Source of the DNA: Gibbula magus
Taxonomy: Eukaryota; Mollusca; Gastropoda; Trochida; Trochidae
DNA: 64,000 bases
Assembly: GCA_936450465.1 (NCBI GenBank)
Contig: OW388294.1
Location: forward strand, 66,515,575 to 66,579,574
Direction: 5' to 3'
The first letter of the stretch is position 1, and each line of letters opens with the position of its first letter. This document shows, one piece after another, positions 1 through 64,000 of the stretch. The notes below the pieces were generated by a model. The model did not search any database. It had not been told where the DNA came from and saw only the letters and a list, made by a program, of their open reading frames with translations. A program made the translations under genes and the position numbers.

Positions 1-1000
1 TAGAACGAATCGCATAAAGTATAATATTTACAAATAATTGACTTAAAAACCAACCATATTGTAACCCAGAAAGGTGGAATGACTGATTGTTAATGTTTCA
101 TTCGGCCTCGATAACACGCAGACAAATATTTCTTACACCCCCCATTTACTAGGTCGGGTCAATAAAGCTAATCTGGGTTCTTTAACACGCAATTGCTCTT
201 GGACCTAGTGACGTGATTACAGATAACACAAGCAGGTAACCTAGAAAATATTCACCCCACAACCGACCAGGGACCCCCTTCACGAAACAAGGTTTAACTT
301 AGCTTTCCTTATTTAAACCTGATCTTAGGACTAAAATTTACATTGAAGCGACGTGAAAGAGACCCAAATCGATTTACTTAATTATTTGGGCACGTGAATA
401 CATTACATTGCCATGGTACCTTATAAACAAACATTCCAGGTTTAGAGTATATCGACCAGGTGTCTGCAATTCAGCATGGATTTGTGCTTGAGTTGTTCAG
501 CTGTGCGTTAGATAGCTGAAGGCAAGACAGTTAGATCCTTAAATAACACCACTCTCAGATAGTATATAGATGAAATAGCGAGTAGTTGGTGAATGAGAAT
601 GGGATTTTGTACCCTAATTCTATAATCAATTTAAAAAAAGATAATTTTCAAGTAGCAAATTTCCCAAAAATGTGTGTTGTTAATTCGGTAGGTTGATTTA
701 TAAATATGTAAATATATGAACTATGAACTTAACAATCTTGCTTAATTAATATTAAATTAACGATTACAGTGATAATTGGTTGTAACCATGTCAGTTCTCT
801 TACCAATGTATTACGACGTTTCTAAAACTAAATAAACCCACTTTATATTAATTATCATATTATGTTTTAAGGAACATGTATATAATTGAAGCGGTGAACA
901 GCTTGGACAGTGGTGGTAACAGAAAGTAAAATCTACATTGTATTTGCATGAAAACAAGCAGTTGCCCCGCAAATTAATACATGTACTTCAAAATTGAAAA
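1..1000. other. Gene-free AT-rich stretch
   Basis: I see no supportable gene, RNA or clear repeat here. One short stretch near 395-450 resembles 21530-21600 (shared core TTGCCATGGTAC followed by a similar AAACAAAC run), which suggests two worn copies of one dispersed repeat. Confidence 0.5.
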
Positions 1001-1002
1001 AT

Positions 1003-1352
1003 AATGTCAAGGTCAGCAATATGGAGTTGGTCCTGAAATCTAATCAGCCCTTTGTCTTCCCTAGGAGAAGCTTTGTGTAAGATATGCTATTCCATAGAAA
1101 AGTTCCTGAGATATCCCGCTGATAAGCTTAACATGTACGTTCAAAGTCAGAAACTCCAAAGTTCCGCTGTGACCTTGAGAATAATGTCATCGCCACCAAA
1201 GTCTTATCAGCATTTTGTCGCCCCTATGAGATACTCTGTATAAGATATGATGAGAATCCAGGGAATGGTTCTTGAAATACGGAACTGACAAGCTTAACAT
1301 GTTGGTTCAAAGGCAGAAAATTCAAAGTTCCGCTGTGATCTTGAGAACATTT
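1003..1352. repeat. Two-copy direct repeat, about 165-175 bp unit
   Basis: Two diverged head-to-tail copies, about 1003-1180 and 1181-1352. Shared blocks include AAGCTTAACATG, AAAGTTCCGCTGTGA and CTTGAGAA in the same order. Short open frames inside are not conserved between the copies, so this reads as a non-coding repeat. It abuts the end of the LINE ORF1 on the other strand. Confidence 0.6.
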
Positions 1353-1376
1353 GTTTATGTTTTGCCATTATAATGT

Positions 1377-2123
1377 TTATGAGTGTTTGGTCCACGTTGA
1401 AGGTATTGCCTTTGGGTCCTTTGTCTCCAGGATGACCTCTGTCCCGACCACTCTGACCCGTGTCCAGAGGTGTTCCTTCTCACGGATTTCTGCTCCAAGA
1501 CGACTCAGTATAGCTCGGCGTTTCTTGAGCATCGCTGGCAAGTCGGTTTGGATGCTTTTTCCAGTTCCTCGAAGTAACTTGCGCGCGTTAAAAACATCCT
1601 CCCTGTCGGACATGAATGAAAAAGTGGCAATGATACTTTTGTGAGCATCCGGTCGATGTTTACGCTGATATTCAGAAACCGGTAGTCTGTGCACCACTTT
1701 AAACCTCATTTGTTGCACTCTAGAGTGATCAAACTTCAGGACTTCAGTGAAATAATCACGGAGCACATGTTCGGTGTTTTCTTTTGGGTACTCTTTTATT
1801 CCGTAAAATAAAAGGTTAGGTTTTCTGTCGTGCATGTCTTTCATTATGACTTGCTTCTCGAGTCTGTCATAAGCATTTCTGCTCTCGGTCAATTCTTGAC
1901 GGAGTTTAGTGATTTCGTCACTGTGCACATGTACGTCGTGTTCAATAGAATTCACCTTGAGATTAATGTCCGAAATGTCTGACCTCACCTCCTGAATTGA
2001 GTCCTGTAACTCTGTTTTGCTGCTTTTGATTAGGTCCGCCAATCGTTTCTCAGATGCTTGAACGACTTCATCTATTGATGTCTGTGACCTTGTGTCCGGC
2101 ATGATCGACTTGGTCCAAAGCAC
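1377..2123 (-). CDS. L1-like LINE ORF1 protein (RNA-binding, coiled coil + RRM)
   Basis: A 248-residue open frame with the layout of the L1 ORF1 family. An acidic/basic heptad-rich coiled coil (about residues 20-95) is followed by an RRM-like part starting at KPNLLFYGIKE (about 105-185) and a basic C-terminal domain around QTDLPAMLKKRRAIL (about 193-207). In known L1 elements this protein trimerises and coats the element RNA. No ORF2 (endonuclease/reverse transcriptase) follows on the minus strand; the DNA below 1377 is an unrelated repeat. The copy is therefore a fragment even though ORF1 itself is unbroken. The upstream 2124-2400 may be its 5' untranslated part. The family call is firm; whether it is still expressed is unknown. 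Confidence 0.8.
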   Translation of the reverse strand: MLWTKSIMPDTRSQTSIDEVVQASEKRLADLIKSSKTELQDSIQEVRSDISDINLKVNSIEHDVHVHSDEITKLRQELTESRNAYDRLEKQVIMKDMHDRKPNLLFYGIKEYPKENTEHVLRDYFTEVLKFDHSRVQQMRFKVVHRLPVSEYQRKHRPDAHKSIIATFSFMSDREDVFNARKLLRGTGKSIQTDLPAMLKKRRAILSRLGAEIREKEHLWTRVRVVGTEVILETKDPKAIPSTWTKHS

Positions 2124-2416
2124 GTGGTTTTTATTTCAATTGTCTATGATGAAATTTTGAAAATTTCTTCTATTTATCGACTCTGCTCCTCGTTTATAAC
2201 AATATTTTGGTAATATTTACACATTCACCACACTTATTTAGACTAAAAGTCCATGGGTTGGAGAGAGAGAGGTGAAGCACGTCTATCGGCTAGTCATGCG
2301 CAACCGGAAGTTTATTTGATTATGTAATCACCTGTCGGGCATACCTTTAATAAGAAGAGACAGCATCTAAACAGTAAACAGTAAATTATCGGGATCAGCG
2401 ACGTGTTTTATCCAAG

Positions 2417-2743
2417 TTTAGATGTGGAAACATCCCCTTAGCTGTTGAGACAGGAAGATACTCCAAGCCACCCACGCCCATCAATGATAGAGTTTGTAAA
2501 TACTGTACTGAAAACAAAAATCTGTTGGTTTTAGAGGATGAAATCCATTTTCTTATTGACTGTCAATTTTACTCACATTTAAGATATAGTTTATTCATAA
2601 TGCTCGATAACGTTATACCGGGTTTTAATATTATGGATAGTAGCTCTAAATTTAGATGTATTCTTAGCTATCAATATATACAACCACTTTTAGCTTCTGT
2701 TCTTTTTAAAATGTACAAAGGAAGGATGTCTTACTCTGGTTAA
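2417..2743 (+). pseudogene. C-terminal fragment of a LINE reverse transcriptase protein
   Basis: An open frame gives a peptide with the tail signature of LINE ORF2 proteins: RCGNIPLAVETGRYS, then CKYC, then EDEIHFLIDCQFY, matching the pattern N-x-L-x-x-E-x-G-R-Y ... C-x-x-C ... E-D-E-x-H-F-L-x-x-C. The open frame runs in from about 2417 without its own plausible start, and the catalytic polymerase part is absent, so this is a 5'-truncated insertion. It points opposite to the L1 ORF1 at 1377-2123 and is a separate insertion. The same zinc-knuckle region occurs in the minus-strand fragment at 32.2-32.9 kb. Confidence 0.75.
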
Positions 2744-2945
2744 ATACACTTTGATGTATATTTTACTGTCTTTTTTACTGCTCTTAACATGTATTTTATT
2801 TATCGTTTAACTTGTTTTACATTGTACAATTGTGTCTCATAAGCCAAAATGGCTGGGCATTAACTCATATATATGTTTTAATATGTTACAAAATGTTGAG
2901 TTTTATGCGTGACACATTAATAAACTATTTCTCTCTCTCTCTATG
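2744..2945 (+). mobile_element. 3' untranslated tail of the LINE fragment
   Basis: AT-rich tail after the reverse transcriptase stop, ending with AATAAA-type sequence near 2920 and a short (TC)n run at about 2931-2942, as expected for a LINE 3' end. Confidence 0.5.
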
Positions 2946-2949
2946 CAGA

Positions 2950-4146
2950 TTTTGTAATTTGCTCACGTATGTCAATTGTACAGTGTTTATTGTTCACGGG
3001 TAGATGTGCAATTATAAAACACCTGAACGAAACAGTCATGGAAAAGTTTATGAATACATTTGTATGTACAACAGTGACTTCTGACCGATGCTGTCATATA
3101 CCTCATTGATTTTTCGAAAGCTTCCATCTTTTACAAAGTTTGACAAGAAGTTTATTTAAATACCCGATATCAGTATGGCAAAATTCAAAATAACAATGAT
3201 CGAGTTGGTTACACATATGTGCGATAACATATCGTTCAAGCATTCTGGTGACGCTTTCGTTGCTTGTTAGTGTTAATTTTTTAAAATGAAATACTATTTA
3301 AACAAAATGATTTTTGTTTTATATGTGTATCGGCGTATACCATGTGTGTGTAGACACCCACTAATTGTCGATCTATTTGTTTTTACCTATTGTTATTCAT
3401 ACGCGTTTTTTCCGATCAGCTGGTTCTTATGTTGACTACTTTTTTACTCACTTTCGTACGTTTGATACCGAATTCTATTCACTCGTTGCATAAAAATATT
3501 ATCACGAAGCCATTCGTTAAGTATTCTATTTTTCATTCATTAAGGCTTGGGCCTCTCCGCGGCTCAATACTTGATTTCAAAGCTGAGTGACCACTGCGCT
3601 GTCGCGACAATAACTATTTACCCCTCATTTAGCAGACAGACAGACAGATATTTTATGTAAGTCTCACCTCATACACATGTGTTTTATACAGAGCATATAA
3701 TATAAATGATGAGCCATCCCACATGGGATGATGAGAGACTATACAGATAAAATGGTATGCAAATACATACAATGTACACTATACATATACAAAAAATTGT
3801 ATATAATATAGCAAAAGGTGAATGGCATAAAATAGTTATAAAAGCATATTAAATATATAAAAAGGATTTTCTAAAATCTAAAACATCCATGCAGGTTTTG
3901 GCACTCTTTCTAAACATGTATGGGCATGACATAATAAAAGATAGCTTCTCCACTTCTCCAGCAACTGAATTGTCGTCCAGACCTGTGTATATATTGTTAA
4001 GCGTTTCCCTTATCGTTGTGTAACATTTACTGACTATTGAATTATGTCATGAAGAAATTGGGAAGGAACCAGGTGTTAATACGTGACATAAATTGCGTCA
4101 TGTTCTGTGATTGTACATGCACGTGGTTATAACTATTGTGTTTTAA
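2950..4146. other. Gene-free stretch with a short coding-like remnant
   Basis: No gene recognised. A minus-strand open stretch of about 60 codons (about 3853-4047) reads like protein in composition (it contains GLDDNSVAGEVEKLSF), but I cannot place it in a family. It may be an exon or a transposon remnant. Confidence 0.3.
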
Positions 4147-4451
4147 ACTTTCAGTGTTATACGAATAATTGTTTTACATATACTTGATTTTTTAAATTTG
4201 ACAAAGCAAACCCTCATTGAAAAGAGATTGCGTAATCACAATACACATACTCGTACTAACTCACTCACACACACACTCTCTCTCTCTTTTTTAATTTTTT
4301 AATTTGATTTTATCTACAGACTTGTAAATGTACTATGTTACCCAGGACGTGACACTTAAAAATAAGTTTCACTCCGTTAATCGGTCCTGTTCATTTTATT
4401 CAAGGACATTTTAAATTGATTTGTAGATTTCAGCAGCTTCATCTCGTTCAC
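4147..4451. repeat. 305-bp segment, exact copy at 5397-5701
   Basis: This block is base-for-base identical to 5397-5701 (offset 1250), from ACTTTCAGTG to ATCTCGTTCAC, including an imperfect CA/CT microsatellite and homopolymer runs that normally diverge fast. The flanks of the two copies are unrelated and I see no target-site duplication around either. The second copy lies inside a TTAA-flanked element. Confidence 0.9.
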
Positions 4452-4912
4452 TGTAGGGTTGGGAGATTGCCCCTTTTATCTTTGCCGACATACCTCATAC
4501 AAAGACCGCCTCCATTAACTCGTTAATTAACCCTTGATCCGCTTCACTCGTCAACATCTCGCTGTCCTACCGTCTCGCTCTTGGAGACAAATTACCACAA
4601 AAGAGGACTTCCAGTTATGTAAATGGCCATAAAGTTCCGATTGTTTCACATAGATTAAAACGGAATCGAAGTATAATGTGTATCAACATGTGATGTGTCA
4701 CAATTTGCTGTACTGATTGAATTTGGGGAGAGGAGAGCACATACAGTAAAACGTCCATTATTCATTGCCGCTTCGACTGTACAATCTAACGCACATAGAT
4801 ACAAAGTCGGAAACATCAAAGTGCGCGTGTGGTCATTGCACTGAACATGTTATTTACATCCTTTCCACATGAGTTTAAACATATTTTATTCATTGTAATG
4901 GATTTGGATTGT

Positions 4913-6145
4913 GAACCGATGAAGAATACACATTCCTATTCAGTGATCAGAGCTGTATATCACATAATTATTTCATATCAACGCCGGTGACCGGATTGTT
5001 GGTATTTATTGTCTGATATTGTTACAATAAGAACTGATGAGGAACACACATTCCTAATCACTGATGAAAGTGGTATATCACATGATCATTTTATGTTAAA
5101 GGATAGATGAAATGCATTTTTCTCAAGAATGACAGATGATTACCTCTACGTATATTGTATATCGGAATCAATTGAGCATAAAATCGAGACAATATACACT
5201 TGCAATTGATAATTAAGACGATTTTAATTCACCCATTTTAACACTATCGCAATTTGTTCGGCGAATCCTTTCGAAAATGCTCACTGAGGCGTGACTGTGA
5301 TAAGCGATAGACGGGGCGGCTAGATAGCTTCTCCGCCGATGTCTCGTTAATTAATTAATGATAATTATCACTGCCGCTAAATGAATTTATGAGGCGACTT
5401 TCAGTGTTATACGAATAATTGTTTTACATATACTTGATTTTTTAAATTTGACAAAGCAAACCCTCATTGAAAAGAGATTGCGTAATCACAATACACATAC
5501 TCGTACTAACTCACTCACACACACACTCTCTCTCTCTTTTTTAATTTTTTAATTTGATTTTATCTACAGACTTGTAAATGTACTATGTTACCCAGGACGT
5601 GACACTTAAAAATAAGTTTCACTCCGTTAATCGGTCCTGTTCATTTTATTCAAGGACATTTTAAATTGATTTGTAGATTTCAGCAGCTTCATCTCGTTCA
5701 CGGACATGTTTATGTAATAATTGTGTAATTGTCATCTGCGGAATTACCTAGTTGGATATCTAAACATTCGATATATGGGAAATTTAAGTTGGTTTATTGA
5801 AGATATCTTTGTGAAATTAACAATCAAAATGTTGCGAAATTACGTTGAATTGTGACTATCGCTGTAAATCAAATTCCTCCACATACGTCACAGAAGTCAT
5901 CCCTTCACGGGTCACACCCCCGCAGACTTTCATTCTGGTCGCCGGGGCTAAATCAGGCGGTTTTTTAAAAAGCCGTATATAAGTAATTTATGGACCGATT
6001 TCAGAAATTTAAAATCGAGCAATTGTCAAATTGACATCCCATTTTAATGAATCCGATTTGGACCATATGTCATTTCATCCATCCTTTAATGCCGGTGACC
6101 AGTTTGTCGGTATGTATTGAGTGATTTTGTTACGCAACAATGGCG
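4913..6145. repeat. 118-bp tandem repeat pair, second copy interrupted by a transposon
   Basis: Copy 1 begins GAACCGATGAAGAA at 4913 and copy 2 begins GAACTGATGAGGAA at 5031. Both continue through CACATTCCT, GTATATCACAT and GCCGGTGACC. Copy 2 is split at TTAA (5096-5099) by a 986-bp insertion and resumes at 6086. Copy 1 thus acts as the empty-site reference for the insertion. Confidence 0.75.
5096..6089. mobile_element. Non-autonomous TTAA-type DNA transposon (986 bp plus TSDs)
   Basis: The element runs 5100-6085 between TTAA at 5096-5099 and TTAA at 6086-6089. Terminal inverted repeats are AGGATAGATGAAATG on the left and, read inward from the right, AGGATGGATGAAATG (14 of 15 match). The paralogous empty site near 4980 supports the boundaries. 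TTAA duplications are typical of the piggyBac and Kolobok superfamilies. No transposase frame is present. It carries an internal 305-bp block (5397-5701) identical to flanking genomic DNA at 4147-4451. Confidence 0.75.
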
Positions 6146-6149
6146 TCAG

Positions 6150-8150
6150 CGCCAGTGCGTCTTGTATGTTGTGTTATATATTGAGACTGCGTCAATAAAC
6201 AATAATGTCTTTTGACCTCAGTCGACTAATCATTCATTGAGAATTGATTTACGTTTGAGTGAGGATGAGTTAGTGTCAGGATAAATTGTGCAGACACTAA
6301 TCGACGATAGTTTCTGGTACTTAGCAAAAAGGTTTTACTTAGTTTCAAAATACTCTTGATACTGACATTGATAATGAGGCAACTGGTACACCAGTATTGC
6401 CAATGAGCAAATGTTTACAGGAATTAACGTATACTGTCGCAGGTAGAACATGGTCAATACACTATAATGGTCTTCATAACACTGTTGATATTTGATAAAA
6501 CCTAAATCAAGAATGTCATCTATGATGTTTATCATAATACGTTTGACATATATAATAGTAAGAATATGACATTAACGACTAATCTATTTCTATATTTGTT
6601 TGCATTAAATTACAATCTGTTAACTGAACGTGAGTATAAATAAGTTAAGTATTGGTGATTTTAAATACCAAAAATCAAGACTCTGATATCTAATAGCTCC
6701 TAAATTTGATAAATATGATGTTTCTGAATAAGATGTACTCGTTATGTAGCATAGCGACACAAACAGTGACATTCTAAAATTCATTTATTGAAAGAGTGTC
6801 AATTGTTCAATAGCAGCATTAAACATTAATACAACCAAATGTTAATTATCACATCTTCATTCAATCAATTCTAAAGTGTTCTCTGAAATTTTCACAAAAA
6901 TTCAAACCAATCATGATGTTACGTAACTAGAATACGAATGATACATGAATAAACTCGTCTGTCTGCCTCTTCCAATATAACCCTGATTCACGGAGGGAGC
7001 TAGCTATTCACTGAGACGTACACATGTACACCTGTTGTATGTACACGGCGCCTGTGAACTGGTCGGGATATACACCTATCCCAACACTGGAACCGCTACG
7101 GTTTTATGACCGCACAAATTACGCGACAGACAGGTGGCACGAAACATTACCATCTGCAGGCTTTAGATTGTTATGTCATTGTGCCAACATCCCACTCTCC
7201 CGGAAAGACTAAGTCTTCTTCTCGAAAATTTCATTTCATTAATATGCGCATATTGCAAGTTAAAGGCACGTTTTTCTTACTGGAATAAAGTAAGGTTAAT
7301 ACGTGTTTACAGTGGCTAAATAATACTCCTGTATCAATAAAAAAAATAGTGCCCTCATTTAAATATGGTTAAAGCAGGAATTGTCAAAAGATTATTCATC
7401 AGTTTTAAAACTTTCTTTTAAGACCGTCTTATTAACAGTTAATTAGGGGGTCTCTGATAAACCAGAGAATTATTACCATATCATCCAGTCAAATATATTG
7501 CGCATCTAAATGTATTATCTATAATGATATTATTGAGTAATGTTCACTGTAATATTATTCACGCAAATCTATTACATATCATTACATGAAATATGTATAG
7601 AAAATCCTCCACTATGTCTACTTAGCAGTACTTGTATTATCGGTAAAAACTGAAAATATAATGAAATAAATATTGCTAATCTCAAATAACTGTGTACAGA
7701 TGCTATTGTAGACGAATTGATCTTTATATTAGAATATCCAACATATGTTAATTCCAGAATACAATTTGCCAAACCTTATGCATTCTTTATAAATACTATC
7801 ATGTTTATTAAAGTCACGCATCACAACACATAACATAATCTTATTTAATTCGATTTAAATCAAAGAAAGTTATTTGTAGTGATTACTGATAATTACTTCT
7901 GGCCGTAACTAGTGAAACGGTGATACCGATTTTGTACATACAGTAACTATATGTAGGTTCTACAATTAGCATATTATGCCAAACACTTTTCCATACAGAT
8001 GTCAATTATCCATAATAGTGTTTATGTATTTTCAAATTATAGTGGGTGAAAAAAGATATCTGTACAAATGTACATGTCCTCTTTAGATCAACTGATGCGC
8101 CTTTTAGAACAAATTCCCCTTCTTTCAATGACTCTTTATACTTTATACAA
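6150..8150. other. Gene-free AT-rich stretch
   Basis: No gene, RNA or convincing repeat seen. Short frames at about 7.02-7.29 kb overlap in two registers with no family resemblance. Confidence 0.4.
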
Positions 8151-8157
8151 TAAGGAA

Positions 8158-8280
8158 TTGACCACGGTCAAACGCGGTCTAACTGCATTCTGATCGCGGT
8201 CAACTGCATTCAGACTGCAGTCTGATCGCGGTCACCCGCATTCTGACTGCAGTTTGACCGCGGTTTGACCGCAACCGTCT
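8158..8280. repeat. Clustered GCGGTC / CTGCATTC short repeats with dyad symmetry
   Basis: About 120 bp built from alternating blocks TGATCGCGGTC, CTGCATTC(T/A)GA and ACTGCAGT, several of them self-complementary (GACCGCGGTC, CTGCAG). It is GC-rich against AT-rich surroundings. It could be the end of a DNA transposon or a hairpin-forming repeat. Confidence 0.5.
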
Positions 8281-8424
8281 GTACATGTATACACGTAGGA
8301 TCATGAGTATATGCAACGTTTTATTCTATGTCCAATGTTTTATAATGCCGTATTTTTATAACATGTAACAACACGCAATATTTCGATTGTTTTTATTCTA
8401 TTGACTTTAACAATGTACATTTTT

Positions 8425-8500
8425 ACAGCGCCGGTGAGCGACAATTGTGACGGTACTAGGCGCTATATAAGTGAATTATTTATTTATTTATTTACATCTG
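8425..8500 (+). mobile_element. LINE/SINE 3' tail (GGCGCTATATAAGT + (TTTA)n)
   Basis: The block ACTAGGCGCTATATAAGT followed by (TTTA)n closely resembles the end of the CR1/L2-like LINE at 55.9 kb (ACTGGCGCTATATAAAT then (ATG)n). Only the last tens of bases are present, so this is a severely 5'-truncated copy. Confidence 0.6.
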
Positions 8501-9415
8501 TGCACCAAACCATGACAACAAGTTAATCATGTTATAGGCAGTTAACAACAACGGTACATCATGCCAGGGAATAGATTTATACATATCGATATGTTAAGGG
8601 CCATTCGACATTCATTGTATAACATTTTTTGACAGAATGACGTAATTACAAAATAAATACTACCCCGTTAAGCTGTCAGTATTGTACTTATTTAATCGTT
8701 CTTGAATTATTCTTCCCTCTGCATATCCTATTGGTGTTCTCCTTGTTGAAGCCAAAAGAATTCATTATTAAAAGTTGCTTCCTTAACAAAATAGGAAATT
8801 ATTTCCAAGGACTTTTTCTCGATATTTTTGTCTGAGAACTTTTCGAACACCGTTCGTCTAGTTAAAAAAAAGTTTGAAAACTGAAATCTGTTGACCCTTT
8901 AATCCAATAACGTATGTAGGCTCTTGCTATCCATGAGTCTGAATGGTACAGGGATTTTGTAATAAAATATCATAAAATATTCATTTCAAAAACTTTTCTC
9001 TGTATATTGGATAGTTTGTAATTTTACCTGTGTACATGAGTCTGTGTTCGTGTTTATGGTTTATGTAAGTTTCTTCGAGTTCATATTTATGCGTATGCAT
9101 TTACGTATACTATAAAAGTATCGATTGGATTTGTTTTTGTGTATCAAGGTGATTTAACTTTCAGTTTTTAGGTGCAGAAATAGCAACTTTATTGACTACT
9201 ATTATAATGTTAACATTTACTGTGATTGTTATCACGTATTGTCTAAAGGTGCTAGTAGGTGCAATCTAGAACGCACTTGGTGACATACAGGAATCAGTTG
9301 TCAACACGTTTAATTGGTTCTGTGGTAATTTAATAATTCATCCTTCTTGTTAAACTGTATTTACTAAGCATCAATGAACCCTGATTCTGGTTGTTTCTAA
9401 CTTGGAGGTTAATGA

Positions 9416-9610
9416 CAGACTGATTGAAATCGACCGTTTTCCGAGGAATAAAAGTTGCAAAATTGTGGATCTACCGGGGTACGAACTCATATCGTTCGGA
9501 GCATTCCTCAACATGTTGAGAGGAATCCACAGAATACCTGTTCGTATCCCAGTAGAGGCATTATTTTGCAAATTGTATTATTTGGAAAAGGTTGAATTTC
9601 GATCAGACTG
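9416..9610. mobile_element. Short foldback element, CAGACTGAT...ATCAGACTG family
   Basis: About 70-bp inverted ends (left CAGACTGATTGAAATCGACC; right end reads ...CGATCAGACTG) surround a short middle. The inner part GATCTACCGGGGTACGAAC is shared with related copies at 11.5 and 51.4 kb. No clean target-site duplication is visible here. Confidence 0.65.
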
Positions 9611-10057
9611 AGAATAATGGAAGCCTAACATTCCTGAGAAAATTTATGTATATGTACTTCAAATATCAGACAAGAAAACATCTGTAAACCCATCATTGAT
9701 CACAAACAAGCAGGACAGTTGATAGACATCAATCGATGATAGCCACGTCATAGCTTGATACACTTCAACAAACATCCAATAGCTATCATGGTTGCATCAG
9801 ATTGTATAGTTTACTCGGGGGTCTGATACATGACAAATTAGAAATGAATGGAACAATTGTCAATTTTTGTCTGTAGCTTCTGTAAGACAAGATCTCTTGG
9901 TTGGAACAATTAAAAGGGTAAACTCTGGAGCAGATGGCTGCAAATAAAGAAGACATAGAAATGTATCTGATCACTGCGAATCAGTGTAATATCAACCAGA
10001 ATGAAGACAATGTGATTGTTGCTAACTAAAGGATATTATATATATTTAGGTTCTATT

Positions 10058-10254
10058 TATATAAGAAAATAAATAGAGGATAGTTGTCTTTTCTTGACTA
10101 ATACCATGTTTATCTCATTGAGTGAGGTAGAAAGGTTATATTTTCACGAGTGGCGCAGCCACTCGTGAAAATATATAATTTTTCTACCTCACGAGATGAG
10201 ATAACATGGTATTTGTCAAGAGAAGACATATTTTCTATTTATTATATGACCAAA
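10058..10254. repeat. Near-perfect 197-bp palindrome (hairpin)
   Basis: Two arms of about 97 bp meet at 10155-10157 (loop GCA). The centre reads CACGAGTGGC-GCA-GCCACTCGTG, and both arms contain the ACCATGTT(T)ATCTCA and GTGAGGTAGAAA blocks. A long hairpin or cruciform could form. It is probably a foldback repeat. Confidence 0.8.
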
Positions 10255-10328
10255 TCCTGATATATTCACCGAAATCGACTTGCATTTACGTTAAGTCGGC
10301 TCCAGAATGAGCCTGTCGCCTCAGCAAC

Positions 10329-10384
10329 AACGTGACGTCATGAACGTGTCATGACGTCGGAGCATTGTTTTATGACGTCAGGCC
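10329..10384. promoter_or_regulatory. Cluster of CRE-like TGACGTCA sites
   Basis: TGACGTCA occurs twice and ATGACGTCG once within about 55 bp next to the palindrome. TGACGTCA is the CREB/ATF consensus. No gene starts nearby, so these may belong to a mobile element rather than a host promoter. Confidence 0.3.
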
Positions 10385-10399
10385 ATCGTTATATCAATC

Positions 10400-11500
10400 A
10401 CTAGTGACTGATACCACGCTAATCCACTTTTCAACAGAAACAGACAACTAGTTCAGACAGAAACATTTCTTCAAATAAAACCCATCAAGACAACGACACA
10501 GTAGAAATACATTTATATACACCCGGACATTAATTAAGCCACTCCATGTTTAGTTGACTGTAATGTTCCTAAGTGGAAACGTTAGACTGGACCATCTGCG
10601 CACTTCAGGTCTGACTCAAATACACGTTTTCCACCCTAACCACAGGGGTTCGGCATTTATTTTTTAAAGAATTCAATTGAAATGTTAGGTTATAGTATCT
10701 GCAGAACAAAGGTCTGACTCAGATTCATATTTTCCACCCTTCTAAATTTCAATAGTTTTCTAAAACTTCAGATTTCCACATCAGTCAGTTATTTTATTCA
10801 TCTAATTGTTGTAACTTCAGCAAATAACTATAACGAGAACAACCTTGAGAAATGTCCATACAACATGTATCTATGCACAATAAAACAGCTGGTTATAAGT
10901 GCTTGTAACTACTCGTCAACTGTGAAAATACACCAACACAACAAACACAAATGATACAAAACGGCAGCAAACCTCAAAAACCATTTCTCCCAGATATCCA
11001 AAATACAGTAAAAATACAAATTGCAGCAATATCACAAAATATGTAAACTATTTTATAATATAAAGAATTTTAAAAACATGATTTGACTAGACTAACATTC
11101 GTTTCAAAAAATTAACTTCACATTAATTACACTATAGAAATACGTTGATTACTATTAACACTTAATATTCTGATAACCTTTATTATTCTAATAAGCTTTT
11201 ATAACATATTTACATGGGACAATCGCTGCTTTACGAACTCCTTGCAAAATTAACATTTAACAGAATTATACATGTACACGGAATACAAAAACTACAATTG
11301 TTGTTTCCTACTTATCAGAAATATATTTACATAAAATGTTAACAAAACCTGTTTCCCTCCTCCTACTATACTAAAACAGCAAATATCAACGACTACAATT
11401 CAATTCCCCTTCTTTTCTAAACAAGCCCACATATCAACGAATAGTAATTTACAATTTTCATTTCCCTTCTATTTTGAAAACATAAAATTATCAGCGACTA
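10400..11500. other. Gene-free AT-rich stretch
   Basis: Nothing coding seen. A weak direct repeat of about 45 bp (AGGTCTGACTCA...TTTTCCACCCT) occurs at about 10590 and 10697. Confidence 0.4.
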
Positions 11501-11515
11501 TAATTATAATCCGAA

Positions 11516-11870
11516 TCTTATGGAAATCTACCGTTTTCCGAGGATTAAAAGTTAAAACAGGACATCTACCGGGATACGAACTCATATCGTTCGGAGGTTT
11601 GTTTGCCAAATCGTCTGATAACAGCCCGAAGCTCTCATGTACTGACACCATTCAGGTAGCCAATCACAGAACGTCCCACAAAAGTGTTCGGTGCGAGAAG
11701 CTCGGGGCAGGTATCTCTCATCAGTCATACTTTCGTCGGTTTCCGTAACAGGTGCTAGCGAATGATTCCGAATGCTTTCAAAACGGTGACTGTTAAAAAA
11801 CAATAATATGATTGGTCAGCAAGGTGACTGCGTTTTATCTGCAATAACTGGTACAAAACACGGGCCCATA
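11516..11870 (-). mobile_element. Partial copy of the 9-bp-TSD foldback element
   Basis: Read on the minus strand, this matches the right two thirds of the complete element at 51363-51810. Shared blocks are CCTCCGAACGATATGAGTTC, GGTAGATG, GATTGGCTACCTGAAT and TTTTGAAAGCATT, in the same order. The far inverted end is missing. Confidence 0.6.
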
Positions 11871-11979
11871 TACTAAGCCGACAAAGATCAAAATGGCAAT
11901 TTTCGGTAACAGTCAGAACTTCCCGATAACAGAACACAATTTACAATGTTTAGCATATGTGACCCCAAACAACACAATG

Positions 11980-13400
11980 GATGTAATTTTAACGTATCAA
12001 TTGATGGATTAACGTATCAATTTATGGACTGAGAAATCAGTTGAATTAATGCATTTGCGAATCAGGTTGACAAATCAGTTTTTGGATTGACGAATCAGAA
12101 TCATCCTGATGAATCAGTAGACGGTTGACGAATCAGTAGACGGTTGATGAATCAGTAGACGGTTGACGATTCAGTAGTTGGTTGATGAATCAGTAGACGG
12201 TTGATGATTCAGTAGACGGCTGATGATTCAGGTTGATGATTCAGTAGAATGAATCAGTAGACGGTTGACGAATCAGTAGACGGTTAGACGGTTGACGAAT
12301 CAGTAGACGGTTGACGAATCAGTAGGCGGTTGATGAATCAGTAGGCGGTTGATGAATCAGGAGGCGGTTGATGATTCAGTAGACGGTTGTGGATTCAGTA
12401 GACGGTTGATGAACCAGTAGACCGTTGATGATTCAGTAGACGGTTGATGATTCAGGTTGATGATTCAGTAGACGGTTGATGAATCAGTAGACGGTTGACG
12501 AATCAGTAGACGGTTAGACGGTTGATGAATCAGTAGATGGTTGACGAATCAGTAGGCGGTTGACGAATCAGTAGACGGTTGATGAATCAGTAGACGGGTG
12601 ATGAATCAGTAGACGGTTGATGAATCAGTAGACGGTTGATGAATCAGTAGACGGTTGATGAATCAGTTGATGAATCAGCAGACGGTTGATGATTCAGTAG
12701 ACGGTTGATGAATCAGTAGACGGTTGATGATTCAGGTTGATGATTCAGTAGACAGTTGATGAATCAGTAGACGGTTGACGAATCAGTAGACGGTTAGACG
12801 ATTGATGAATCAGTAGACGGTTGACGAATCAGTAGGTGAATGACGAATCAGCAGGTGGATTGATGAATCAGTAGACGGTTGATGAATCAGTAGACGGTTG
12901 AAGAATCAGTAGGTGGTTGATGAATCAGTAGATTGTTGATGAATCAGTAGACGGTTGATGAATCAGTAGACGGTTGATGAATCAGTAGATGGTTGCTGAA
13001 TCAGTAGACGGGTGATGAATCAGTAGACAGTTGACGAATCAGTAGGCGGTTGATGAATCAGTAGACGGTTAACGAATCAGTAGATGGTTGATGAATCAGT
13101 AGGCGGTTGATGAATCAGTAGACGGTTGATGAATCAGTAGACGGTTGATGAATCAGTAGATGGTTGATGAATCAGTCAGTTGTTAACGAATCAGTTGGTT
13201 GACTGACGTATCAGTTGCTGGATTGACAAATCCTTGGTGGATTAACGATTAAGTTTTTGGATCGACGAATCAGTTGGTTGTTATGTAACAAATCAATTGG
13301 TTGATTGACGAATCAGTCGGTTGTTATGTAACGAATCAGTTGGTGGATTGATGAATCGGTTTGTGGATTGACGAATCAGGTGGCTAATGACGAATTCGTT
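11980..13400. repeat. 19-bp minisatellite, about 70 units
   Basis: Unit GTTGATGAATCAGTAGACG with common variants (GACGAATCA, GATGATTCA, GTAGGCG). The centre is homogeneous and both ends are more diverged (for example TTGGTTGTTATGTAACGAATCA near 13.3 kb). Larger segments are themselves repeated: the block with CGGTTAGACGG occurs near 12.28, 12.51 and 12.79 kb. It ends about 150 bp from the stop of the minus-strand PAN-Sushi-GON gene, so it could lie in that gene's 3' UTR. Confidence 0.95.
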
Positions 13401-13558
13401 GTTAAATCAGATTTCGGGTGGACGAATCAAGTGGTTGATTGAAGCTCACACTCCAAGTCACATATTAAAAAAGACCGCTTTAACGTTTTCCCTTAAATTA
13501 CCAACCTTTCATATTCTGACCCGTTTCGATTCTGATTTTGAAATCATTATACTGGAAC

Positions 13559-15001
13559 TCAACACAATGGTGAACCGGCGCCTGCTGTATCAACTGACTG
13601 GTCTCTATCCAGCACAAAACCAAGGCTAAGACCAGCTGGAAAACAAGCGGCACATGGTTGATGACAGGGGATTACAATGTGCCTTCCCGAATCAGTTTTC
13701 TCAATCCTGACCGGTTTTAGTAGGGATGCATCCCTTTTACTTTCCCATCGTTGATCTGGGTCGATTAAAAGTCCTGTTCCTTTGGTGTTCACTACAAAGT
13801 TTGATGACTTAGCTTCCCTGCACAAAGCATAGCAGTCGCCTATCGCCGCAAAAAATGTAAAGTAACATGTTTTTGTGATGTTAATAAAGGAGAAATCTCC
13901 CAGTCCGTGTGAATCTGTTGATAATTGGGAGATATCAGTTATTCTAATTTTGTGGAATCTTGTCGATTTGCAGCCATCTAATGTTCCTATTGGATTACAT
14001 GATACATCAGAGTAGTTCGCAAAGTTTTCTTTTGGCAGGGTCAGAAATTCCAAAGGGTCTCCACTGTTCATATTATGGCAGTATATCTTCACAGGTTTAT
14101 CATGCAATATTGCAGGGTATAGCCAATACTCTCCGTCACCATAGCTTCTGTTGCACTGCAACACTGCGGAACAAGTACGTGCAACACACTTCATCTCAGT
14201 CCAGGTCCCGTCAGACAGACAACTCACACTCCCGACTTTATCTAGGGAACCCTTGCATTCATATTCCAGAGTGGATCCTGTTGGCCATTCAGTTCCTGGA
14301 GTGATGAGTTCAGCATTCAAGACGTTCGGGGGATTGACACATACTTGAATGCAGCTGAACACACTCCATGTTCCGTCAGCTCGACATGTCGCATTGCCTT
14401 TCCCTTTGAAGTTAACATCACATTCATATGTAAGTATGGCTCCAACATCGTGAGAAATCGGCGATGTGAAGGATCCATTCTGCAGAGTCGGATTCTGACA
14501 TTCTTCCTTACAAATCATATCATTGATTCGGTCCACGCAGACAGAATTTCCTGGACAACCTCTTGCGCTACAAGATCCAGACAGGTTCAAAGGCCAGTTT
14601 GATATGTCACTTGAGATCGTCCCAACAACTTTCTTTACATTCTCTGATTCAGTGGTCGAGGTACTGTTCTTGTTGAGCTGACACTCCTGGGTACTGGGTT
14701 GGTAGTTGAAGGACTGACACGCTGATCTGAGGAGACATTGTTTAGAACATCCAACAAGTCCCAGACCTGTGAGTGTGAGGAATGTGGAACCAGTTATGGC
14801 CGTATCATCTTGGACATGCCGGAAGTTCTTTCTTGAAGAACACATTTGTGCAAAGATCCCATGTCCCTTCACAATCCAAACTGCAGCTACAAGAGCGTGT
14901 ATAATACTTCTGTACCACATGATGGTTCCTTCAGAAGTGATTGAACTGAGTGATGTGGTGAACTGCTCATTATATTCTTGTACGTGATAAACCGTCTTCA
15001 T
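13559..15001 (-). CDS. Secreted PAN/Apple - Sushi - Sushi - GON domain protein
   Basis: A single-exon frame of 480 aa. The first Met is at 15001, but the Met at residue 28 (14918-14920) starts a good signal peptide (WYRSIIHALVAAVWIVKG, cleavage near GIFAQ), so the mature start is probably there. Domains in order: PAN/Apple-like, about 54-135 (CSKQCLLRSACQSFNY); a partial EGF-like Cys cluster, 144-167; Sushi 1, about 168-217 (CQNPTLQNGSF ... CRADGTWSVFSC); Sushi 2, about 221-272 (CLSDGTWTEMKC); and a C-terminal GON-like domain, about 277-465 (GEYWLYP, KIYCHNMNSGDPLEFLTLP, GDCYA, GTGLLIDPDQRW). GON is best known at the C terminus of ADAMTS9/20; no protease domain is present here. PAN and Sushi modules mediate carbohydrate or protein binding, so an extracellular recognition or matrix role is likely but not shown. 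No intron is visible. Confidence 0.85.
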   Translation of the reverse strand: MKTVYHVQEYNEQFTTSLSSITSEGTIMWYRSIIHALVAAVWIVKGHGIFAQMCSSRKNFRHVQDDTAITGSTFLTLTGLGLVGCSKQCLLRSACQSFNYQPSTQECQLNKNSTSTTESENVKKVVGTISSDISNWPLNLSGSCSARGCPGNSVCVDRINDMICKEECQNPTLQNGSFTSPISHDVGAILTYECDVNFKGKGNATCRADGTWSVFSCIQVCVNPPNVLNAELITPGTEWPTGSTLEYECKGSLDKVGSVSCLSDGTWTEMKCVARTCSAVLQCNRSYGDGEYWLYPAILHDKPVKIYCHNMNSGDPLEFLTLPKENFANYSDVSCNPIGTLDGCKSTRFHKIRITDISQLSTDSHGLGDFSFINITKTCYFTFFAAIGDCYALCREAKSSNFVVNTKGTGLLIDPDQRWESKRDASLLKPVRIEKTDSGRHIVIPCHQPCAACFPAGLSLGFVLDRDQSVDTAGAGSPLC

Positions 15002-15009
15002 ATCAAATT

Positions 15010-16630
15010 AGTTCGTATTAAGCATCAATCACGTGTTCTTCATCATTAAGTTTTAATAAATGTCTGTATAGAAAAGCACCGGTACACATAAAACATGCTG
15101 ATTGATTATTTTGACAGATAGATATAGGTACGTATAATATGACAAATATATACAAATCATCTAATTAGTGTAGGAGAACCCGGATCCTTGATCGATACGA
15201 TATCAAACGAAGCATGTAAGGCGAGTTCACGACTCAACTAGACTATTATCTAAGAATATATAATAAGAAGATCGAGGGTCATGGACCGACCGTGAAGAGA
15301 GGGTGATATTTGTGTGCCCTGGCTACTGGCCAGGTGCCACGGAACCTATGCTCAATTTTTGACTGAAAAGTGGTCAATGGCAGGTAAGTAAATGTGCAAA
15401 AGCTGAATGCCCAACGCGATACAGGGAAGTGGCTGTATTAGAAAGACAATGATGATAGAACTACTTGAAATTAATTGTGGACCGGGGCTTGAATATGATA
15501 ACATGAAAGCGATAGAACGCGAGTTCGAATTCACCATTCTAACGTTTAATATTTTTCATCTATCAACATATACAACATCTACACTACAAATATACTGTGG
15601 AGCAAACAACTCTTAGAACCTAATTGTAAAACCCAAACTGGCCTAATGACCACCCGTCCATCCCTACCTGCTCGTAAATAATATAATCCTAACTCCCTAC
15701 TTCTAAATAATACACCGTGGAAGCGGATATTCTGTTTCATCACGAAACAAGGTCTCTGTTCAATCGCAGAACAAGAACTACCCCTTCCAAGTGAGCACAT
15801 GGCTGATATTAGTTGATCACAGACCAAGCAATGCAGTGAGCTTCTTCTTCTTCTCTTGGCGATTTTACGAGTGGTTTCATGCGGAGCTGATTTCCCACAT
15901 GAGCTTACAATGAAGCTACCCTTATATACCCTAGCTTGGGCCTATCTCACTTGTTGAAAAACACCCCCCCCCCCCCCCCCCCCCCCCTTAACAGAATGGA
16001 GAAGCCCGCTTCCCTCAACACAGTGACAATCAAACAGTGCATGTACATTTTACTCTCTGTCCTATGTGATTCCTATTAAATCCTTCCCAGTAATTATGAA
16101 TAATAACGTATAATAAATCACCTTTAATTTTAAAACGCACCCGTTACAAATTAAAACATTGAACATTTAGGTCATGCCAAAATAACAATGACGATAACTG
16201 AAAGCATCATTGAGCAGGCATTATTTTCTGTTTTACTCCCTAAAAAGTAATAGCATTTTGTTCATTTGCATATATCAATACGCGTATTTGAAGAAAAGTT
16301 ATATTTTGAAGTTAATGCAAAATAAACGAAGAATGACAGTGTTTGATAAATAAGTTATCATGCTCGTGTGTTTTGGAATGGTAAATATCCTGCAAGCATG
16401 TAATCAATCAATCAAGGTCGTTGCAATTATGTCGTCAACAGCAACACTTCAGAATCAATTACTCTATTTTTTTTATGTTATGATGAAATGTAAGTGATTA
16501 TTTATGTCCAAGAAAATAAGCAATAAATGTATAATTATGTTTTAAGGCACGCTGTATTTACTATTTGTTCGATCTATATTTCTTTTGGTTTTTACATTTT
16601 GAATTTACACTTTATCGAGGATGGTTCTTA
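15010..16630. other. Gene-free stretch with a poly-C run
   Basis: No coding feature supported. A run of 24 C lies at 15964-15987. The rest is AT-rich; nothing else is recognised. Confidence 0.45.
15964..15987. repeat. Poly-C tract (24 C)
   Basis: Uninterrupted C run directly after GAAAAACAC. Length is likely variable between individuals and error-prone in sequencing. Confidence 0.9.
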
Positions 16631-16638
16631 TCTATTAT

Positions 16639-17500
16639 CAAACATTACCAAGCTGGATGTATCAAGCATTACAAAACTGGTTTTATCAAGCATTACCAAG
16701 CTGGTTTTATCAAGCATTACCAAGCTGGTTTTATCAAGCATTACCAAGCTGGTTTTATAAAGCATTACCAAGCTGGTTTTATCAAGCATTATCAAGCTGG
16801 ATTTATCAAGCATTACCAAGCTGGTTTTATCAAGCATCATCAAGCTGGATTTATCAAGCATTACCAAGCTGGTTTTATCAAGCATTATCAAGCTGGATTT
16901 ATCAAGCATTACCAAGCTGGTTTTATCAAGCATTACCAAGCTGGTTTTATCAAACATTACCAAGCCGGTTTTATCAAGCATTACCAAGCTGGTTTTATCA
17001 AGCATTATCAAGCTGGATTTATCAACATTACCAAGCTGGTTTTATCAAGCATTACCAAGCTGGTTTTATCAAGCATTACCAAGCTGGTTTTATAAAGCAT
17101 TACCAAGCTGGTTTTATCAAGCATTATCAAGCTGGTTTTATCAAACATTATCAAGCGCGTTTTATCAAGCATTACCAAGCTGGTTTTATCAAGCATTATC
17201 AAGCTGGTTTTATCAAGCATTTCCATGATTAATTTTTATCGAGCATTACCATTATTGTTTTTATTAAGCATTACCATGATTATTTTCATCGAGAATTACC
17301 ATTATTATTTATATTAAGAATTACTATGGTGGTCGTATCAAGCTATTCCATGTTGGATGTTTCAATTATTATCATGTTGGTTAAATCAATAAGACCGTTT
17401 TATACATCATTACCATTATAATGTTATCAATTATTACCAAAATAGTATCATCAAGCATACCAATCTATTCAAACATTATCATTAATGGTTCACCAAATAT
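16639..17500. repeat. 24-bp minisatellite with a degenerate right flank
   Basis: Core 16639-17220 has about 24 units of CAAGCATTACCAAGCTGGTT + TTAT, with A/T and C/T variants. One 23-bp unit near 17025 shifts the register. From 17220 to about 17500 the same period continues but units diverge step by step. Because 24 is a multiple of 3, several frames are open on both strands (one reads YQALPSWF repeated); these are not genes. Confidence 0.95.
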
Positions 17501-17878
17501 GATAAAACATCGTTTATCAAGTAATTTCAAGTGTTGCGATTAACAGAATAGCAATACAGATTTTTTTATGAAATACCTTATGGTCATAAAAGTTTTTCTT
17601 TATAGATAACTACACGTATCTATAGTTACCAAAGCCTTGCGTCATGTTGATGAATTGTAGAATAGAAATATTTCTGATGAGGTTATATGATATAAAGATG
17701 AGTACTGAGACTTTACGAGCGATTTTCAGCGGAGCTGTTCTCTCACTCGGCATATGATATAAAGATAAAATCGAGCCCTTTATACTCAAACTAGTTCATG
17801 TACCGGGATGAATTTTCTATATGAATTCACGCATTAATTATGAGACAGGTAGCTTCAAACATTGGGAAGGAAGGTAAC

Positions 17879-18216
17879 TCTGAACCACATAGTAGCAGCT
17901 AGTTTCCAGTTCTGTCATTGTAGTGACTGAGAGTTCAAATCCAGGTGACCAATACTTAAATTTTTTAGAAAGCTATACAAACATTTCCCCGATAGATTTA
18001 TCTAAGCATTACCCAGAATAATACATCAAGATAAAAAATTAATCCATTCTGAACCACATAGTAGCAGCTAGTTTCCAGTTCTGTCATTGTAGTGACTGAG
18101 AGTTCAAATCCAGGTGACCAATACTTAAATTTTTTAGAAAGCTATACAAACATTTTCCCGATAGATTTATCAAGCACTACCCAGAATAATACATCAAGAT
18201 TAAAATTAATTCATTT
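17879..18216. repeat. 169-bp tandem duplication with tRNA-like block
   Basis: 17879-18047 and 18048-18216 are direct copies, more than 95% identical. Each holds GAGTTCAAATCC, close to the B box of tRNA genes, preceded by a small hairpin GTCA-TTGTAG-TGAC like an anticodon arm. This may be a dimer of a tRNA-derived SINE fragment. Confidence 0.75.
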
Positions 18217-18219
18217 TAA

Positions 18220-18960
18220 TTATTTCTAAGTTTATGCAGTTTTACATTGTTTAATCGATGAAAGTCATCTTACTACGAAGTTTCTGAAGAGTTTTATGCT
18301 GAGACCATCACGAGGTAATGGGGACGATATCATTTTACTTATCTTTAAACAGGTATATTTACTTACTGGGTGTATCACTGGCACACATTACACAAGCGAC
18401 ATGCTCGTATAATATGTAAATATAGTTCAAGTCCCTATATTTATAGTCCAAATAGGAAACTGGAACATATTTTCAAGGGAGGCTTCAATTTGGATATCTT
18501 TTGTGGAAAGGACTTTCGAGTGGGAATTTCTGTTCATACATACTTGTAATTTATACATGTACATGGCTATAACATAATACAGTTACATAATCGAGGTTTG
18601 TTTTGATGACTTCAGCTTTGACAATTTGGCAAAGAACAGCGCACATTCGTCCAAAAATAAAACCAGTGACTGAGTGAAGCCATTTATCGGTGTTATTAAA
18701 GGGAACGGTTTTGCCACAGCATGACGAGACATTTCTTATATATATGCCATATGTGTATGTTCAGAATCATCCATCTTTAAAATAAAATTGAACATAACAC
18801 TAGAACCTCGCTGTGTTCTTTGACCTGATAACTACTTCGCCCACGACAGGGGTCATGTCTTGTTTATGACTCGACTATTGTGCAATAACTATAGCGAACA
18901 AAACTTTTCCTTAATCTGCAATGCACTAAAATGAGTCACGTGGTCTCGGATATGACGGCT
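18220..18960. other. Gene-free AT-rich stretch
   Basis: Nothing recognised on either strand. Confidence 0.4.
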
Positions 18961-18964
18961 GACT

Positions 18965-19195
18965 ATGACTCTCTTGCGTGTTGCCGGGGATGTAGGATCA
19001 AACCCAGGCCCCCTTAGTCTGTTCCCGACAGAATGCAAACACGGTTATCCGTTCATAATGTATCTGGCCACAGTATATCGGGCATCCTCGGTTACCCATG
19101 ATTTTATATATGCTCCGTTACTCTCCACTATATCACCCATGGGAAACATTATTAGGGGAATCTGTTCTCAAATTACCCGCCCTTGGCCGGACTGA
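18965..19195 (+). pseudogene. LINE fragment with a 2A-like GDVGSNPGP motif
   Basis: A 76-codon frame starts MTLLRVAGDVGSNPGP. LINE proteins of the CR1 type often begin with a peptide of the form LLxxxGDVExNPGP, related to the 2A ribosome-skipping motif (D-V/I-E-x-N-P-G-P). Here the E is G. The rest of the frame is not recognisable and overlaps an inverted repeat of the neighbouring LINE 5' end, so this is a remnant. Confidence 0.4.
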
Positions 19196-19470
19196 CGTAG
19201 TCAGTAACCAAAGAAAATGCTCAATAGGATAAGACGGAAATGGTCAAGGGAGATAACCGGTGACGGATGGCTAACACAATGACCTCGCTTACTTTGAAAC
19301 GAAGTGATATGAATTGTCATTGGCTCGCAGGTCCAGGCTGCGTAGCAGTTTGATTGGCTCACGCCGGCCAAGGGCGGGTAATTTGAGTACAGATTCTCCT
19401 GATAAGGTTTCCCATGGGTGATAGTAACGGAACATATATAAAACCATGGATAACCGAGGGTGTATATCGG
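19077..19470. repeat. Inverted repeat at the 5' end of a LINE
   Basis: Left arm about 19077-19192 and right arm about 19352-19470 are reverse complements at about 85-90% identity (shared blocks CCTCGGTTA, TTTTATATATG, CCCATGGGAAAC, ATTACCCGCCCTTGGCCGG). The right arm contains the start codon of the ORF1-like frame at 19446. The layout suggests two head-to-head 5' ends or an inversion at insertion. Confidence 0.75.
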
Positions 19471-20471
19471 GAGAACAACTCAAGACCACTCTTAACGACC
19501 TCGCTATACAGCTCGCCTCATTGCACGGACAGATGACAAGCATGAAAGACAAGCTTGACAGATTCGCTCAAGACTACAATCAGCGTTTGTCATCTCTGCA
19601 AGAGGAAAACGATTCTCTCAGACATAAGGTATCGGAATTAAAATTAAAAACAGAAGAAGCACAGTCCCGCAAATCAAATCTAATTTTTCTTGGTTTACCA
19701 GATAAAAGGGAAGAGACATGGCAAGAAAGTGTGAAATGTGTAAGAGATTTTATGGCAACTTTCAATATAGAAATTGCTGATGCACTACACTTCGAGAGGG
19801 CACATCGAGTACATTCCAAATCATATTCCAGACCTCTTATTGTACGGTTCACCTTTTTCAAAGACTAATGTGATGTTTTTGATGCTGCTAAAACGTGTCT
19901 AAAAGGAAATAAAGACTTAAGAGTGTCTGAGGACTTTACACAGCGTGTTCGCCATGTCAGATCTAAACTGTTTGACTTTATGAAAACTTCTCGAGACGAG
20001 GGCACGGTTGCTTTTCTCAACTACGATAAACTTGTAGTTGATTGCAAAGTGTTCATCTATGACGAAGAAAATCGTGACATCAAGCAAATAGGTCAAAGGC
20101 GTGGATGGGCTCCTCGAGAAACAAACCGACGCTCTGATACGTCATTTATGACGTCAGACTCGACACGATAGCATTACGGCCATGACGTCAGTTCTCCCAA
20201 CAATTCACCAAATGAACCTGACTCTAGCGGGATTAACAACGACTCTTCTCTGTCAGACTCCAAATATCTACCTGTTGACAATGCACATACACTGATGCAT
20301 GCTGAACTGGACACAACGTCAATTACTGATACACCAATTCTGGTGACAAACATATATAAACTCACGTGCATAAGAAACGTCCCCATACAAAATACAAGAT
20401 ATTTCAATCGACGGGCGATAAATGCGACTGAAACAGCGTTACATCATGTCTTCAGAACCCAACAATACTAA
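19446..20471 (+). pseudogene. L1-like LINE ORF1, two in-frame stops
   Basis: One reading frame from ATG 19446 to TAA 20469-20471 (342 codons), interrupted only by TAA at 19866-19868 and TAG at 20169-20171. N-terminal coiled coil (about residues 10-75, LASLHGQMTSMKDKLDRF, LSSLQEENDSLRHKVSELK), then the RRM-like core starting SNLIFLGLPDKREETW and a basic C-terminal domain with NKDLRVSEDFTQRVR. The part after the second stop is Ser/Asp/Asn-rich and then reads to the final stop. The frame is kept across both stops, so the damage is two point changes and the copy is probably recent. ORF2 is missing downstream. Confidence 0.75.
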
Positions 20472-20974
20472 ATATGAATTTTCAAATCAGTATCTATTCA
20501 TAACTTAAAAGGCCAGTTTTGGCTTGTTTTGCGACGTCCTACAGAAATGACGCGTCAACAAATTTAATCAAAGAAGGTTATTTATGTCGAGGATATCTTT
20601 AATTAATTAAATTACTACTTTTTCAATGTTTTAATGATAAATTTGCTGAATTTTAGAAATACCAATATTATATTATCTGTGTCAATGCTATTGAAAACGA
20701 TTTTTGAAATAAGAAAAATGAATGTATAACATTGTCACGTGACTGAAAAATGTAAAAAAAACAAAACTGTATTATAGGTCATATGGCCTAAATTACTGAA
20801 TAAAGCTTCTGTCTGTCTGTAAAATGAGTAAAGATACACAAATTGTAATAAATCTTTAACAAAATGCATACACAAAAGTAAAGCTATAACTGCCAATACA
20901 ATAACCTGTTCCATTTTATGTGCGTGAGTCTGTGTCAATTTTATAATGCATTTGTGTTATTTGTGTCTTTGGCC

Positions 20975-21337
20975 TTAAAGGGGCAGTAGCACGTTTTTTC
21001 GCTGAAATAAGTCGATGAAATGTATTTGAACATAAATGTCACCAATAGTAAAACACCATTCTCTCTCCAGAAATTCAAATTGAAAATGAGTGTACATGGT
21101 TCGGTAAAGTCATGGGGATTGTTTTGGTAATGCGAAATGATTAAATTGTGTTCACAATAAAATGGCCGCCATGCAATTTTTGCTTTATACGCAACATCGT
21201 TATTATCACTAGGGATAACTGGTGTGTGTAATAACATGTTTTACCCTCTAAAGTTAATATAAATGACATAAACTATCATTATAAATGGGAAATTTGAAAA
21301 AATAAAATTTGCAAAAAACGTGCTACTGCCCCTTTAA
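20975..21337. mobile_element. TTAA MITE family 1, copy 1 (363 bp, complete)
   Basis: Begins TTAAAGGGGCAGTAGCACG and ends CGTGCTACTGCCCCTTTAA, so the inverted termini are perfect over about 18 bp inside TTAA. The core holds the family-wide block AATGGCCGCCATGCAA. No transposase; mobilised by a piggyBac/Kolobok-like enzyme if at all. The peptide-like similarity between copies is only shared DNA ancestry. Confidence 0.85.
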
Positions 21338-21929
21338 TACTGAATAGAATGTCTGTCTGACAAATATGAAGTCTTCAAAGGGGGCTATCATACACTCATG
21401 ATTGTATGTATGCATAAGCAAGTATATGATAAAGGTCATTATTGCGACATGCGAACACGTACTATCTACATGTAAGGCAGAATCATGAGAGCAGATATCA
21501 ACCAAACACACTCATAATTCATAACTGAGGCACATGAGTAAATGATGTTGCCATGGTACATCTTAAACAAACGTTTCGGATTTATCTTATTATCCAGATT
21601 ACTATAGTGACTAATGAATATGTATCTTAGGTTGGCATCTGTATTAGCATTATGACATTTCGAACATGTTTAATGACTTCTAAACATTAGTAAGATTAGT
21701 AAGATCAATGTCAGCCGGTTTAAGAACAGATCAGAAGATATGTGAGTTATATTTCTCAAAGTTCACATATGTAGACATTTCAGTTCAATAGTTAATAAAA
21801 TGCATTTAAATGCTACATTATATTTATACATATCCATAAACACTCACATAATTGATATGCTTGATGCATAGATATTTGCTCAAAATACCTTCTTTAATGA
21901 CAGTTTTAATAAATTGGTATAAGAAATGT

Positions 21930-22205
21930 GTTCACAGACAGATGAAAACTGCATTCCTCAGACGGTGTATCCCTGGTGAGTTGAAATCCATCAGAGCAAG
22001 ACGATAAACCTGACACCCAAACTGGTTTAGTGTCTCGCCCATGCGCAGACCAACATTTCTTCTTTCTTTATTGTTTGTATACAATAGATATGCTCTGTAC
22101 ATGACAGCCTCTCCCGGCCTGTAAACCAGTTTGACAGTTGGAGTTTTGCAAGGAGACTACCTGTGTGCCTTTTTCTTTTACCTTGTTGGATAATTACCGT
22201 TCAAA
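21930..22205 (+). promoter_or_regulatory. Upstream region and 5' UTR of gene A
   Basis: DNA before the start codon of gene A. It is richer in GC than its surroundings (for example CCTCTCCCGGCCTG at about 22110). No TATA box at a convincing distance is visible. Placed by position only. Confidence 0.25.
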
Positions 22206-22215
22206 ATGAGTACAG
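22206..22215 (+). CDS. Gene A exon 1 coding part (Met-Ser-Thr, phase 1)
   Basis: ATG AGT ACA G followed by donor GTGAGA. The first codon of exon 2 is completed as GAA (Glu). The same three residues and phase start gene B at 41993, which supports this tiny coding exon. Confidence 0.7.
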
Positions 22216-25200
22216 GTGAGAAATATTGTATCGATTAGGTCAATATTGATATTTCAATCAGTGTGAAGGTTAGCTCTCTATTTGTTTTTGTGTATGAGTT
22301 ATTATTTCATTTGTGAACATTTTCCTTTTGAGGTATATTTTAGCTTTATAGCCATATACCGGTTATTTAGAATATTGACATTTTCATTCCGTGTGAATAT
22401 TTACTTGTCGAATTGCTGTTTAGGGAGGTTTTTCTTTCTAAAGGGTTGTACGACTTATAATGGGAATTTTTCTCTAAACAAAGTTATCTAACACATTTTA
22501 TAAAACATGTATAACAGAACATCCATCATTCTATGATAATATATTAATGGTACAAATTAGTTTACTCACACGGGTTTGTTTCGTTAAAATAATAAAAATA
22601 ATGAAAATCGGTACAATTTTAGAACGCTTTTGTCCATTCACACACCAGTGCCGGCTAAAGGCTTTATGTTCATGCTTTGAGTTTTGTTGTTGTCAAAGAT
22701 ATTTCTTGTCTTACTACCTGATATTGTTTATAAACTACGTTAAAATGTTAAATGGAAAGAGGATGTAATTTAAATTGCGATACGTGATACCCATTTCACT
22801 AAAATGTAAACAATGTTATTACAATATGTTTTCTTAACATTTATTAACTATTAATTTGACTATGTTGTTTCAGGTGAAACTGAGTATTCAGTTTAGAAAA
22901 TATTTCAAACACCATCACTGACATTTGAAACATTTCACAACTAGAGATAATTAGAGATAATAGTGTACATTTACAATTTTACTGGGCGTCTCTAAATGAT
23001 TTCGTTTTGTAAATATCAATACAACCAGCTGTTGTTATAGTCATTCATACGCCTTGACGAGTATGTCCTACATTCATCTTGCCCGTACATAAATTACTAA
23101 GGAATCGATATCGAAGGTATATTCCACTAGTCTATTACATACAGGCTATGGGAGCACATTTACTCTTCCATATCCATTACTCATATAGTCTGAAACCGCC
23201 CAGTCAACACCCCGATGCCTCCCTCCCCCCTGATCTCTTCCTCCCCTCTGATCTCTCTCCTCCCCCCCCCCCCTTTCTTCACCCTCCCCCTCTCTGGATC
23301 CGTCACTACACTGAGACACGGTTGACCTAGTAAGACCTATTCCTATACATGTATATCGCGTTACTGTGAGGTATGTCGGGATTATAAGGTATGTAGTTAG
23401 AAAAGTACAGGTAAGAAGGTAATAGAAGCCCTTCATCCAAGACGCAGACAACAAGGACTTGAATAAAGTATACACGAACATTAACGTGACCTAGTTAAGG
23501 TCCCGTCCCTTGCATTTACTTTTCAGCAATTCTACTCTATACAAACCAGTGTCATTGATTGGGGCTATTCTGTGCTTTTTATTGATTTTGATTTTATCAT
23601 ATGATGATATAGCAATACACGACGCACGTAAGAATTGATAAAATAGGTCATTCAGAGGGAACGTATATCAAAATGTTGAATCAAGTAAATATGTTTAACA
23701 AAACGGTCGGCTCTGGTGTCCTAAATCAAGCGTAGCCTCTGCCATGACTTGTCAATATTTGGACCCTATGTAAACCAGTTTTATTGAGTAGGTGAATTCT
23801 GCAATTTATGCTCGTTATCAATTAAATATTATGGACTTTCGCCCTTTCGCACTTTTTAGATTTATGGGGCATATGCTATATAATCATTGTCGTAGACAAC
23901 TCTGCAATCGATATTAAAAATGTTGAAAGTAAATGGCTAGAAATTTAGATACCGTCGCTGTTAACTTAGCTTGACCTGAAAACAGCGAATTACCAAATAA
24001 GGCAACACCAACGATTAGTTTCGATTTCATTGTGGATGGTTTTCGTGTTGTTTCTTAATTAAAATTAAATGTTTATTATAAAAAAATACGAATTATGAAA
24101 TAAACAACTTTTATCATATTTTAAAAATATGTTCATATTTGAAATACAAACTAAAAATTCCCAACTTATATCATTACTTAAGTTATATTATATTTTCGGA
24201 ATATGTTCGTATGTACTGTTTTAAAATATGATATATCTACGTACCAATAAGGCACGTAGCACAGAATCGTTCTGAATGAAAATCAAAATGACGTCATAAC
24301 GTCAAATCAACACCAGGGGTTTTGCATCAAACAACTTCATGTGAGTGTTTGCACAAGTTCCAATTGCATTAAAAGTACTTTGGGCCCGTCATCATCTGAA
24401 CAGGAATGTGGCTGTTTTCCCAGAGAATGACTATGGCATAAGATAATGCTCTGCAGAAGTTCTACACCAGTATCGACAATTTGAATGCTCTGGTATTATA
24501 AATTCGCTCAATACAGCATTATCAGTAATTACGAAATTGTTACAGTGGACTCGTGTTTCTTTTGCTGTACAGTATATTTCCTTGGATCAGACAAGCATTC
24601 AACCACTGGTCGCATCAAGTTCATGCGAAACCAAACATTATAGACTTGTTCCTCCTTACGAAGCTCCTAATCACAGCTGGGTTGACTAAAAATATTAAAA
24701 TTCTTCTTTACCAATATAATAAATGTACTTATATATAAACCTGCAACTGGGTGTGTAAGATAAGATACATCATTATTGCCCCGAGAAGGGATTTTGAATT
24801 GTCATGAATTTAGCACAAAGGAAATACATAAATACGTAAGAAGACACGTATTTACACAACCATCACATGATCATGTACCAACTGCTTCTGTGTGCATAGG
24901 TGTGATGTATACACAGGATTTGTGAAAACACTTAAAGCGACCTCTTTAAAGTTTTAACAAATGGCCAAATAAGAGATCTATCCCGACATGTTAAAGGTTA
25001 TGGTTACATAAAACCTGCTTATTTTTTTTTATCAGTTTGTTAACACCATGCTCAAATAGTTGAAATATGAAATAGAATACATTTGCAGTACATACCCGGT
25101 GTCAAAATAATAAAAAAATACGACATTTTTGCTCCCTTAAAACAAATCAAAATCGGCCCGGTATAAAACGTTCGATCTTTGACCATGACCCATCTCCCAT

Positions 25201-25583
25201 CAATGACGTCATCGATGACACAACATTAATTTTTTCTCCAGCCATTACGGAAACCTTTGAATAATGTTAACCTTTGAACTCTCAAGACCACTAGCCTAGT
25301 GCCTCAGATTACCAACTGCCACATCAATTAAATTTTAATATGATTTGATTAATCGCTCCATATTTGAACTGTTATATATTTTGTATTTGAATAAAACGAT
25401 GATGTAGCACAGAGCAAAAAAAGGGTAAAAATATCTGCAATATCCCATATTTGCTCTTGATTAGTACATTGTTGGATTCGACACCACACTACATGTATTT
25501 ATTACTGTTGGAATCTGACACTGATTGAGAGTGGCGATAGAACGTTTGAGAAAGACAATAGATTGGGGTATTTTGTTCAGAGT

Positions 25584-25655
<72 letters not shown>

Positions 25656-28600
25656 GGGGTTGTAGGGTCGAAACCCCTTTGTCCCCCACGTTCTTCCCCC
25701 ATCCCCTGGATCCGCCATTATGTTATTCCGGTTGACCTAAAAGACCTGCACCTATTGAGATATTTTGTATTACTTCGATCAGAAGGTATGTTGATAGAAA
25801 TGGGCTAAGGTAACACAATATTTGGAGCTCCTCGTTCGTGGCGCACACCAACAAGGAGTTAAATAAAGTAAACACGAATATATACATGTCCTTGAAAAGG
25901 CATACCCTCTAGCGTGACTTTTCAGTAATTCGACTATATATGAACAAGCGTCATTGAGTAGGCCGATTCTGTGCCTTTATAGATAAGGGTTTTGTTGTAT
26001 GCTTATATAGCCATGCATTGAAGAATATGATAAAAGGGTTCGTTCAGAATCGAGGAACGCCAGAAAGTTGAATAACGAAATGCAACGATTTAACGTTCTG
26101 ATGTCCAAAAAAAAATTCAGCCTCTGTCTCAGCGACTTGTCGTTCTTTACCTATTTAATATTATGGATAGAATTAAAGCTGCACTGCACTTGAATACTAT
26201 TTTAAAATTGATGTTATCTAATTATTGCCAAAGAAATAGTGGAAATTGAATACAAAATAATATTTAAACTAAATAGTGATAAATAATTAGAATTAAAATA
26301 TATCGATGCTGACAAACTCAACCTAAGACAGTAAATTGCCGAATGTGCCAACACCTGAGATAAGTTTATTAAATGATGGTTTAAAAAATCATTTTAGCTC
26401 TTCAGGCCTGAAAGCCCAGATTGGCTTATGACATGGACCGTGACCCAATGTCCGTCCGGCGTCTGTTGTCCGTACAGTTGTCACATTTCCTACTTCTCCT
26501 CAAGAACATGAAAGCTGAAATGCAGTGGGGGGGTACCTAGCACCTAGGGGATCAAAGTTTATGCATTTGTCCCTGAACTCATCATCACATCATCATATCA
26601 ATCATTTAAACCAGAACCAGGCAGCAAGCCAGGACTCTTAACAATATCAAAACATGTTTTTCGCTCATCTATACTATGAACATATCAAAACAATCATGTA
26701 TCTGATTCCAGAAACAGACAAGCGAGGACCCCCACCCGAGCAGTTCCCCCAGTACAACCAGCAGTACCCCCAGCAACCCCCTCCACCCGGGGGCTACAAC
26801 CACCCGCAGGGGTATGGATACTCTGCACAGAGCACCACTGTGGTGAGACTAATATACCTTTCACTTTATTAAAGGGCCCATGTGACCATGGCACACAATG
26901 TGAAGTGATATTCTCCTTTATGCGATTTTATGCCAATTTTTCTCATCAATAATGTTGTTTCAATTATGTTGTAACAACATTGATGCAGAAAACGGGAATA
27001 TACCGTGGATTTTCGTTTCAACAAAAATATCCATCTGCTACTTGCGTTATAACAATCTGTGAAAGGTGATATCGCGACGCGGCAGAACCGGAGACGTCAG
27101 TTTCTATATAGTTTTCTCTGTGTGATTGTTCTATGTTTATTAAAGGGGCAGTAGTACGTTTTTTCGCTCAAATAAGTAGATAAAATGTATTTGAAAAATA
27201 ATGTTACCAACAGTAAAACACTATTCTCTCTTCAAAATCAAGTTAAAAATGAGTGTACATGGTTCCGTAAAGCCATGGCAATCGTTTTTTGTCATTCGAA
27301 ATAATAAAATGTGTTCACAATAAAATGGCCGCCATGCAATGTTTGCTTTATACACAACACCAGTATTACCACTACGGATAATTGGTTTGTGTAATAAGAT
27401 GTTGTACCCTCTAAAGTAAATATAAATGACATAAACCATTATTCTAAATGGGAAATTTAAAAAAATAAAATTTGCACAAAATGTGCTACTGCCCCTTTAA
27501 GATTTTAACTATGAAGTTGTGACTCCATGGCCTCGTTCAAAGTAAGGTTAAGATTCAAAGATTTGAAATCATTTCATTTCTATGATTCTAACACAATTAC
27601 GTACCTTTGTATCTTTGCAAAAAGTTACCTTAACACAAAGCTTAAGGTTAACCTAAGTACTTTGATTAAGGTAACCTTAGTGTTTGTGCAACGGGACCCT
27701 TGGTCTATAATTACGTCATTACAGTCGTAAGCCACTGATAATGTGTGGTTGCTACCATTAATTTAGTTTCGAAAATCTAGGACAATGCCATATTCTTGAC
27801 TTAGAACACATGCTGTTGCCAATGATAACAATTACATTGTTAAAATCTATAATTATCATTATCATCCACTTCCTGTTTTGTAGACTGCCCAGCCCATGTA
27901 TGGAGGCCCCATGGTGGTCCAACAGCCTCGTCCATCTGATTATCTCGTCCTGTCCATCGTGTCCTGTTTCTTCTGCTGGCCAATGGCCATCTGTGCTCTC
28001 GTGTCCTCCTTGAATGTAAGTATCAGAAGTATACAGATATGTGCTCTCGTGTCCTCCTTGCACGTAAGTATCAGAAGTATACAGATATGTGCTCTCATGT
28101 CCTCCTTGAACGTAAGTATCAGAAGTATACAGATCTGTGCTCTCGTGTCCTCCTTGAACGTAAGTATCAGAAATATACAGATCTGTGCTCTCGTGTCCTC
28201 CTTGAATGTAAGTATCAGAAGTATACAGATCTGTGCTCTATCGTCCTCCTTGAATGTAAGTATTAGAAATATACAGATCTGTGCTCTCATGTCCTCCTTG
28301 AACGTAAGTATCAGAAGTATACAGATCTGTGCTCTCATGTCCTCCTTGAACGTAAGTATCAGAAGTATACAGATCTGTGCTCTCGTGTCCTCCTTGAACG
28401 TAAGTATCAGAAATATACATATCTGTGCTCTCGTGTCCTCCTTGAACGTAAGTATCAGAAGTATACATATCTGTGCTCTCGTGTCCTCCTTGAACGTAAG
28501 TATCAGAAGTATACAGATCTGTGCTCTCGTGTCCTCCTTGAACGTAAGTATTAGAAATATACAGATCTGTGCTCTCATGTCCTCCTTGAACGTAAGTATC

Positions 28601-30558
28601 AGAAGTATACAGATCTGTGCTCTCATGTCCTCCTTGAACGTAAGTATCAAAAGTATACAGATCTGTGCTCTCGTGTCCTCCTTGAACGTAAGTATCAGAA
28701 GTATACAGATATGTGCTCTCGTGTCCTCCCTGAACGTAAGTATCAGAAGTATACATATCTGTGCTCTCGTATCCTCCTTGAACGTAAGTATCAGAAATAT
28801 ACAGATCTGTGCTCTCGTGTCCTCCTTGAACGTAAGTATCAGAAGTATACAGATCTGTGTTCTCATGTCCTCCTTGAATGAAAGTATAAGAAGTATACAG
28901 ATCTGTGCTCTCATGTCCTCCTTGAACGTAAGTATCAGAAATATACAGATCTGTGCTCTCGTGTCCTCCTTGAACGTAAGTATCAGAAGTATACAGATCT
29001 GTGCTCTCATGTCCTCCTTGAACGTAAGTATCAGAAGTATACAGATCTGTGCTCTCATGTCCTCCTTGAACGTAAGTATCAAAAGTATACAGATATGTGC
29101 TCTCGTGTCCTCCTTGAACGTAAGTATCAGAAGTATACATATCTGTGCTCTCATGTCCTCCTTGAACGTAAGTATCAGAAATATACAGATCTGTGCTCTC
29201 ATGTCCTCCTTGAACGTAAGTATCAGAAATATACAGATCTGTGCTCTCGTGTCCTCCTTGAACGTAAGTATCAGAAGTATACAGATCTGTGCTCTCATGT
29301 CCTCCTTGAACGTAAGTATCAAAAGTATACAGATCTGTGCTCTCGTGTCCTCCTTGAACGTAAGTATCAGAAGTATACAGATATGTGCTCTCGTGTCCTC
29401 CCTGAACGTAAGTATCAGAAGTATACATATCTGTGCTCTCATGTCCTCCTTGAACGTAAGTATCAGAAATATACAGATCTGTGCTCTCGTGTCCTCCTTG
29501 AATGAAAGTATAAGAAGTATACAGATCTGTGCTCTCATGTCCTCCTTGAACGTAAGTATCAGAAATATACAGATCTGTGCTCTCGTGTCCTCCTTGAACG
29601 TAAGTATCAGAAGTATACAGATCTGTGCTCTCATGTCCTCCTTGAACGTAAGTATCAGAAATATACAGATCTGTGCTCTCGTGTCCTCCTTGAACGTAAG
29701 TATCAGACGTATACAGATCTGTGCTCTCATGTCCTCCTTGAACGTAAGTATCAAAAGTATACAGATCTGTGCTCTCGTGTCCTCCTTGAACGTAAGTATC
29801 AGAAGTATACAGATATGTGCTCTCGTGTCCTCCCTGAACGTAAGTATCAGAAGTATACATATCTGTGCTCTCGTATCCTCCTTGAACGTAAGTATCAGAA
29901 GTATACAGATCTGTGCTCTCATGTCCTCCCTGAACGTAAGTATCAGAAGTATACATATCTGTGCTCTCGTATCCTCCTTGAACGTAATTATCAGACGTGT
30001 ACAGATCTGTGCTCTCGTATCCTCCTTGAACGTAAGTATCAGGCGTATACAGATCTGTGCTCTCGTGTCCTCCTTGAACGTAAGTATCAGAAATATACTG
30101 AGATCTATAGACTGATCATGTTGGGTGGACGCCAAAGCAGGGGTAATACTTTCAAGGGGAGATCATCCAACTTTGTCTTACACAACTGGATTTCAAGTGA
30201 TGGAAGTATGTTGTAAATTCTGGCTTTTTTGAAACATGATTATTTTCCATGACAGATTATTAAATTGTACATCGAGATACATAAACCATGATGAAGCAGA
30301 ATGCAAACATCTGGAGTCAGTTTGATAAGAAGAAGTACATATGTTATCTTACTATCAACAATTCCATTGCAGTCCCAGAAGTCTGCCGATGCCGGAGACT
30401 ACCCATCGGCAATGTCTCAAGGTCGTACTGCCCGCAACGTCGCCATTGCTGCCATCGTTATTGGTATCGTGATCGTCGTTGTCGCTGTTGTGGCTGTTGT
30501 CGTCACACAGGTCATATTTGCAGCATCGGTTTCCTCCGCGTATAGCAGATACGGGTAG
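22206..30558 (+). CDS. Gene A: CD225/dispanin family membrane protein, 4 exons, 152 aa
   Basis: Exons: 22206-22215, 26712-26842, 27884-28015, 30373-30558 (stop TAG 30556-30558); every junction obeys GT-AG and keeps frame (phases 1, 0, 0). The protein has a short Pro/Gln/Tyr/Gly-rich cytosolic N terminus (residues 4-64). A CD225 domain follows: membrane segment 1 is about 65-91 (SDYLVLSIVSCFFCWPMAIC), the linker carries GDYPSAMSQGRTARN, and membrane segment 2 is about 109-135 (NVAIAAIVIGIVIVVVAVV). This arrangement, with Cys next to segment 1 and the GDY/AR linker, is the dispanin family (IFITM, PRRT and SynDIG-like proteins in vertebrates), which act on membrane fusion and trafficking. Which subfamily this belongs to cannot be told. 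Intron 3 holds the 44-unit donor array. A second gene with the same 5' plan starts at 41993. Confidence 0.85.
23190..24050. mobile_element. GGATCCG-anchored dispersed repeat, copy 1
   Basis: Starts with a C-rich run ending in CTCTGGATCCGTCACTAC. About 23290-24050 aligns in order with 25695-26390 (shared blocks GGTTGACCTA, ACAAGGA, AATAAAGTA, ACACGAA, TTTTCAG.AATTC, TTCTGTGC.TTTAT, ATATAGC). It lies in intron 1 of gene A. Class unknown. Confidence 0.6.
24060..25580. other. Gene A intron 1, unremarkable part
   Basis: AT-rich intron sequence with no feature I can support. Confidence 0.4.
25584..25654. repeat. (GT)n followed by a run of 31 G
   Basis: About 18 GT dinucleotides (25585-25622), then 31 uninterrupted G (25624-25654), then TGGGG. 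The tract sits in intron 1 of gene A at the edge of the second GGATCCG repeat. It could form Z-DNA and G-quadruplex structures. Confidence 0.9.
25660..26390. mobile_element. GGATCCG-anchored dispersed repeat, copy 2
   Basis: Begins with a C-rich segment and CCCCTGGATCCGCC, then follows the same order of blocks as copy 1 at 23190-24050, at roughly 60-70% identity by eye. Further GGATCCG anchors beside C- or G-rich runs occur at about 61170 and 62080. Confidence 0.6.
26712..26842 (+). CDS. Gene A exon 2 (proline/glutamine-rich N-terminal region)
   Basis: Acceptor ATTCCAG before 26712, donor GTGAGA at 26843. Encodes ETDKRGPPPEQFPQYNQQYP and continues with PPPPGGYNHPQGYGYSAQS, a PY/GY-rich cytosolic tail typical of proline-rich dispanins. 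Confidence 0.85.
27140..27500. mobile_element. TTAA MITE family 1, copy 2 (361 bp, complete)
   Basis: TTAAAGGGGCAGTAGTACG at the left and TGTGCTACTGCCCCTTTAA at the right, same orientation as copy 1. It sits in intron 2 of gene A, 298 bp after exon 2. Confidence 0.85.
27884..28015 (+). CDS. Gene A exon 3 (CD225 membrane segment 1)
   Basis: Acceptor TTTTGTAG before 27884, donor GTAAGT at 28016. Encodes TAQPMYGGPMVVQQPRPSDY then the hydrophobic segment ending CALVSSLN. The last 27 nt are the first part of the 48-bp repeat unit, so the array begins inside this exon. Reading past the first donor stays open in the same frame to a TAG at 30113-30115. Confidence 0.85.
27989..30100 (+). repeat. 48-bp minisatellite derived from the exon 3/intron 3 junction, 44 units
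   Basis: Exactly 44 units in strict 48-bp register (2112 bp, no net indel). Unit 1 is the true exon 3 end (27 nt) plus donor GTAAGT and 15 intron bases ending CAG. Of 44 units, 41 keep GTAAGT; two read GAAAGT (units at 28853 and 29477) and one GTAATT (29957). Variable positions are few (G/A at 13 and 42, C/A at 3, G/T at 48). Groups of units recur as higher-order blocks, for example those starting at 28613, 29285 and 29717. In the exon 3 frame each unit reads ICALVSSLNVSIRSIQ. Because 48 is a multiple of 3, other frames, including two on the minus strand, are also open; these are not genes. Confidence 0.95.
30373..30558 (+). CDS. Gene A exon 4 (linker and membrane segment 2, stop)
   Basis: Acceptor CCATTGCAG before 30373, stop TAG 30556-30558. 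Encodes SQKSADAGDYPSAMSQGRTA, the second membrane helix and a short tail ending SSAYSRYG. An acceptor 6 nt further in (TCCCAG) would also keep frame and drop two residues. Confidence 0.85.
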   Translation, partial: SQKSADAGDYPSAMSQGRTARNVAIAAIVIGIVIVVVAVVAVVVTQVIFAASVSSAYSRYG

Positions 30559-31670
30559 TGCTAGTTTGGAGCTCTGAAAAGATGAAAGTGTTGAGGTCAG
30601 AAAGGGTACCAAAGGTCGCAGTATACCTTCAGAGAAGAGTGTCTTTACATTCCTATCACTTTCATAGCGAAACTTTCTGTATATAAAGGTGACCACAATG
30701 ACACCCGGCAAATGAAAAATTCCTTTTATTTACTATACAACATGTTCTTTCAGGTTATCTTGTCATGACCACATCGATAGATTGTATATGACATTTTCTT
30801 TAATGATTTAATATTTTCGTTAACGTATATGTCCATATTTACATGTTATTAACCTTTTGGGGTTGTTTTGTTATGGTAGGTCTTCCAACAAAATCATCAT
30901 GAATTCAAATACTGTGCTGACAAGAGTTGTTTCCCCTACTATACTCTTTACATTGTTGCATTATGATATAAACATTGTGAAGTCACAGTGGGCTTTATAG
31001 TTCATCGATAGGCTTACAAAAATGAAAAGGTGAATCCGTTCATTTCATTACTTACATATTAAACATGTTATTGTTATTATGTTATATATTAACTGATTAA
31101 AGGAAACGGAAATAATTGTTGTTGATTTTGTGTTACAGATTTCCTGTTTATATTAAAAGTACAGCCATAGTATATGTGTTTTTGTGAACAAGAAATTCGA
31201 GGAATTTTACCTTTCGAGTAATCAAAATGAAATGTTTGACTTGTACCTGAATCTCTCATACATAAATAGTTTACCCTCTCAAACGGGAACATCCAATTGA
31301 ATCGCAAAAATACTATGGTCGCACTGTGATTTTAAAGCATGCAGATGTTGATACATTACATGTATATCTTTCGAACTTTCACTTACGCCGATGTTATCTT
31401 AATTGTAATATCATGCAACTTTGGCAATTGCGTAACTTTGAATAAGTCTTTTAGGTAATGATGTACATTTATCTTTGACAGTTTTTCTATATAAATACAA
31501 ATGAGCATTTTTTAAATCTAACATTCATTTTGTAACAAGAAATAATGACAGATAAAATTCTCTTTACTGTGAATTAAATTACTCTATGGGAATGACATTA
31601 TTAGAAGAAAATCTTTTGTACGTCCTCGTTAGAGCAATGTTATGGAATATTGTTGTATTATCCAAGAAAT

Positions 31671-31681
31671 AATAAAATAAA
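31671..31681 (+). terminator. Candidate polyadenylation signal of gene A
   Basis: AATAAAATAAA about 1.1 kb after the gene A stop. The stretch between is AT-rich with no other feature, fitting a 3' UTR. Confidence 0.35.
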
Positions 31682-31689
31682 ATTATTTT

Positions 31690-32205
31690 TATATGAAATG
31701 TTTTTTCTCCATTTGTAAACAGACAGAGTGTGCTAGAAAATCTTCATTGTCAGCACGTAGCGGAATAATAATGGATTGAGGATTTTTGTAATTAGTTAGC
31801 AAGCTTTACCAGAAAAGTTTTTAAAAATTGTATTATCATATGAGGCGTGTCGCAATTTGAGTAAAGTAAAGGACTTGACTAGGAGCAATAAAGTAAAACA
31901 TGTTTTACTGGCCTGTTTTATGCATCCTATAGCGACGATACTTCAACGAGGTGAAGTCCAAAGATATACATTAGGTCGTCAAAATTCATTACTTATTAAT
32001 TTTCTACATTTCGTAATTTGTTAAACATAATTGTCAGACTGTCTTGCCTAACTCCATGTCGGCAAAGCGATTTCATCACCCCGTGTGTGTTTGAACAAAC
32101 CAGGGACCTTATAGACAGGGATTAGCAACTAAGCAATTATCTCGTGGAGCTCCCCTCGTCACGGTCCAACGCACATCTTGACTTGGCGCCCGTATTGCGC
32201 TAATT
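31690..32205. other. Gene-free stretch
   Basis: No feature supported. Confidence 0.35.
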
Positions 32206-32210
32206 ACTGA

Positions 32211-32960
32211 ATGGTTTATTCTCATGAAGTTTACAAAAGTGACATAGAGAAATAATTACAATGTACAATATTATTATGGGAGCATACGTAAACAAGTTTT
32301 TACATAGTTACAAACTTTCCACAGTAGTGCATTATGCTCACAGGACATAAGAGATATGGATGTATCTTTATAAGGAGTTTTCCTTTTATAAAGTGGTAAA
32401 ATTTACCTTCTTATATTATTAAGATATGGACAAAACAACAGGAGATGAGCCTCATCACCGAGAGCACTATTACAAAATGTACATTATCTATCTTCTTTGT
32501 TAACATTATACCATCTTCCAATTTCAACAGGAAGTCTATGATTACAAGTTCTAATTCTAGTAAACCAAATACGAACATTTAATGGAAATTGTAATAGGTT
32601 TCTAGATTTAGGGATTGTTTAAACATATTATAGTAGTAGCCTTTAGAAGATTTAGATTTACAATCGTTCCAGCGTTGAACAAACTGGTTACATAATATAG
32701 ATTTAACGGTACCTTTAAGCCACAATCTGTTTGTACAGTTTTGAGATAACCAAATGTAATTTAAACAAGTACCTTCAAGGGTAGTTTTAACAACTTTGAT
32801 AAGAGGTCAAGATATATTTGGGTCACAAGTAGACATTGATAACATAAGTCTATATAAAATACTGGACAATGTGTGAGTAGATGAGATAAGCTTGCACCAA
32901 TATGGTATGATGACTGGCGTAGCACATTAGTATATCCAGTTAATCACTGTATAAACAATG
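32211..32960 (-). pseudogene. LINE reverse transcriptase C-terminal fragment, broken
   Basis: Read on the minus strand, a protein-like track runs from about 32910 to 32330: WLKGTVKSILCNQFVQRW, then WFTRIRTCNHRLPVEIGRW, CTFC, GDEAHLLLFCPYL. This is the C-terminal zinc-knuckle region of LINE ORF2. It has at least three in-frame stops and one frameshift near 32585. A minus-strand AATAAA near 32215 marks the element's 3' end. It is related in layout to the plus-strand fragment at 2417-2743. Confidence 0.7.
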
Positions 32961-33846
32961 ATTCAGTCCGCCATCTTGTCTGTAAGGAGCGTAGATGATA
33001 TGTATAAATTATAATTGTTCGAGGGGAATCCGAAACTTTTACTTTTACTGAAAGGCACAATTAAGTGCACGCTTTTCGCATTCAAATTTTAGGTCACAAA
33101 AGGACATATCAGCTCACTTTAGCCTCCTTTCGGTGCAATAAAATACTTATTATTCTTTACAATTGACCTGCAGTCAATAATCAAATAGTTGAGACGGCCG
33201 AAGTCACTCAGGGATATCACGAATAGAAAGAGTCGCTGATGTGCAAAATGAGAAATATAGATTGTAGAAAACGGCTGAGGTAGGATTTCATTCAGCTCTT
33301 GCATATACTGTATTCTCTTAAATGACAACACAGATTGGATAGTCTTCATTAAGGAGTATCTGTAACTTCACAGGTTTGTAATAAGTAGTGTAAGCATTGT
33401 TGTTACATTAACGATAGCGACAATTTCTTAATATTGCTGATATTTTAGTTCATGCGGATTTAATGTAACGTTGCATTAAATACTTTTGGTCTTTTAAAGT
33501 TGACTTTAAAACCTGAATACGTACATATTTTCCAGATAACTAATATAATACATTACCCGAGGATAGAAAGTTTGTAATATCGAGAGATCTGCATTATCCG
33601 TGAATTATTTATATTTTAAAACAATTGGCGTGACATAGTGCCTTTAAGACAATACATTCTAAAATATTAATTTAGCGAAAGATGAATATTTTTCTGATGC
33701 TTCTGCGTCAAGCTGGTATTTTAGGGGAAAGTAGCCAGCATGTAATACGCTCGTACTTTCCAGTTAAAATAGCGAATCAGTCCGCCATCTTGTCTGTAAG
33801 GAGCGTAGATGATATGTGTAATGGTTCGAGGGGAATCCAAAACTGT
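32936..33846. repeat. Direct repeat pair of about 90 bp, 0.82 kb apart
   Basis: Copies at about 32936-33036 and 33760-33846 share TCAGTCCGCCATCTTGTCTG, GTAAGGAGCGTAGATGATATG and GTTCGAGGGGAATCC. The first copy starts where the LINE fragment ends, so it may mark an insertion target or another element's end. Confidence 0.65.
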
Positions 33847-34295
33847 ATATGAGGTCCCTGAACAAACATAAAAACTCTGATGATTGAAAATGTGCGCACT
33901 TCTGTACAAAACCTATCAAAGACATTTAAAATCAACTTTGTCTGTCAGCAGTATTTCAGTTTCTACTGTTGAAAATATGGTAGCGTTAAAGTTTCTTTTG
34001 TACCTGAGTTTATTAACCTTTAGTTGCTTGACCTTTTCCATTTTCTTGCCTCTTTTTGGTGCAATGTTTTGTCTATATGATATGTCAACAGAAATAGTGA
34101 ATCATTTAAAGGAACATTTACGAGAACGCTCAAAGAAGGCTGAAAAGAATGCAAAAAGAAAGCACAGCAGCCGTACTGGCGGTACAAACGTTGCCGTTGT
34201 CGTTGCATGGAGACAGAATGATCGTGATAAAGAACATCTTTGATTCCACACAGAACTAGAAGACACATGATATGCAGAGGAATCGCCCAATATTA

Positions 34296-34780
34296 GCGAA
34301 TTTCTTACATGGCGATCATTGAACGTCCTCTGCGGCCGAAAAGCGACCATTGTACGACCTATCTGCACTCTGGGGGCAACCGATGAGGGGCCAGAATCGA
34401 CGGCGGAAGTTTTTTTGGCGTCCTCAGCGTCCTTGGCGATCATTCGCAATGTCTCAGCATCCCATGTGCCACCTCCCCACGACCTTAGCAACCATTTTGC
34501 CTCCCTTGAGCGTCCAACGGCGATCAGTTATGCATTGTGGTCGCACAGGGGACGTACAATGGTATTTATGTCTGTGTAAAGGGGTCTTTAATGAATTGTT
34601 ACATGGCGATCATTGAACGTTATCGGCGACCTACCTGCCCTCTTGGGGCAACCGCAATGAGCAACCAGAATCGACGGCGTTCTCTCTGCGAAAGTTTTGT
34701 GCATATCCAACTTTTTGGCATCCTTGGCGAGCATGCGCGATATCTAAAAATCACATGTGCCTCCTCCTCATGACCTTAGA
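34296..34780. repeat. GC-richer direct repeat, two copies of about 185 bp
   Basis: About 34296-34488 and 34592-34777, both starting ACATGGCGATCATTGAACG and sharing GGGGCAACCG, CAGAATCGACGGCG, TCCTTGGCGA and ACATGTGCC or CCATGTGCC. Overlapping open frames in several registers do not agree between the copies, so a gene is unlikely. Confidence 0.65.
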
Positions 34781-34789
34781 GAGAGACAG

Positions 34790-35168
34790 AGAGGGAGGGT
34801 TATGGACGATGTTTTTATAAAGTGGGGAGGATACTTATAGCGGCCAATATATATTTATAAATCATTGATATGTATCAAGCAAATATTTATGTGTCCTTTT
34901 TATAAGTTGGAAATGATGCCAACACGATAACAACACTTCAAATTACCATGTAATTTTCAAAACAAATTTGAAAGAGAACATGTTCATAAAGAAGTATACT
35001 TTTATAACGTTCTGTTAACGTTGTCAAAATAACGACGGTATTTTTTTACAAATGAAAACTATAACTTGTTTTCTGTTCGATATATTTGATATTTCCTGCT
35101 TATATACATAACTCATGACAATTCAAATTAGGATGCACACTTTCAATATTATTATATAAACCACGTAT
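34790..35168. other. Gene-free AT-rich stretch
   Basis: Only a short GAGAGAGACAGAGAGGGAGG run at its start; nothing else seen. Confidence 0.35.
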
Positions 35169-35501
35169 TTAAAGGGGCAGTAGCACCTTTTTAAAAAAAA
35201 ATGCTTTTTCAACTCCCCCAAAATGATAGTTTATGTCATTTATATTTACTTAAGAGGCTTAAACATCTTATTACACAAACCAATTGTCCGTAGTGATTAT
35301 AACAGTGTTGCGTATAAAGCAAAAATTGCATGGCGGCCATGTTATTGTGAACACATTTTATTATTTCGAGTGACAAAGACGATTCTCATGGCTTTACGGA
35401 ATCATTTACACTTATTTTAAAACTTGATTTTCAAAAGAGAGAAGGGTGTTTTACTGTTGGTGACATTATTTTTCAAATTCATTTCATCGACTTATTTCAG
35501 T
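35169..35501. mobile_element. TTAA MITE family 1, copy 3 (right end lost)
   Basis: Left end TTAAAGGGGCAGTAGCACC; inverted orientation relative to copies 1-2 (contains TTGCATGGCGGCCATG). It stops at TTATTTCAG, where complete copies continue into the CCCCTTTAA terminus, so the last about 30 bp are missing. Confidence 0.8.
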
Positions 35502-36605
35502 GCATCAATCCTCTAATCAATCGAAACGCAACTGAAAGATAAAGGGAGATACTGTTGCATACATAAATTAGTGTCGATTCAGAAATTGACGCAACCTCAT
35601 GTTCTGCAATCACTGAAACAGTGCATACTCGTACAACCATTTTACATTCTATATTGTATCTCTCAAGGAATTATCATCCAAACGTTAATTATACCTACTG
35701 CTAAATTATTTTAAGTTATTTTGACCTATTGTAAAACATCTATATATTTAAACTGCAAATCGAAACTCCAAAAGTAACAAAACTAAACATATTGTAATCG
35801 TATAAACTTCCATTTTATAATATGTTGTGTCTGATAGTCTATGTAATGTCTTTGTTAACATAGCAGAATGACATACGTCCTATGTTCTCAAAGCACACCA
35901 GTATGATTCATATTTCTGAAACGGAGCATATGAGGGAACACTTGACCTGACTGTCGCATTGTACATTTTACGAACGAAAACTGGTACTTGCGCAACGCGC
36001 CGAACACGCTGAGGCTTTAACTGGGTCAAGTCTGCATTGCGCAAGAACCTGTTGTCAGAGGATCGGACATTATAATAACACATAAAGTGAAGAAAACGTG
36101 TTTCGAATTTAACGTGTACAGAATATATGTTTATACGATCAGTTAGATGCTCTGTTCCAAACCGTATCTAGTTATAGTATGAAACTGATTTGATTTATAA
36201 CTATTCTAGCTGAACGTAGCTTGATCTGGACTAACATTTAGTCTCAGAAACATGTTTGTCCTTACCGACACCATTTTACAAACAATTCACATAATAATAC
36301 AAAATGGAGCCCTAAAGATGCTTTAATTTCTGAATCTTGACTTGCTATAATTGTCTAGACTGGGCTGGTCATGAATTGAATATTTTGTTCTAGGATTTGG
36401 ATGACAGACTAAACTGGATCAAGAACATGTTCTTTGACTAACAGTACCCCCTAACGTACGTATATATAAGTGGTTTACCTATTTTCAAAGTGAGATGACA
36501 ATGATACAGGTTTAAGGAAATACAGAAAAAGTTTGTAACAGTTAAATAAGTTACCTGTATGATAGGCAACAGACGGATACCTGATGTGAACATTGTGTTG
36601 TAAAC
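35502..36605. other. Gene-free stretch
   Basis: No gene. 35880-36080 has somewhat higher GC but no family resemblance. Confidence 0.35.
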
Positions 36606-37019
36606 TTAAAGGGAGGGTTCTGTCGCCATCTTGTTTTTTTTGCATTACGTGAAATGAAAACACGCTATATTGTAACTAATTTTAAAACCCTTTTAATAAT
36701 AAAAAAACATACACTGATAGAGTATTCACATAGTTACAATATAACATGTCATAAAACTAATAAACAATTTGTTGTTATGGTAGCGAAGTTTTCCCCACTC
36801 GCAGCGCCGATGAATAGTTTCATTTCTCATTGTTTTCTATTTTTCAACAAACGTGTGCTTGTTTTTATCAAGTGTTGAAATATAAAGTCATCAAAATATT
36901 ACATTTATTAGTATTTTTTAATCTGACTGTGTTTTAAACATGTATTAATTACACATATATGGAAACAGGAATATCCTCTTCGTTTCCACAAAAAAGCCCC
37001 AAAAGAACCCTCCTTTTAA
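36606..37019. mobile_element. TTAA MITE family 2 (414 bp, complete)
   Basis: Ends TTAAAGGGAGGGTTCTGTC and AAAAGAACCCTCCTTTTAA, inverted over about 16 bp with TTAA outermost. The interior is unlike family 1, so this is a separate TTAA family. Confidence 0.75.
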
Positions 37020-37024
37020 GATAT

Positions 37025-40000
37025 CTATTTATTTATTATCATATCCATACATAGTATAGACTACCAATTATATTTTTGAAATAACACACACATACATGAT
37101 ATATATAGGATATTTATCAGCATAACGCATATCTAGGATTTTAGACATAATATGATTTATTCTAAAGAATTAATTGAGTACTGAAACCCTGACTTTAAAC
37201 ACATAGAAAATGACGTAAAGTTACAGTATAATATTATCAAGTATTGCATGAATAATATCATATTTTCTAAAAATATAATACCATAAGATCTTAAAATGAC
37301 AACAATGTAAACAGAATCTGCATAGCCAAACAAAGCTTGAGATTTAGCGGAACGCAGGTGGTGACGTTGTAATGGACACACCTTTCGTGGAAAATGAATT
37401 ACGACCACTGCATTGTACGTTCATTTAGGTCACCTGGTCTTGAAGACAAACCTCTGTTTGTCTTCGCTGTAATACGATATCCTCTAACAAACACTTTTAC
37501 GTGAAGCAGACAAAGGAAATATACGTACCACCGTACGCCACATCGGAGTAATAATTTAGTTGCTTCAATAAGCTTGCTGTACAAGTAAGTGGTTAGCCAA
37601 CTGCCTTACACTCAGAATCTGGCAAAGGATTTATTCATAAAATATCACCATTTTATTTAATATTGAAAATGAGGTTATGGGTTTTTAAAAAAACAGATGG
37701 TCCTTTTAATTTTTTTTGTTGAGTTAGACTGACTTTCATATATACACAATGCTAGTCTCCACAACTCGCATGGCTGATTTAAGCTTTAAATTGCCCCTTC
37801 CGTACTTCGAAATCAGAGCCCGCTATGCATTTAAGGTGCAGCTCTCCACAACTTTAACACTGAAAAATGGGATAAATATAATACTGAAATGCTGAAATCA
37901 GCCAGTTATATAATTACTGACACTAGCAAGAGTTATGCCTGACGTAGGGAAGTTGCTTGTTAGTTATTTGAGGAATTTCTAAAACACTCCCCTGATATAA
38001 TAGTTATGTTTAAACCGTTAATTAAATATAACATTGACTTATAAAATGCTAAGATACGGTAGGTCCGTGTTACCAAAAGAAAATACATCAAAATAAATAT
38101 CGGGTAATATTTCTGCCCATTGATATGAGATGGAAAATATATGTAAAAATGGAGAAGTCTTTTAATGCATAAGGTATCTAATTTATACAGACACTAAGCT
38201 GAAAGGAAGTTACCAACTTAGCCAAATAGTTGTTTGACAAAAATATGGTTTGAAATCATAACAAAATAAAAAAAATGAATCATAACGTAAATTGCACGAA
38301 ATAGAAACACTGTCATGTTGATGGCATATACTGACGTATACTGACTGGCAGGTGAACTTATATATCTATATGATACAAAATAATACTAACTAAAGGTAAA
38401 CTGAACATAATCACGCAGTATAACCATTGTCATGTTGACGACACGAAGGTGCGACCTTGATGACGTCATGCCCCTCCACTGACTGAGATGTCAACTTGCA
38501 TTTCTCCCGGATGTGGGGGACTGGGTATTTTCCAGAATTTCCAGCGTATATTATTATTCAAATGTTATGAATACATTCAAGGGTGTTTTATTTTTACAAC
38601 GGCCATTGGAAACTATAATAAGTTTACCTGGTTTAAACATTCAGATAGGAGATAATCAGTATTAAAGAGAGCTCATTTTAAGAGACCATGTGGATGGTCG
38701 AGACGCATAGCAAAACTATACGATGTTATTTGTTTATTTGATAAGTAACTTAAGAATTGTTAATTTCCTAAGACGGAATTTAAGAGGTCCTTGCAGAAGT
38801 TTCTTCCAGGTAGCACGATTATGCGGCGTTTATGATGAAACCGAAAGAGGAAGAAGAGGAAATCATAAAAATAATTTATCATATCCGAGTCCAGTTTTCA
38901 GGATACTGTTAAAGGATATCTAACAAGCTTCCTCTTTCATATCATATTTACGTCTCGAGTGAAATAATTTTGCTTTGTCTCGAGCCTTAGCGAGGGACAT
39001 ACATTTCTAAAGGTGAACGATTTATGAATCCTATTTATAACCAACTTGTATTACGATTAATTGTCTTTTAAAATAGGTTGCTTTTGTCCCTTGACAGAGG
39101 AAATAAGTCAAAATAGGTTAACAATCGTCAATAACGTTTAGATTAATACTTCGGTTCAATGCCTTAAGGCTTCATTTCGCTTTATTTTCTTTCAGTGAGT
39201 ATTTACTTGATCTTGTATCCAACAGTTTACAACATGTTTTAATCAAGCGACTCAGAATAACATTTCCCTCTAAATTCCAAACACGCAGAGCCTTGCTCAA
39301 TAAATGATACTAATTCATATAGATATAGATGTGTGCATATACTTTCAGTTTATTTCTTTATTCAAAATTAGTTTCAAAATGAAATGTCATGTTGAAAAAC
39401 AAAGCATGCCATGTCTAAACAATTACGGTCTTCTTTATCAAAATGATATATACATTTTATGAACATATCATATGCATATGATATAATTACACGATCTGTC
39501 AATGCTTTTAACACCAGCTGTGTGTCGTATCCGTATACGTGTAAAATAATAAATCAAATAATATTAATATAACGATTTCTTCATTTGATTATTTAATTCA
39601 AAATTAAATATATATTTATATTAGATTACAGTTGAGGTCTTGAAATTTAGTGGAAAGTTCCAAAAATGTTCCGCATTTCGCTTGCATACATTGATATCTT
39701 GACTCACCAGTCAACCTCGGGTCAATAGGTCAATGAGTCCAAACGGATCACAGCATCCGCGACCTTCCCTTTAGACTACATAATACGTAATACTTGAAAC
39801 AGGCAAACCTGTGAATCGTGATATATTTTTCACACCATGTGTCGTGTCGTGTGGGGTCATGTTATGAAAAGAAAGTTCATTAAATGTTTTAAAAGTATAT
39901 CCTTTTAACAGAGAATGCAATTGTTAACATAAAGCATGCTTTTTTATTAAAAAAATTCGTAAAATAAATTAAATCTAAGAGTTATAACATTAGCTTAAAA

Positions 40001-40370
40001 TAGCTTTACATATGTTTATGACTTGTTTTGTTGTGGTCGCTCAGCCTTACCCTATTACAGTATTTTATAGCATGCATAAGCGACAATTCAGTTCACAGTC
40101 AGATAAGCATCTGAAATAATACCCTGCAGCGGAGTTGTCTCGTCAGAGGCGTTCACTCTTCCATATTAGGTCACCTTACCTTCATCCTAGCTTTAAAGGG
40201 AGAGTCCTATTGTAGTATTTTTCTTGAAATTCGAAGGAACATTTCTGTACCCACATACATGAATGCTCTTAATACATGATTATAACACAATTCAATTTGA
40301 AATTTATTACTGAGGTAATGTTGATTTTATAATTAACAATTTTATAAAGAATAGCGCACATTCATTTTGG
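37025..40370. other. Gene-free AT-rich intergenic DNA
   Basis: More than 3 kb with no supportable gene, RNA gene or clear repeat. Confidence 0.4.
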
Positions 40371-40374
40371 GTTA

Positions 40375-40641
40375 AACGCCACTTTCAAGAGTATTTCGCT
40401 TATATCGCGGCTGCAAGTTGGGCAGTGAGAAAACCCTCAACGTCATGTGGCTATGCATTGCGGTGAAACCTGCGAGCAGTGGCTGGAACTAGCGAACCAT
40501 GGGTGGTACTATGCTGAGATTCAGTGTAGCATTGCACCTACACCATACTGCGTGTATAACAGTTCTCTACTGCATACAAAGTTGCCTTGCCCCTGGCGGG
40601 ATTCGAACCCGAACGCCCTAACCACTGCGCTATCCCGCCCC
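40375..40641 (-). mobile_element. tRNA-derived SINE (minus strand)
   Basis: From 40641 leftwards the minus strand reads GGCGGGATAGCGCAGTGG and then GGGTTCGAATCCCGCC: an A box (TAGCGCAGTGG), a perfect B box (GGTTCGAATCC) and acceptor-like GGCGGGA pairing with TCCCGCC. The two boxes are only about 10-12 bp apart, so the anticodon arm has been deleted and it is no working tRNA. The body ends in a tail with AAGTGGCGTTTAACCC. Confidence 0.7.
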
Positions 40642-40644
40642 AAG

Positions 40645-41800
40645 TAAAGCCTTTCATCGGGGCTGAGGCGATGTATGCTTTTCTACATCTAAACACGACA
40701 TAGTTGGTCTGTCTAATGGTAATATTAGTTGTTGCTTTGAATCAATATATATGTTTTAGTATTTTAAGATGTAAAATTAGTTAAAACGCGTTTTTTTTCT
40801 GTAACACGTAACTAATAGGCTTGTTCTCAGATACACCCGGAAAAACTCGCACTTTCACATAACAACCACAAGAACAGAAAGTCTATATTTTGCCGTCTTT
40901 TTGTGACTCTTTTTCGATATTCTAATTTTTTCGAATTTTGTTAAGACAGACAAATCTTTACAGAGTCTAACGGCCAGTCTATCTGTTGTTCTATATAACG
41001 AGCGTCGCATTGTGCTTTTAATATCCCATTTATCGTGTATATTAAAAATATTTTTACGATTTATTACGGTGTAATGGATTATCTGTGTTGCGTAGTCAGC
41101 CCTTCACTACCTTGTGTTAAATGATAAGCATGTCAGACAATCCTTTTTATTAAATTTTATTTTTAATGTTTTTGCACTTTTATAACTTTCGAAATCTTCA
41201 AGTTTATTTTAATATCATTCGATTTTCTTTTTTAAAACATATGGACATTTCTTAGCATTTTTCCTTCCTTAGATTATACGTTGGTCTAATGCAACCAAAC
41301 CCAATGCAACATACGTTTACAATAAATATAGTCATATTCTCATATTACATGTTTGTCCAGAAATATGTTGAAACTTAATGTTCACAATGTACTATTTGTA
41401 AAAACTAATTAATGAGTCTATCAACAGTTTTTTGAAATCTCACACAAGCAACTTATGTTTTGAATCCATAGAAATAAAAATCAACAACATGTCAATTTCG
41501 TCTCGGTTCTCGATGTACATAAGTCGCCATGACAACTTAAATACGTAATGAAGGTAAAGTAAGATTTTGATATTTAAGTACCTCAAGACACCTGATAAAA
41601 AAACTACCTCCATAGATATCATAGATAGACTCTCACACTGAACATTTCAACACGTTTTTCGTAATTTTCCTTTCAGCTACTAGAAATGTGTTTCGAAATT
41701 CTACGCCGATGTTTTGAATTCAAGGTATTGACAGCGTTCTTCCATCAAATGTTGCGAAATGAAGGATGCTGAAAAGAAGCGCAGCTTGGAGCTATCCTCC
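40645..41800. other. Gene-free AT-rich stretch upstream of gene B
   Basis: No coding feature seen. Confidence 0.35.
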
Positions 41801-41804
41801 GTTC

Positions 41805-41992
41805 TGAGGCAATGCTCGTGACGTATTGTTCTATTAATAGAAGTGGGCGGAGCTTAGCATACGACATTCCACGCAGCTGTGTATTTAGAACTTGGGTTGT
41901 TATATTGCACTCAGAAAGGCCCCTGTCACGGAGACGAACGCTGTTTGGAGCTTTCAGTGATTGATTACTCGTTGTACGGATAACATTACAAT
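41805..41992 (+). promoter_or_regulatory. Upstream region and 5' UTR of gene B
   Basis: GC box-like GTGGGCGGAGC at about 41843-41853, about 150 bp before the start codon. No clear TATA box. Confidence 0.3.
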
Positions 41993-42002
41993 ATGAGCAC
42001 AG
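41993..42002 (+). CDS. Gene B exon 1 coding part (Met-Ser-Thr, phase 1)
   Basis: ATG AGC ACA G followed by GTAAGT; matches gene A exon 1 in residues and phase. Confidence 0.6.
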
Positions 42003-45000
42003 GTAAGTCGTGTTTATCTTACTTGCCAAGAGTTTCACACATAAGAGATTGGAGGGACTAGATTTGAAAAAAAACCGTTGGCGGGGCGTGAATTTGTTAT
42101 AATGTTATTCATGTTAATTTAGTCGTTGATTTGATTTGTGGTATGTATCAAAACTGTTCCAAAACGTTCAAACTGTAAAATGATTGTTTTCTAACTGTAT
42201 ATGCGTGCACATGAAAGCTCATGTCATAAAACGTGATATGCACTGCCTCTGATCGTAATCATCGCCTATAATTACTTTATGTCATTATATATAATTAAAT
42301 AATATAGCACATGTGTGATAATGATGTAATAGAATGCTAGAGTCGTTGTTGTACAGAATATAGCCCTAGGCTCCTGACTACTCGATGATAATTAAGACGA
42401 AGTCAAGCACAGTAGTATTTAGAGCACTTTACAAAACACTTAAAATTGCATGCAACTCGGGCAACTGTGTGTTGTGTCTAAGTATAAGTGGACATGTTGT
42501 TTCACTTTTGTCACTTAATGTTTTGGGAGGTAGGAGTTAATAGCACGCAGAACAATATGTAATGATTGCTTATAAATACTTCACATCATTATATACCATT
42601 AGATAATATAGTACATTTGTAATAATAATGTAATAGAATGCTAGGTTCGTTGTAGGGAACGTGCTTCTGCCTATTTTGATGAAAATTCAAGCGAAATCAA
42701 ATAAAGGCACATCTCTCACAATTGTATGTTGTGTCTGCTGTAAGAGGGCATTTCGGTTTTTCTTATGTCACTTAATTTGCTGAGAGCTATGAGCTAATAG
42801 CACGGAGAAGAATATGTAATGGTTTTATCTAGGCATTTAGCCTGTCATATCCACGAATATTGCTTCCCCGAAACGATTTACGGTTACTAGCAGTTTTGCC
42901 TTCTGATAAATAAATGGGACGTGCGAATGATAAATTTTGCAGTACTGTTATACGCTTTCTTTATTGCTATGAATCCAATCTTATACCCGAAACATTTTCT
43001 ATGGAATTATTGCAACAGATGTGGCGATCGATTTGGCGTCACATGCACAGCTATCAAGCAATTATCAATAATCGTGTTTATCTTTGATTGAAATGGGACG
43101 TTTTGGTCGCTAGAGACTCACATCATTTGATGCAATTATCAATTAATTTATGTATGGTCAACGTCAGACAAACAGCTGTATATAAAGCGATGAATCCTCT
43201 TGAAAATAGCATGCAGTATATAGGGAGGTGATTAAATTTATCTCTAAGGTTATAGACAGAGAGACATTAATTTTGTGATTCCAAAGCATGGTTGCGTGTA
43301 GCTTGAGAGTTACACCGATTTCAAGCAAGCAATATGTGTGGCGGTAACTCTTTAATGCATCTCTCCAAGGATTTAGATATAAATCCTTGCATCTCTCGTA
43401 TAATTAGTACAACGATTACAACTATTTGATTCACAAGCTTGTAGTATATACAACGGGAAGCAATGCTAAAAGTTCTATGGATAGAAAACTTATTTTTTAC
43501 ATTGACTGCAACCATTTAGTGTACAAGCCTGTAGGGTATACAACGAATGGCCATTCTAAAAGCGTATTTCAGGTTCTGTGGAAGAACCTTATCCACTACA
43601 ATGACTCCAACCATTTGGTGAACAAGTTTACAACGTTCTCCATGTGCCGTGTATATGGATGGGCCCTGCTAAATGCATATCTCAGACCGTCATTACAGCG
43701 GCAAAAACAGATGCCTCATTTCGGTTGACCTTGACCTGAATCCGCTGCCTCCACAGCCTGGCATTTATAGCGTATCCTTCTCATCCTGCTTCTCCCATGG
43801 CTCGTGTAACGTTAAACTTATCTGACAGATTAGACCCTCCAGACAGACCATTGCTGCACGGTCTTATCTCCATGCGCTGTGATTATAAATATTGGCACCG
43901 ACTGAGATGCTTTGCCAATATTCTCCTTGCTTTATATTACGTGGCTGGTTAACTTGAATTTACTGTTGAATATGCTTAGACTAGACTTGTTAAGTCTCTA
44001 TAAGGAAAATGTCGAAAAGTGCCGAAATTGAGAACATCAAAGTAAAATGAATTAAAATGTATGAACTTTCTATTTATATGTAGATTTAATTTTGCATTTA
44101 TTCAATAAAACTTTCAAACAGACTAGAATTAATTCTTAAGGGATATCGTCATGTAATTAGCGATGAAGATCATCAACTGATGTCTTAAATGAAAATTTCG
44201 GGATAAGTGCCAACAGAACGAAAATGAAAATGACCTCTTAGATATATGAACTTTCTAATTTTGATGAAGATTTGTTTTTGTCTTTATTTAATATAAGTGT
44301 CTGGACGAAGAATTAACAATGTAGGAACATCGTCATGTGATTTATGTGATAGACTAATAAATAATCAAATTGTATTTGAAAACATAAAATAAAAAAAATG
44401 TTATTCAGTGTCAGAACAGTCGAAAGATTCAGTGATATATATAATAAATTAATATCTGATATGGAAATATTTTCTTCTTACAAAAAAAACCCCAAATGGT
44501 CCTCGTTTTGCTTCCTGGCCTACAGGTGAATAGACTTATAAACAGAAAACTAGACTGTATTAAAGTTTAAAACATGTAAATGCATAGATAACTCGGCACA
44601 TTAAGGCAATTAATCAACGAATATTTATGAAAATATTTGAATATGAATCTTTGGATCTGTACCCATTCTCTTAAGGTGATACTTAATTCTAGGCTAATTT
44701 CTAAGACATTTCCAGTTGGGCATTATGGTTGGCATCGCTGGAAGCCCAAAATAACACTGACTGCGCATGCTTTCGCCTCAACTCTAGCGAATTATGGGTA
44801 ATCTTACACGTTAGCAGACAAGTAATGGAATGTTGGAGTATTCGTACACATACACTGTACGTGATGAACTGGGTCAGCATCATTTGAGAGATTTCGACAC
44901 AGTCTACATTGCTCGTTAGCACCTTCTGCTATCATAACAGTAATGGAAAACATTTATAACTGACGTTTTATTGGTAATTTTAATTAGTTTATCTTTCAGA

Positions 45001-48000
45001 CCTCCATGCAGATCGTATTTCAGAAGCAAGACAAAACAATACAATTCTGGTAGATTTTCAGATTTTAAAAAAAGTATTTCTAGCATTAAATCTCAAAAGC
45101 AAAATTTCAGTATCAAATCCAGTCTTGTTTCAATTGTAACCGTCTTTTAAATTCAAATACTCAAGATCTATTACGTTTAAAACAACTCTATTCATGCAGA
45201 ACTATACGAATATTTACGTAGCATATAGATACATGTACCAATGATGTAATTATTGTATTGATTTATCAATAAATATTATTTGTTCATGGAGGTAGCCATT
45301 TATTGAAATAATCCTTTACATATGCCAAACAAAGCTTTTCTAGAAAATTATAATAATACACATCAACTTTTGAATTTCCCGCAAAGCGACATCAAGTTGA
45401 CTCAAAGAACGCCTCTCGAAATTTGAGACACGAGGCAACAGGTGTCCTTCAATCCGGAACTAGTACAATGACGTCATTCATGTGACTGCTGCTCAAATCA
45501 AGATACTTATGTCACAGCGACCTAACAACGTGTTTAGTGTCAATAATTGAAAGAAAGAAAAGAAACGAAATAATCATATCATTTGTACATGAATGTTGAA
45601 CATTATAGCTAAATATGTGTACAATACTCCAAATATATTTATTTACTTGACGTGATTATGTTTGTTCTCTGAAATTAGAACCGTTGCAGTGTATTTTACA
45701 ATAATACATATTTAAATGCAAATTTGTCAAGGTAGAATTGATAATACATGTAAGGAGTTACATATAATGTATAAATCTTTAGTTAGATTTAGTTTGATCA
45801 TGATATATATTTCTCACGACATTACATGTACCTGGGGGTTACCGCAACCTAACGTTATGACAACAGCAAAACTAGTGTAGGTTATGCATATTCAAGTTAT
45901 TGATTCAAAGGATATAAGCGAAGCTCCCGACTGCACAGTTGTGGTTTGTGCTTATTTGTACACCAGACACACATTCATTGTAAATGAGTTACCACCTGTG
46001 ACACAGACTGAAATTTAGTCTCTTAAAGGAGAATAATGAAACAAAATTGTTAAAATAAAACTTGAAATAAAACATCTAATAGCTGAGATTTTTGTCAGGC
46101 CATATGAATAGAAATTGACTTCTGAGATCTGTAATCTTTAGAGATTTGCTTAAAACGGTTAGACTTACTTTTATTTTAGTTTAATATGTAGATTAAACGA
46201 CGAGGGAAGTTACTTTAACATATCTAAAAAATATGAATTAGCTTCTCTGGGTCTTTATAGACGTGCTTAAATAGACTTTACTCTAGTATGATGTATAGAT
46301 TCCATTGACACGTTACACTGAAAATAAGGAACTTACTTTTGAACTATACAAACAACAACAAAGCAGTTTCTGACGTATGTAGGCCTTGGTTTATATGATG
46401 TTTACTTCAGTTCTAGTTTGATATGTAGATTTCAATGACATGTTATTCTTAAATAAGTTACTTTTGAAATATGAAAATAGTAACTAGCTGCTGAAACGTT
46501 TTTCAAGCCTTAGTTTACATGTGTAGATTTGTTTAAATAAGTTGTAATTAGACTTTCTTCAAGACTCTAATTCAATATTTTATTTTTCTGTATGACATGA
46601 AGCACGTACACCAAGGAAGTGTGTAAGGTTTAATGGACCTTGAATGTTTGTTCTTTGGTAAAGTGCATGAATTCGTTTGAGTGAAAATGATACTTGACTG
46701 TGAAAATCTGATAACTGTACAAACATCATTTTAAAACATAACACTTAGTTGTGATTCATCGTGGCTTGCACAATATGCATTATAAAAACATTCTCTTATT
46801 TTCATAGACCCTATGGCTTAGTCCTAAATTTTGATGAAATATTTTATCGAAATTCATCACTTTGTCCTCGGGGTTAATTCTGCATATTGTACTTTTTCGG
46901 ATGCCTAATGGAGATTTAAGATAAAGAAGAGATATAGTTTAATCCGAGAAAAGGAGAATTGAAATTCAGAAAAGAATAAAAATACTGGAATATAACAACA
47001 TACAATCAGGAGCTTGTCGATTACAGGCTTACAGCACATTAACAATAACGTCATATAATATCAAAACTGACTGAAATAGTTTCTATAATTCATTTTTAAA
47101 ATGATAGAACACATTATGTCAAACGTAAATCCAGCGATTTATTGAAAACAATTTATATATTTAACACTATTTTGAACTTAGAGTCTGAATGTTGTTATTA
47201 AAGTCATTTAGGTACAATTCATTGTAATTGCATTAACCAAATATATGTACGTTGTATAATTCAATCACTCAATGAATCATATTTTTTTTTTATGTCAGAC
47301 CATATGGTACATGGTACAATTGTATTTGAATAAGAAACATTTATATTTTATAATCATTTTTATATATAATCAAGGCTTCGTTTATCAAAATGACATACGA
47401 TCTCTATGGCAACCTCGAAATATTTAATAATTGATATGCATCCAGCTGTATTGGCCATTTAATCAACCGAGAACAATTTTCGCCACATGCTAAGAATTGT
47501 TTATAATATGATCATCAAAGGTAGTCACGTGGTAACAAAACAGGAAATGCCCATTTCCCAAAGCGAAATTATATTTGACCTTTACTGATTATACCGCAGC
47601 GTATCTGACCTCAATACGTCAGTACTTTCCAACAATAATTTAGTCTGTGTTTCCATGTATGCAAAATGTTGTTTAACACTATTTTCTCGTACATGCACTT
47701 TCATTGTTAAGATAGACTATTAATATTATTCATTGAATTAAATGTGTGCGTATTCGAAGGTATATAGTTGATGATCGAGATTGCACACAGCCATGTAGCT
47801 GTTTTATATCTGATTGGTAACAAAGGTGTTGCTGAGATTCGTAACATTTGCATTGAATTGCGAGTAGGCTAAGTAAAAAACATAATAACAAGACTTTTGC
47901 ACAGAATTTCGAAAAATAACCCAACAGAATTGCAAGCCCTTTGCACTATTGCGACAAAAATAGTAAAAAACATAATTGCAAGAAATTTGCACTGAATTGC

Positions 48001-51000
48001 GAAAAACTAAAAAACAGAATTACAAGCCATTTGCAATGAATTGCGAAAAAGTAAAAACAGAATAAGAAGACAATTGCACTGGTTTAGGAAAAAGTAAAAA
48101 CATAATTGAAAGACATTTGCAGAGAATTGCGAAAAAGTAAAACAAATCTGAATAAACAAGCCTTTTGCACTGAATCGAAGTTTATATATACTGTTTTGGA
48201 CAGCAGTTGTATCGCTATTGTCAGTAGCGGACAGCAGGAACGCTGTGGAACTGTTGATGGTAATGGGCTAGATTTGATTACTCGCATTTATAAATTACAT
48301 TATAAATAATCAAAACGTTGTCGTTCCATTACATCTATACCACCTATTTGACTACACGTAATTAAGGAGGGTGATATTAGGGAATTGGTTGGAAATGTGA
48401 TGCCTTCTCCGGCATGTAATACATATAATGCAAAGCACCATGCCTTTAAAGTTGTGATATCTGTCCCGAGGGCGGTTAGTGGAATGTGAAACAGTGAAGA
48501 GAATAAATGTAGACTGTCGTTCATTCTGTTATATCATATAGAAACCGAACCAAGTCTATCACATTTTAGCCTATCAGGCATTATATCATTCAACAAAGAT
48601 ATCTCGGGCCGGGGCTATTTTGTATTTTCTTTTTCGTTATTCGGACATTTTCTTCTGACATTTGCATTCCTCAGACTAGACGGTTGGTAATATATAATTC
48701 ACTGAGAACGTTTTGTGTTGGGTATAAGCTCTGTAAAGACAATGATTTTCTTGACCATGTGTATCTCATCACACTCTAGGGATGTTCTTAGAAGTCATAC
48801 TGCAGCCAGACAAGTGAATGTGATACGATTATTCGTAATCTATATTCCTTAGAGCATCTCCTAAGTGTTTCCTATTCCATGGCCATTACACTAAAAAGTA
48901 AAGTTGGGGGAACTTTATGTACGATCATTGTTATCATGCAGACAAAGACGTTTTTTAGAACATGACCTAACAGTACATCTATCAAAACAAATTTTAAAAT
49001 GAATTAATTTTAGATTTAAAAGGAAATTTAATTATGAGATAATATTTTAGTATTCTGAGACTTGCTACGCTTCGATAGACTTACTTTGTTGTTAATCAAA
49101 CAGAATGGCTAGGGTCCAGCTGCATAAAGCTGATTTAGGCCAATGTGGTCATATCTCTGAGATACCATTAATCTAAGGAGTTTGTGAAAATTCGTCCAGA
49201 ACTACAAACTAAAAAATAAAGGATTTTAACAAAAAAGGATCAAATTAACAATAGCTACATTTTCTTATTTGAAGACTCCAAACAAAGCATTTTGAAAGAA
49301 TTTATGAAATTTAACAATTTGTTCGTTGATGATCAGTCAGTTGCAAATTTAGTGTTAATTTGTGTATATTCTATCAATATATATGTTTTATTATTGAAAA
49401 GTTGTAAAATTAGTAAAGATACAGCGTTTTCTCAATCCACGTACTCTACGAAATCAAAATGGCGGACACTATTCTCGGAATCCTCTCTTTAATGATCGAT
49501 GGGGATATGCATTTCATGAAGATGCTATGAAAGGGTCCCAGCGGCACTGACTGACAGTGTTCAGATCAATAATACACGCCTACCCATTGCCACTCGATTG
49601 TTACAGATGCACAGCGAATGGTACACAATCTGTCACTTATGTGCATATTTATATTATGGGCAGCTGGGTAATAGGTCATTACGTACAATGTACCGTTACA
49701 AACCTACAGCTCTACAGTGAATAACTGCAAAAGGTTTTTCATGTTTATTCAATCAAATTATGATAAAAACGATTTTCCTTGACATTTTTACTACTTTCAA
49801 TTAATGATCACATTTCAAAATCAGGATATGCACAAGGTAATCTCATCTCATTTTAATGAGACTGAGGGTAATGTTTCTGTTTCTCAATAGTGTTGTCCTG
49901 GTGATTGGCTGACAGGGTTGTATAGAATTCACTGACGAAACACGTTTTACATATGAATTGGGTACAGAATCACAAATTGTATTGCAATACGATACGATAT
50001 GTGAGAAGATATACTACGATATTTTCTCAAATATCACATCGTATTGATATATATTTTATGTTGCAATATGCAACGTTACTTTTTATAAGCACAAGTGATA
50101 GTACATGTCACTGAGGTTCACCGAGTGCATGGTTTGTTCAAGAATGGGAGTTATGGTTACACTCAGTAATTGTTTTGTATTGGATCAAAGTTCCACTAAG
50201 CCAGCTTGATTGATTTAACTAAAGTACACTTTATAATGTATTTATATAGGTAGTAACATAAGACCAAACTTAAGTTTTTTCTATATTCTATATTATACAC
50301 TGTCGGTCAAAAGAAACGCCTACATGGTCTTCCTTAAAATGAAAGAGAACATACTTTCTGAAATATAATCAATGGTGGTCTCAACGTTATGCTGAGAGCA
50401 AATTGATATGAAAGTCCATTGAAATCGTGGAAAAAACTGTGATTCGAGTCAATAACATTCATGAAAAACACGCCCAAAGAAGACCGCTATTTTCGGTTGA
50501 TTCACTTGCGTACCGTAACCACGTACAGATGTAGCGTCATCACCACTATAATGCGAATGCGTGCCTGTAATGTTGCTCGTGGTTGTATTAAAAGCTGTTT
50601 CAAATGTTGTTCTGATCAAGCACTGATCGAAAACTGAACAATTCATTTGTCTCATTTCAACAATCGCCGTTCTTTTGTGACATGACAACTTCTGAAATTT
50701 AAAATATTATGCAGAAACTTCATAACGTATAATATTGCTAAAATGCTCATTATAATTTGTAAGAAATCTCATAAGATATCTGGTAGGCGTTTCTTTTGGC
50801 CGACAGTGTATGAAATCGTTTGCAGGCTTTATTGCAATAAATCACTACCACGGTGTTACGGACATTCTCCCCGCATAAATCTTAAATACTGAAGTTAACA
50901 TTGGCAAAATTGGCACTAAGCCCAAAATCGACTCGACTCTTGCTCTGCATCTGTCTTTGTGCATGAGCACGTAGACATACGTATGATATATACTAACGTT

Positions 51001-53748
51001 ATAAAACAATTAGGCAATGTAGATATGTTCCGAGGTAATTTATCTGTAATATAAGTCTCCACTGAGCACTAATTGGACATATTTGCCTCGTATTATATGC
51101 AAGCATATCCTGTTATATTTCGTGATGGAATTATTCACCCGCCTACCAGAATGACCTCAATGTATGGGCTGCCATATTAATCTTAGGACAATTATGCTCA
51201 GCAAGTACTTTAGCAATTCCCACTGGCTGTGCAATAACAGGCAAATGTCATGTGGAATATTTGCATTCCTTTTGTGTCCGAATATTGGACTAAAGCTGAT
51301 CGAAATATATGAAATATTTGTTTGTCAATTCTATTGTTGAATAAATACAGACGTAGATGATGCAGTCTGATTAAAATCGACCTTGTTCCGAGGAATAAAA
51401 TTTGCAAAATAATATATCTACCGGGATACGAACAGGTTCTGTAGATTCCTCGCCACAAGGTCTGAGAACATCCCGTATAGGCGTGTGTTCCGAACCAGTT
51501 TAGCGCAGCCAAAGCCCAGTCAAATAGCTGACCAACCACATCATAGTTTTTAAACGGTCGCTGTTTTGAAAGCATTTGGAACAGACAAAAGGATAGCTGT
51601 TTGGAGTTATCTGCCCCTAACTTCTCGCACCGAAAGCATTTGTTGGGCATCTTTTGATTGGCTACCTGAATTGCGCTCGAACACGCTAGTCTACGGACTG
51701 TTTCCAGACGGTTTGGCGTGGAAACCTCCGAACGATATGAGTTCGTATCCCGGTAGATGCACTATTTTGCACATTTTTTCCGCGGAATACCGTCGGTTTT
51801 AATCAGACTGTAGATGATGTATACGCATTATACCCAAGAGAGCTTAAATGTGGATAAAATGAATGCATTACATATATTTTTCAAAACAACTATTTTATGA
51901 CCTATTTTGATTTCAATTTAATTCGTTTGAATTATATTTTTACACGTCGCATATGCCAGTGTCAATATTCTTTAAAATGACTATTTTATTATATATTTTA
52001 TTTTCGATTTAATTCTAGTGAATACCATTTTAATTTATACCAATGATAATTTGTGTCATTTATATTTACTTTAAAAACATATTATTACACAAAACAACTA
52101 CCCGTAGAGGTAATAACGGTGTTGTTTATAAAGCAAAAATTGCATGTTGGCTATTTTATTGTGAACACATGTTATTATTTCGAATGACAAAAACGATTCC
52201 CATGGCTTTATGGAACCATGTTAACTCATTTTTAACTTGATTTTCCCAAGAGGGAAGGGTGTTTTACTATTGGTGACATTATTTTTCAAATCCATTTCAT
52301 TGACTAATTTCAGAGAAAAAACATGCTACTGCCCCTTTAACATATGTGGGACTGCAATCTCAATGCACTCTTATTAAAATCAGATCTATATTAAGGTCTA
52401 ACAAACAAACTTCTGCCGTAACCATCAAGGTCACGGTCATTGCTCTGCAGGAGTAAGTCAATTTTTTGTCTTTGGACTGTCAATTTTCAAGCCTCGTCGC
52501 TGATTGGCTGGGGTGAAAGGTCACAGTAATGTGTTCGAAAAGTGACCGTGGTCAGATTTTCATATACTACATTCTATCTATATAACTACAAGTGACATGT
52601 ACAATCTGGTTTATAAGGAGATTTATAGAAACGTGACTTGAAACAAGCATGAATGATGCGCAGGGACAAAGCAACAAAGGAAGTTGTCAACTGCATGGTG
52701 TTTTGTAACATGCAGCCACAATATATTCATAGCACACACGGTAATGGATATGGGAGTTGTTCAGAATTTCGAAGTTATTTGCACTTCATCTGGTTTAAAA
52801 CACATTTGATTTACTAGAAGAATTCGAAATTATTAGCTATCATCCTTATACTTCTACACATTTCTTTGCGTATTCATATTCTTTAGAAAAATCACGATAG
52901 AGGTTCCCGATCGTCTATGTTGTGTATACATGACGAATTTAAATAAGTTTGAGTATGTATACGTCACGTGATACGTGCACATGTTCCAAACTATATCATC
53001 CGTAGCCATATCTCTTTTCATCGAGTTACAATATCGAATCATGCAAAGAGAACAGTGCCCATTGACAATAATATTAAAGGAGCAGTAGCACTTTTTTCAA
53101 ATTTTATTTATATTTATTCAAATTTCCCATTTATAATGATATTTTATGTCATTTTTATTTACTTTAGATGGTAAAAATCTTATTACGCAAACCAATTATC
53201 TGTAGTTCTAATAACGGTGTTGCGTACCGTAGAGGTAATAACGGTGTTGTTTATAAAGCAAAAATTGCATGGCGGCCATTTTATTGCGAACATATTTTAT
53301 TATTTCGAATGACAAATACGATTCCCATGGCTTGACGGAACCATGTTAGCTCATTTTTTTTAGCTCATTTTTTAACTTGATTCTCTGAAGAGAGAAGGGT
53401 GTTTTACTAATGGTGACATTTTTTTCAAATACGTTTCATTGTCTTATTTCAGAGAAAAACGTGCTACTGCCCCTTTAAACTCCCACTCTTATATGATATA
53501 TTAAAGCTGTGAAGGCAGGACATAATTACACATTGGATACAAGATTGAACACTGAATACTGTGGTAATTTAATTTGTTTATTTTCAGACGAAAAATCCGG
53601 ATATCCCCAAAACCCTCCCCCAGCCTACGGGCAACCCCAACCGGGCTACGGACAACCCCAACCGGGCTACGGGCAACCCCAACCGGGCTATGGACAACCA
53701 CAACCGGGCTATGGACAACCTCAACCGGGCTACGGGCAAAATGTAGTC
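41993..53748 (+). CDS. Gene B: paralogue of gene A (dispanin-like), 5' two exons, partial
   Basis: Exon 1 coding 41993-42002 (ATG AGC ACA G, donor GTAAGT) and exon 2 53588-53748 (acceptor TTTTCAG, donor GTAAGT) join in frame to 57 residues: [18 protein letters not shown], then QPQPGYG five times, then QNVV. Three-residue first exon, phase-1 intron, Pro/Gln/Gly/Tyr-rich exon 2 and phase-0 end all match gene A. Intron 1 is 11.6 kb and full of repeats. I find no CD225 exon between 53749 and the window end, so the membrane part must lie beyond 64000 or is absent. The family call rests on the shared exon plan only. Confidence 0.65.
42257..42827. repeat. Old tandem duplication, about 300-bp unit, in gene B intron 1
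   Basis: Copies about 42257-42569 and 42570-42827 share GTAATAGAATGCTAG, GTTGTGTCT, TGTCACTTAAT, TAATAGCACG and ATATGTAATG in order, about 302 bp apart at the left end and less at the right. Confidence 0.65.
43330..43645. repeat. About 90-100-bp degenerate tandem repeat, 3 units
   Basis: Units end in CAACCATTTRGTG(T/A)ACAAG (43501, 43600) with a weaker one near 43412. One frame stays open through two units, but the translated copies differ widely, so a gene is not supported. Confidence 0.55.
44004..44380. repeat. Two-copy tandem repeat, about 187-bp unit
   Basis: Copies start near 44004 and 44191. Shared blocks: GAAAAT.TCG, TATGAACTTTCTA, ATCGTCATGT and GAATTAA in the same order. Confidence 0.55.
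44395..46100. other. Gene B intron 1, no feature
   Basis: AT-rich; nothing supportable on either strand. Confidence 0.35.
46100..46560. repeat. Degenerate tandem repeat, about 125-bp unit, 3-4 copies
   Basis: Recurring blocks: TCTAGTTTGATATGTAGATT, GACA(C/T)GTTA, TTACTTTTGAA, and TTAGACTT or AGACTT. Copies lie near 46170, 46285 and 46410, with a weaker one near 46510. Confidence 0.55.
46565..47850. other. Gene B intron 1, no feature
   Basis: AT-rich, nothing recognised. Confidence 0.35.
47855..48175. repeat. 43-49-bp degenerate minisatellite, 7 units
   Basis: Unit GAATTGCGAAAAAGTAAAAA followed by CAGAATTGCAAG and (C/A)ATTTGCACT; seven units of slightly different length, all variants of this consensus. 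Confidence 0.8.
48180..50290. other. Gene B intron 1, no feature
   Basis: No gene or clear repeat seen. Confidence 0.35.
50298..50808. mobile_element. Tc1/mariner-type MITE (511 bp)
   Basis: Left end CACTGTCGGTCAAAAGAAAC and right end GTTTCTTTTGGCCGACAGTG are inverted (one mismatch over about 26 bp), each flanked by TA (50296-50297 and 50809-50810). A 79-codon minus-strand frame inside (50449-50688) is not recognisable as a transposase, so this is non-autonomous. Confidence 0.85.
51354..51819. mobile_element. Foldback DNA transposon with 9-bp target duplication
   Basis: Element 51363-51810 (448 bp) between identical TAGATGATG copies (51354-51362 and 51811-51819). Inverted ends of about 70 bp start CAGTCTGATTAAAATCGACC on the left; the right ends GGTTTTAATCAGACTG. 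A 9-bp duplication with long inverted ends fits Mutator-like elements best. No transposase. Relatives at 9416-9610 and 11516-11870. Confidence 0.85.
52035..52340. mobile_element. TTAA MITE family 1, copy 4 (left end lost)
   Basis: Right end CATGCTACTGCCCCTTTAA complete; the left terminus is missing. Same orientation as copies 3 and 5. Confidence 0.8.
53074..53478. mobile_element. TTAA MITE family 1, copy 5 (405 bp, with internal duplication)
   Basis: Ends TTAAAGGAGCAGTAGCAC and GTGCTACTGCCCCTTTAA. It is about 40 bp longer than copies 1-2 because TAATAACGGTGTTG occurs twice (about 53209 and 53236). The second occurrence, with its context CCGTAGAGG, matches copy 4. It lies 109 bp before gene B exon 2. 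Confidence 0.85.
53588..53748 (+). CDS. Gene B exon 2 (QPQPGYG repeats)
   Basis: Acceptor TTTTCAG before 53588, donor GTAAGT at 53749. Five tandem 21-bp units each encode QPQPGYG; all base differences among the units are synonymous (GGA/GGG, TAC/TAT, CCC/CCA/CCT). Confidence 0.75.
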
Positions 53749-53759
53749 GTAAGTATCTA

Positions 53760-55080
53760 TTATATATATCCTTTATTCTAAATTGCAGGAAAACGATGAT
53801 TTCCGGTTACGTCTATTATGATGAGTTGAAGTGTTACTGATACATAGACTTGAGTCGACAAACTAGAAGTGCCCCCTAACGTCTGCCAACTCCTAATGTG
53901 CATCAGTGAACATATAATGTATTTAATGTCTCCTGTGGACTTTGAATGTTGCTTTTAAAGAACACTGACTTTGAATCATCGTTTGGACAACAACTTCCCC
54001 CGTAAGTCATTACTCGCGTCTCAACATCACTTGCGAATTCAGGCATTGCTGCATCTCATGACCTTTTCTGTGCTCGGGTACAGAACGCTGCTACAACAAC
54101 ACAGAAAAAACATATCATAAATTGCAGAAATAGTAAGATACAGAGTAGGTGAACAAACTTCCAGAAGCCGTTGTAAGTGTCGCAGCTTGAGATTGGCTGT
54201 ATTATTTGAAAATATAATATAAACCTATCTATTGTTTAGTTATGAATGCAAGAAGGAACTTAGGTACAATAATTCATCTTTATTGACAATACACCATTCT
54301 TATTCCCACGATAATTACTTAAATAAGATTGCTCCTAAAACATAAACACCAGACAGGCATTAACTGATGTTAACATAAACCAAACGTGATTTGTCATCGT
54401 GTAGACATACTACAAGGTACATGTAGGGAACAAATCCAATTTAACACGTAACAATTCTTAAATATCTTTCACGCAGAATATTCTAAGAAAATGAATACAA
54501 CAAGAAAACGTTTCATATATTTATCCTGAGTAAATAAAGTTCAACACACAAATTGTTTACAAAGACGTTCAGTGAGTCGTTGAAGTTACATATGTCAAAA
54601 TGGGGTTAAATTATCGAAAAATACTCACTTTTGCCAACAAGTTCCGTTTGAATGATAGTCGACTAAGTATAGTAACGAAAAAAAGTTGAAGGTACTGATT
54701 TGTGATCGAAAACCGGACACTTGTCATCCCTTGATAATTACATAAACCGAAAAATATACATGTATACTAAAAAGGCGTTACACGAGAAAATGTAATATCG
54801 TTTACAGTTTTTATCAAATGAGAAGACAATCAAACATAAAAATGTTGAACAGTATGTTCCTTATTTGATTCTCCTTAATACGCTCTGAGGAACAGGGCAG
54901 TTAGGCCTAACAAAATGTTTCTGGTCCTTACTCGTTCATGCTGACAAAAATAATGCGATGACGCGATTTTTTACAAAATTTTTTTTTTTTGGATGAAGAG
55001 TTAAACAAACAAAATTTATACAATTATTTATATAAATAAAGCACAAATCCTCTTAAATATGTGTTACTATTCCAAATAGT
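53760..55080. other. Gene B intron 2, no feature
   Basis: AT-rich; no CD225-like exon found. Confidence 0.35.
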
Positions 55081-55115
55081 CAATAATCTCACCCCAACAC
55101 TCTATCTCAAAAGAA

Positions 55116-55877
55116 ATGAGTGACATTTTCTATTGGATGACATCACACTGTCTGAAGCTGAATGGTGAGAAGACAGAGGTCCTGATCCTTACCTCTAAGC
55201 GAGATGCTGAACATTCTCCTCTACCAGACCTACACATTGACGGTCATGTTATCGTCCCAAGTCCTGAGGCGAGAAACCTGGGCGTCATCTTTGACTCTAA
55301 CTTGACTTTTGATGCTCATATCAAGTCAATATGCTGCAAGTCTTTCTACCATCTACGGAACATCACGCAAATCCGATGCTACCTTGATGAAAAAACAACC
55401 TCTTCATTGATCCATGCTTATATTACATCTCGGATGGACTACTGTAATTGTTTACTCTATAGATTACCTCAATCCTCTTTGGGAAAACTCCAACGAGTAC
55501 AGAATTTCTCTGCCAGACTTGTCTCACGGTCTCACAAATACTCTCACATTACCCCGGTTCTGCAGTGGTTGCACTGGCTTCCCATATCAGCTCGAATTAA
55601 ATACAAACTCATCCTACTTGTCTTCAAATGCATCAATGACCTAGCCCCAAAATATCTGTCTGACCTGATCACAAGATATCAACCAAACAGAAGTCTCAGA
55701 TCCGAAAATCTTGGTCTTCTTGCTGTTCCACACTTCAAGTCCAGTAACAGATTTGGGGATCGATCTTTCCAGGTGGCAGGACCCACTCTCTGGAATCAAC
55801 TGCCTCTGGAGTTACGGACTATACACAACCTGGAGATGTTCAAATGCAAACTGTTCCAGATGACTTACAGTGTCTAA
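55116..55877 (+). pseudogene. CR1/L2-like LINE reverse transcriptase, C-terminal 253 residues
   Basis: An open frame matching the last part of CR1/L2-type ORF2: WMTSHCLKLNGEKTEVLILT directly after the missing catalytic palm, then NLGVIFDSNLTFDAHI, YCNCLLYRLP, LQRVQNFSARLV, LHWLPISARIKYKLILLVFK and GPTLWNQLPLELR. The frame has no stop, so the copy is fairly young, but it is 5'-truncated and lacks the YADD-type active site. It lies in gene B intron 2. Confidence 0.85.
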
Positions 55878-55980
55878 CTTTTCATTCTCGAGTTGTACAG
55901 ACAGCGCTACTGAGCAGTACTCTTGGACTGGAACTGGCGCTATATAAATCTTTTTATGATGATGATGATGATGATGTCCA
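55878..55980 (+). mobile_element. LINE 3' tail with (ATG)n
   Basis: GAACTGGCGCTATATAAATC followed by (GAT)n/(ATG)n, the usual short microsatellite end of this LINE type. The same tail motif occurs at 8450. Confidence 0.75.
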
Positions 55981-55984
55981 ATGT

Positions 55985-57365
55985 GTTCTGAGGCTTAAAC
56001 ATTACAGTTATCTGCCCCTTACTTTTGAAAACCTAGAAAAAAAACCTGAGGCTTGGGTTTGAAACTGATGCGGGCGGAAACCAGAAACAACCTTTGAACA
56101 TTGTTCAACCTAACGGATAATCCTAAAAACTGAGCGTATTGCGTTCCGAAATTGTTTGCCAATTTAAAAAATAGTTTTAAGGATTGCTTATCGGCAATAT
56201 GTACGTACCTCGACGTTTGTTCTTGTGGTATGAAGATAACGGGTTCGAATAACACCATTGCATGTAGTGCAAGCGTAAGTTAATATGTTCTAGTGTCGCT
56301 TTCATCTGTAACCTTCAATTCTATTATTATGTATTAGGTATTTCACCTATATTAATTAGTAAAATCGTTCTTTTCATTATGTTATGTGTTTTTTTAAAAG
56401 AATTTACACGCAGTTTTTACGTCAAATAAGCGTTCAGAAATGTTAATGACCCATGTAGACCAAAGATATTGCAACGCGCGCATCACCTAATTCACAATTC
56501 TTATGCGCGTATGTGAGTTATTTTTTCCAGTTTGTGATATTTCAATCCGAGAAGGGATTGACGATAGAGGTATGTGTCCTAGGGAATTAATTGGTCTTTT
56601 ACAAATGCACATATGTATATCCAAAAACTGAAATCGTGTGTTCATACTCCTTCACTTACGTGGATCATAAATTGTACATCGTAGAACCTCTGACAATGTC
56701 AATCTTAGAATTCCCGATGAGCTGCAGAACCAATGGCTCCATGTTTAATTCTACTAAGAAGTATAGAAGGATTGTTGTTATAGATTATTCATAAGCAAAA
56801 CACCCTTGAAATAAATATTGAAATGGCGCCTCTAAATATAAAAAAAATCATTTACTTTTAAAAACAAAATCTAGAGTTCCTTTTTAGAAAGGATTTGTTA
56901 TCATGTTTCACTTAAGTGGAGATGGAAATAAGCCTATGAGTAAGACTGTATATGTATTGCAATGTAGAATTGAAATATACCTTTGCTTTTAGTTTGTACG
57001 TATCTGAATGACAGACTTCGCCTGCTGTTATATCAGCCTAAACGAAAATATTCATTCACTTATAATAATATATAATAATACATATAATACATATAATATT
57101 AACCATTTGGTGAAGTCACATCACTTGAGGGTCCCATTATTGTGACAACACGTGCGAGTCTTCAATGGCTCATCTTCCGACTCTTATGACGTCATATCAA
57201 TGACTTCTTCCTGTTGACCACTTCCTGTGTACTGGTTACAAGGTGAGACCGGAAATAGTCAATATTTAATGTCGAGGGTTTGACCTCAGCATAATGAATG
57301 ACATCTTCATATTAGCTCCGATGCAAATGATGCAGATATTGATAACAAGTATAACCAGGGTTTAG
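55985..57365. other. Gene B intron 2, no feature
   Basis: Nothing supportable seen. Confidence 0.35.
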
Positions 57366-57367
57366 TA

Positions 57368-57736
57368 TTAAAGGGACTGTAGCACGTTTTCTAATGTGAA
57401 TTAATATATCTCACAAAATTGAAAAGAAATGTTACCAATTGCAAAACAATCATCTAAAGTCAATAAATAGAGTTCTTAAACGAATTGTTATGGTTTGGTT
57501 AAGCAACGCTGATCCATTTCCCATCCTCGAGTTATTAAAAGGTGTCCACACTCAAATGGCTTCTAATAGTTGTTTACGTGACATCGTTTTCTATACGACT
57601 ATGGATAATCGAGTTATGTAATGAGGCTGTTTTACCCTCTTAAGTAAAGATGTACTGTATACACGTTAATTACAAATGACACATTTAAAGATAAAATTAA
57701 AAAAAAACCCACAAAAATGTGCTACAGTGCCTTTAA
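57368..57736. mobile_element. TTAA MITE, divergent relative of family 1 (369 bp)
   Basis: Ends TTAAAGGGACTGTAGCACG and TGTGCTACAGTGCCTTTAA. The termini resemble family 1 with CTGTAGC in place of CAGTAGC, and the interior is largely different. Confidence 0.75.
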
Positions 57737-57739
57737 GGT

Positions 57740-58440
57740 ATGTTAAGGACAAACGGTTTTGACACAATAATCAAAAAGCAAAAGTAACGGATGGGATTTG
57801 ATTAATGTATACTTGCGAAAAGTTGAAATGAGAACAGGTATTTTAAGTTGTAAATACCATCTCTATATACATGCATGACGTAAATAGCCAGAAACAATTA
57901 TATTTACAGAATTAAATATGATAGTTTCCATATGAAACCTGAAATGTCCGTAAAACATCAACGGATGCTGTAATTGATCGTTTGGAACAGTGATTATTAA
58001 CATTTGATATGACATTAAGATAATTGGAAACGAAACATTTGATAGGTGGAAAAGTTCAAATAAGGGTATGTATGAATGCCGTCCACAAGTTCTGCCATTT
58101 ATACAATTTTAATTTGCATGGCGTAAATAGGAATAAGAGTAATGAATTTTTGAATGGTTGCTACGAAACAGTCATCAATGGTCTATAGCGTTTGATACAG
58201 GGCAATGGATAACGGTGTATAAGGGATTGATAATGAGTATTTGGAAATGATTACCAGTGGTTGAATATGCAGGAAGAAATATGTTTACTGCTGAGGCAAT
58301 GAGACAACTAAAACATAAAGATTTTAAGAAAATAATTCTTTCTTTTTCAGATTATCATCTAAAATAATAATCGCAAGTCGCAAGAAAGTTATCAACTTCA
58401 TTCACATTATTTAAATTACAGTTTGATCGAGGCACGTATA
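57740..58440. other. Gene B intron 2, no feature
   Basis: AT-rich; no feature supported. Confidence 0.35.
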
Positions 58441-58441
58441 T

Positions 58442-59705
58442 GGCAAAGCACAGGTGAAGTTTAGCGCAAATATGTTGCGCAACATAGATGAACGACCAGT
58501 TTTCCCTATGTGCGAACGAAGTGAGCAAAGGTTGGCAACGTATTTCTCTCGACTCGAATCGAAATAATTTTCAACTGTCAAAATTCATTGTCCCAAAAAT
58601 TCAAACTCGACACCCATTTGAACACAGGGTCGTGCTCTCTTAATCCCAACCCCATATGTTACATTTACTCACGTAAAACATATACAATTAATTATTTTAA
58701 GCGCCCAGAGAGGCTTCTAAATTCGCTCTTCGGCACCATTCTCACTCGCAAACTTCCGCTATACGGAGCGAATGAAAAGGAATATTTTACATTTAGAAGA
58801 ATTATAATATAACCCCATTTTGCATTAAATTTTTAAATCTTTATTTATGGGATGTTTTGTCGTATTCTTGGATTTTTTTAGAAGTTTAAAAGACGTTTAT
58901 CGAAATATTGAAAACCAAGGGAAATAACTCTGTAATTAGCAGTGCCACTTTTCGATAGATTGGGTTTTTGAGCGTCAGTAGACATCGAGTAATTTCGGAT
59001 TTTTAAAATTTTTTTCGATATTCAATCGCTGATGTTAGATTTGTTCTTTTCCGACTCGATTGATTTTTTATTCTTGTACCTTTTATTAATATCGTTGGTT
59101 CTTAAAACTTAGTTGTTAGCTTCAGATAGGCTTTCTAGCCACATAGCCTTGTAGCTTTAAGGTACATTTCAAGCAACAGTGTTCGTCATGCACATTAGAA
59201 ATTTTAATAACTGTCTGGAAATATGATAATTAAACCATTTTATTATAATTGTGCAATATAGAATTTGTTTTATGATATAGATATATATTTTTTTAGTTTG
59301 CTCTATAAACTATTTAAAGTGAAAAAGGTCGTGTCGTACTAACAGTATTACGAGTTAACTCCCCTGGTAATTCATTCGCTCCGTATAGCGGAAGTTTGCG
59401 AGTGAGAATGGTGCCGAAGAGCGAATTTAGAAGCCTCTCTGGGCGCTTAAAATAATTAATTGTATATGTTTTACGTGAGTAAATGTAACATATGGGGTTG
59501 GGATTAAGAGAGCACGACCCTGTGTTCAAATGGGTGTCGAGTTTGAATTTTTGGGACAATGAATTTTGACAGTTGAAAATTATTTCGATTCGAGTCGAGA
59601 GAAATACGTTGCCAACCTTTGCTCACTTCGTTCGCACATAGGGGAAACTGGTCGTTCATCTATGTTGCGCAACATATTTGCGCTAAACTTCACCTGTGGG
59701 CAAAG
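58442..59705. mobile_element. Long-TIR DNA element, 1250 bp, 7-bp target duplication
   Basis: Arms 58449-58776 and 59371-59698 (328 bp each) are reverse complements with no indel; over the outer ~200 bp checked I see one mismatch. Target duplication GGCAAAG at 58442-58448 and 59699-59705. The 594-bp middle is AT-rich and non-coding. The same peptide-like frame appears in both arms only because they are copies. Superfamily uncertain. Confidence 0.9.
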
Positions 59706-59709
59706 TAAC

Positions 59710-60200
59710 TTGTGCTGAGGTCAAACGTGTGTTCGTTACCATAAAACTAAAGTTAGCTTAGTGAGTTACCCTCACTTTAGTCTTACAATCAGAAAGTATT
59801 TACTCTAATATCACGATGTTATTATATATTAACAAGGCGGCTATGAGAAAAGGGATTTTTCTGAAAACACAGGCTCCATTTCAATAATTTTTTTCAATAT
59901 TTTTTTCAATATTCTGTTCATAGTCTAATTGTTAGACTGACTTCACTTCTGTGCTTTGTGAAAGGATATCCAGATGTCATATATTGTTTTGGCAATCGAA
60001 TATGTCATATCCATTTCAACTAAGATTGAATACTTCAAGATGGTTCAAGACGTTACCCCCCACCATAACTTCGAGAGGAAGGCAAATTTGTTAAGTATAT
60101 TTACTTGGCCATTAGATCTGTCATTTCAAGTACTTATATCGTTTCCACCTTTGTCACGCTATTTCTAAATCAGGCTACTGCATTAGCTGCCCGGATGTTC
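59710..60200. other. Stretch between elements, weak repeat edge
   Basis: No gene. Weak matches to the neighbouring tandem array (TACTTCAAGATGG near 60030) suggest its worn left edge. Confidence 0.35.
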
Positions 60201-60229
60201 TATTGATTTCAATGTCATTCAGATCCGGC

Positions 60230-60870
60230 ATTGTCATTTGAAGTATAGGTTGAATACTTCACGACGGAACCAAGCTTCAACTGAACAAGGCTTCAATAAA
60301 ACTGCCGTGGTTGATATTGTAAATATTGAATCTGTCATAGTCAGTTAACAAGATACTTCAAGATGGCTTGCAGATTTATCAACATCAATTAAACTAATTA
60401 TCAAACATTAATTATTCAATAAAACTTGCCTCTGTTTTCAATAGTTGATATCGTAAGAAAATTTGTCATAGTAATTAAACAAGATATGTCAAGATGTCTC
60501 CCAGATTTATCAAAATAAGGCTTCAATAGAAATTGCCCGTTTTCCGGGCTCGATATTATACATAAATCTATCATAGTCTTTTAAGAATCTACTTCAAGAT
60601 GTCTTTCAGATTTATCAAAGTAATTCTTCAGTAAAACTTGCCCCTGTTCTATATTGTTCATATTGTAAGAGAATCTGTCATTATCATTTAACAAGATGCT
60701 TCAAGATGGTTTCCAGATCAAAATAATTCTTCGATAAAACCTGTTCCTGTTTACCTTGGTTGATTTTATAAATAAATCTGTCATAGTCTTTTAGCAAGCT
60801 ACTTCAAGCAGATGCCCGGACAGATGAAAATGAGGTTTCAATATAAACAAACCCTTTCTATTGATTTCCC
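60230..60870. repeat. Degenerate tandem repeat, about 105-130-bp unit, 5 copies
   Basis: Each unit has AAGATACTTCAAGATGG, CAGATTTATCAA, TTCAATAAAACTTGCC, TTGATATTGTAA and AATCTGTCATAGTC in order. Unit starts lie near 60349, 60480, 60590 and 60690, with partial units at both ends. Confidence 0.75.
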
Positions 60871-60879
60871 TGGCTAGTG

Positions 60880-62430
60880 AATCTGTGAAGGCCATTCCTA
60901 ATTTCCTTTGTAGAGAGAAGCCTTATACTCCCACGGGAGAGGGTTTCCATATTATCCGAGCGACTGATGACCCTCACATCAACACATTTGTATCGTACAT
61001 TGAGATATGCGCATAATATGCACATATAAAGGATCCTAGATGTCCCAATGACGTATTCAAATGACTTAGGTAGGAGCACGACCATAGACATGGGTGTCCA
61101 TCAAATATATATGCAAATATTTCAAAAGGGAGGGAGGTGTGTAGGGGTGTGGGGGGAAAACCTCTGAACCCTCCGGATCCGCTACGAGACAAACGCTTAG
61201 TTTAGAGACAATTTTATGGATGTATACTTTGTTTCGTTTAATAAAATACATATATATCATATTTCGAAGAATACATTTTAATCTTTTGATTATGCTTCAA
61301 ATGGTTTAAGATTGTGTTCATTTGATGTTTTCCTGCCTATTTTTTAAATCGCAAATTGTGTTTGCCAGTGAATTTATTTTAACAATAAGGTAAACAGTTT
61401 AAACCAAGTTCACAATATTTCAGAAATTTTGCAAGATGATAAAATATAAGTAACGTTTTGTAAAATCTTTGTGAACAATCATTGAGGATGTGAATATCTC
61501 TTTTCATATCATTGTTGTTTCAAAAAGATAGTATGTACCCTTAAAGAAATTGACAAAATTCGTTTCCAAGATGACGTCATCACTTCGTCGCCTCAATGCC
61601 CAAAGTAGCTAGAAAGGATTTTCCTTCTAAATGACAACCATCCTGTCATCTTATGTCACCTAATTTCGACAGTATACTGGTCTTATTAGTGGTTATAATT
61701 TTCTATTCGATAATTTAAAAGATGAAACAGTCAACTGAAAAATGAAAGATTTCAGATAAATGAAACGTAAACAGTGGGCTGTACATCGAATACTGTCCCC
61801 AGCTGTTGTAATGATTGGCAAATAGCCAAACACTGTTGTGTGGGCACGGCTAGATCTTGCGCAATATCTCCTGTCAATAGGACCTATATATTATTAGTTA
61901 GCTTATACGCCGTTGTGACATTACAAACCCTTAAGACTTGACGAAGAGTCAATACATGAATATCATGATCAGGGTGGGGGTTGGTGCGAAAAAGCTCTCG
62001 GGTTTTGTATGGTGTGAACGTATCATGCCTCGGGCATAAAAAAAACCCTTGCACCAACCAAACCACCCCCCTCCCCTCTGGATCCGTCCCTGAAATGGAC
62101 GAGGAAGTCAGGTGTTCGTCACACAAATTTTGTAATACCTGTGAGGTGAACACTACACTAGGTCAACTTGATTGATCTCTGCGTTTTTCAAGAGGATAAT
62201 GTCGCAACGCCATGTTCATAGGGAATCTAGGATTTTGAACGGTTGGGGATGTTTCCAATTTGAAAAACGATTTCAAGAACAATAATTTCTGAAAACAAGC
62301 AACTGCAATATTGTAATTCCTGTCTGATCAAGAATTACAAATAAACTTGCTTGTGATCACTGATTTTTGTGCGAGTATTATGTCGCAATATTGTAGGTTT
62401 GAAAAATTGCTTTCAATAATGCCTAATTGT
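60880..62430. other. Gene B intron 2 with two GGATCCG repeat edges
   Basis: GGATCCG next to G- or C-rich runs at about 61130-61180 (CTCCGGATCCGC) and 62060-62090 (CTCTGGATCCGTCC), matching the repeat seen twice in gene A intron 1. No gene. Confidence 0.4.
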
Positions 62431-62437
62431 ATATACA

Positions 62438-62500
62438 GTCAAGCCGCGATAATCCGGCCACCGATAATCCGAATCTCGCAGTTTCCGAACGGTAGGAAGA
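62438..62500 (+). mobile_element. Tigger/pogo-like transposon end fragment
   Basis: CAGTCAAGCCGCGATAATCC followed by GGCC and a second GATAATCC, closely resembling the terminal repeat of pogo/Tigger elements. No opposite end within reach. Confidence 0.5.
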
Positions 62501-62504
62501 TGTA

Positions 62505-63360
62505 ACCAAACTAATCTCTATAGTAGTCCTCAGTACTCAGTAGTCCGTGTATTTTAACTGAAAATGTTCATTTTCAGAAGAAAAATGAATTGCAATGTCG
62601 CAATACCTGTTATATATATAATACGGGGTCTGCTTACGGGGAGTTCCAACACGGGTCATGTCGCAATACATTGCTTGTACTTTGAAAACAATTTCAATAG
62701 CAATTTATTTATTATTTATTTATTTTATATTTATTTATAGTGAAAATCTGTTTTCTGCGCAGGTATTCGTTCCTCTAGAGAGATCACTCCATATACAGAC
62801 ATTATATCGCGGTTGGAGGTCGTTTGTTATATACGCGGCGTCTACAAAGAACGAACGTTAACTGAGATTCATTTTGAATGGTTATTTTAGTTCATTCTCA
62901 GTCAGTTCAAAATATATAGTTGTACATGTATATCTATGACTATTATAATATGACAGTCATATGGGTGTGTCCCAAATAAAAGTATACAATGCACAGGTGA
63001 TTCGAATTATGCAATCTACTGCTGTGGCAATGTTGCAACACCAACAAAAAAAAAAATAAAATTAAAAAAAATAAAAAATGTTGCAACACATGTTTGGTAT
63101 AATCGAACTCGGAATACCTTTTCACAAGGCAATACCAGGGCTCCGTTCCATAACAGCGAGCGCTTATAATCGCCCATTGATCGCTCAATGTAGCGCTCAA
63201 TGTATCGCATTCTCACCTGAACGACACGGTGCGATTCCTCGAAGTTTGCTCGCTTTGCTACGTAGCGCTACATTGAGCAATCGCGTTCAAGAGAGGTTTA
63301 AAAGTAATCTAATCTTTTACCTGAAAGAGTATCACAGTTGAGTGAATAAAGACTTAGAAA
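62505..63360. other. Gene-free stretch with a short inverted repeat
   Basis: An inverted pair GATCGCTCAATGTAGCGCT (about 63180) and AGCGCTACATTGAGCAATCG (about 63265) lies in a GC-richer island; probably a DNA-transposon end. Poly-A-rich block near 63045-63080. Confidence 0.4.
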
Positions 63361-63366
63361 CAGTAA

Positions 63367-63711
63367 TAACATCCGGACCTTCCGATGTCGTAGTGACTTA
63401 TATAATAATTCATTCCTACCTGATACAATAAGACAATGGAATAATTTACCTAATAATATCTCGAATGCTGAAACTATAAGCAATTTCAAAAGCCTACTGA
63501 AATCAACAAGACCATGCAATATGATCATATTTCACCTTACATTTGGTACACGGTTTTGCCAAATTGCTCATTCACACCTCAGACTTGGGTGCAGTGATTT
63601 GAATGCACACATGTTTGAACGGCATATATCCGCAGATCCATCCTGCCTATGTGGTCACCCCTATGACGAAATTTACATTATTTCTTTACTTGTCGAAATC
63701 ATGCCGCAATA
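63367..63711 (+). pseudogene. LINE ORF2 C-terminal fragment
   Basis: A continuous frame NNIRTFRCRSDLYNNSFLPD, RQWNNLPNNISNAETISNFK, HSHLRLGCSDLNAHMFERHI, DPSCLCGHPYDE shows the C-terminal tail of LINE ORF2: W-N-x-L-P, then R-L-G-C-S-x-L-N, then C-x-C-G-x-x-x-D-E. The frame ends TAA 63709-63711, and the usual terminal H..C segment is lost. AT-rich 3' DNA follows to the window edge. Confidence 0.75.
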
Positions 63712-64000
63712 AGAAATGAAATGTATTTTTACAAGTATTTGAACAATTTGAACACAGTATTGAATGGAATTTATAATAAAAGCAAGTTAATAAACGCTTT
63801 GATACTCAAATCTGTCCATACTTTCATTATAAAAACGCTTCGGTTTGATAAATGAATTATTGTTATGTACGCAGGTTGCTTGCTCTCCTTTCTTTTTCAT
63901 CATGCTGTTTATTATTAATGTTTGTTGTATCTATGTATAAATGTAATTGAGCGGTATCAACATAAGCCTCTGTGGCTTGTTTACCAATCCACATTCAATT
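63712..64000. other. Trailing AT-rich DNA after the LINE fragment
   Basis: Probably the 3' tail of the LINE and flanking DNA, with AATAAA-like sequence near 63790. Nothing else seen. Confidence 0.3.

Follow-up and report, generated by a model that had tools for sequence, protein, structure and literature searches.

The exon 3 splice donor of a CD225 gene in the vetigastropod snail Gibbula magus (turban top shell) is repeated 44 times in tandem. Are these copies a working device from which the spliceosome chooses, or a passive repeat that caught a splice site? The gene, here called A, lies on chromosome 6 in the 64,000-nucleotide stretch that we analysed and refer to as the window (C6:66515575-66579574); positions without a prefix are window positions.

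Gene A and its array of splice donors

The genome searched comprised 1,470,318,725 bases in 140 contigs, and the total given for xgGibMagu1.1 in excerpts of PMC10394393 is slightly higher (1,470,404,880 in 151 scaffolds); a public poly-A RNA-seq set, ERR10123686, is named there too. According to the same excerpts the assembly was built from HiFi long reads and has a QV of 52.2 (PMC10394393), and therefore the array, whose length was taken solely from the assembly, is unlikely to be an assembly artefact. TRF gave a single 48-bp array at 27989-30098 with 44.0 copies. The unit-by-unit reading gave 44 units at 27989-30100 on the plus strand, all exactly 48 bp and with zero indels. Each unit consists of the last 27 nt of exon 3 and the first 21 nt of intron 3, and unit 1 includes the last 27 nt of exon 3 itself. 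GTAAGT is intact in 41 of the 44 units and GT is present in 42; the deviating donors are GAAAGT in units 19 and 32 and GTAATT in unit 42. The array is thus a splice-donor minisatellite, i.e., a tandem array at an exon end with a consensus donor per unit.

Gene A is read on the plus strand. Its start codon and the coding part of exon 1 (ATGAGTACAG) lie at 22206..22215, followed by the donor GTGAGA. The encoded protein starts with MST, as does a Haliotis protein; the same exon is found in a paralogue, B, and the 200 nt upstream of it are 84% alike between A and B. Exon 2 (26712..26842, donor GTGAGA at 26843) encodes a proline-rich N-terminal part. Exon 3 to donor 1 (27884..28015) encodes the first half of the CD225 domain, and exon 4 (30373..30558), preceded by TTCCATTGCAG, encodes the second half and ends with the stop codon TAG. 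Both exons exceeded the Pfam cut-off for CD225 (PF04505, 27.1 bits), with 33.1 bits for exon 3 and 27.7 bits for exon 4, and the product is a CD225 protein of 152 residues.

Donor 1 (GTAAGT, 28016..28021) yields the family-typical protein, its junction joining GGCCATCTGTGCTCTCGTGTCCTCCTTGAAT to the exon 4 start TCCCAGAAGTCTGCCGATG. Donors 2 to 44 follow at a spacing of 48 nt (28064..30085), with GTAAGT intact in 40 of 43. The 27-nt stretch is preceded by GGCC at donor 1 and by the previous unit (...GTATACAG or a variant) at donors 2 to 44. Past the array, the remainder of intron 3 occupies 30101..30372. The exon 3 frame is without stop over 27884-30115, which corresponds to 743 aa. Since exon 3 to donor 1 measures 132 nt, donor 1 and every 48-nt step after it (48 = 3 x 16) are in phase 0, and all donors of A are in phase 0 relative to exon 4. 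An earlier note on this DNA had described the 44 in-register copies, the composition of the unit, the 41 intact donors, the open frame with its phase 0 donors and the CD225 gene, and the analysis above agrees with it on all of these.

A reading of the array as a series of mini-exons (27-nt exons between TACAG and GTAAGT) was rejected. The intron between neighboring units would be just 21 nt, and the pyrimidine fraction before the AG is 0.35 versus 0.55-0.75 at the three real acceptors. The latter is a weak argument, since upstream pyrimidine fractions of 0.70, 0.60 and 0.50 were found for further AGs at unit positions 32, 38 and 41.

A twin array with a broken reading frame

The genome search found one further array locus, on the minus strand from C6:66504477 down to about 66502520, 39 kb upstream of the A array. 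It belongs to the second CD225 gene, paralogue B (C6:66514235 down to 66501866, minus strand), which is inverted and stands head to head with A. The B array has 41 units, the first of 38 bp and the remaining 40 of 48 bp each; the 38-bp unit was included in the 41 donors and excluded from the variant counts (40 units). Because of this short unit, every later donor of B is out of frame (each adds 2 mod 3), and only donor 1 is in phase. Moreover, a TGA was found in unit 2, ahead of donor 2. The donors of B are intact in 34 of 41 units, donor 2 being among the broken ones (TTAAGT), and donor intactness did not differ significantly between A and B (Fisher p 0.19).

All four coding exons of B are open and encode a protein of 154 residues. 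Between A and B, dN is 0.100 and dS 0.317 for all exons, and dN is 0.020 and dS 0.227 for exon 3. The low dN relative to dS in these open exons suggests that both proteins are maintained. Since the coding exons of B are open and conserved, B seems to need donor 1 despite its 33 further intact donors. Equal sharing among the donors would leave nearly all mRNA of B unproductive, so donor 1 is most likely dominant in B. By likeness to B, donor 1 is most likely dominant in A as well, an argument that is weaker if the 10-bp loss in B is recent. The loss may indeed be recent, with the protein conservation older than the loss of frame, and B could be non-productive in life.

A twin array with a broken frame makes the array most likely a passive repeat that caught a splice site. 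We consider it probable that the array is a passive minisatellite born across the exon 3/intron 3 donor, and that splicing would mainly use donor 1. Donor 1 would end the normal 132-nt exon and make most of the mRNA, and the remaining array would leave with the intron, the later donors acting as intron sequence with at most minor use. A may use some of its downstream donors. Leakage to donors 2 and 3 would be in frame there and tolerated, and minor use of later donors in A would be harmless since 48 is a multiple of 3, whereas in B it would give a stop codon. Against the passive reading, the array of A has stayed in register throughout (all 44 units measure 48 bp), lacks any stop and retains 41 of its 44 donors.

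Donor strength does not seem to explain the choice of donor 1. The predicted U1 pairing was -7.4 kcal/mol for donor 1 of A versus -7.7 for most others, i.e., about equal among the intact donors, and therefore strength does not select donor 1. Donor order together with exon definition would pick it. Since U1 pairing in A does not favor donor 1, the case for its proposed dominance comes from B and from exon definition in general.

Donor choice and the length of the protein

The earlier note had proposed that donor choice gives a protein of variable length. In this alternative the array is a working device in A, and a choice among about 40 equal donors would produce a ladder of CD225 proteins with steps of 16 residues (ICALVSSLNVSIRSIQ), inserted midway through the domain. 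A would use several of its donors and the ladder would vary between individuals with array length, while B would make only the short form after its frame was broken. The in-phase, mostly intact donors, the open frame and the even U1 pairing fit this proposal. A precedent comes from human IFI6, in which two downstream repeat units are used as donors according to excerpts of PMC4526556. However, B lost the frame yet keeps its array and most of its donors.

The related proteins also argue against such a ladder. A profile search scored 7,993 candidates and returned 85 proteins; 13 of the 14 animal-named hits were aligned (Bugula was left out). In all 13 aligned animal relatives the insert at the exon 3/4 junction was absent, i.e., they have the short form, and the 743-aa read-through had no protein match at E 0.001 among the 7,993 scored candidates. 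A search with the short form gave 2 hits among 159 candidates, both from Haliotis. When compared as proteins, two Haliotis 'trafficking regulator of GLUT4 1-like' proteins, which have the same CD225 domain, aligned with the exon 3 and exon 4 protein of A without gap at the junction and without insert. A genome search for intronless retrocopies that might reveal the donor used, with exon 3 joined to exon 4, gave 7 matches, none with more than 8 bases across the junction, and so bears neither for nor against the ladder. In addition, a single donor free of any array is present in two other paralogues, C and D, and a further CD225 gene (C16:23409439) has a comparable event out of frame (see below). 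Together with the lack of donor-specific constraint described in the next section, these results leave the length-variable protein unsupported, and we regard both the ladder and its dependence on array length as unlikely.

Open frame and donor conservation

A stop-free frame is unremarkable in this repeat. The consensus unit lacks stops in four of its six frames, and within the actual array of A two of the three minus-strand frames stay open for most of its length (740 and 625 aa). In the exon 3 frame, stops are possible from only 4 of 144 single changes, so that 21 random variant types would all miss them with a probability of 0.55. The open exon 3 frame is weak evidence. The second stop-free plus-strand frame of the consensus is broken in A, where its ORFs end at 28266, 28554, 28881 and 29505. 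Nine changes could create a stop in that frame versus 4 in the exon 3 frame, and its breakage is therefore only a weak pointer to constraint on the latter.

The 21 variant types of A comprise 13 nonsynonymous and 8 synonymous ones, against 107 and 33 possible. This slight lean towards synonymous types would agree with the ladder, but the numbers are small. The synonymous share is 8 of 21 in A (33 of 144 possible) and 6 of 33 in B, which also has 2 stop types.

The donor hexamer accounts for 2 of the 21 variant types in A (2.6 expected) and for 6 of the 33 in B (4.1 expected). It is not depleted of variants, its six positions being as variable as the remainder of the unit. Donor conservation was tried as a sign of selection and rejected: in A, the count of intact hexamers at positions 28-33 was reached or exceeded by 9 of the 43 hexamer windows (itself included), and in the 40 full units of B the intact-hexamer count was reached or exceeded by 12 of 43. 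The caution in the earlier note, that donor conservation alone proves no selection, was well placed.

The same counts bear on another explanation, in which the array is an intronic cluster of U1 snRNP binding sites, unused as donors, that for example shields from early polyadenylation or tunes the speed of splicing. In its favor, there are 41 (A) and 34 (B) intact U1-pairing donors within about 2 kb, and both arrays lasted while the flanking intron sequence diverged. But variants accumulate at the donor positions at the same rate as elsewhere, and A and B also resemble each other in those intronic positions of the unit that lie outside the donor. Three GTAAGT hexamers separated by gaps of 25-50 nt were found at 54,040 places in the genome, versus 44,477 for the reversed pattern (places, not arrays), which makes the latter almost as frequent. 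We consider a U1-binding function very improbable.

Likeness of the A and B arrays

Without exchange or constraint, the units of A and B are expected to differ at least as much as the two genes have diverged since their duplication. At silent sites A and B differ by 25.8% (28.5 of 110.3, pS 0.258), with a pS of 0.196 in exon 3. Six 200-nt stretches of their introns showed identities of 0.58-0.67 versus 0.54-0.58 for shuffles. The BLAST match past the array ends at 30112, and intron 3 beyond it has a faint likeness between A and B (0.62 versus 0.54 shuffled). The mean unit distance, on the other hand, is 8.2% between A and B, compared with 6.0% within A and 9.6% within B. The A and B units have zero fixed differences, and they share 11 variant types as well as 5 complete unit sequences. 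Four or fewer differences in 48 sites would have a probability of 0.002 at the rate of 0.258 and 0.029 at the exon 3 pS of 0.196. For the 15 intronic non-donor positions alone, where the numbers are too few, the probability of two or fewer differences at 0.258 is 0.22.

Exchange between the inverted copies A and B fits this likeness best. The competing explanation attributes it to purifying selection acting on the unit instead of exchange between the loci: units of A and B differ about a third as much as silent sites do, and conversion events are deduced here from unit likeness. Constraint is nevertheless less likely as the cause, since the within-array variants show none, either coding or at the donor. 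The 33 variant types of B comprise 25 nonsynonymous, 6 synonymous and 2 stop types, and a stop is in frame in 1 of 40 units. In addition, random draws of 21 and 33 out of 144 would have about 5 variant types in common; the 11 observed, together with the shared whole units, point to a common pool. We therefore think it rather unlikely that selection on the unit made the arrays alike.

Within the A array, a search for a higher-order period gave no clear lag. Three-unit blocks recurring by eye were found at units 14-16, 28-30 and 37-39.

Origin of the array and other CD225 genes

Exon 3 reads GCGATCTGTG in B and in paralogues C and D, and CCATCTGTG in A. After the last unit, A and B alike read AGATCTATAG. 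Base differences between A and B are also present in exon 4, as in GACTACCCATCGG of A versus GACTACAACTCGG of B. In B, the distance between two GATCT words equals the length of one unit, and slippage between them could account for where the unit starts and how long it is. The array would have been born by slippage between these words, 48 bp apart in exon 3 and the intron, which would have duplicated the junction. Further slippage or unequal exchange would then have amplified it prior to the inverted gene duplication into A and B, and exchange within and between the two would keep the arrays alike. A unit length divisible by three, as 48 is, would arise by chance in one case out of three.

In paralogues C (C6:66584498) and D (C6:41282384), the intron position coincides with that of intron 3 of A, with a single donor and without duplicated junction or array. 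Exons 3 and 4 of C lie just beyond the window end. An exon with a 21-bp coding repeat at 53588-53748 in the window is probably exon 2 of C.

A downstream junction copy was found in 3 of 13 CD225 exon 3-type junctions, i.e., A, B and the gene at C16:23409439; the 13 include A and B, a match at C2:89424804 with no clear donor was dropped and single-exon CD225 matches were left out. The C16 gene has a junction triplicated at C16:23409498-23409637 (L035:4499-4638), with a 47-bp unit of about 25 nt exon and 22 nt intron and GTGAGT donors in three different frames. A second locus of this 47-bp repeat was not found in our search. The donor triplication is independent of the A/B array, and junction duplication seems to have occurred at least twice in the CD225 family of the G. 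magus genome. The unit length keeps the frame in A; it does not do so in B (2 mod 3) or in the 47-bp repeat on C16, and among the three genes A is the only one in frame throughout.

About 0.6 kb beyond the C16 triplication lies an array of a 38-bp unit in 55 copies (L035:5208-7288). The CD225 family is expanded in G. magus, with 25 matches, counted by exon, on C2, C3, C5, C6, C8, C9, C14 and C16. Five CD225 matches on C9 span nearly the whole domain in one exon.

Comparison with known systems

Human 6-16 (IFI6, G1P3), which codes for a small hydrophobic protein, resembles A in that a minisatellite offers several donors in one transcript; the IFI6 units reportedly measure 12 nt in about 26 copies, compared with 48 nt, 44 copies and 27 nt of exon per unit in A. 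That this minisatellite provides several splice donors was described by Turri, Cuin and Porter 1995, as cited in excerpts of PMC4526556, PMC2572611 and PMC3618361. The two downstream repeat units serving as donors in IFI6 give three mRNA species (excerpts of PMC4526556); use of downstream donors is reported there, whereas A is known from DNA alone. G. magus also differs in having a twin array with a broken frame. IFI6 belongs to another gene family, and the origin of the G. magus array is therefore presumably independent.

The second comparison is with a study of internal tandem repeats in human genes, reportedly by De Grassi and Ciccarelli in 2009. Minisatellite expansion at the exon-intron boundaries of human segmental-duplication paralogues can alter splicing, according to excerpts of PMC2812944, with units averaging 30 bp in 4 copies, RNA evidence and novel introns that can form. 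The G. magus array is likewise a minisatellite at an exon-intron boundary in duplicated paralogues, but it has 48 bp in 44 copies, involves an existing donor and is described at the DNA level. Our literature search, which covered few subscription papers, found no report of the gene A array or of such arrays in molluscs. The kind is already known, and the G. magus array is a large new example of presumably independent origin.

Gene A offers a very large natural series of near-identical donors in one intron, and the same genome holds a matched twin, B, where the family-typical protein can come from the first donor alone. Together they form a natural test of the choice that the spliceosome makes among equal donors, and also bear on whether donor-catching repeats are tolerated owing to a precedence of the first donor. 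If the array is indeed passive, it is an ordinary by-product of a minisatellite-rich genome. Were the ladder real, a membrane protein of the CD225 family, which is best known for its antiviral IFITM members, would come in graded lengths.

Repeat background of the window

Tandem repeats are plentiful in this DNA, which favors the passive reading: TRF arrays cover 9.0% of the window, or 5.7% without the gene A array. The remaining special feature of the latter is that a large array is placed exactly across a real exon end. Further arrays in the window lie at 12107-13383 (about 19 bp), 16635-17328 (about 24 bp), 17879-18215 (about 169 bp), 47871-48175 (43-44 bp) and 60398-60808 (about 103 bp). 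Elsewhere in the genome, more GTAAGT-rich tandem arrays were seen among the places listed, at C1:160723-161523, C1:2818828-2819680 and C1:4399470-4399713. A dispersed repeat of about 370 bp was found in the window at 20974-21340, 27136-27500, 35162-35500, 52033-52340 and 53074-53478. One of its copies is inside intron 2 of gene A, and the copies are 76-91% like those around gene B.
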